The notes below the pieces were generated by a model. It did not search any database, was not told the DNA's origin, and worked only from the letters and a program-made list of their open reading frames with translations. DNA of 32,173 nucleotides from a virus, in IMG/VR virus record IMGVR_UViG_3300032018_000013, positions 1 to 32,173 of that record; one strand, 5' to 3'. Position numbers and translations under genes: made by a program. Below, one piece after another: positions 1 through 32,173 of this stretch (positions are counted from its first letter, which is position 1; every line of letters starts with the position of its first letter).

Positions 1-55
1 TGAACTCCTGATATTCCTTCTGCCACTGTGGTATATGTGGTTTCCTTGCTCCCAT
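1..55 (-). CDS. Start of a further gene leaving the window on the left
   Basis: On the minus strand TAAGGAGGATAAGAA immediately precedes an ATG at 55 that opens a frame (MGARKPHIPQWQKEYQEF) running off the window. The ribosome site is among the strongest here and the peptide looks protein-like, while the overlapping frame of the preceding gene becomes Thr/Gly-rich and less convincing over the same bases. Only 18 codons are visible, so no function can be given. Its position after nozzle and adaptor genes suggests another virion protein. Confidence 0.5.
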   Translation of the reverse strand, partial: MGARKPHIPQWQKEYQEF

Positions 56-329
56 TTCTTATCCTCCTTAAGACCCATTTTCTAGCTTTGCTGTCCCAAT
101 AGAGCAGGTGAGTAAACATTTCTTTCCCTAATCTGAGGAGGGACAGCACGTCTTTTATATCTTTTATATCTCCCCAGAAATGATATACCAGTCCTACTTC
201 GCCTTCAAGCTTTAAGTCGTCTAGGTAGAAATCCTGTGTTTCAACTATCCTCTTTGCAGTCTCTAAGTCTGTTCTACAATAGACAACGAGGAAATCCCTG
301 TGGGCGAAGTAGAGACCGTTCTTGAGCAT
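1..329 (-). CDS. Hypothetical protein, 3' end outside window
   Basis: An open frame runs leftwards from an ATG at 329 to the window edge without a stop, giving at least 109 codons (begins MLKNGLYFAHRDFLVVY). The start lies five bases after the stop of the adaptor-like gene at 334, so it is probably translated by coupling; no strong ribosome site is visible. The readable part is a mixed alpha/beta sequence rich in aromatic and charged residues (YHFWGDIKDIKDVL) and I do not recognise it. It is the last gene seen of the minus-strand virion operon and so probably a structural or assembly gene. A second frame with a much better ribosome site starts inside it at position 55, so this gene may end soon beyond the edge. 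Confidence 0.6.
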   Translation of the reverse strand, partial: MLKNGLYFAHRDFLVVYCRTDLETAKRIVETQDFYLDDLKLEGEVGLVYHFWGDIKDIKDVLSLLRLGKEMFTHLLYWDSKARKWVLRRIRNGSKETTYTTVAEGISGV

Positions 330-333
330 AGCA

Positions 334-957
334 TCAATTAACTCGAAGATTATCTTGTTCTGTTCTAGATGATATAGATACCTTTCCACCCTTTAGCCTC
401 CTGAATTGCTCAGCTAAGCAATCATATTGCAATACAAAGAACCTGTGGATATCATCGCTAGTTAGAAAAGAACAAGCTCTATAAACCACCAACATTTTAT
501 AGACTTCTGGAATAAGATCATCTTTCTCTTCCTCATCGCTCTCTTTCTCAAATCGCTTAAACCACGGCAGATAAACGACATCTAGAACGCCTTTATAAAT
601 CCCAGCTGGAACTAAAATAATTCTGCTACCTTCTAGTCGATACCCACACGGATATATCTCTCTATCAAACAAACCCTTGTGCACTTCTATCTGCATTCCC
701 GGTGTATCCAACAACCTAACCCTTACGTCCGGGAACTGATAAGATGTAAAATAGACCCTCTTGGGAATACCCACAAAACCATCCACACCCCATCCATTCA
801 CCACGAAGGAACAGCCATCATACAGCTCCATGTCGCTCGCAACCCACAATCTGGCAGAATTGATTGCTTCCACTAACCTGATCTCATCTATACCTAGTTC
901 TCGTGGTTCAATGAATACCCTAATACTTCTCAGATAATCACCAAGCTTAACCGACAT
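334..957 (-). CDS. Head-tail adaptor-like protein, second copy
   Basis: This 207-residue protein has an N-terminal helical segment (SVKLGDYLRSIRVF, INSARLWVASDM), a beta-rich middle (RIILVPAGIYKGVLDVVYLP), an acidic linker and a helical C-terminus (DDLIPEVYKMLVVYRACSFL). The same order occurs in the 206-residue protein at 3334-3954, including the DLIP hinge before the last helices, so the two look like diverged paralogues. The family is most like the head-tail adaptors of podoviruses (SU10/gp4-like), which join portal to tail nozzle. It lies two genes after the nozzle rather than next to the portal. A good ribosome site (GGAGGAATACA) precedes the ATG. Assignment rests on context, length and layout rather than a catalytic motif. 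It could instead be another neck or tail-completion protein. Confidence 0.55.
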   Translation of the reverse strand: MSVKLGDYLRSIRVFIEPRELGIDEIRLVEAINSARLWVASDMELYDGCSFVVNGWGVDGFVGIPKRVYFTSYQFPDVRVRLLDTPGMQIEVHKGLFDREIYPCGYRLEGSRIILVPAGIYKGVLDVVYLPWFKRFEKESDEEEKDDLIPEVYKMLVVYRACSFLTSDDIHRFFVLQYDCLAEQFRRLKGGKVSISSRTEQDNLRVN

Positions 958-1321
958 TGTATTCCTCCGATAACTGTTGAAACACTGCGTCTATATCCTG
1001 ATGCATTATATATTCTACCATTTTAAGTTGCTCAAATGAACTAGCAGGCAGAATCTTTGGTATGAAGATAACAGGAACAGGAAGAGATGCTAGAACAGAA
1101 TGTAACGTATCGTTCAAGAACTGATGAAACTGAAGATTGACTTGTATGAACTCTCTCTGATCCCTTACTTCTCTTAATATAAGCTCGAAAGGAAGAATTG
1201 TCGGGACATTCAGATTCAGAGAGCAAATGATCGCATTCGTAGTCTCGACAAAGCTAATATGATCCTGCGTGGCATTCTCAATAAATTTAAGCTCATCATC
1301 CTCTATCTTGACCCTGACCAT
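947..1321 (-). CDS. Hypothetical small virion-operon protein (124 aa)
   Basis: A 124-residue protein overlapping the end of the nozzle gene by 19 bases and the start of the next gene by 11, which indicates tight translational coupling. The sequence is hydrophobic in the middle (LHSVLASLPVPVIFIPKILP) but has no clean membrane span; both ends are acidic and probably helical. I do not recognise a family. Its place between the nozzle and a second adaptor-like protein suggests a role in tail or neck assembly, but nothing in the sequence proves that. Confidence 0.6.
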   Translation of the reverse strand: MVRVKIEDDELKFIENATQDHISFVETTNAIICSLNLNVPTILPFELILREVRDQREFIQVNLQFHQFLNDTLHSVLASLPVPVIFIPKILPASSFEQLKMVEYIMHQDIDAVFQQLSEEYNVG

Positions 1322-3330
1322 GCTGGAGTCTGCCCATAGAAGTAGTTAATCTCTCCAAGTAGAGCGAGCTTCATTCTGATAAAGTGAACATACATAAACA
1401 CATCAGAATCTTCCGAAAGCTCTAACCAGAGGTAAACACCTTTCTTTTGCAGTGCAGGTTTATATCCAACCAGGTCGGTATAGTATTGGACGAGCCTTTC
1501 AAAGACATACTGGTCATCGAACCCAACCTTTATCGGACAGGCCACGTTGGTCTTTATGAGTATCTCCCGTATATATTTGTATTTCTTGATGCCGAGATCA
1601 AACGGACACAATCTGACTGTCATCGGATAATACGAAGTCTGGTTGAACATCACATGTAATGCCACAGTCCCTGTCTGACCAGGATATGGATATCCGACCA
1701 GGGAACAATTCTCACCGTTAGGATTTGTGAAACTTCGTATTGCCCGGAAAGGAAGTTGAAACCACACGTCATATTCTATGCAGTAGCAGAGCGTGAGGTC
1801 GTTATATCTATACGGGATAGCTAGACAATTCTTATCCTCGAACATAAATGTTCCGGCCTTGAAATGATCTAACAGCGGGACTTGATCTGCAACGAGATTA
1901 TCTATTCGCTCTAATGTATTTGTCCTGAGCTTGTATATTCCGGTCTTATCTACAAGGAAGATCAGATCTCGTATCACCATTAAGGTCGAATTGGAAAACG
2001 GCATCAAGATACCCGTATCTAGTAAGTAGAAGCTAGAAGGAATATTTGATGCCACACTAGCAGAGAGAATGAATAGATTACCGTCTGTGAATACATAGAG
2101 CATATCGTTGATGACGTAAAGCCAGCTTATCCAAGAAACCGTCGGATGGGTAATGAGTATATACCCACCGCCTTCGGTAGAAAGAAATACATCCTTTGGT
2201 GGAGTCCCAGAAGTCCAGGCAAGACCACCCGTGTCGGTAAGCGTGGTAGATGTTGTCTCTACATATTGACTCTCTCCGCCGCTTGTTGTCCCCCTCCAGA
2301 CACGATATTTAACAGCACCAGACGGAGCATCCCAAGTCAAGACAACTGTCCCGTTCTCTACAAAGTTAGCATTCACCCAGGTGAGAGTCCCATTATCTAC
2401 AAGAGATGTTCCTGTGACGTCTACATATTGATTTTCCTGTCCGGCTGATGTTCCTCTCCACACTCTATATCTAGACACGCCCTCAACGGGAGACCAAGAG
2501 AGGGTCACGGTCTTATTTGTATTGTCGGTTGTGGCAGATACCTCGCTGGTGGCTCTATGAACATTATTTGCATCATCTAGGGAGGAGACACGGTAATAAT
2601 ACGTCCCTGCTGTAAGATTCCCGCCAGCAGAAGCTAGTATAGTTAGATTTGTAGGGGCGGCGTAAATTGTAGCTTTGACTTCTACGCTTAGCCCTGTCCA
2701 TCCACCGTCGCCGGCACTAGCAGAGATCTTGTAATAGTAAGTTCCTGTTAGGTTACCTCCGGAAGCATAATTTACCTTGAGATTCTGAGGAACCGTGGTG
2801 CTAGTAGCAAAATTCGTCTTGCTTACATCCTGAAAGTCTACCGAAGAGAAGTAAAGCGTCTTGCCATTGGCTACAAAGAGACGACCCCGGTAGACGCAGG
2901 CTCTATTACCATTTGCAGTATTGTATGTCGAGAGAAGAGTTCCATCCCGCTTGAATCTATAGACCTTACTTGCAGTAGTAACAAAAAAGAGCAGGTCATC
3001 ATATCCACCTGCCCATTGAACATCCTCATCTACCGTCACCTTGATCGATGTCTTATTAACTGTATCCACAACCTCGCAGGACTTACCGAGCCAGAGATAA
3101 GCATACCTCCCGTCGTTGTTAAACCCATTCAGAGCACCAAAAGAAGAAGTGAAGAAGGCGGTGCTCTTAGGAACTTTCTTCCACCCGAGCTTGAGGTCTG
3201 GCATGGCTGTAAGCTTCTGGCACATCCCAGGCTTGGTCGTGGCATCTCCAACATTGGTTGCCAGTCCCAAGATGTGGAAGTCTTGTTCAACATTCTGAAC
3301 AATCTCGCTCTGCTTCCTTCGCTTAGCCAT
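1303..3330 (-). CDS. Tail nozzle-like protein with inserted Fn3-like repeats
   Basis: A 675-residue protein next to the adaptor. The outer parts (about 20-175 and 380-620) read as repeated short beta blades with Tyr/Phe-rich turns (RACVYRGRLFVANGKTLYFS, WLYVINDMLYVFTDGNLFIL), typical of beta-propeller nozzle or stabilisation proteins in podovirus tails (P22 gp10/T7 gp12-like role). Between about 180 and 378 lies a different module. Two copies of a GGNLT-GTYYYKIS type motif (near 191 and 237) are followed by two copies of a YRVWRGT-G--QYV motif (near 288 and 342), resembling fibronectin III/Ig-like beta sandwiches. Such inserts in virion proteins usually face outward and bind surfaces. The fold call is by pattern and context; no enzyme motif is seen. 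Confidence 0.68.
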   Translation of the reverse strand: MAKRRKQSEIVQNVEQDFHILGLATNVGDATTKPGMCQKLTAMPDLKLGWKKVPKSTAFFTSSFGALNGFNNDGRYAYLWLGKSCEVVDTVNKTSIKVTVDEDVQWAGGYDDLLFFVTTASKVYRFKRDGTLLSTYNTANGNRACVYRGRLFVANGKTLYFSSVDFQDVSKTNFATSTTVPQNLKVNYASGGNLTGTYYYKISASAGDGGWTGLSVEVKATIYAAPTNLTILASAGGNLTAGTYYYRVSSLDDANNVHRATSEVSATTDNTNKTVTLSWSPVEGVSRYRVWRGTSAGQENQYVDVTGTSLVDNGTLTWVNANFVENGTVVLTWDAPSGAVKYRVWRGTTSGGESQYVETTSTTLTDTGGLAWTSGTPPKDVFLSTEGGGYILITHPTVSWISWLYVINDMLYVFTDGNLFILSASVASNIPSSFYLLDTGILMPFSNSTLMVIRDLIFLVDKTGIYKLRTNTLERIDNLVADQVPLLDHFKAGTFMFEDKNCLAIPYRYNDLTLCYCIEYDVWFQLPFRAIRSFTNPNGENCSLVGYPYPGQTGTVALHVMFNQTSYYPMTVRLCPFDLGIKKYKYIREILIKTNVACPIKVGFDDQYVFERLVQYYTDLVGYKPALQKKGVYLWLELSEDSDVFMYVHFIRMKLALLGEINYFYGQTPAWSGSR

Positions 3331-3333
3331 GTC

Positions 3334-3954
3334 CTAGCCTCTCGCCCTGACACTTCTAAAGAGCTCCATCTTCCATTGGTTATTAAAGAACTCTGCCAAG
3401 GTGAACTGCATATCATTCATAGCAAGCATATAAGCCATACGAAGAGCAACACAATCTAACAGTTCGTCTGGGATAAGATCCTCTTGGTCATAGAGATTAT
3501 GCATCTGATTGACTAGAGGTGTATAAAGTATGTCGATATACTCGTTCTCTTGGTGATTCCAAGTAGACGGGACAATGGATATTGTCTTCTCAATTTGATC
3601 GTATATATACCCAATAGGCTCTACATCTTTCACGATATCGTCGTAAGTAACTTGATCTAATTTCTTAACATAATCCCTGTCCGGGTCCACATAATACACA
3701 CGCCATACTCTAGAGATATTAGTAAGAGGAGCGTTGCCCAAGATATACCAGGTGGTATAAAGATTCCATGTAGGACGATCAAACCACCTAGCATATTTGT
3801 TAACGGAAGAATGCGTGCTCTTCTTGAGACAAAAATTATCCGCTATATCCTGTCTAGCTTTGTTGAGAATTCTATACAGAAGAGGCGATTCATCGTAAGC
3901 GACAGGATAAAAATCAAACAGCCTACGGAAATAATCAGCCGCCGTTAGGCTCAT
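3334..3954 (-). CDS. Head-tail adaptor protein
   Basis: This 206-residue protein starts within an ATGA overlap with the stop of the preceding gene and ends four bases before the nozzle gene. It has N-terminal helices (AADYFRRLFDFY, LYRILNKARQDIAD), a Trp-rich beta middle (WFDRPTWNLYTTWYI, RVWRVYYVDP) and C-terminal helices after an acidic DLIPDELLDC hinge. Size, layout and position directly before the nozzle fit the SU10/gp4-like adaptor that forms the dodecameric ring under the portal. A related protein lies at 334-957. I infer the role from architecture and order. Confidence 0.65.
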   Translation of the reverse strand: MSLTAADYFRRLFDFYPVAYDESPLLYRILNKARQDIADNFCLKKSTHSSVNKYARWFDRPTWNLYTTWYILGNAPLTNISRVWRVYYVDPDRDYVKKLDQVTYDDIVKDVEPIGYIYDQIEKTISIVPSTWNHQENEYIDILYTPLVNQMHNLYDQEDLIPDELLDCVALRMAYMLAMNDMQFTLAEFFNNQWKMELFRSVRARG

Positions 3955-4268
3955 GCCTTCCTAGTCCGTCTCTCTATTACCTTTCCTGTCTCAAACTGCA
4001 AACCCTTTAAGTAATCAATAGTCACAATATTAACTTTATCTGCATCTGGATCGTCCTTAAGCTCTTTCATTACAGCAGGCTCAAACCTCAAGAACTCGAG
4101 CCTTTTCCTGCATACGTCATAATGATGATCGTCGGTAGCCCCATAGCCCAGGAACTCCACACAAAGAGCATCTGGGACTACCGTGTCTGCATTTGGGTCT
4201 AATTCGTATATCTTCCCATCCGTTCTATCAAAGAGGATGAGCCTCCTGTCCTGATTCTTAACTATCAT
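3951..4268 (-). CDS. Hypothetical protein between capsid and adaptor (105 aa)
   Basis: A 105-residue protein beginning with a hydrophilic beta segment (RRLILFDRTDGKIYELDPN) and continuing acidic, with several Asp and His residues around 40-55 (GATDDHHYDVCRKR). It has a good ribosome site (GAGGAGATCGAGC) and shares an ATGA overlap with the adaptor gene. The slot between capsid and adaptor often carries a head-completion, decoration or stabilisation protein, but I see no diagnostic motif and make no firm assignment. Confidence 0.65.
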   Translation of the reverse strand: MIVKNQDRRLILFDRTDGKIYELDPNADTVVPDALCVEFLGYGATDDHHYDVCRKRLEFLRFEPAVMKELKDDPDADKVNIVTIDYLKGLQFETGKVIERRTRKA

Positions 4269-4283
4269 GCTCGATCTCCTCTG

Positions 4284-5348
4284 TTAGAGGTTCATGCTGG
4301 GAACACCTTTGATTACCAAATGTGCTTTTGGACGTTCAGACCACAATTGACCACCAATCAGAAACACACTCAGCCAAGAGAGCTTAGCATTGATATATTC
4401 AGGTTGCCATTCAGTTGTATAAAAGCTGAACGGGCTTGCAAAGGTGAAGTGGATATTATTCAGGTTGAGATAGATGATATCGCCAACATAATTACCACCA
4501 CCAGCATCATATGGGCTAAGATAAGGATCCGGAAATACTGGAACACCACCAACAATAACACCTTTAACGGTATGTTCCCTTACTTCGGTAATCTCTGCTA
4601 CATGCCCAACATTATATCTCTCAAGCGGAGTAAAGGACTCGATAATCTTCTGGAATGTGGCATAGTCGGTAAATCCACAAGAAGGCAAACCGAACATGCT
4701 ACCGACATTCTTCATATATTTGTTCACGCCTCTCTCGATACCCTGGTAGACATTGGAGGCATTTCCAAGGTCGGTAGCGTATGAATATTGAGTTCCAACC
4801 CACCAGGTATAGGTTGTCCTGTCTAGCTCACCAAATACACCAGAAATTCCGACCACATCGAGAATGCCATAAAACTCTTTGTCGTTTGTCCTGGATCTAA
4901 TGAGATCGTTCGTAAGCTTTGCAAAGGTCTGAAGCCCGATATCACTTACTTTAATTGCCAGCTCGTTCACGACCTTGTTTGGAGAATCCGCTTGGGCAAT
5001 CTCGAATTCATTCAACCTGATTGTATTCCCCATTACAGCTGGCTCAAAGATAGCATTTATTGTAGCCGCATTGAAATCGTTAATCGTAAAGTTACCACTG
5101 GTATCGAGATATTGTGGGCTAGGAGAGCTGAGGTCAGGATAGACCGGCTGCACAATGAAAGCGGCCTGGAACGGTCTCTGATCCGCCCTCTCCAAGATGA
5201 GTCTCACCATCGGTGAGATCTTAGGAAGATTCTGCGCTACCGCATAAGCAATAAAGTTTCTCCTGGTTGTATCCAGGAAACGTTTAAGCTGTGAAGAGTC
5301 TTGAAAAACTCCACCAGTCAAAAACGGAATATTTACTGTCGTTGCCAT
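4284..5348 (-). CDS. Major capsid protein (HK97-type fold)
   Basis: A 354-residue protein directly after the scaffold-like gene and before the neck genes. It has features common in HK97-fold capsid proteins: an N-terminal arm (SSQLKRFLDTTRRNFIAYAV), an extended loop (QAAFIVQPVYPD through NDFNAATI), a spine helix region (NKVVNELAIKVSDIGLQTFAKLTNDLI) and a late domain with the GVIVGGVPVFPDPYL and GDIIYLNLNNIHF strands. Size and slot match, and no other gene here fits. There is no obvious prohead-protease site or adjacent protease gene, so maturation is probably cleavage-free with the separate scaffold. A GGGAGGT ribosome site lies about 12 bases before the ATG. Confidence 0.85.
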   Translation of the reverse strand: MATTVNIPFLTGGVFQDSSQLKRFLDTTRRNFIAYAVAQNLPKISPMVRLILERADQRPFQAAFIVQPVYPDLSSPSPQYLDTSGNFTINDFNAATINAIFEPAVMGNTIRLNEFEIAQADSPNKVVNELAIKVSDIGLQTFAKLTNDLIRSRTNDKEFYGILDVVGISGVFGELDRTTYTWWVGTQYSYATDLGNASNVYQGIERGVNKYMKNVGSMFGLPSCGFTDYATFQKIIESFTPLERYNVGHVAEITEVREHTVKGVIVGGVPVFPDPYLSPYDAGGGNYVGDIIYLNLNNIHFTFASPFSFYTTEWQPEYINAKLSWLSVFLIGGQLWSERPKAHLVIKGVPSMNL

Positions 5349-5357
5349 CTCTCTCTA

Positions 5358-5846
5358 CTACCTCCCTAACATCGATAATACGTCCTCCATGAGTCTATCC
5401 TTCCCATCAATACCAGAATATCTCTTTATTACATCATCATCCTGCCTGGCTCGAATGGGAAGGCTGTTCCTCGACTTCTGGAGTCTCTCGCTTACATACA
5501 AGCGAACTGCTGTCTCGAAGTTGATAATCCCATTCTGCTTAGCAAAATCCAGAACATCCTGGAAGTCGTCCTTGGAAAGACCATAACTCTCGAGAACTTT
5601 GATAAACTGCTCTTCCTTTCGAGCTTTCTCTTGCTCTTCCAACTTTTTCTTTAGATTACCAATTTCTTGATCGTATTGCTCTTTCACTCGCTTAACTTCT
5701 TTCTCGTATGGAGGCTCCGGTAGGCTTATCCCGAACTTATCTAAAAGAGTGCGAAGATGCGGACGAAGATCAGGATCCTCGTATGCGCTTCTGATAAACT
5801 CCTGCATTTCCTGTAGTTGCTGCTCTGGAGATTTTGTATCTTCCAT
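5358..5846 (-). CDS. Capsid scaffolding protein
   Basis: A 162-residue, highly charged protein just upstream of the capsid gene. After an acidic N-terminus (SPEQQLQEMQEF) it has a strong coiled-coil from about 48 to 82 with repeated Lys/Glu and Leu at heptad spacing (NLKKKLEEQEKARKEEQ), then a helical section and a basic/hydrophobic C-terminus (RLMEDVLSMLGR). This is the usual make-up of phage scaffolds, which direct procapsid assembly and bind capsid through their C-terminus. An AGGAG site precedes the ATG. Confidence comes from composition plus position; scaffolds diverge too fast for motif recognition. Confidence 0.75.
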   Translation of the reverse strand: MEDTKSPEQQLQEMQEFIRSAYEDPDLRPHLRTLLDKFGISLPEPPYEKEVKRVKEQYDQEIGNLKKKLEEQEKARKEEQFIKVLESYGLSKDDFQDVLDFAKQNGIINFETAVRLYVSERLQKSRNSLPIRARQDDDVIKRYSGIDGKDRLMEDVLSMLGR

Positions 5847-5855
5847 AACCTACTC

Positions 5856-6026
5856 CTATTTACTCTGAGCAACAGGTTTATCTATCTTAATATTCTTCCT
5901 ATACTTGCTGAACAGCCCATCATTGGGCTCACTATTCCGAGGATTATATCCCCAGTAATCACCCGTCACATACCCGCTGTATTTTCCAGGGTTAATCTTC
6001 TGAGTTCCTTTACCCTTAGTAGCCAT
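5856..6026 (-). CDS. Small hypothetical protein (56 aa)
   Basis: A 56-codon gene between the 110-residue protein and the scaffold, with a very good ribosome site (GGAGGATAAC before ATG). The peptide begins MATKGKGTQKINPGKYSG, contains a Tyr/Trp/Pro cluster (DYWGYNPRN) and ends in a basic tail (KYRKNIKIDKPVAQSK). It is net basic and probably poorly folded. It could be a small head-associated protein. No family is recognised. Confidence 0.65.
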   Translation of the reverse strand: MATKGKGTQKINPGKYSGYVTGDYWGYNPRNSEPNDGLFSKYRKNIKIDKPVAQSK

Positions 6027-6036
6027 GTTATCCTCC

Positions 6037-6369
6037 TTACATACTCATTGTCGTTCCAGCACCAGGCGGTGGAGTCGGTGTTGGCGTAGCTCCTCCGGGT
6101 GACATTCCACCCGTCCCGGGAGGCATACCAGCCTGGGCACCTTGCACAGCCTGCGCCGCCTTTGCTAATTTTTGATCTGCATCCGGCACTACCTTGCTGA
6201 GCTTCTTTAGACAATCTAAGCAGACCTGCCCCTTCTCGGAAGTGGAAGAATAGATGCCAAGAGCTTCTTCCAGTCCCTTGATGCACATTGCCACTACTAT
6301 GTCGGCGTATTCTTCCATCCCTATCGGGCTTCCGGTTGCCCCAACCATTGGCGCCATTTCTCCATTCAT
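6037..6369 (-). CDS. Hypothetical protein with Gly/Pro/Thr tail (110 aa)
   Basis: A 110-residue protein with a perfect ribosome site (AGGAGGATGAT before ATG). The N-terminal 75 residues look helical with a CLDCLKKL segment and Ala-rich helix (QKLAKAAQAVQGAQAG); the tail is a low-complexity run of Gly, Pro, Thr and Met. It precedes the small 56-residue gene and the scaffold in the same operon, where portal-associated or internal head proteins are often found. The overlapping frame at 5966-6286 lacks a ribosome site and is a shadow. Confidence 0.65.
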   Translation of the reverse strand: MNGEMAPMVGATGSPIGMEEYADIVVAMCIKGLEEALGIYSSTSEKGQVCLDCLKKLSKVVPDADQKLAKAAQAVQGAQAGMPPGTGGMSPGGATPTPTPPPGAGTTMSM

Positions 6370-6387
6370 ATCATCCTCCTATTCTGG

Positions 6388-6516
6388 TGGGGGAGAGAAC
6401 TAACTGTCAGAAGGATTGCTCGCTACTTGCGAGCTTTGCGTCGTGCTTTACGTCTAGTCCTTCTGGCCATCTATTATTCCTCCTTATCTCAATCATTCAG
6501 TTAGTTCTCTCCCCCA
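6388..6516. repeat. 19-bp perfect inverted repeat enclosing the tiny ORF
   Basis: TGGGGGAGAGAACTAACTG at 6388-6406 is the exact reverse complement of 6498-6516. The 91-base interior holds the 15-codon frame and two nested stems: CAGAAGGA 6408-6415 with 6458-6465, and GCTCGC 6418-6423 with GCGAGC 6429-6434. It separates fibre gene 2 from the head-protein genes. It could be a long-range stem that sets relative expression, an RNase III-type processing site, or the ends of a small inserted element. I see no flanking target duplication, so the last is less likely. Confidence 0.8.
6423..6470 (-). CDS. Tiny Arg/Lys-rich peptide (15 aa)
   Basis: TAAGGAGGAATAATAG precedes an ATG at 6470 that opens a 15-codon frame, MARRTRRKARRKARK, followed by TAG. 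Eleven of 15 residues are Arg or Lys, the rest Met, Ala or Thr. The ribosome site is as strong as those of the flanking structural genes, which is the main reason to call it. The frame sits inside a 19-bp perfect inverted repeat (6388-6406/6498-6516), and its stop codon lies in a small hairpin (6418-6423/6429-6434). It could neutralise nucleic acid inside the head, be a leader peptide, or be chance in a structured intergenic RNA. Confidence 0.5.
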   Translation of the reverse strand: MARRTRRKARRKARK

Positions 6517-6558
6517 TACTCATAAATGCATATCATTCACAGAAAGTCAATACTTTAT

Positions 6559-8127
6559 TTAACTAATACCGCCAATTTTTTGAATAACTTTCTCGAGCAT
6601 GTTGTAAAGCTCCTGAATTCCCCTGGTCAATAGTGCTACTAGATCTACATAATTCAAACTTGCCTTACCTTCCGTATCAATTGCTACAAGCTCCGGACAG
6701 ACCTCAGATACATCTTGAGCAATAAAACCGAACCGGTTAGCTCTCAAAGGATCATCTACATACACATATTTCACCGGCTTCAGGCACGAGATAACGTCCA
6801 GGCAGTCAGTTTGAAGATAATCTGATAGAGGCTGGACATCTGTTTTCAGATTTGCATCCGAGCGCTGATTCAGAATGTTATAATAAATGCCGGAACAGCT
6901 AATATCATATGTAGCTAATGCCCCTCCCCACCCAGAAGGCCAATCAGTATTGCAGCTACCACTCGAGCTAGGGATCATACACGCCGTTTGTGCGCCATTG
7001 GCAGGCGGGATAATGATTGCATCTCTTGAGTTCTGACCGTCTGAGGTCTTACTGATACTGAATCTAAAGCTCTTATCTGCCAAGGCAAGATACATACTAC
7101 AGACCCCAGCATAGGAACCATAACCAAAGCAGATATAAGGGTTGTATATAGCAGATGCTGTATTTACCAATTTAATACATGATGCATCATTATCAGAAGC
7201 GGCAGGACGTATCCAAACATAACCTGAAGATATCAGACGAATATCGCCAGCTACATCTAGTTTATATGCAGGTGCCGACGTTCCGATACCAACATTGCCA
7301 CTTGTATTAATTACAATCCTGTCTGTGTTATTAGTCCTGATGCTCAATTGGTAGTTATCTACTGTCCCAATAAAAGCATTCGCCCCTGCTTGAATAGCAA
7401 CATTTCCAGCAACATGCAGCTTATATGATGGAGTTACTCCGATACCGACATTCCCACTTGTATCAATTATCACTCTATCTGTGCTGTTAGTTCTCAAACT
7501 TAGTATATAGTTATCTAGTGTTCCGACAAATGCACTCGCTCCTGCCTGAATCCCAATGTTTCCGCCTACATGTAGTTTCTGAGTCGGAGAAGTAATACCT
7601 ATACCGACATTACCAGATACAACATAGATCGGTGCAGCACTAAGCTTAACATTGGCTGTGTCAAACTGAACAAGCTGTCCCGTTACAGCGCTAGTAGAGT
7701 CCAGGTGATAACCATCCAGATAATCTGCACAAAGATTTGTCACCAGCTGATTACTACTTACAACAAGAGGAGGACCAGTTGTGATCTGAGAAACAAACTG
7801 CTGAGCTGTAATATTGCCTGAACAGGTTGTGTTCTGATCAGATCTCAGAAACTGATTAGGAAGAAGCCCTCCTACCTTGTCCGCATTTACAGCACTGGCA
7901 ACCTTAATATCATTCCAGGAGGAAGATTGAGCTATCTTAAGTGTGGTTCCATCGAACCAGAACTGGCCATCATACGATATTGTAGGAGCTGTTGAGCTGA
8001 CATTCACTACCTTGCAGAGATAGTTAAAGTTTTCATCTAACATGCTAACGGGGAAACACTTAACCCCGTTTACTACCTGATATTGATTATTGTTTATTAC
8101 CTGTTGGAAATTGTATGGGACTTGCAT
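6559..8127 (-). CDS. Tail fibre/spike 2 with C-terminal S74 chaperone
   Basis: A 522-residue protein. Residues 1-75 resemble fibre-attachment N-termini (MLDENFNYL, ISYDGQFWFDGTTLKI). A tail-fibre repeat follows at about 79-107 (NADKVGG...NQFLRSDQNTT), then three copies of a VSGNVGIGIT/KLHVGGNIGIQAG unit at about 170-300. From about 421 the peptidase S74 intramolecular chaperone begins (QRSDANLKTD) and ends with a helical trimer segment (LLTRGIQELYNMLEKVIQKI). The expected catalytic Ser and Lys are S423 and K428; cleavage before the Ser releases the chaperone after trimerisation. The protein probably binds the host surface. The only ribosome-like sequence (GAGGG) abuts the ATG, so the start is less certain than the end. 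Confidence 0.85.
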   Translation of the reverse strand: MQVPYNFQQVINNNQYQVVNGVKCFPVSMLDENFNYLCKVVNVSSTAPTISYDGQFWFDGTTLKIAQSSSWNDIKVASAVNADKVGGLLPNQFLRSDQNTTCSGNITAQQFVSQITTGPPLVVSSNQLVTNLCADYLDGYHLDSTSAVTGQLVQFDTANVKLSAAPIYVVSGNVGIGITSPTQKLHVGGNIGIQAGASAFVGTLDNYILSLRTNSTDRVIIDTSGNVGIGVTPSYKLHVAGNVAIQAGANAFIGTVDNYQLSIRTNNTDRIVINTSGNVGIGTSAPAYKLDVAGDIRLISSGYVWIRPAASDNDASCIKLVNTASAIYNPYICFGYGSYAGVCSMYLALADKSFRFSISKTSDGQNSRDAIIIPPANGAQTACMIPSSSGSCNTDWPSGWGGALATYDISCSGIYYNILNQRSDANLKTDVQPLSDYLQTDCLDVISCLKPVKYVYVDDPLRANRFGFIAQDVSEVCPELVAIDTEGKASLNYVDLVALLTRGIQELYNMLEKVIQKIGGIS

Positions 8128-8133
8128 CCCTCA

Positions 8134-8433
8134 CTATACCCCCTCTAGAAAGTCTACAAGTCTTCCAAACGGTATTGTTGGCAAGAATGTTGCCTTCTTC
8201 TTAATCAAGCTTATTTCTTCCGAAGTTAAATCAATCACATCATCTTCACTCATAATCTTCTTCAACAGCGTCCAACACTTCATCTTCTGTTCGATGTCCT
8301 GAGAATCATCTCTAGCAAGAGATGCCAAGATAGCATTCCGATAAGTGATCTCAGTATTATCGCCAGCAAAAACCATCGGTTCACCATTCAATCCCAACAT
8401 GACCTTGTCCAAGTCTTCTTTCTTAAACTTCAT
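8134..8433 (-). CDS. Hypothetical protein (99 aa)
   Basis: A 99-residue protein with an excellent ribosome site (GAGGAGGGATAAG before ATG). The sequence is mainly helical, with a loop-rich start (GLNGEPMVFAGDNTEITYRN), a middle like a chaperone-type helix pair (QKMKCWTLLKKIMSEDDVIDLTSEEISLIKK) and a short hydrophobic end (TIPFGRLVDFLEGV). Proteins of this layout occur in the fibre/lysis region of many Gram-positive phages. I know of no established function and assign none. Confidence 0.6.
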   Translation of the reverse strand: MKFKKEDLDKVMLGLNGEPMVFAGDNTEITYRNAILASLARDDSQDIEQKMKCWTLLKKIMSEDDVIDLTSEEISLIKKKATFLPTIPFGRLVDFLEGV

Positions 8434-8434
8434 C

Positions 8435-8854
8435 TTATCCCTCCTCTGTTAAGAATACGTGGTTACCAATTTCTGCCGCTACCTTCAATTTATTTGCCCA
8501 AGAGGGACGCTTGTTGGAGTAATACAAACTCTTGGTCATATAGTATCTGGCGTCCCCCACTTCATCCAAGAGGACTCTGCCATTCAGAACATTATCCGCT
8601 ATCTCGTAGAATGTAGAAGGAATATCACTCTCACCCCTCAATGCCGCCTGCAAGATAGGATAATTAGGATCATTCTTGTTCCAGCAGGAGAACTGATAAG
8701 GCCGTAGACACTCAGTAGCAGGGTAGGTATTATTAGCCAGGGCACGATTGCGAATGACTTGTGCTACAGCAACCTGCCCTTCATAGGGTTCGCCCCTAGC
8801 CTCACCGTATACTGTTAATCCAGTAACCTTAACATCAATTGGTCTTATCTCCAT
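8435..8854 (-). CDS. SleB-type cell-wall hydrolase (endolysin)
   Basis: A 139-residue protein with the hallmark of the SleB/Hydrolase_2 family: VYGEARGEPYEGQVAVAQVI at about 15-34, where the first Glu (E18) is the expected catalytic acid, followed by NRALANN, a Phe-Ser-Cys-Trp loop (YQFSCWNKNDPNYP) and a late YYM/SLYYSN segment. Members cleave the peptidoglycan glycan strand, mostly as spore-cortex lytic enzymes, and the domain is reused by phages as endolysin. There is no signal peptide, which fits export through a holin; the holin-like gene lies two genes upstream. The protein is only the catalytic domain, with no separate wall-binding domain. Confidence 0.85.
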   Translation of the reverse strand: MEIRPIDVKVTGLTVYGEARGEPYEGQVAVAQVIRNRALANNTYPATECLRPYQFSCWNKNDPNYPILQAALRGESDIPSTFYEIADNVLNGRVLLDEVGDARYYMTKSLYYSNKRPSWANKLKVAAEIGNHVFLTEEG

Positions 8855-9134
8855 AGGCCTTTACCTTCTGTAATGCCATTTCTACTGCTAAATTTAGGAC
8901 AGAGAGCCCAACATCTATCCCAATATTCTTAGCAGCATCTCCGAGCTGCTTAACAGCCTCTGTTCTCTTTTGCTCGGAAGTGAGGGTGTTGTTCTGCGCA
9001 AGCTTTGTGACAATATCTACCGCCATGGGTAGAAGCTTCTCCAGATATTCAACGATTCCCCGCTCGAACAGCGAGAGGATAAACCTCTCCAACCAAGTAA
9101 GCTTAGCTAAAATCAACTGTTTAATGTTATTCAT
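8835..9134 (-). CDS. Holin-associated or accessory lysis protein (99 aa)
   Basis: A 99-residue protein between holin and lysin, overlapping both by a few bases. It is helical, with an N-terminal amphipathic segment (LAKLTWLERFILSLFERGIVEYLEKLLPMAVDIVTKL), a polar Glu/Lys/Arg loop around 50-70 and a C-terminal hydrophobic helix (VGLSVLNLAVEMALQKVK). Neither hydrophobic stretch is a convincing full membrane span. Position suggests a lysis accessory or second holin component. The sequence resembles small phage holin-like proteins only loosely. Confidence 0.5.
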   Translation of the reverse strand: MNNIKQLILAKLTWLERFILSLFERGIVEYLEKLLPMAVDIVTKLAQNNTLTSEQKRTEAVKQLGDAAKNIGIDVGLSVLNLAVEMALQKVKAYGDKTN

Positions 9135-9372
9135 TCTGCTTTCCCCCTATCGGTCTCTTGGTTATCAACCTCAATGCCAGATTAACTAAAGCAAACAACC
9201 CAAGCCCTATTGTCTGTATGTCCTGCTGAGATGTTATGCCTCCCGTTTTGTAGTCCACGACAGCAGCAATAAGAGCAGCTATATTGAGCCATATGGTCTT
9301 GCTATAATACCAACTCTTATTGCTACCGATCTCGTGCCCGATGTCAAAAATCTCTTTAATTATTCGCCACAT
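9127..9372 (-). CDS. Putative holin (81 aa)
   Basis: An 81-residue protein with two hydrophobic helices: IWLNIAALIAAVVDY (about 27-41) and IQTIGLGLFALVNLALRLIT (about 54-73), separated by a short Gly/Thr turn and ending in a charged tail (KRPIGGKQNE). The W-SKTIW start and the ALVNLALRLITKRPI end are typical of a phage holin-like family in Gram-positive phages. I chose the ATG at 9372 because AAGGAG lies about ten bases upstream; the TTG at 9381 is too close to that site. The lysin is two genes downstream, so a holin role follows, but pore formation cannot be shown from sequence. Confidence 0.7.
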   Translation of the reverse strand: MWRIIKEIFDIGHEIGSNKSWYYSKTIWLNIAALIAAVVDYKTGGITSQQDIQTIGLGLFALVNLALRLITKRPIGGKQNE

Positions 9373-11281
9373 GTTCTGCAAGCTCCTTCACTGCTTTAAA
9401 CAACAATGCCAACATATCCAGAATATTTATTGAGCACTTACCGTCTTCTTCGTTTACTGTTACACCCATCGGGAATACATCTTTCACATAGTTAGCTATG
9501 AACCCAACATGCTCCCTCTGGTCTACCTTGAATAAGTATTTATAAACATCTATGCTCTTTATCAAGTTGAGTGCGGAGTCGGAGAATAGTTCGATGTTTT
9601 CCTTCATAGATATGTCGGATCCCTGATAGACAGTCCCCGCTACACTAAGATTGTCGTAAAGCAATACTGTCCTAGTTGTGCTACCAGCCCCAAATATAAA
9701 GAACAGGCCGTTACTAGTTAATCCTATTGTGCTGTCATGATCTGGATCTCCCCACGAGATCTTATTACCTTCCCCACTTGTCGGCATAAGAATGCAGGCG
9801 GAACCTGAGAAATTGTTGTAACCATTGCGGAAGTTCAACCCATAAGTATCTGAAGACGTGGTCTGAATGTCTATATGTCGGAATGTCGGAGTAGAGGGTA
9901 AGGAAATATTCCCGGATATTGTCCCGCTTACAGTAAGATTCCCGCTTATATAGGCATTCCCAGTCATGATTGTATCATCATACATATATATAGTTCTTCT
10001 TCCGCCGTAAGCAGCATCAGCTCTACCAGAGATTACAAAGTGACCCGTCGAGTTCTGAATCCCTATAAGACTATTATCATATGCTGGATCACCCCAAGAA
10101 ATAAACGTTCCCTTCCCGGACATGGGCATAAGAATTGCAGCTTGATTAAATCCAGAGGATCCTCTTAGGTTGATTCCGTAATCCTGAGCGACCGATGTAT
10201 TCAATGCAAAACCGACAGAAGTGGTATAACCATGGACAATCAAATTCTCATAAACATGAGTATCTCTCGATACACCGTTGGACTTACCAGCTATAATAAA
10301 CTGGCCAAGAGAAGAGGAAATACCGATCAGACAATCATACGGATTGGTGTTTCCCCAGTTTATAAACGACCCGTCACCACCCGTCGGCATCAGGATAGCT
10401 GACTGGGTAAATCCATTGGAATTCCTGAAGTTTATCCCATAATCTTGATTAGCGTCTGCATTGATATCGATCTTTTTAACACCAATCGTGCTGGGCACTT
10501 GGTAGACAACATTACCAGTGATTGTTCCCGTTACATTCAAGTTGCCATTTATGGTTACATCATCCCACATCCCAATTTGGCGCCTATTACCCTTTGTAGG
10601 ATCAGGCTTACCAGCAATTACCAGAGTATTACCCTGAGATAGCGATACGCCAATAAGAGTGTTATCATACGGAGGATCACCCCATGAGATGAAGTTGCCC
10701 TTGACCCCACCAGTCGGCATAAGAATATAAGCACCAGAACAATCAACAGCACCGCTTCTTAGATCTATCAAGCTAGTCTGATTGGTCTGTGGAGCTAATC
10801 TTATGGAAATCGGAATCAGCTGTCCACCAATATTGACATCATCATACAGATTGATTACTCTCCTTCCGCTGCTGTTATACCGCCCGATAATCATAAAGTC
10901 ACCAGAGGAGTCCACCCCTATCTTAGATTCTCCGACACCCCAACCTCCAGATGTAGGCTGCCACTGAATAGCTGAGCCAGGAACACCAACCGGCATCTTG
11001 ATAGCAGCCTGGTAAAATCCGGACGCATTAGGAGATAGATCTATACCAAAATTGATCCTATTCGGATTGGAAACCGTAACAGAGTTTACAGTAATATCTC
11101 CAGATACAGCCCCACCTCCGCCACCTGGGATGTAGCTAGACTTTATCCTCCCAGAAAGAGGCGTGCCATTCTCAAATACGTCTGATAGCGCCTGGAAATT
11201 CTCATTAGCCTTCTGCAGGTCGTCTCTAACCTGTGTGGGGCTTGTCCCATCATAGTTAAATGGCGTGCTATACCAACCCAT
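9356..11281 (-). CDS. Tail fibre/spike 1 with five sequence repeats and S74 chaperone
   Basis: A 641-residue fibre. After an N-terminal attachment region (about 1-60, ending in a Gly-rich hinge IPGGGGGAVSG) it has five diverged units. Each has AAILMPTGG, FISWGDPAYDNSLIGI, a GHFVISGR-type strand and an RRTIYMYDD turn, at about 92-152, 183-245, 292-350, 380-440 and 496-549. The C-terminus is a peptidase S74 intramolecular chaperone from about 554 (QGSDISMKENIE), with S555 and K560 as the expected Ser-Lys dyad and a helical tail (LALLFKAVKELAEHV). The units probably form a trimeric beta shaft. A single related unit occurs in the protein at 12257-13027. GGAGG lies eight bases before the ATG. Confidence 0.85.
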   Translation of the reverse strand: MGWYSTPFNYDGTSPTQVRDDLQKANENFQALSDVFENGTPLSGRIKSSYIPGGGGGAVSGDITVNSVTVSNPNRINFGIDLSPNASGFYQAAIKMPVGVPGSAIQWQPTSGGWGVGESKIGVDSSGDFMIIGRYNSSGRRVINLYDDVNIGGQLIPISIRLAPQTNQTSLIDLRSGAVDCSGAYILMPTGGVKGNFISWGDPPYDNTLIGVSLSQGNTLVIAGKPDPTKGNRRQIGMWDDVTINGNLNVTGTITGNVVYQVPSTIGVKKIDINADANQDYGINFRNSNGFTQSAILMPTGGDGSFINWGNTNPYDCLIGISSSLGQFIIAGKSNGVSRDTHVYENLIVHGYTTSVGFALNTSVAQDYGINLRGSSGFNQAAILMPMSGKGTFISWGDPAYDNSLIGIQNSTGHFVISGRADAAYGGRRTIYMYDDTIMTGNAYISGNLTVSGTISGNISLPSTPTFRHIDIQTTSSDTYGLNFRNGYNNFSGSACILMPTSGEGNKISWGDPDHDSTIGLTSNGLFFIFGAGSTTRTVLLYDNLSVAGTVYQGSDISMKENIELFSDSALNLIKSIDVYKYLFKVDQREHVGFIANYVKDVFPMGVTVNEEDGKCSINILDMLALLFKAVKELAEHVANN

Positions 11282-11293
11282 ATCTCATGCCTC

Positions 11294-11659
11294 CTAGCTC
11301 TGTTTCTTTACCTTCAAGATCAGTCCTCCAGCGTTTATCACAAACGTTACACCTGTGATTATACTAAGAGCAGAATCCATTGTAAAGGTGTAGAGCTTAT
11401 TGCCGGCACTGTCGAAGAAGTAAATCTCATTTATACTTCCCCAATCTCCGGTTGCACTAGGGAAAGGAATCTGAGAAGAATTCTTGTAATAGTAGTAAGA
11501 TACATCTTCCGAGTCAAACACAAACAAACCAGAGGAAACATTCACCCTAGCATAACCGTTGCCAACCTTCTCTGTCCCATTGTATCCTAGCCCGACAGAA
11601 GCAATGTTGTTCATATCGCTTATAATCTTATCAGATACTGTCTTTGTTAGAACTAACAT
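11294..11659 (-). CDS. Fibre-region protein of a common phage family (121 aa)
   Basis: A 121-residue protein with GNGYARVNVS (about 32-41) and ATGDWGSINEIYFFDSAGNK (about 69-88). This pair, a GYAR strand followed by a GDWG-I--FG/FFDAAGG strand, characterises a small beta-sandwich family that recurs next to phage fibre genes. Members are thought to be virion components, but I know of no defined activity. It has a good ribosome site (GGAGGATAGG) and lies between two fibre-region genes in the same operon. Confidence 0.6.
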   Translation of the reverse strand: MLVLTKTVSDKIISDMNNIASVGLGYNGTEKVGNGYARVNVSSGLFVFDSEDVSYYYYKNSSQIPFPSATGDWGSINEIYFFDSAGNKLYTFTMDSALSIITGVTFVINAGGLILKVKKQS

Positions 11660-11660
11660 C

Positions 11661-12260
11661 CTATCCTCCTATGCAATAATAAACATTGTTGTTCGTATCG
11701 CAAAAAGCTACATCGGAAAATGTAAACAATGGATGAGATAAAGACAATTCGTAAATATCAACCCCAGAACACAACCCATAGGTATTCTGATTGCCATCAC
11801 TGAACATACCTAATTCGCAAGCGTCTACCTCAGAATCTACTAAATTACCAGAAACATCCACAATATAACTGGTAGCATCATTATAAGTCATAGCGAATCC
11901 GAGAGCAAGCCCACCAACAGAAATGCTACTGACATTGCTAAGATAGACACTACCGCTGAAAGATTCGCATCCTATAGTAAGACTACCAACCGGAATATTG
12001 GTTACAAACGATACCCCTGTAACAGACCCAGAAAGAATAAACACATTCTTTGTAGACACATTGTTTGGATCCGGCATCCATAAAAGCAGATACCAAAGGA
12101 AGGGATGATCGACATTGAATCCAGCTACAACAGATACCTCTACCCACCAAGTGGTGTATTGCGTCCAGACGGGACGATCTGTCCACTTACCTCTTCTGAT
12201 TGTATACCCTAGAGGAGATTCAATACCTTCGTAGTTTCTAGATTGCCAATCGCCTATCAC
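11661..12260 (-). CDS. Fibre-region hypothetical protein (199 aa, GTG start)
   Basis: A 199-residue, beta-rich protein (many Val/Ser/Gly strands such as GSVTGVSFVTNIPVGSLTIG). Its N-terminus (YTIRRGKWTDRPVWTQYTTWW) contains a W-RPVW--YTTW pattern that also occurs in the adaptor at 3334-3954 (WFDRPTWNLYTTWYI). The start is a GTG with GGAGG eight bases upstream, overlapping the stop of the preceding gene as GTGA; no nearer ATG fits. It probably contributes to the tail-fibre assembly. I do not recognise a family. Confidence 0.6.
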   Translation of the reverse strand: MIGDWQSRNYEGIESPLGYTIRRGKWTDRPVWTQYTTWWVEVSVVAGFNVDHPFLWYLLLWMPDPNNVSTKNVFILSGSVTGVSFVTNIPVGSLTIGCESFSGSVYLSNVSSISVGGLALGFAMTYNDATSYIVDVSGNLVDSEVDACELGMFSDGNQNTYGLCSGVDIYELSLSHPLFTFSDVAFCDTNNNVYYCIGG

Positions 12261-13027
12261 ATTCCTAGCCTCCGCCTGATTTCATCCAGTTCCGCTAGTA
12301 TATCCCTGCCGGATACAAACAGTCGATCATACACGTCTACCCTTCTGTAATTAGACCCTGCGTAAGGCCTACCTACAATAGCAAACTGGCCAGGGAAGGA
12401 AGGCTCGGTGGAATTCGTTAAGACACCTATATAGGAATCATGCCCCCAATTGCCACTATCCGGAACCCAATGGATAAGAGAAGAGTAATACTGCCCACTA
12501 CCAGGGAGAACAATCGCTCCCTTAGAACAGCCTACACCACTTCCAGCACTGAACCAGGACATGTCTATACACGCTTCCACATTGGAATGAATGAGCTTCT
12601 GAGAGAAGTAAATACCCGTCATATGGAAATCCGAAAGGTCTATCCCGTCCTGCCAGTAGCCCATTACATGTATAGCACAAGAGCAGGGCTTGGCTGCCTC
12701 GTTCGTAGCTGTGCAAAGATGCAAGCCGCAGATAAATGGATCCGGGATCTCTGTCCTGGCAGGTTTAACATTGACCCTCGTTGTATTAGCATCCAGCTCT
12801 AGAGCTATACAAACCTTCCCGCCAGCATCGGAGGTAACTACAAAATTTGCACCCCAGATGTATTGCCTGCCGTTGTGATCGTCTATGTCTGAAAAAATGT
12901 TTACAATGTTGTTCTTGGCTGGATTAGGAATGTTCGGATTGTCAGATGTGCGAACAAATACACCTACTGCCTGCCTTACATCTATAGTGTTAATATTGCT
13001 ATAGACTACAACAGGATTCCCGCTCAA
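12257..13027 (-). CDS. Fibre-related protein carrying one fibre-repeat unit (256 aa)
   Basis: A protein whose last 90 residues match the repeat unit of fibre 1: GAIVLPGSGQ, LIHWVPDSGNWGHDSYIGVL, GQFAIVGRPYAGSNYRRVDV and an RLFVSG end, followed by a short helix (DILAELDEIRRRLGM) that could trimerise. The first half is beta-rich with an extra Cys cluster (FICGLHLCTATNEAAKPCSC). I start it at the TTG at 13027, seven bases after a GGAGG site and just past the portal stop. A longer frame to 13078 would overlap the portal and has no better site. It is probably a short fibre or a connector that packs against fibre 1. Confidence 0.65.
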   Translation of the reverse strand: MSGNPVVVYSNINTIDVRQAVGVFVRTSDNPNIPNPAKNNIVNIFSDIDDHNGRQYIWGANFVVTSDAGGKVCIALELDANTTRVNVKPARTEIPDPFICGLHLCTATNEAAKPCSCAIHVMGYWQDGIDLSDFHMTGIYFSQKLIHSNVEACIDMSWFSAGSGVGCSKGAIVLPGSGQYYSSLIHWVPDSGNWGHDSYIGVLTNSTEPSFPGQFAIVGRPYAGSNYRRVDVYDRLFVSGRDILAELDEIRRRLGM

Positions 13028-13040
13028 AGAAGCACCTCCA

Positions 13041-14516
13041 TTACTTCCCTTCTTCCCGCTCTTTGGCTTCCTGAACAAATGCCGCCTCCCTCGCTCTCTG
13101 TATCATAACTTTTATCCTGTCTTTGTGTGGAATCGGCAGTAATTCTATCGCTACCTCCGGTGGTATAAGACCACGTGCGTTTAATTCCAGGACGAGTGTA
13201 GTAAAGTTCTGCAAGAGGACAGGAGATGTAGTATGAGCATATACCTCTACCCTAAGAGGTGTCTTTGCTAAAAGAGGAAACTTATCTGTGCATAAGACCT
13301 TATACATGGCATACAACGTCATCACCCGTTCGATAAACTGCTCAAACTTGAGTGCACGAACTATTACTTCCGAAGAGGAGAATTGAGATGCTAAAAGAGC
13401 ATGCGTGTAAGACCTTACATTCTTAGCACTGTGACCAAGCATGATCTCAGATATGCCAATAGTATCTAAGATGTTTCGCTCATACCGATCAGACAAAGTG
13501 GAGAGAACGCCTGGATCTATTTTAGGAACAACTTCCTCTACAGCCATGTCCGGGCTGTCTACGAGCACTACACCAGAAGGTTTACGGAGTTCGTTTACTA
13601 CGTCTTCTCTTGTTAAGAGACCTTGGAAAGACTTCAGAATAACCGGAGGATATGCTAGTCTCTCTACCAGAGAGGGAAGCTGTTCTTCTATATCATTTAT
13701 CCCTTCCTGCGCAGGTATGCACTGCTCGCCGTTTACAAAACCATAGATGTTCCCAGGAAGGTAAGATGGAACATAGAAGGCAAAAGGATGATCGGATACG
13801 AATGGGGATTTGAAATGGTCACGGATTGTATAATCTAAACCCAGTGTGGCCACATAACACGAGCCCTCTCCTGGATCCTTATACCAGACCTCATAGACCT
13901 CATAATACTCGTTCGGATTTAAGTCTACAATCCTTGTGAGCTCGTCCGTGGCACCGACTACATCAAAAAACCTGCTAAAAGGAGAAACAGTCCTGTCCGG
14001 AATAGATACAGCACCGAAGCGCTTCTCATACTCGTCTTTACCCATGCGGAGCACATAAACAAGAATCTGTGAGTCGTCGTCCATCTCTAGATCCGGATAA
14101 TAAAAGAGAATATCAAAGGGAAAAACTGGGCGGAATTTTACGCCATCCTTTCTAGGCTCTACACGGAGGCCAATGAAGCCCCAGAGCTCGCCTAGTTTGG
14201 CTAGGTCATATAGAATGACATCTACGCCCTCTCTGTAAAAGCCATCTTGCACTTCCTTCAGTAAAGCATCCGATACATCTGGCTGGAGTTCAAAGATGAC
14301 ATTGTCGGAACGATAGATCAAAGAGGAGATTAAATTGATATACCTGCGGAGGACGTTTTTGGATGTCCGGATGTCTATGAATGACTCTAAGACACGCAAG
14401 TATCTGTCCACTAGGGCAGGACGCCTGGCTATGCAGGTAGATACTATCTCCCGAAGCTCTTCCTCAGATTTGCGCCTGTCTTGCCTGATAAACTTCTCAG
14501 ACTCCACTACTTTCAT
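13041..14516 (-). CDS. Portal protein
   Basis: A 491-residue protein in an ATGA overlap with the gene before it. It has the usual portal layout: helical N-terminus with Arg-rich stretches (RQDRRKSEEELREI), a wing of beta strands (YDLAKLGELWGFIGLRVEPR, FRPVFPFDILFYYPD), a clip/stem part around FAFYVPSYLPGNIYGFVNG and a long helical end (LKFEQFIERVMTLYAMYKVL, RIKVMIQRAREAAFV). The segments IPAQEGINDIEEQLPSLVER and NILDTIGISEIMLGHSAKN are typical of podovirus/siphovirus portals. It forms the dodecameric DNA gate through which terminase packages DNA. In this genome the terminase gene is about 16 kb away. Confidence 0.85.
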   Translation of the reverse strand: MKVVESEKFIRQDRRKSEEELREIVSTCIARRPALVDRYLRVLESFIDIRTSKNVLRRYINLISSLIYRSDNVIFELQPDVSDALLKEVQDGFYREGVDVILYDLAKLGELWGFIGLRVEPRKDGVKFRPVFPFDILFYYPDLEMDDDSQILVYVLRMGKDEYEKRFGAVSIPDRTVSPFSRFFDVVGATDELTRIVDLNPNEYYEVYEVWYKDPGEGSCYVATLGLDYTIRDHFKSPFVSDHPFAFYVPSYLPGNIYGFVNGEQCIPAQEGINDIEEQLPSLVERLAYPPVILKSFQGLLTREDVVNELRKPSGVVLVDSPDMAVEEVVPKIDPGVLSTLSDRYERNILDTIGISEIMLGHSAKNVRSYTHALLASQFSSSEVIVRALKFEQFIERVMTLYAMYKVLCTDKFPLLAKTPLRVEVYAHTTSPVLLQNFTTLVLELNARGLIPPEVAIELLPIPHKDRIKVMIQRAREAAFVQEAKEREEGK

Positions 14517-14770
14517 AGCTCGCCCTTCTTGATGCCAGACTTGCCGTAAGCTTCATATCTAATCGGGTTGGACTTAAACACATCCGCTACAGCAGAAAAA
14601 TCTTCTACATGCGCTTCCTTGCTAAGAAGAGAACGAGCTTCGGACATGTCTATATAGCCAGGAGAGGAAAGCAACTTCTGATTCTGTTTAGCCTGATACC
14701 GGCCCTCCTCACACTGCTCCAATAACCGTTCCTGCAAAGGAGAACGCTTGCCTTTTACAATGATATACAT
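14513..14770 (-). CDS. Small hypothetical protein before portal (85 aa)
   Basis: First gene of the minus-strand virion operon. The frame can also be read from a GTG at 14776, but that codon is part of the AGGAGGTG ribosome site, so I take the ATG at 14770, five bases after GGAGG. The peptide is hydrophilic and probably helical (KRSPLQERLLEQCEEGRYQA, DFSAVADVFKSNPIRYEAYG) and ends in KKGEL, overlapping the portal start as ATGA. No family is recognised. A small-terminase role cannot be claimed from this sequence. Confidence 0.6.
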   Translation of the reverse strand: MYIIVKGKRSPLQERLLEQCEEGRYQAKQNQKLLSSPGYIDMSEARSLLSKEAHVEDFSAVADVFKSNPIRYEAYGKSGIKKGEL

Positions 14771-14819
14771 ACGCACCTCCTAGACTAATCCAATATAACA
14801 ATAACAAAAAGGAAGAAAA

Positions 14820-14871
14820 AAAGCAAGAGAAAAATGAAATGCCCGATAGGCAAGAACTTAACCTACCGGGC
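14820..14871 (-). terminator. Leader terminator/attenuator ahead of the virion operon
   Basis: Read on the minus strand, GCCCGGTAGG (14871-14862) pairs with CCTATCGGGC (14850-14841) around an 11-base loop, and the stem is followed by T-rich sequence (ATTTCATTTTTCTC). One pair is G-U in the minus-strand RNA but would be an A-C mismatch in the plus-strand RNA, so the element is built for leftward transcripts. It sits about 70 bases before the first virion gene, where a terminator would block late transcription unless passed by antitermination. Confidence 0.6.
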
Positions 14872-15018
14872 AAAACTGCTTGATCCTAAGCCTCTCCCCG
14901 GGGATATAATGGACAAAGAGCAGGAAAAGTCAAGGGGAATTTTACTGGTGGGGGGAGGGATCACACGGCGCCCAACAGTAGCATCCGAGCCGTCCCGATG
15001 GCGTAGTGCGCACTCTGC

Positions 15019-15087
15019 GAATGATCGTTCAGTCACGCAAGGAATGACCGGGTAGTCGCTATGTGAATGACCATTCAGTCACCCAAG
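15019..15087. repeat. Two 23-bp direct repeats with near-palindromic core
   Basis: 15019-15041 and 15065-15087 share 20 of 23 bases. Each starts with a near-palindromic 12-mer (GAATGATCGTTC or GAATGACCATTC) followed by AGTCAC-CAAG. The starts are 46 bp apart. A partial copy (ATCATTCAGTC) occurs at 15648-15658. The form suits a dimeric DNA-binding protein. They lie on the late-operon side of the control region. Confidence 0.6.
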
Positions 15088-15567
15088 CGGAGAAAAACAA
15101 AGTTTCCCAACGAAACTTAACGAGCGCCAGGTAAGGCTTACGTGAAGCTTAGGAATGATTATCGTTATCGATATAGTAAGCCGAACACAAACAAAACAAA
15201 GATTTGCTAACAACTAGTAATTGCAAAGAACAAGTTAGCCGAACAATAAGCAAGGAAGCAATCGATAATCGCTCTTGTCTGCAAAGAGAAGCAATTGTTC
15301 GCTCAATCCAGAAGCTAGTGGAAAACCAAGAAGAAAGTTAGCCAAAGTTAGCTAGGCCTAAGCCGAATAGCTAAGCACAAACAAAAACAAGAAAAGATAA
15401 AACGACTAGGAGAAGAAAGACTAAGCTAAGCAAAGCAACCGAACAACCCTTAGGCTAACCACTAGAAAGCACAAACAATCGTTAGTCACTAACGCTTAGG
15501 CTTAGGTTGCTAACCTGACTAGGGAAGAAACTACGAAACTATGAAACTATGATTGACTATGATGAGC

Positions 15568-15692
15568 CTTAAACAAGCGTTTAAGATGATCTAAACCATT
15601 GGAATTGTTAGGGAAATATGAAATTTTGCGATCTAGTTGATAATAATTATCATTCAGTCTTAAACAAGCGTTTAAGGTGGTCTAAGTTATTG
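15568..15692. repeat. Two 34-bp direct repeats containing CTTAAA-TTTAAG palindrome
   Basis: 15568-15601 and 15659-15692 match at 29 of 34 positions, and all five differences are transitions. Each begins with CTTAAACAAGCGTTTAAG, a 6-bp inverted pair around six bases. The starts are 91 bp apart. A half copy (CTTAAACAAG) occurs near 15832. They lie at the point where the A/T strand bias of the region changes, as iterons or operator sites at an origin might. Confidence 0.65.
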
Positions 15693-16080
15693 AAAATACT
15701 AAGAGAACCGGCAAAATTGGGTTTTCCCTTCTTCCCTAGACCCCGGGGGTTTTAGGAAACGTGGTAACTTATTGACTAAGAACGGGTAGTTGTTCGTCTT
15801 TGTTAATCTAATCAAATACTTAGATTTTGTTCTTAAACAAGACGACTATATTACTTGAATGGAATTTATCAATGATTCCAGGTAGTTAGATTATGGCCAT
15901 AGTTTTTGGGGTAACTTGACAAACCGTAGTCGACTATGATGGGAAGCTAGATTCCACTAGGGCGTCTTTGGAATGTCAAGAAAATTGATACATAGTTTCT
16001 ATACTCTAGGGGGATAATACCTTTCTTCACTAAGTCAATTCACCAAGGGAGAAAATACTAACTAGCAAGAAGAATAGCGA

Positions 16081-16365
16081 ATTTTCCCTTCCTAGTCAAT
16101 AGAAAAAGGGATTTTCCCTTCCTAGCAAGAAAGTTTTCTACCTAGCCGATGACTAGCTGAGGGTTTATGCCAAGGGAAGACTTCTCTCTTGCAAGACAGG
16201 GACATTTCCCTTCCTAGCACCGTCTATTTTCCTGCCTAGTCGATAACACTCGAACGGGGTGTGTTTGCTCACTCGAACGGCGAATTGCTCTCACACTCGG
16301 CTACTACTTCCGAACGTGCCCGGTTTCTCTTCCCAGCTGAGGGCATATACTTGCCTAGGTGATAA
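16081..16365. repeat. Degenerate iterons, TTTTCC-T-CCTAG(T/C)CGATAA
   Basis: CCTAG cores at 16091, 16121, 16141, 16213, 16235 and 16354 are preceded by TTTTCCCT-like pyrimidine runs, and several are followed by CGATRA (16141, 16235, 16354). A relaxed copy lies near 15721 and a distant one at 18159. In the left arm the same motif occurs reversed, at 15396-15420 and 15517-15531. ACTCGAACGG (16249, 16272) and AGCTGAGGG (16155, 16335) are also each repeated. Spacing is irregular, so this is a family of sites rather than a clean tandem array. Confidence 0.5.
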
Positions 16366-17076
16366 TCTTCTGTAGACGCCTTATTTTGGTCTCAGACGGA
16401 GTCTTTTTCTTGGGTATGGACAACACATCTATATATAGGCGGAGCTTCCTTCCTAGGCTAAAATAAGCCGTTTTTCGCTTGGCTTGGATGTTTGGTTTAT
16501 GAGCATGCTAAGCTCACTTCCTGGAGCAAAACAAGCTGTTCTCAGACGGCTTTTCTGAAGCATATGTGCTCTCTCCTGGGTCGATTATGTGCTCCGTATT
16601 CGGGTGCTTTCCCCTGGCTCGAATTTTATACTCATTCTGATGATCGTTCTGGGCTTGGTTTTTGTGTGCTCACTCTGGAGCAATCTAGGGCTTGTTTTTG
16701 TGCATCCTGACGTGGGTCTTCTCTCTTGGCACAATTGTTTTTTGCCGTCTATTGATTCTCTGCTCTTCCGGATGCTCTTCTCTCGCCTGCTTTGTCTGTG
16801 CCTTCGTAATCGATGCCTTTTCCTAGCGGAGCGTTTTCTCTCTGGTGAACATTCTTTTCTTGGCAATAGGTATCCTGATCGGTGCTCCGGGGTGCTCTAT
16901 CGAGTGTTCTATGTGTCCTGTTGTGGTTTAGCGCTATTCTCTAGTCGATCGATGCCGTGGTGATGTCTCTCTGATGCTGTTCCTTATTGCTGTGCCCTGG
17001 ATGTGGTCGATCAGATATCTTTCTCTTGGTTTGCTCCTGGGCTGAAAAATTTTTTATTTTTTATATGAAAAAATAC

Positions 17077-17110
17077 TTGACAAGTTGTTTTGTGCTTGTT
17101 ATATGTCAAG
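17077..17110 (+). promoter_or_regulatory. Early promoter P1 with overlapping operator dyad
   Basis: TTGACA at 17077-17082, a 17-base spacer and TATATG at 17100-17105 form a sigma-A-like promoter preceded by an A/T-rich block (17046-17075). CTTGACA (17076-17082) and TGTCAAG (17104-17110) form an inverted pair with a 21-base gap, so a dimer bound there would cover both promoter boxes. The same arrangement recurs at P2. Transcription should start near 17112, about 48 bases before the ATG. Confidence 0.75.
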
Positions 17111-17159
17111 TGTCGTTAGAAACAATAACCAACTAACCAACCAACCTTAGGAGGGTAAA

Positions 17160-17783
17160 ATGAAACAGGTTGCTATGTTAAAACACGTGAGCTGGAGACA
17201 CGGTGCTGTTGGTGGTAGGATAGCCATCTTTGCAAATGAGGATGGTTACCTGACTTTCAAGCCCATTGGGGGTAAAAACCCTCCAGTGGAGATTACTTAC
17301 GCTATCCTTGATGCCGTTCTTGGTCGAAGATGGCGCCGCATGGCAGAGGAACTCTTCCGCCGGAATACCAACCCCTGGCGTGTAGATGTGCGCCAGGGAA
17401 TGAGTGGTTGTCGGGATCTCGCAACCCGGCGGCTCATTGATGAACGGTTCGCTGAAATCAAGACCACGGCAGTCATCCACATTTCAATGTTCTGGAAGGT
17501 GCCGGGTTTCTCGGGTTATTTAGGGGAACTCGCCCCTATACTCGCTCGTCTGCAGGAACTCTATCCGCAGGTGACAGCCCAGGAGACGGAACCTGACCTG
17601 TGGGAGGGAGAGCTTGACGGCTCCTCATTTGAGATTAAAGTGCTGGAACCCCCGAGTCTGCGAGGTTTTCAGTCGGTAGATGACACGCCTTACCTCGGGT
17701 TGTGGAGCCCGGGGGAAGATGATTCCTGTCCCGAAGGTTCTCCGCTGGCGGAAGACTCTCTGCCAGAGATTGAGATAGTTTAG
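17160..17783 (+). CDS. Unknown early protein in its own transcription unit (207 aa)
   Basis: A 207-residue protein preceded by promoter P1 and a GGAGGG site and followed by a strong terminator, so it is expressed as a single gene, probably first on infection. It has a short Gly/Ile N-terminal part (GGRIAIFANEDGYLTF), a basic helix (GRRWRRMAEELFRRNTNPWR, about 55-74), a middle with Trp/Phe turns and an acidic, disordered C-terminal tail of about 25 residues. Arginine codons are mostly CGN, unlike the AGA/AGG-rich genes after 21.3 kb, and GC is higher by eye. No domain is recognised. The setting suits a host-takeover or anti-defence protein, which is inference. Confidence 0.7.
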   Translation: MKQVAMLKHVSWRHGAVGGRIAIFANEDGYLTFKPIGGKNPPVEITYAILDAVLGRRWRRMAEELFRRNTNPWRVDVRQGMSGCRDLATRRLIDERFAEIKTTAVIHISMFWKVPGFSGYLGELAPILARLQELYPQVTAQETEPDLWEGELDGSSFEIKVLEPPSLRGFQSVDDTPYLGLWSPGEDDSCPEGSPLAEDSLPEIEIV

Positions 17784-17792
17784 TTTTGACCA

Positions 17793-17824
17793 GGGCTGGG
17801 ATCTTCCCAGCCCTTTTGTCTTTT
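17793..17824 (+). terminator. Intrinsic terminator of the first early unit
   Basis: GGGCTGGGA (17793-17801) pairs perfectly with TCCCAGCCC (17805-17813) around a three-base loop, followed by TTTTGTCTTTT. It lies ten bases after the stop of the 207-residue gene. This is a textbook rho-independent terminator for rightward transcription. Confidence 0.92.
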
Positions 17825-18690
17825 GCCCCGCCTGAGGGGATTGAGTTTTGCTCTTTGACAATACAACAGCCGAATGCTGAATCTGCCCCGTGACTTCCGC
17901 TAGTTTATCCCGGTCTCATAACTGTTCCTATCCTTGCAAGCTTCCCTACGGGCTGAATTACTCTCCCAGAGATGCTCATTATACGCCTCACACTAACCCA
18001 ACCCGCAAGCAACGCTATTCCTGTCCTGCCTATTCTTTCTCTCTCGGATGAGAATATCCGCTTTTGAATCCTGTCCGGCATACCCAAAAGGATGTTCAAC
18101 CTCGCTCTTCAGACGTCTGTATACTTTCTGTGGATCTTCCTGTTCGGGATGTCTTCCGCCTAGCCGATAGCACCGCCTGCTTGTTCGCCTGCCTGTGTTC
18201 CCGGTGCTGAATCGATACCGCTGGTTGCCCTGCCCGAAAGGACTGCGACAAATGGTCTTTAGGACTGGGTCTTCCCTGGCTCCTGGTTGCCGTTCCTGCC
18301 TGGTGGTCTATCCGCACCGCTCTTGGGGGATGCTCTGGTCTACCCTTGGCTGTTCCTCTGGATACCCTGGCACGTCCTCGCTGTTTTTCTTGTGCTGTTC
18401 GACGTGAGGTGACAGCGGCAACGTAAGGTGACAAAGGCAGTGTAAATTAGGAGGTCGGAGCGACTTGCTCGCATCGCTTCCGGAAAGCCCACCAGCTTGC
18501 CCTTGGCCGCTCCTCTGGACACCCGGGCTCGTTCGGTCTGCTTTTTCTGCACCCTTTGGCGTAAGGTTCCAGCGGCAATGTAAGCGGCAGTGTAAAGAAT
18601 GAGCGGCAGTTCGGATTGTAAGCGGCAGTATAAGCGGCAGTGGAAAGTGACAGCGGCAGTGCAGAAAAAATTTTTGTAAAAGCATAAAAA
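17825..18690. other. Non-coding, A-poor stretch with a diverged 100-bp duplication
   Basis: No frame with a ribosome site was found. The + strand is T/C/G-rich like the right arm of the control region, and a CCTAGCCGATAG site lies at 18159-18170. About 100 bp are present twice with divergence: from about 18343 (CCCTTGGCTGTTCCTCTGG) and from about 18499 (CCCTTGGCCGCTCCTCTGG), each followed some 70 bases later by AGCGGCAA-GTAAGG-like sequence. Minus-strand frames across it (18096-18434, 18340-18552, 18447-18707) are Arg/Leu-rich and lack ribosome sites, so I do not call them. Confidence 0.5.
18571..18664 (+). promoter_or_regulatory. Array of six AGCGGCAGT motifs upstream of P2
   Basis: AGCGGCARTG-like sites start at 18571, 18583, 18602, 18620, 18633 and 18652, with a further copy at 18414. 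Intervals are 12, 19, 18, 13 and 19, so paired steps sum to 31 bp, about three helical turns. The array ends about 35 bp before the -35 box of promoter P2. Such phased repeats normally bind an activator or repressor. The protein is unknown; the HTH protein at 25092-25418 is one candidate. Confidence 0.65.
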
Positions 18691-18696
18691 TTTTTC

Positions 18697-18730
18697 TTGA
18701 CAATCAATTCAGGCTGTTGTATATGTCAAG
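18697..18730 (+). promoter_or_regulatory. Early promoter P2 with the same operator dyad
   Basis: TTGACA at 18697-18702, a 17-base spacer and TATATG at 18720-18725, with CTTGACA (18696-18702) and TGTCAAG (18724-18730) again 21 bases apart. Similarity to P1 extends from the upstream GCAGAAAAA-TTTTT block to the AGTGT after the -10 box and the AACAA/AACCAA leader. P1 and P2 are therefore duplicated copies, while the 17-base spacers differ. P2 probably drives the long early and replication operon. Confidence 0.78.
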
Positions 18731-18773
18731 TGTAGTCGTTAGGTAGTAACAACAACCAAAAGGAGGGCTAGAC

Positions 18774-19157
18774 ATGAGTAAAGCTGATGTTTTGAAGGGA
18801 AGGTTCGGGATTTTGGAGCTCTGGAACGTCACGTTAGTTAACACAACTCCTCACCCGATTAGTGTGCTGTTACAGGGCGAGGTCGCGGAGATCCCAGCGG
18901 CCAAGCAACCATTGCGGTTACGGGAAGAAGTAGAGTTCACAGGAATTGCGGGGAACATCCCGCTCTTTCGGAAAGAATTCATCCTGGAGGATAACCTACC
19001 TCCAGAAGACGAATCTGGCGAGGTCTTATTCATAGTTCCCGCCCTAGTCGCACAATTGCTCAGACGACATCGGCGAGACTTGGTAGTCCCGCATGAGTTC
19101 GTGCGAGATGCAAACGGCAACATAATCGGTTGTCGAGGTCTCGCCTTTATAAACTAG
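18774..19157 (+). CDS. Conserved phage protein of the NxTPHPI...IIGCR type (127 aa)
   Basis: A 127-residue protein with two conserved ends: LVNTTPHPISVLL near the N-terminus and FVRDANGNIIGCRGLAFIN at the C-terminus, with LFIVPALVAQLLRRHRRDLV between. This combination marks a small family common in phages and some bacteria whose activity is not established as far as I know. It has an AAAAGGAGGG site and is the first gene after promoter P2. A 13-bp inverted repeat follows its stop. Arginines are coded by CGN, as in its early neighbours. Confidence 0.65.
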   Translation: MSKADVLKGRFGILELWNVTLVNTTPHPISVLLQGEVAEIPAAKQPLRLREEVEFTGIAGNIPLFRKEFILEDNLPPEDESGEVLFIVPALVAQLLRRHRRDLVVPHEFVRDANGNIIGCRGLAFIN

Positions 19158-19170
19158 TCTAATCTAGCTC

Positions 19171-19232
19171 AGGAGAGCGACTTTCGGGCTCGGACATACA
19201 AACATACCACCCCACTCGGAAGTCGCTCTCCT
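19171..19232 (+). terminator. 13-bp inverted repeat after the 127-residue gene
   Basis: AGGAGAGCGACTT (19171-19183) is perfectly complementary to 19220-19232 around a 36-base loop. No U-run follows, so this is not a classical terminator. It may be a partial terminator, an mRNA-stabilising stem or an RNase III-type processing site separating the first gene from the rest of the operon. Confidence 0.4.
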
Positions 19233-19233
19233 A

Positions 19234-19250
19234 GAGCCTAAAAATGGCCT
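19234..19250 (+). repeat. 17-bp intergenic repeat, copy 1
   Basis: GAGCCTAAAAATGGCCT occurs here and again, identically, at 29759-29775. It contains a short GCC/GGC stem around TAAAAAT. Both copies are intergenic, lie upstream of a small gene and are preceded by CTCT-C. The function is unknown; a protein-binding RNA hairpin or DNA site is possible. Confidence 0.6.
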
Positions 19251-19280
19251 GAATGGAGTGATGACCAAAAGGAGGGTAAG

Positions 19281-19508
19281 ATGTTAGTAATCATTGCACG
19301 AACAGATGAACAAGACTCGCTAATTGCAACCGATAAGGTGACTGCATCTAAAGGACGACTGGGGGTGTTCCTGGCCAGCAATTGGGATGCATCGCCTAAG
19401 GTTGCGGAATGTGTTGCTAGGTTTCTTGAGTGCGAGTCCGTTGATGAGGTAAGAGAGAGAATCGAAGCCGGGGACTACAAGGTAGTTCCAGAACTGACAA
19501 TATTGTAG
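19281..19508 (+). CDS. Small hypothetical early protein (75 aa)
   Basis: A 75-residue acidic protein with an AAAAGGAGGG ribosome site. It has an N-terminal strand (MLVIIARTDEQ), a central loop and a helical end (KVAECVARFLECESVDEVRERIEAGDYKVV). No family is recognised. It lies between the 127-residue protein and the P-loop/RecT pair and is probably co-transcribed with them. Confidence 0.65.
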   Translation: MLVIIARTDEQDSLIATDKVTASKGRLGVFLASNWDASPKVAECVARFLECESVDEVRERIEAGDYKVVPELTIL

Positions 19509-19530
19509 TTAGACCAAAGGAGGGTCGACC

Positions 19531-20280
19531 ATGTTGGAGTATCGTCTGAAAGACGTGAATATTAGGAACTTTTTTACCCTTAGCAACCTCTCTTTCGCTC
19601 CCGAAGGCAAACATGTTCGCATAGTCGGTCGAACGGGAGCGGGTAAAACCACAGCAATTGGAGCCATCCTGCATGCCTTCTCCTGGGTAGATACAAAAGG
19701 GCACAAGCGTGTTCCCGGCGCTGTGGTAGATTTTACCCTAATGGGAGAAGAGCGTCCAGAAATACCGGTGCATCCTGCCTTGGTCTTCCCACAGGCACAC
19801 GAAGGGCATCCCACATTGCTTATCAAAGAGATTCTATATCCACAGCTAAGCAAACTCGAAAGCGAACTACGCAAAGTTAAAAGTAAAATCAAATTTCTGA
19901 ACGACATGGCGGAATATCTAGAGTCATGCGAAACTGTCCCACCTCTTCGTATTACAAACGAGAGAATTGAGCTTATGAAGCAATTAGACAAGCTTTATGT
20001 GGATATTGACCAATACAGGCACGTGTTCGAGGCGGACCTCTTGTTCGTAAAGTGGAATGCCTACAAGGACTATCATTATCTCTCCTATGCCGAGAAGGTG
20101 GCTCTCTTGTTCAATTGCATCTACGATATAGAAGAGCGGCTAAGTGTCAGGTTTTTCAAGCTTGTAGACGACGGCGAGAGACTAAGCCCGGAATTTATTG
20201 AGAACATCAAGAAAAGGTGGCAGATTATTTACACCTGGAAGGAATACAACGAGGACTTGAAAGTAATGGTGGAGGGTTAA
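19531..20280 (+). CDS. P-loop protein, SMC/RecF-like N-terminus only (249 aa)
   Basis: The protein opens like an SMC/RecF/RecN-type ATPase: a strand leading to LKDVNIRNFFTLSNL, then Walker A GRTGAGKTT (residues 33-41) and AIGAILHAF. A charged helical stretch follows (about 105-135, LSKLESELRKVKSKIKFL), then more helices. No ABC signature, Walker B or C-terminal lobe is visible, so it lacks what a complete ATPase needs and may act as a dimer or with a partner. It directly precedes recT, separated by two bases. A recombination role beside RecT is likely by context. It could be a cut-down relative of the ATPases that accompany phage recombinases. Confidence 0.6.
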   Translation: MLEYRLKDVNIRNFFTLSNLSFAPEGKHVRIVGRTGAGKTTAIGAILHAFSWVDTKGHKRVPGAVVDFTLMGEERPEIPVHPALVFPQAHEGHPTLLIKEILYPQLSKLESELRKVKSKIKFLNDMAEYLESCETVPPLRITNERIELMKQLDKLYVDIDQYRHVFEADLLFVKWNAYKDYHYLSYAEKVALLFNCIYDIEERLSVRFFKLVDDGERLSPEFIENIKKRWQIIYTWKEYNEDLKVMVEG

Positions 20281-20282
20281 CC

Positions 20283-21023
20283 ATGAGTGGGAACATTGCG
20301 AAGTTGAATCAGTTGTTGGCAACCCCGAGCGTTAAGCAAAAATTCGTGGACGCTCTGGGCAAAGAAGCGGGCTCCTTCCTAGCTTCCTTAGTAGAAGCAT
20401 ACTCCAACACAGGGCTCAAAGATTGCGATCCTGGGGACGTCTTACGAGAAGCCCTAAAGGCGGCGGCTCTCAAGCTCCCGATCGTTTCTTCCCTTGGTTA
20501 TGCTTATTTGATTCCCTACAAGCGGGGAAACAAGACAATTCCGCAGTTTCAGCTTGGTTATCGGGGGCTGATCCAGCTTGCTCTTAGATCTGGCCAATAC
20601 AAGCGCATTGCGGTTACAGAAGTCTACGAAGGCGAGCGGATTATCAAAAAGATAACGGGCGAGATCGAGAAGCAAGGCGAGCCTCTTAGTGATCAAATTG
20701 TTGGGCTTATCGGCTATTTCCAGCTCAATTCTGGTTTCGAGTGTTGGGATTCCATAACCAAAGAAGAGGCAGAAGCACACGGTAAGAGGTTCTCTAAATC
20801 GTTCGACAATCCGAGCTCACCTTGGCAGACTGACTTTTGGGCTATGGCCAAGAAAACCCTGCTCAAGCGGATGTTATCAAAATATGGGCTTATCTCTGTT
20901 GAATTCGTCCAAGCCTTAGCACAGGACAAGGAGCCCGAGACAGAGGAGAAGGAAGAGCTTGAGTTTATAGACGTAGATTATTCTGAGATAGAGGAGGGTA
21001 AAGATGAAGGTCGAGAAAGTTAA
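20283..21023 (+). CDS. recT: RecT-family single-strand annealing recombinase
   Basis: A RecT-type protein of 246 residues from the ATG at 20283, which follows GGAGGG; a longer frame from 20217 has no site. Landmarks are the CDPGDVLREALKAAALKLP region, SLGYAYLIPYKRG, FQLGYRGLIQLALRSGQYK and the late PSSPWQTDFWAMAKKTLLKRMLSKYG segment, all standard for the family. RecT anneals complementary strands and promotes strand exchange in phage recombination and replication. The C-terminal 30 residues are strongly acidic. No exonuclease partner (RecE/YqaJ type) is adjacent; a P-loop protein precedes it instead. Confidence 0.92.
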   Translation: MSGNIAKLNQLLATPSVKQKFVDALGKEAGSFLASLVEAYSNTGLKDCDPGDVLREALKAAALKLPIVSSLGYAYLIPYKRGNKTIPQFQLGYRGLIQLALRSGQYKRIAVTEVYEGERIIKKITGEIEKQGEPLSDQIVGLIGYFQLNSGFECWDSITKEEAEAHGKRFSKSFDNPSSPWQTDFWAMAKKTLLKRMLSKYGLISVEFVQALAQDKEPETEEKEELEFIDVDYSEIEEGKDEGRES

Positions 21024-21252
21024 AGCTTATGTCGAGGCGATAGAGAAAATGTTCGGTGAGGAGGAAGTCGTCTCTGTCGAGATGAACGAGTTCGTGGTCA
21101 AGGTGGAAACCACCTGGGATGTCTTTGTAGAGCATCTCAAGACCAACGACAGGGCAGAATGTTACGGCAGATTCGACAAACAGAATAGCCAGTTGATTCT
21201 CTCGTTTAGGTGTGACGACGGCTTTGTCCTAGTGACTAAAAAGCAGATCTAG
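21004..21252 (+). CDS. Small hypothetical protein after recT (82 aa)
   Basis: An 82-residue acidic protein overlapping the end of recT by 20 bases, with a GAGGAGGGTAAAG ribosome site. It has an N-terminal helix (KVKAYVEAIEKMFGEEE) and then alternating strands (VVSVEMNEFVVKVETTWDVF, LILSFRCDDGFVLVTKK), giving an alpha-beta layout. Coupling to recT suggests a recombination accessory protein. No family is recognised. Confidence 0.6.
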   Translation: MKVEKVKAYVEAIEKMFGEEEVVSVEMNEFVVKVETTWDVFVEHLKTNDRAECYGRFDKQNSQLILSFRCDDGFVLVTKKQI

Positions 21253-21261
21253 TGAGTAAGA

Positions 21262-21281
21262 CCCCTCCCGTCTGGGAGGGG
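21262..21281 (+). promoter_or_regulatory. GC-rich intergenic hairpin before the clamp gene
   Basis: CCCCTCCC (21262-21269) pairs perfectly with GGGAGGGG (21274-21281) around a four-base loop. There is no U-run, so termination would be weak. The left arm is also complementary to the GGAGGG ribosome site just downstream, so the hairpin could influence translation of the clamp. An almost identical hairpin follows the clamp gene. Confidence 0.5.
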
Positions 21282-21309
21282 AATAACCAAGCAGAGGAGG
21301 GTTGCTGTG

Positions 21310-22419
21310 ATGAAATTCAATACGAAAGAACTCGTCGAAACATTGACAATCATGAACAAGATGGACAGAGGAACTTTCTCCCATTCTGAATTTGTATTCC
21401 TGAGATCAAGAGACGGGATAACTAAGCTATTTAGAATGAACGGCCATACAGAGATTGTTACAGAATTTCAAACAGACAATATCGACTGTGATGTGGCGGT
21501 TGAAAGAAAGGGCTTGCTGAATGCTGTCAAAGAGGTAGGGAAAAAGAATTCTACTATAACATTGGAAGTAAACAAGGACAATATGACCATGAAAGTAGGT
21601 AACTTTGTGTTGAAGCTCATCGATTCCTCGGACATAGTCTATCATGTGCACAGCGACATCCAGATGTGGCAGTTCCCTGTAGAAGAGCTCTCGAATGCAT
21701 TTAACCATACTATCCATGCCGCAGGATGTGAGAGTGTCATGAACCCTAGCGTCATACACATAGTAGATGGAAAGAGGTTGTATGCATCTGACAATTTCAG
21801 GCTTGCAATATATGATATGAAGGAGTCTCTTGGCACTACCGAGAAACTATGCATTCACAGCTCCTCGGCTAAGTTTATTGCCGATGCTGTTGGTATAACG
21901 AAGGCGAAAACCGGGGATATCGGCGTCACGAATGATATGCTGGTGGTGAGAATAGGAAGACATACAATCGGAGTATGGCTGAGGGACTACATTCTTCCGG
22001 AATACGACCTGATACTGGCAAAGGAGCATAAAACTGTGGTCTATGTAAATGCTCATGACATGATCAATGCGTTGAAGCAAATAAAGAAAATCAGCAAGGC
22101 GGATTATGTCCATATTGAGATGGATCCAAACAACTCTGCCAGAGAACTCACCAGCGATATATACTTCACCGATAGCATACGTCTATTCTCTCGTGATACC
22201 GATGGAACTATTACCGCATCGATCGATGTTCCGGTAACGTTTGATGATAGAGAAAACGAGCGGGTGGAGAAGATATTCAACATACAATATCTGCTGGATG
22301 CTCTAAAACCTGTGGAGAAAGAAATAATTAGCCTATCTGATCCTGGAGCTGATAACGGCTGGATCGATATATATGGTTATCGCTATCGGGTCATGATAAT
22401 GGGCGCTGAGTTGTTGTAA
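21310..22419 (+). CDS. DNA polymerase sliding clamp (beta subunit, DnaN-like)
   Basis: A protein of about 369 residues with the three-domain plan of bacterial beta clamps: KFNTKELVETLTIMNKM at the start, a central SDNFRLAIYDM (like the S/TDxxRLA motif) and LPEYDLILA, and a last domain ending in YRYRVMIMGAELL, the usual position of the C-terminal clamp motif. Beta clamps encircle DNA and tether polymerase. Phage-borne copies are uncommon, and with no polymerase in view this one probably serves the host polymerase or a phage polymerase outside the window. I take the ATG at 21310, eight bases after AGGAGGG; the GTG at 21307 is also possible. From here on Arg codons are mainly AGA/AGG. Confidence 0.85.
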   Translation: MKFNTKELVETLTIMNKMDRGTFSHSEFVFLRSRDGITKLFRMNGHTEIVTEFQTDNIDCDVAVERKGLLNAVKEVGKKNSTITLEVNKDNMTMKVGNFVLKLIDSSDIVYHVHSDIQMWQFPVEELSNAFNHTIHAAGCESVMNPSVIHIVDGKRLYASDNFRLAIYDMKESLGTTEKLCIHSSSAKFIADAVGITKAKTGDIGVTNDMLVVRIGRHTIGVWLRDYILPEYDLILAKEHKTVVYVNAHDMINALKQIKKISKADYVHIEMDPNNSARELTSDIYFTDSIRLFSRDTDGTITASIDVPVTFDDRENERVEKIFNIQYLLDALKPVEKEIISLSDPGADNGWIDIYGYRYRVMIMGAELL

Positions 22420-22429
22420 GAAACAAAAA

Positions 22430-22449
22430 CCCCTCCCGAGTGGGAGGGG
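22430..22449 (+). promoter_or_regulatory. Second copy of the GC-rich intergenic hairpin
   Basis: CCCCTCCC (22430-22437) and GGGAGGGG (22442-22449) form the same 8-bp stem as at 21262-21281; only the tetraloop differs (GAGT versus GTCT). It follows the clamp gene by ten bases and precedes an AAAAGGAGGG ribosome site. The pair flanks the clamp gene and may isolate its message or set its expression. Confidence 0.5.
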
Positions 22450-22478
22450 CAACCAACCAAAAGGAGGGTCATGGTCGG

Positions 22479-22988
22479 ATGTTTGAAGATAATATAACAC
22501 ATAGCAGGGAGGAAGTCAACAGTATGTTTGAGCATGACATGGTGCTTTTCACTAAGAAAGAGTATGTCCCTGAGCTTGCGGACGTTGTAAAAGTGGTCAA
22601 GGATAAATCTAATACCAGGCACATTCCCGTCTTTCGTGGAAAATCCAGTCTGGTCACAGATGAGAAATGGCTCCAGAGGTGGTTAGATGAGCACTCTCTT
22701 CGTCTGGAAGATGTGTTTGAGAAATGGGAGCCTTTCCCGAAAGAAGGAAGCGTGGAGAACCTAGACAGCATAGAAGATCTGTTCAACCTTGCTGGAGACA
22801 GAATCCTTCTAGATGTTGCGCCTCAATTCCAAGCTAAGCTTGGTGGTAAGCAAATAATTCTTCTGAAGGGAGGTGAGAAACAGAATGCAGGTATAAGAGA
22901 GATGTATCCAGGGGAATTGGCGTTAATTCTCAAAGGCGACGGTGTAAAACTTAAAGACGTGTTTACAAGATGGAGGGTATGGCAATGA
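22479..22988 (+). CDS. Hypothetical protein with two similar halves (169 aa)
   Basis: The frame continues upstream to 22440, but that stretch covers the hairpin and the ribosome site, so the ATG at 22479 is the plausible start. The sequence is acidic, with two comparable segments: LRLEDVFEKWEPFPKEG near 78-94 and VKLKDVFTRWRVWQ at the C-terminus, each after a Leu/Gly-rich stretch. This points to a duplicated alpha-beta unit. No family is recognised. It overlaps the next gene's start by four bases. Confidence 0.6.
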   Translation: MFEDNITHSREEVNSMFEHDMVLFTKKEYVPELADVVKVVKDKSNTRHIPVFRGKSSLVTDEKWLQRWLDEHSLRLEDVFEKWEPFPKEGSVENLDSIEDLFNLAGDRILLDVAPQFQAKLGGKQIILLKGGEKQNAGIREMYPGELALILKGDGVKLKDVFTRWRVWQ

Positions 22989-23404
22989 ATCCGAATTATC
23001 TAGAACTGGTAAGAGGTGGCGGGTTAGAGAAAGGAAACAACGATGGATCAAAAAGACGAGAAAAAGGGGATATTATTGGGTGGAGAACGTTGTCAACGAA
23101 TGATCCGTATATCTTTGAGATTTATGTCGAATGGGGTATTACCATCATTCTTGTTGATACCTGCACCGAGTGTGTGCTTATTGCTCACAATCCCTGGTAT
23201 GCCTTTCTGTTTGTCATGCGCTTCAGAGGTATACCAGAATTACTTAGTTACCTAGAGGCACACTGTTCGGATTGCGATCGGTATGTTCTCGAAGACCCTG
23301 TGCATGGTTATGTCGCATATGTCCACAGACGTGATCTGATAGATGTTCTGGTAAGGTGTATGACAAAGACATCACGTTATATAAACCACCGAGAGGAGGT
23401 GTAG
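22985..23404 (+). CDS. Hypothetical protein (139 aa)
   Basis: I start this at the ATG at 22985, seven bases after GGAGGG; earlier in-frame ATGs sit on or too near that site. The N-terminus is basic and Gly-rich (RGGGLEKGNNDGSKRREKG). The rest has alternating strands and helices (FEIYVEWGITIILVDTCTEC, WYAFLFVMRFRGIPELLSYL) and a Cys/His-rich stretch (EAHCSDCDRYVLEDPVHGYV) that could bind metal but lacks the spacing of a known zinc finger. No family is recognised. Confidence 0.6.
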   Translation: MNPNYLELVRGGGLEKGNNDGSKRREKGDIIGWRTLSTNDPYIFEIYVEWGITIILVDTCTECVLIAHNPWYAFLFVMRFRGIPELLSYLEAHCSDCDRYVLEDPVHGYVAYVHRRDLIDVLVRCMTKTSRYINHREEV

Positions 23405-23406
23405 CT

Positions 23407-23610
23407 ATGAGACTAGACGTTTTGAAATACAGAGTGATGGATCATGTCTGCAACATCGCAAAACACATCTGCATCGAACGGGGTTACCTGGCGGAGGGGT
23501 TTTACTTAGCTCAGGAGCTCAAAGACCGTTGGGATGAGATTTTTGATTCGGCGATGAAAAAGATACCTAGAAAGGAGAGAGACGACAATGGGAAAGACGA
23601 TGAAGAGTAG
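23407..23610 (+). CDS. Small helical protein, paralogue of the next gene (67 aa)
   Basis: Start at the ATG at 23407 behind GAGGAGGTGTAGCT. The 67-residue protein is helical (VMDHVCNIAKHICIERGYLA, FYLAQELKDRWDEIFDSAM) with a basic-to-acidic tail. The same pattern (helix, a Y-A---Y turn, helix with W--I) occurs in the next gene, so the two look like a duplicated pair. No family is recognised. Confidence 0.6.
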   Translation: MRLDVLKYRVMDHVCNIAKHICIERGYLAEGFYLAQELKDRWDEIFDSAMKKIPRKERDDNGKDDEE

Positions 23611-23824
23611 GGAAGACGAACTGCTGGAGCATCTCTGCTTAGAGGTAATCAGATTCTACATTAACCACAAAGACTATGTGGCGGCTAATTACGTAAGTAA
23701 AGCGCTTGCTAGCGAGTGGCAATCTATCCTCCATCTCGCAGATGTCATGCAAGAGGTAGAAGCAGAGCGACAATTAGCCAGTAGGTGTAAGTCTGGTCGT
23801 GCTTATGAGTCTAAACGAGATTAA
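23588..23824 (+). CDS. Small helical protein, paralogue of the previous gene (78 aa)
   Basis: A 78-residue helical protein overlapping the previous gene by 23 bases, with an AAAGGAGAGAGACGACA site. Its core (LCLEVIRFYINHKDYVAANY, VSKALASEWQSILHLADVM) aligns with the preceding protein: both have a helix, a turn with Tyr and Ala, and a helix with Trp and Ile at the same spacing. The C-terminus is polar. No family is recognised; small helical pairs like this often form heterodimers. Confidence 0.6.
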   Translation: MGKTMKSREDELLEHLCLEVIRFYINHKDYVAANYVSKALASEWQSILHLADVMQEVEAERQLASRCKSGRAYESKRD

Positions 23825-24413
23825 GATCTATAGCTCCAGCTCTGAGAAGGGATCCTCGTGCGAAGTTTGGGGAGTGCTCCTGGATGCGGGGGCTCTCCCC
23901 CGAACTGGTCTATTCGGGCGGACTTGCCTAGTATCGCACATGCACGGGGATCATGTAAGGAGAGCAAGGGAGTTTGAGTATCGTGGCTGTAGAGTGCTGT
24001 ATCCAGGCAGAGACTTCGGGCATAAGAGCGTGATAAGGGTAGGGAATGTTTTGGTCAAAGCTGTGCTTCTGATGCACGATGTCGACTGCTACGGATTCCT
24101 TCTTCGGAAGGGTTCAGAATATGCTCTTTACGCTGTTGATACATACGACATCCCCTATCGATTCCCGAAGCTCAAGTGGCTCTTGCTTGGCGTCGACTAT
24201 GACGAATACACGCTCTGGAACAGCGCTCTAAACCACGAGCTCCCGCTTAGCCTGGCGGAGCGCATATCCAGCTCGCACATGTCACTAGAGAGGGCGAGGC
24301 GCTTCCTGGCTAGGCAGGAATACGAAAACCTGGTGATTATGCATTATGGACAGTGGCTTAATCTAGAGCAAGCAAAAACCATGGGAGGGTTGTTATGGAC
24401 GGAGATAAAATAA
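23805..24413 (+). CDS. Metallo-beta-lactamase-fold hydrolase
   Basis: A protein of about 202 residues from the ATG at 23805 (a GTG at 23799 is also possible) with the metal-binding set of the fold: HMHGDH near 45-50, a His in MHDVDCYGF near 91, an Asp in YAVDTYD near 112 and a His in SSSHMSLERA near 158. These normally bind two zinc ions. The family spans phosphodiesterases, nucleases and other hydrolases. The compact size and simple HxHxDH/D/H set are most like PhnP-type phosphodiesterases rather than the larger DNA-repair members. It lies among replication genes, so a nucleotide or nucleic-acid substrate is plausible but unproven. Confidence 0.8.
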   Translation: MSLNEIKIYSSSSEKGSSCEVWGVLLDAGALPRTGLFGRTCLVSHMHGDHVRRAREFEYRGCRVLYPGRDFGHKSVIRVGNVLVKAVLLMHDVDCYGFLLRKGSEYALYAVDTYDIPYRFPKLKWLLLGVDYDEYTLWNSALNHELPLSLAERISSSHMSLERARRFLARQEYENLVIMHYGQWLNLEQAKTMGGLLWTEIK

Positions 24414-25090
24414 AGAGGGATTTTGAGGAGTTTCTCAGCAAGCATCCAGAGAATGTCATCGAGAAGGATGGTCTCAGGTTGTTTGTTTCAAGCGAATTAT
24501 CGATGTTCTGTTTTGAATACGACTATCCTTTGGACTACGCAAGAAAGAAGTTAAAAAGATTAGGGGTTATAAGCAAACACACACTTGATGCATGGGATCC
24601 TGACATCAGAGGGAAGAGAAACTTCTATGTTCTAGACGGGGGTAATCTTTCGATAGATGAGAATGGGATTGTGGAGGAAGCTAGAGAGATCTTAGAACAT
24701 GCGCCTAAGGTAGTATGGGAAAATCACGTATGGATCTGTAAAAAACATTTCCTCGATATTTGTAAAAAAAACAAGATTACCTATTTTCGGTTACTCCAAA
24801 TACTTAGAAAGCATAGACTGGTTGGCAGGACGAGATCAACATATGACCGAGAGTCAAAGGAAGTTTATAACGTAGTAGAGGTTCTGTGGGATAAATGGGA
24901 GAAGCATACTGTAGAGAAGGTCAAGAGAATATTGGAAGAAATAGCATTCAGGGGAAGATTTATTGCACGAGATGATATAGTGCGTCTTGCTAAAGATATG
25001 TGCATGACATATAGGGACTTTGTCAATTTGCTGAGAAGGAACGACCTCATCAAAGAACGCATAGTAGCCTTCAGAATAGGGAGGGTGTGA
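24395..25090 (+). CDS. Protein of three helix-turn-helix-like repeats (231 aa)
   Basis: The sequence reads as three related units, at about 9-62, 96-146 and 175-222. Each has a charged helix (FEEFLSKHP, AREILEHAP, VKRILEEIA), then a helix pair ending in a leucine/basic segment: YARKKLKRLGVISKH, RLLQILRKHRLVGRT and FVNLLRRNDLIKERI. That repeating helix-turn-helix-with-wing pattern suggests a DNA-binding protein made by triplication. It has a GGGAGGG ribosome site and overlaps the preceding gene by 19 bases. It could be an origin-binding or initiator-like protein, given primase and helicase downstream, but no family match is claimed. Confidence 0.6.
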   Translation: MDGDKIKRDFEEFLSKHPENVIEKDGLRLFVSSELSMFCFEYDYPLDYARKKLKRLGVISKHTLDAWDPDIRGKRNFYVLDGGNLSIDENGIVEEAREILEHAPKVVWENHVWICKKHFLDICKKNKITYFRLLQILRKHRLVGRTRSTYDRESKEVYNVVEVLWDKWEKHTVEKVKRILEEIAFRGRFIARDDIVRLAKDMCMTYRDFVNLLRRNDLIKERIVAFRIGRV

Positions 25091-25091
25091 G

Positions 25092-25418
25092 ATGTTCCGG
25101 GGAATAGGAACAAAAAAGAGGATTCCTCTCAGATACAATCTGTTTATTGCGAGAGTCGGTAATGGATTTTCAAGTAGGGATATGGCTAAGATTCTCGGCA
25201 TCTCACACGAGGCTTATTTAAATATTGAACAAGGATGGACAAAAAAGATAGACTATCGAGTGGCGCAGAAGCTGGTGGAAATGTTCGGAATGAGACCGGA
25301 GGAACTCTTTGCGGGTAAAGAATTCTCTATATGCGAAAACAAAAAACTATCTGAGAAGTTTAGGTTACTCGCTAGTGGAGAAGACGGAAACATGGAACTC
25401 GTTTGCATACAGACATAA
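25092..25418 (+). CDS. XRE/Cro-type helix-turn-helix regulator
   Basis: A protein of up to 108 residues with a Cro/C1-type HTH at about 27-46 (SSRDMAKILGISHEAYLNIE) followed by the usual VAQKLVEMFGMRPEELFAG. Most such proteins end shortly after the EELF segment. Here the frame continues about 35 residues, and the last 110 bases also encode the start of the nuclease-like gene in another frame. A strong GGGAGGG site precedes the ATG. It is a candidate to bind the CTTGACA/TGTCAAG operators at P1 and P2, which is inference. Confidence in the HTH is higher than in the C-terminal end. Confidence 0.75.
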   Translation: MFRGIGTKKRIPLRYNLFIARVGNGFSSRDMAKILGISHEAYLNIEQGWTKKIDYRVAQKLVEMFGMRPEELFAGKEFSICENKKLSEKFRLLASGEDGNMELVCIQT

Positions 25419-25656
25419 TGATCTTTTTGGATTTGTGGACTTCCTGGCGGTATCTCCAGAGCACGGGACACTTGCTGTACAAGTTACAACCTCTTCCAAC
25501 AGAGCCGCTAGGAAGAGGAAAATCCTAGAACACAGAGAGACAGTAGATGTGTTGCTTCGGGCAGGGTGGCGTGTTGCCGTCCTGTCCTGGAGAAAAAAGG
25601 GTAGATCATGGACTCCAGATCTGCTGGAGATAACCTATGAGATGCTATCTGAATGA
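25309..25656 (+). CDS. Restriction-endonuclease-fold-like protein (115 aa, TTG start)
   Basis: The frame opens with a TTG at 25309, six bases after GGAGG, inside the regulator gene, and overlaps it by 110 bases. Residues around TETWNSFAYRHNDLFGFVDF carry an E/N/R then D set, followed by LAVQVTTSSN and RAARKRKI, and WRVAVLSWRKKGRSW near the end. This order of Asp, then Gln with a basic helix, and a late Trp-rich strand fits small PD-(D/E)XK or VRR-NUC-type nucleases found in phages. Likely metal residues are D44 and Q58. It may be a junction resolvase or nuclease for recombination, but the substrate is not visible. Confidence 0.6.
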   Translation: MRVKNSLYAKTKNYLRSLGYSLVEKTETWNSFAYRHNDLFGFVDFLAVSPEHGTLAVQVTTSSNRAARKRKILEHRETVDVLLRAGWRVAVLSWRKKGRSWTPDLLEITYEMLSE

Positions 25657-26548
25657 GGTTAAAACATTCCTGGATATTGCATTCGATAAGTTATTGGATG
25701 ATGAATACATCCTACTGCAATATGCCCCCAATGGCGATAAGTCATTTACTGGTCGCTTTGCTGGTAAGAAAGAACAGATTCTCGATTTCGTATCTCAGCA
25801 TCAGGACTATGCCTACGGGATCCATCTCTCAACAAGGAAGGTAAGCAACCTAGAGCTGTTCAACGAGAGGCACAACATGTCCCTGACTTCGCCCTACAGG
25901 TTGCATTTCATAGCTATTGATCTAGACCTAAGGAAGACATGGCCACAAGAAGACTTTCCAGAGTTCGAGTTGTTTGAAAAGAGCGTCCTCAATTCCCTAG
26001 TGGAATACTTAGGTAAGATGGGATTTAAGCTTAACCTACTTGGTTACACGAGCGAGCACGAAGGCAAGAGAAATTGGCTGGGGATCATATCTATTGTTCC
26101 GAAGCCCTGGGGATACGACCCGCTGTCTGTTCTGCTTGGTTGGAACGATCTGGCTTATGTAGATCGTGGTATCACATCGCTTAAGGCTGTCCGACTGCTC
26201 GGAACAAGGAACGGAGAATCAGAATCTAGGCTCCTGAAATTCAGAAAGACTCCGAGACAAAGCATCCCTCTGGCTAAGAGAAATACAAACAGAAACATCT
26301 CATATTCTGACTTCCCAGCAGAAGGGGCACTTGATAAAATTCTGGCAAAATATGGATACAGAGCACAAAGGACAAGGAGAGGATATATGATCAAATGCCC
26401 GTTTCATGATGACAAAAATCCGTCCATGCTGGTGTTTGAGGATGGGCGAGGGGCATACTGCTTTGGTTGCAATAAGTATTACCCCATCTCGAGGGACGGT
26501 GAGTTTATAGTTAGGGAGGATTGGTATGGAACTAAGAGTAGACTTTAA
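25637..26548 (+). CDS. Primase: AEP-like domain with C-terminal CHC2 zinc ribbon
   Basis: A 303-residue protein. The N-terminal two-thirds resemble archaeo-eukaryotic primase/prim-pol domains: FIAIDLDLR gives the Asp pair D95/D97, followed by a strand region with His and Arg and a later D176...RLLGTRN (186-192) like the third Asp and the usual LP/RLPGSxN end. Residues 254-278 form a DnaG-type CHC2 zinc ribbon, CPFHDDKNPSM then CFGC, with C254, H257, C275 and C278 as ligands. In bacterial DnaG the ribbon is N-terminal; here it follows an AEP-like domain. The gene overlaps its neighbours by 20 and 23 bases. It should make primers for the clamp-dependent replisome. The zinc ribbon is certain; the AEP call is by motif. 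Confidence 0.75.
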   Translation: MRCYLNEVKTFLDIAFDKLLDDEYILLQYAPNGDKSFTGRFAGKKEQILDFVSQHQDYAYGIHLSTRKVSNLELFNERHNMSLTSPYRLHFIAIDLDLRKTWPQEDFPEFELFEKSVLNSLVEYLGKMGFKLNLLGYTSEHEGKRNWLGIISIVPKPWGYDPLSVLLGWNDLAYVDRGITSLKAVRLLGTRNGESESRLLKFRKTPRQSIPLAKRNTNRNISYSDFPAEGALDKILAKYGYRAQRTRRGYMIKCPFHDDKNPSMLVFEDGRGAYCFGCNKYYPISRDGEFIVREDWYGTKSRL

Positions 26549-28280
26549 ACAGAAACTATTTGAGACAGAAGGGATCCCAAAAACTGTAGTTCTTCCCTAC
26601 GGAGAAAGAGTGACATTCTCAACAATGTCCGAGGGTGGAAGGAAGCTTGCCCTTGGCTTCACTAAACTGGTCTTAGATGGTGTCTGGTTCGGATATGTCA
26701 CAAAAGAGAAGCGTGTATCTGCTGTCAGAGACAACTTCATCGCATATCCTATCGGGCGGTTGAAAGTTGGGGACGAAGAGTTTATGTATATCTTCTACAC
26801 GCTAGGGTTTCACTTCACACACGAGAGAAGCGGTATTGTAACAAACGAGGTTATAGATGTTTCGAAGGTAGAAGCGTTTGATTATTCTACTCCTGTTTTT
26901 GCCAAGAATCCGAGCACATATAAACTCTACCAATTCGGTTTTCAGCCGCTCTCCAGCGGTGAATGGGAGTTTATCGATCGCAACTCTGAGGAAATCATGC
27001 TGGCGCAGAATATACGTGGAATAACGGCACTGCGGAGGTTTCCGACAGGAGAGATTCTCGCTCTAGGAGGGCAGAAGCTTGCATTTGCTACAGATGCGGC
27101 TCTGCATCTTTACTCCGGTGCTACAGCGAGAGCTATACTCACTAGACTCATAGAGGAAGCAGGCAAGACGGGGACTTACAATATATCGCCAGAACAGCTC
27201 TCCCTGGTCGAGTTTTCTAGAGAGAACGAGGCTTTTAAGTTCTACGAGGAACACTGTCCTGGTATCATATTATCTCCAGAGGAAGTCCAGCTGTTAATCA
27301 GACTCGCTGATAACTTTAGAGTCGATTCAATCACCTACAGACTCACCGAAAACGGAATGACGCTGATTCTAAAGGAAAGAGGGCTTGTGAGAGAAGTGCC
27401 CATGGATGTCTTTCTTTCGTCAAAGGGATTTACTAAGCTGGATGGTTATTCTGGTGTAGAATATCTTACAATGTCTGACTATGCTAGGTCTAAGAAGACA
27501 AAGATTCAAGCGGTGTGGCTCGTCTTTGCTAGATATCTCTTACACAAGTTCGGAATCGACTCTAATGACCTAGCGAAGAGAACTTACGAGGAGGTTCTTA
27601 AGACCATCAGACGTATCGTATCAAGCGCAAACAAGGTGCCATCTTTGAAACATCTGCAGATGTCGATGAAAGAACAGGCGACCAGTGGGATATTCCACAC
27701 AGTCCACAAGTATATCGAGGATGGTAAGGCCTATATTCCTAAGCTAGAACTGCTGAAATACATAAAGCTGAATGAGTTTGCGTATCCGGGGGATTACCAG
27801 ACATTCTCCAGGATCTTGTCGGAAATTACGGACTCCTACAATTACGGCAGTATGGATTGCTTTGTGTTTGCACTAACAGAAGAAGAAATCAAACAAGAAG
27901 AGAAGGTTGAGAGCAGAGAAGTATTGAAAGAGTTCCTCAATAACTCCGCAGAAGATGTTCTTACTGAGATTCCAGAAAAGATGCTGGACGAGGTTAGACC
28001 ACTTGGGATTGTCTTCATAACTGGCAATGGCAAAGCTAAGATGAGAATGACGCCTCAGGAAGTAGTATTTGATGTGCTCGGAAAGATAGAAAGAAAGGCC
28101 TCAGTGGGTCTGCAGTTTGACAGCGAGGATATTGCGAGAAGAATGGCTACCGTGTTTGAGCCGTATGAGCCCAAAGTTTCTGGAGATATGATTCTCTTTG
28201 GCGACACAGATTACGGTTACGATAAGTATTATGTGAGAATATCTGAGGATGGTTATCTGGTTTTTGAAGAGGGGAACTAA
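26526..28280 (+). CDS. Large unknown replication-operon protein (584 aa)
   Basis: A 584-residue protein between primase and helicase, overlapping the primase by 23 bases and ending two bases before the helicase, with GGAGGATTGGT before the ATG. The first third is strand-rich (VWFGYVTKEKRVSAVRDNF, EEFMYIFYTLGFHFTHERSG), the middle has helices (AALHLYSGATARAILTRLIE, LSPEEVQLLIRLADNFRV), and the end is acidic with a final strand pair (YYVRISEDGYLVFEEGN). I see no Walker, polymerase, nuclease or zinc motif. Its fixed place suggests a replisome subunit, such as a primase partner, helicase loader or distant polymerase. No function is assigned. Confidence 0.65.
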   Translation: MELRVDFKQKLFETEGIPKTVVLPYGERVTFSTMSEGGRKLALGFTKLVLDGVWFGYVTKEKRVSAVRDNFIAYPIGRLKVGDEEFMYIFYTLGFHFTHERSGIVTNEVIDVSKVEAFDYSTPVFAKNPSTYKLYQFGFQPLSSGEWEFIDRNSEEIMLAQNIRGITALRRFPTGEILALGGQKLAFATDAALHLYSGATARAILTRLIEEAGKTGTYNISPEQLSLVEFSRENEAFKFYEEHCPGIILSPEEVQLLIRLADNFRVDSITYRLTENGMTLILKERGLVREVPMDVFLSSKGFTKLDGYSGVEYLTMSDYARSKKTKIQAVWLVFARYLLHKFGIDSNDLAKRTYEEVLKTIRRIVSSANKVPSLKHLQMSMKEQATSGIFHTVHKYIEDGKAYIPKLELLKYIKLNEFAYPGDYQTFSRILSEITDSYNYGSMDCFVFALTEEEIKQEEKVESREVLKEFLNNSAEDVLTEIPEKMLDEVRPLGIVFITGNGKAKMRMTPQEVVFDVLGKIERKASVGLQFDSEDIARRMATVFEPYEPKVSGDMILFGDTDYGYDKYYVRISEDGYLVFEEGN

Positions 28281-28282
28281 CC

Positions 28283-29716
28283 ATGAGAAGGGAACCGAAA
28301 GTCATAACGGTATGGGGATTAGCAGGTAGCGGAAAAACAACATGGCTGGCGAATACCCTAGTTCAGCTCAAGGATAAGTTTACAGCAGGCAATACACTGC
28401 TTCTGACGTTTTCCCGTATGGCAACAAAGATGCTGAATGAGAAACTACAGCAACAGGAACACACTCTGCAGGTGTCCACATTCCACAGCTACATCGCCCA
28501 GCACTACAGAAGGGCTGGTTATGCTTATGCTCCCTTGCAATTTGATCGGATTTCGGAATGGTTCGAAGCAAAGGGTTTCCCTAGGATCAGGCTAAGATAT
28601 ATGCGTGGCGGATTCTACCAAGAGACAGGGCACTTCTACGACCACTTCAATAACTGCAGACTACTGCTCAAACAGCCCGAAGCATACTGGGAAGAAAGCG
28701 GAGACTATGTCCAATACGGCATGTCACCTCAGGAATTCAAACAACTGTTTAACGAATTTCGAGAATACATGTATAGCCTGGGAAAATTCGATTACACAGA
28801 AACGCTTATGCTCGGGCTCAACTTGAGTATTGAGGTTCCCTACGTGGTAATAGACGAAGCAAACGATATTTGCCCGTTGGTCTGGCGACTAGTCAGAAAG
28901 TTCTGCTCAGATACCATTCTCTTGGTTGGGGATCCTAATCAGAACATCTATACCTTTGCAGGAACCAGCGATAAGTATCTTACATCATACGAACCCATAA
29001 AGCAGCTCACCCTCAGCTATAGATGTTGTGATGAGATAGCAGAATATGCGAGGCGATACCAAGTCTGGGGAGAAAAGATTGTTGGGAACGGCAAACATGG
29101 GAAAGTCAGACAGATTAGCCACTACTCGGAAGGGATAGACCCAGAGAAAGATACTCTCCTCTTGACATACAAGATTAGGACAGCAGAGAAGATAAGCAAC
29201 ATGCTGTGTAGTGAAGGAATTCCGCATAAGCTGTTCGATGATCTTCCCTTTAGTTCTAAGGTCAACGCCTTAGTTAGATTTTGGACTGGTCTAGAGCATG
29301 GATGCCTTAGGATGCGAGATCTGAAAGTGCTGGACTATATACCAGCTAAGTATGCGAGGAATAAAACCCGTCTGCTGGAAGTGGCAAAGATTCTAGAGGA
29401 TAAAAGCGTATTAGATTTTCCAGAAGCAGAAGTTTTGGTAAGCGGGCTCAAAAGAATGGGGATATACGGATTGTGCAAGGTCATTAAACTGGATAGAGAA
29501 GAGAGCGAATTAGTCCTAGAGCTGATCAAGAATCCTGCTTGGTATGACCCTAAAATAAGCGTTATGAACACACACAAAGCGAAGGGCTCAGAAGCAGATG
29601 TAGTTATCATGTATCTGGACTTTTCGGATAGAAGGGAGATGGACGAGAAAGAAAGAAACAAGGTCATCTACACAACAGTGACAAGAGCAAGAAATGAGCT
29701 GTATGTCGTTGAGTAA
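28283..29716 (+). CDS. SF1 (UvrD/Rep-like) DNA helicase
   Basis: A 477-residue helicase with the SF1 set: Walker A GLAGSGKTT (12-20), motif Ia LLTFSRMATKML, motif Ic VSTFHSY, motif II VVIDEAND (DEAN at 191-194), motif III VGDPNQNIYTFAG (215-227), motif IV LSYRC (244-248), motif V VMNTHKAKGSEAD and motif VI VTRARNELYVV at the C-terminus. It is shorter than cellular UvrD (about 720), with reduced 1B/2B subdomains. These enzymes unwind DNA 3' to 5' using ATP. As the last gene of the primase set it is the likely replicative or accessory helicase. No hexameric DnaB-type helicase is in the window. Confidence 0.92.
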   Translation: MRREPKVITVWGLAGSGKTTWLANTLVQLKDKFTAGNTLLLTFSRMATKMLNEKLQQQEHTLQVSTFHSYIAQHYRRAGYAYAPLQFDRISEWFEAKGFPRIRLRYMRGGFYQETGHFYDHFNNCRLLLKQPEAYWEESGDYVQYGMSPQEFKQLFNEFREYMYSLGKFDYTETLMLGLNLSIEVPYVVIDEANDICPLVWRLVRKFCSDTILLVGDPNQNIYTFAGTSDKYLTSYEPIKQLTLSYRCCDEIAEYARRYQVWGEKIVGNGKHGKVRQISHYSEGIDPEKDTLLLTYKIRTAEKISNMLCSEGIPHKLFDDLPFSSKVNALVRFWTGLEHGCLRMRDLKVLDYIPAKYARNKTRLLEVAKILEDKSVLDFPEAEVLVSGLKRMGIYGLCKVIKLDREESELVLELIKNPAWYDPKISVMNTHKAKGSEADVVIMYLDFSDRREMDEKERNKVIYTTVTRARNELYVVE

Positions 29717-29758
29717 ATCGATAAGTAAATCAATAACTTACACTAGGCTTTTCTCTAC

Positions 29759-29775
29759 GAGCCTAAAAATGGCCT
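29759..29775 (+). repeat. 17-bp intergenic repeat, copy 2
   Basis: Identical to 19234-19250 (GAGCCTAAAAATGGCCT). Here it lies about 40 bases after the helicase stop and about 85 before the next gene. TAGGCT upstream (29744-29749) can pair with AGCCTA in the repeat to form a 6-bp stem not matched at copy 1. Function unknown. Confidence 0.6.
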
Positions 29776-29859
29776 CAGAATCGAAATTTGAAAAGAACGA
29801 TGGAACATACGTGGCGGTTTAAAAATCGTCGTTCTAGGGCAAAACAGGAGGCCTTGGGA

Positions 29860-30039
29860 ATGAACGAGTTGATTGAGAAGAAACTGAAAGATGGGATCTA
29901 CGTAGATATCACTCCACTGGTTGGCGCTGTCTGGCACTGGATACAGATTCACACAGAGAAGCCAGAGATTGATCCTATGGGATGGTCAGAGCTATTGACT
30001 AAGGGAGAAGAATGTGATAAGCAAGAGACGACCACCTGA
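29860..30039 (+). CDS. Small hypothetical protein (59 aa)
   Basis: The frame is open from 29788, but AGGAGG eight bases before the ATG at 29860 marks the likely start. The 59-residue peptide begins MNELIEKKLKDGIYVD, has a Trp-containing middle (VGAVWHWIQIHTE) and ends in a polar Thr-rich tail whose codons also form the first stem of the RNA element at 30032. No family is recognised. It is the last plus-strand gene. Confidence 0.55.
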   Translation: MNELIEKKLKDGIYVDITPLVGAVWHWIQIHTEKPEIDPMGWSELLTKGEECDKQETTT

Positions 30040-30133
30040 TTCCTCGTTAGAGGTTAGGGTGGCATCGGCGCTTACCACCGGTCATTCTGAGGCAACCCAT
30101 TTGCACCCCCTCGTTTGAGGGGGTTATTAATTT
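30032..30133 (+). ncRNA. Structured small RNA element, copy 1, with terminator
   Basis: CCACCT (30032-30037) pairs with GGGTGG (30057-30062). Inside, GATT (30038-30041) and TTA (30054-30056) flank a CCTC/GAGG hairpin (30042-30045/30050-30053). A TTCTGAGGCAA block follows near 30085. The element ends in a perfect ACCCCCTC/GAGGGGGT stem (30105-30124) and TTATTAATTT. Copy 2 at 30184 keeps the inner sequences but changes the outer stem pairs together. The 5' stem overlaps the end of the preceding gene. GGTGG could alternatively pair with CCACC at 30075-30079, so switching is possible. No known RNA family is recognised. Confidence 0.65.
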
Positions 30134-30183
30134 CCCCAGAAAACTGTTGACTAAAAGAAAAAGATATGGTAACCGGAAGATGA

Positions 30184-30295
30184 TCGCCCGATTCCTCGGT
30201 TTGAGGTTAGGGCGACCATAGTAACTAGGGCAGGCGTTCTGCGGCTAGGTCTCGGGTTCGGCGGGTACCCCCTCACACGAGGGGGTATTTATTTT
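30184..30295 (+). ncRNA. Structured small RNA element, copy 2, with terminator
   Basis: TCGCCC (30184-30189) pairs with GGGCGA (30210-30215), enclosing GATT (30190-30193), a CCTC/GAGG hairpin (30194-30197/30203-30206) and TTA (30207-30209). TTCTGCGGCTA follows at 30238-30248 as a relative of the block in copy 1, with a small GCAG/CTGC stem. A terminator stem TACCCCCTC/GAGGGGGTA (30266-30274/30279-30287) and TTTATTTT close it. The outer stem differs from copy 1 at several pairs, yet all remain paired. TTGACT at 30147-30152 could be a -35 box for this copy, but no good -10 is at the right distance. Confidence 0.68.
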
Positions 30296-30297
30296 GC

Positions 30298-30762
30298 CTA
30301 CTCTTCTGGTAGCTCTGAGCACTTGAAGATACCGAATCGCTTGGCAATAATCGGGTATAAATCCTCCGCATAACTAGGGTCGATGATGATCTTTGGTTGT
30401 GGAATCTTCTTCTCGTCTGGATAGTTAAATATCGCTTTCTCGAATCTCACATTCTCTCTGACTAGATCTAACAATACAAGAACAACATCTAACCATTTGT
30501 CGCCCCAGATCTGTCCTAGCCTTTCCTCAAGCTTATCCCGCATGGTGGCATAGACTAGGAGCAACACTTTCTGGTAATCGTAATTCATGAAGACCGATAA
30601 TGCATACAAGAGGTGTAGGAAAGTATATTCTGAACTACCTACCCTAATTCTACGAAAGATCTTGCTTCTAAATTCTGGGCTTTTGTAATAGTCTAAATCG
30701 TCTAACTTGTATTGGTTGTTCTTGATTCTTTCTATGGCAAGTAGTGTTCTCACATGATCCAT
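30298..30762 (-). CDS. Hypothetical protein downstream of terminase (154 aa)
   Basis: A 154-residue, mostly helical protein with two hydrophobic stretches (YTFLHLLYALSVFMNY, VLLLVYATM and KWLDVVLVLLDLVRE). It starts two bases after the terminase stop, without a clear ribosome site, so it is probably read by coupling. It ends next to the RNA terminator of the opposite strand. The hydrophobic runs look like packed amphipathic helices rather than membrane spans. No family is recognised; a packaging accessory is a guess from position only. Confidence 0.65.
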   Translation of the reverse strand: MDHVRTLLAIERIKNNQYKLDDLDYYKSPEFRSKIFRRIRVGSSEYTFLHLLYALSVFMNYDYQKVLLLVYATMRDKLEERLGQIWGDKWLDVVLVLLDLVRENVRFEKAIFNYPDEKKIPQPKIIIDPSYAEDLYPIIAKRFGIFKCSELPEE

Positions 30763-30764
30763 AG

Positions 30765-32173
30765 CTATGCTGTCAGTTTGAGTGTCAGGTCGCCTATCTT
30801 GATAACGTTAGTTGCCTTCTTGTTAAGCTTAGTTTCCTCTTCCTCCTCGTACTGATCTGGAGCTATTCTTCTTAGGAACTTGTCATAGCACTCCCAGCAT
30901 AGAGCGGCGGCAATCACCCTGTCATCATGCCATCCGCTTTGAGCTTCTATAACTGATCCATCTTTGACAACCCTGGTCATTTCCTCGACCAGTTCCTTAG
31001 ACCTGAGAATGATCTTCCCTTCCGTAAGTGCACCACGGAATGCGCCGAGCAGGGATACCTTGGTCTCTGCCGTGGTCTTCCAGTGTCTCACGAAACTTTT
31101 CCTAAGGGCGTCCTGCCTACTGTAGAGATATTCCCTGGATTTTCTGATATTGGTGTTAAACACTTCCTTTAGCTCTTCCGGAAGATTTTTAACCTCTGGA
31201 ACCCAGCCTTCCTTCTTGAGCTTGTCTATTTCTGCTAAGGTAGAGTGACCTACCCCGGTGACCTCTAAGATTACCATTGCGCTGTTGTAGATTGACGCCA
31301 GGAGAAGAACATATCTAGCCAATGCTTGAGGATCTACTTGATTATCTGCAAATTCTGCCACCTGCTCAATTCTGTCCTTGTAGCACTTAAACACTTGTAT
31401 AACAGCGTTATCGGAATCCATATTAGCTCCCATGGTTGGGTCTACGCCAACAGCATACACTCCGCCTTGTTCCGGCTTTTCAAAGATGGTAAGATTGGTT
31501 GCGGAAGAGTCTTTTTCGATGATAAAGTTTCTGTTGTAGTAAATCCGATAACGCTCCGGTTTGGCTTCTTTCACATAGTCCAGCTGAGTATTGATGATGC
31601 TCGTATTAAAGAAGCGCATACCAGAAAGCTGGAAGGCTTGGTATTCCGTGAATGGGAATTCCTGCAAACAGAAGTTTTCATCGTTCATGTATTGTTCCGC
31701 CAGCTGTTTTCTCCACCAAGCAAGCTGAGCCATTGATATTTCCACGCCGTAGAGCTTCTTGACCTGTCTTATCCAAGCCGCTTCTTCCGAGCTAGGAGAG
31801 TATGAATAGAACTTATAAGCTGTCGGCTCTTTGTTGGGGTCAATCCTATAATCTTCTTTCAACCACCATCCTAGGAAGATCGCCTTTTGCACAGGAGATT
31901 TCTTAGCCGTTTCCCACATGTCATAGAAGTCGTTGTAGCCATTTGCCGTAGATTCGTAGATGAACATCCGATATGGATGCGAGTTAGAGAGAGATGCCCT
32001 CACAGCAAAGAGGTCTTCCATATTCTTGAAGTAGGCAACCTCGGATGCGTGTATGTAGTTGAAGCCTCGAGATCGACCTACAGTTCCTTTCTTGTTCGAT
32101 CTGTCTGAGGTATATAAGTAGTGAATTTCCGAGAAGTTATCGAACCTAGTGAAGTCCCTTGTGTTAGTCACCA
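30765..32173 (-). CDS. terL: Terminase large subunit, C-terminal part (5' end outside window)
   Basis: The visible part holds the end of the ATPase and the whole nuclease. IHASEVAYF is the Walker B/catalytic-Glu segment and IYESTANGY is the coupling motif (ESTANG). The nuclease has VGVDPTMGANMDSDNA with the first Asp, VILEVTGVGHSTL with the middle Glu, and the HDDRVIAAA end with the final Asp. Walker A and the actual start lie beyond the right edge; the GTG at 32171 is not a start signal. The protein packages DNA into the head through the portal and cuts concatemers. The gene is far from portal in this window and is followed by one unknown gene. Confidence 0.92.
   Translation of the reverse strand, partial: VTNTRDFTRFDNFSEIHYLYTSDRSNKKGTVGRSRGFNYIHASEVAYFKNMEDLFAVRASLSNSHPYRMFIYESTANGYNDFYDMWETAKKSPVQKAIFLGWWLKEDYRIDPNKEPTAYKFYSYSPSSEEAAWIRQVKKLYGVEISMAQLAWWRKQLAEQYMNDENFCLQEFPFTEYQAFQLSGMRFFNTSIINTQLDYVKEAKPERYRIYYNRNFIIEKDSSATNLTIFEKPEQGGVYAVGVDPTMGANMDSDNAVIQVFKCYKDRIEQVAEFADNQVDPQALARYVLLLASIYNSAMVILEVTGVGHSTLAEIDKLKKEGWVPEVKNLPEELKEVFNTNIRKSREYLYSRQDALRKSFVRHWKTTAETKVSLLGAFRGALTEGKIILRSKELVEEMTRVVKDGSVIEAQSGWHDDRVIAAALCWECYDKFLRRIAPDQYEEEEETKLNKKATNVIKIGDLTLKLTA

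Follow-up and report, generated by a model that had tools for sequence, protein, structure and literature searches.

A tandemly duplicated, structured RNA module with predicted terminators between converging operons of an IMG/VR phage record

Where the rightward and leftward genes of an IMG/VR virus record converge, two short elements, here called e1 and e2, share a plan of helix, linker and terminator, and comparison of their copies points to a real, selected plus-strand RNA module. Stated broadly, the reading that we moderately favour is that e1 and e2 are paralogous 3'-end modules of the early transcript, each a structured 3' UTR with an intrinsic terminator. The window, meaning the whole stretch of DNA analysed, is the entire record IMGVR_UViG_3300032018_000013 (32,173 bases), and its end cuts the gene for the terminase large subunit (TerL). 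Relatives of the element were found in only two IMG/VR contigs, both from metagenome 3300033233; one (L004) carries both copies and the other (L005) carries e1 only. The features of the region are listed below, with conservation given for the window against L004.

29860-30039, plus strand: 59-aa ORF, function unknown, with its stop codon inside the e1 stem
30032-30131, plus strand: e1, whole
30032-30062, plus strand: e1 core (6-bp outer stem, GAUU/UUA asymmetric internal loop, CCUC/GAGG hairpin)
30063-30104, plus strand: e1 linker, poorly kept (9/42 changed, plus indels)
30105-30131, plus strand: e1 predicted intrinsic terminator, ACCCCCTC-GTTT-GAGGGGGT, with interrupted U-tract TATTAATTT
30125-30183, plus strand: spacer between e1 and e2, TTGACT retained, -10 poor
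30184-30294, plus strand: e2, whole
30184-30215, plus strand: e2 core, on the e1 plan with a TCGCCC/GGGCGA outer stem
30216-30266, plus strand: e2 linker, strongly kept (4/51 changed)
30267-30294, plus strand: e2 predicted intrinsic terminator, ACCCCCTC-ACAC-GAGGGGGT, with tail ATTTATTTT
30298-30762, minus strand: 154-aa ORF (ORF154), function unknown, convergent, last gene of the late arm
30765-32171, minus strand: TerL, truncated at the window end

Both elements follow one plan, that is, a 6-bp outer stem, GAUU, a CCUC/GAGG hairpin, UUA, the second arm of the stem, a linker (42 nt in e1, 51 nt in e2) and a terminator made of a ACCCCCUC/GAGGGGGU hairpin followed by a T-rich tail. The e1 core reads CCACCT-GATT-CCTC-GTTA-GAGG-TTA-GGGTGG, with the 5' arm of its stem overlapping the stop codon of the 59-aa ORF, and the e2 core reads TCGCCC-GATT-CCTC-GGTTT-GAGG-TTA-GGGCGA. 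The core pattern GATTCCTC..GAGGTTA has two matches in the window and none in 100 shuffles. The terminator hairpins (30105-30124 in e1 and 30267-30286 in e2) are GC-rich and stable, and each is directly followed by a T-rich tract with at least 5 T in 8, interrupted by A. A preliminary description of this DNA, made from the sequence alone, had reported two elements with a shared stem, hairpin and terminator plan; they are present at the coordinates given there, and in the window both fold accordingly with z about -3 (at 37 C, and for the most part at 70 C as well). The same description singled out a shared linker block, TTCTGnGGC, which does occur but is by itself no better than chance, since 28.5% of shuffles reach its score.

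The rightward genes of the window encode RecT, a sliding-clamp-like protein, a primase-type zinc ribbon protein and a UvrD-like helicase, and the leftward genes encode tail fibres and TerL. The pair had been placed at the meeting point of the early and late arms, and that is where it lies, between the rightward 59-aa ORF and the leftward ORF154-TerL operon. It had been described as next to the terminase gene but lies only near it: downstream of e2 comes the end of the convergent 154-aa ORF and then TerL. All three phages retain the 59-aa ORF with few amino-acid changes. The TerL shares 54% identity with its Hydrogenobaculum phage 1 counterpart, which makes a thermophilic Aquificales host possible for this phage. 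A search for tRNA and tmRNA returned none.

Other features of the window were recorded in passing. An exact repeat, GAGCCTAAAAATGGCC, occurs at 19234-19249 and 29759-29774 (plus strand) in the leaders of two small ORFs, each copy directly after a hairpin or at its 3' strand; the segment 19164-19250 has a 12-bp stem, with possible pseudoknot pairing between its loop and GAGCC, and L004 and L005 both retain the copy at 29759, with 1-2 changes. There are signs of structure throughout the 59-aa ORF leader (29717-29859, plus strand) as well: it has a GRACGA...TCGTYC stem in which an A-T pair of the window is G-C in L004 and L005, and a GGCCTC there could mask the Shine-Dalgarno sequence. Near-identical hairpins, CCCCTCCC-4 nt-GGGAGGGG, at 21262-21281 and 22430-22449 flank the clamp-like gene (21307-22419), which is absent at that place in the L004 contig and looks like a cassette swapped between the flanking hairpin repeats. 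The divergent arms are separated by 2.3 kb (14834-17160) in which no gene is convincing; at the end of this segment stands a strong sigma-70-like promoter (17077), which recurs in similar form, with its flank, at 18697.

The elements form one duplicated unit in direct repeat, 152 nt from start to start, in agreement with the spacing of about 150 bases noted earlier. The unit begins some 40 nt upstream of the stem, and from 30144 the spacer repeats, in diverged form, the 3' end of the 59-aa ORF (it matches 29992 onward, 71%). The direct repeats thus exclude two independent inventions; e1 and e2 are paralogous, and e2 is best described as a tandem duplicate of e1 that includes the ORF tail. A peptide frame through e2 from 30147 was rejected as coding because the changes between the window and L004, judged by eye, mostly alter the amino acid.

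A search for homologues by covariance model had been advised in the preliminary description. Pattern scans, three over viral contigs and one over genome contigs, returned the two sister contigs L004 and L005 and otherwise chance matches, and filtering by outer-stem pairing and by a covariance model, R1, found no further relative (some of the fetched loci L201-L229 were examined by stem pairing only). No convincing covariance-model match came from the other TerL relatives searched, among them Hydrogenobaculum phage 1 and L011-L013; a search for TerL relatives in genomes and one for DNA similarity in phage records found none. An Rfam scan of the window gave 0 matches and a second Rfam scan two chance matches (E 2.5-3.1, below the gathering threshold), in line with the earlier remark that no family with this asymmetric GAUU/UUA loop was known to its author. 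The RNA module, previously unnamed and without an Rfam name, seems from these searches to be confined to one small lineage. In L005 an e1-type terminator loop is joined to e2-type downstream sequence, a junction expected from recombination between the two terminators, with e2 lost or not yet gained. The TerL proteins of relatives that differ in copy number are 94-98% identical.

All 6 pairs of the outer stem are intact in all 5 sequences, and 3 of the 6 have changed on both sides. These compensatory changes, put forward earlier as the mark of a selected RNA, are real but taken alone they are weak evidence, because all 5 arm changes between the two copies of the window are transitions, and of random draws with 5 changes 1-18% leave every outer-stem pair intact, the figure varying with the transition bias. 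Chance pairing at this level is what would be seen if e1 and e2 were an unselected remnant of duplication whose stems look conserved since too little time has elapsed, and the inner core hairpin of L004 e1, broken at one pair and apparently decaying, and the lack of e2 in L005 fit the same idea. The rate of divergence makes it very unlikely. Between the window and L004, e2 differs at 7/103 sites, against 203/647 (31%) of four-fold codon sites in neighbouring genes (Fisher p 2e-8), and e1 at 14/93 sites against the same four-fold sites (p 9e-4). We regard this slow divergence as better evidence of selection than the stem pairing. The e2 terminator hairpin has 0/20 changes, and terminator-type hairpins are present in all five copies, their stem invariant and never broken. 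Local recombination could also lower the divergence of e2 between the window and L004, but the spacer on one flank (9/58 changed) and ORF154 on the other give no hint of a long exchanged tract.

Several of the retained pairs are U-G (in window e1, L005 e1 and L004 e2), and these would fail to pair in a DNA palindrome or an opposite-strand RNA, so that the plus-strand RNA is what is kept. The same pairs count against a DNA-level site near terminase, whether for packaging, for recombination or as a palindrome bound by protein. TerL does lie nearby, and the terminators have acted as recombination points between relatives; copy number varies, however, although the TerL proteins concerned are 94-98% identical, and the element is missing from the remaining TerL relatives searched, so we give such a site hardly any credence. 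A packaging-related RNA, one of the roles first suggested, fares badly for similar reasons, with only one copy in L005 despite its 94%-identical TerL and none in the other searched relatives. The broader claim of a selected RNA held up, on plus-strand pairing, retention in two further phages and slow divergence relative to four-fold sites.

The proposed core fold is not the minimum-energy fold at 37 C for L004 e2 and L005 e1, nor at 70 C for L005; the one part that adopts the core fold in all copies is the growing 5' segment, and in L004 e1 it does so weakly. An attenuator could be imagined here, since the CCUC/GAGG of the core is also the inner stem sequence of the terminator, and the two might swap partners so that termination is regulated. 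The shared sequence is found in all five copies, with the exception of one changed base in L004 e1, and the swapped fold is preferred in L005 e1 by about 4.7 kcal/mol. In the window and L004 copies, however, the probability of the swapped pairing is about 0, and there is no plus-strand gene downstream to regulate; we consider attenuation very improbable.

More weight, though still on the doubtful side, goes to a pair of small-RNA genes in their own right, each having a promoter directly upstream (TTGACY, 15 nt, extended -10) and a terminator, giving trans-acting RNAs of ~100 and ~112 nt that pair through the linker. The 5' helix, linker and terminator are the typical plan of such genes, TTGACY is retained upstream of all five copies, the e2 linker is strongly conserved, and the L004 e2 promoter scores very well (0.09 such matches per kb). 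It is the only copy with a good -10, however, the other four being ordinary or poor: the window copies have ordinary promoter scores (2.3-2.6 such matches per kb on this strand), L004 e1 scores worse than they do, and the TTGACY-15-GATAAK arrangement is lost in window e2 and L004 e1. By comparison, two promoter-like sites of the early region, at 17077 and 18697, score with the best in the window. The sequence upstream of e1 is moreover coding. No convincing target was found for the trans-acting RNAs that the preliminary description had raised as a possibility. The only long complementarity, a 10-nt pairing of the e1 linker (30084-30093) with the leader of the 59-aa ORF (29772-29781), reaches a score attained by 0.3% of leader shuffles; it was rejected because over the whole window it is no better than chance, the e1 linker having 10-nt matches at two other places, and because the pairing is broken in L005.

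The 3'-end module, by contrast, explains most of these features more simply than a trans-acting small RNA, though it does not on its own account for the conserved e2 linker. Its position supports it, the pair lying straight after the ORF stop and straight before the convergent operon, and so do the terminator-type hairpins of all five copies, the fully paired outer stem, the plus-strand U-G pairs, the slow divergence, the ORF end carried in the duplicated unit and the junction in L005. In this model e1 would be the 3' UTR of the 59-aa ORF in the rightward (early) operon, and e2 a duplicate of that 3' UTR and terminator together with the ORF tail. Acting as a double terminator, we infer, the two would halt rightward transcription before it entered the convergent ORF154-TerL operon as antisense. 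A terminator needs neither a core nor an e2 linker conserved to this degree, so the most likely task of the selected helix and of that linker is to shape or protect the newly made 3' end, or the module may be released and persist as a 3'-end-derived small RNA of ~100 nt. The copies are probably at least partly redundant, since L005 keeps only one and the core helix of L004 e1 is weakened. Against the 3'-end module stand the conserved e2 linker, unneeded by a terminator, the A-interrupted U-tracts, the alternative folds of L004 e2 and L005 e1, the weak core hairpin of L004 e1 and the absence of the element from the other searched TerL relatives.

A more specific proposal, that this is a new small regulatory RNA, tandemly duplicated at the 3' end of the early operon and acting through a GAUU/UUA recognition loop and a sequence-specific linker on an mRNA or protein of phage or host, we rate as rather unlikely. 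If true, a poorly known, possibly thermophilic phage group would contribute a small RNA to a short list. If e1 and e2 are terminator modules, they would illustrate how convergent phage operons gain and lose insulation by recombination between repeated terminators.

Among known systems, the put RNAs of phage HK022 also come as two short, helix-containing elements of related sequence. Unlike put, e1 and e2 lie at an operon end, directly before terminators, where no downstream plus-strand gene gains from antitermination, and the Rfam scans gave no match that would link them. The pRNA of phi29 is a small structured phage RNA encoded not far from packaging genes; e1 and e2 differ from it in plan, match no Rfam family in the scans, vary in copy number and have no counterpart in the other TerL relatives searched. 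Tandem intrinsic (Rho-independent) terminators between converging operons are alike in their GC-rich hairpin and T-rich tail. Unlike ordinary tandem terminators, e1 and e2 have a conserved helix before the hairpin, a conserved linker in e2 and an A-interrupted tail. The class of 3' UTR-derived small RNAs, of which one acting on a filamentous phage is reported (PMC13250501), resembles e1 in its start at an ORF stop codon, 5' structure, linker, terminal terminator and length of about 100 nt, and differs in that e1 and e2 are known here from sequence alone.
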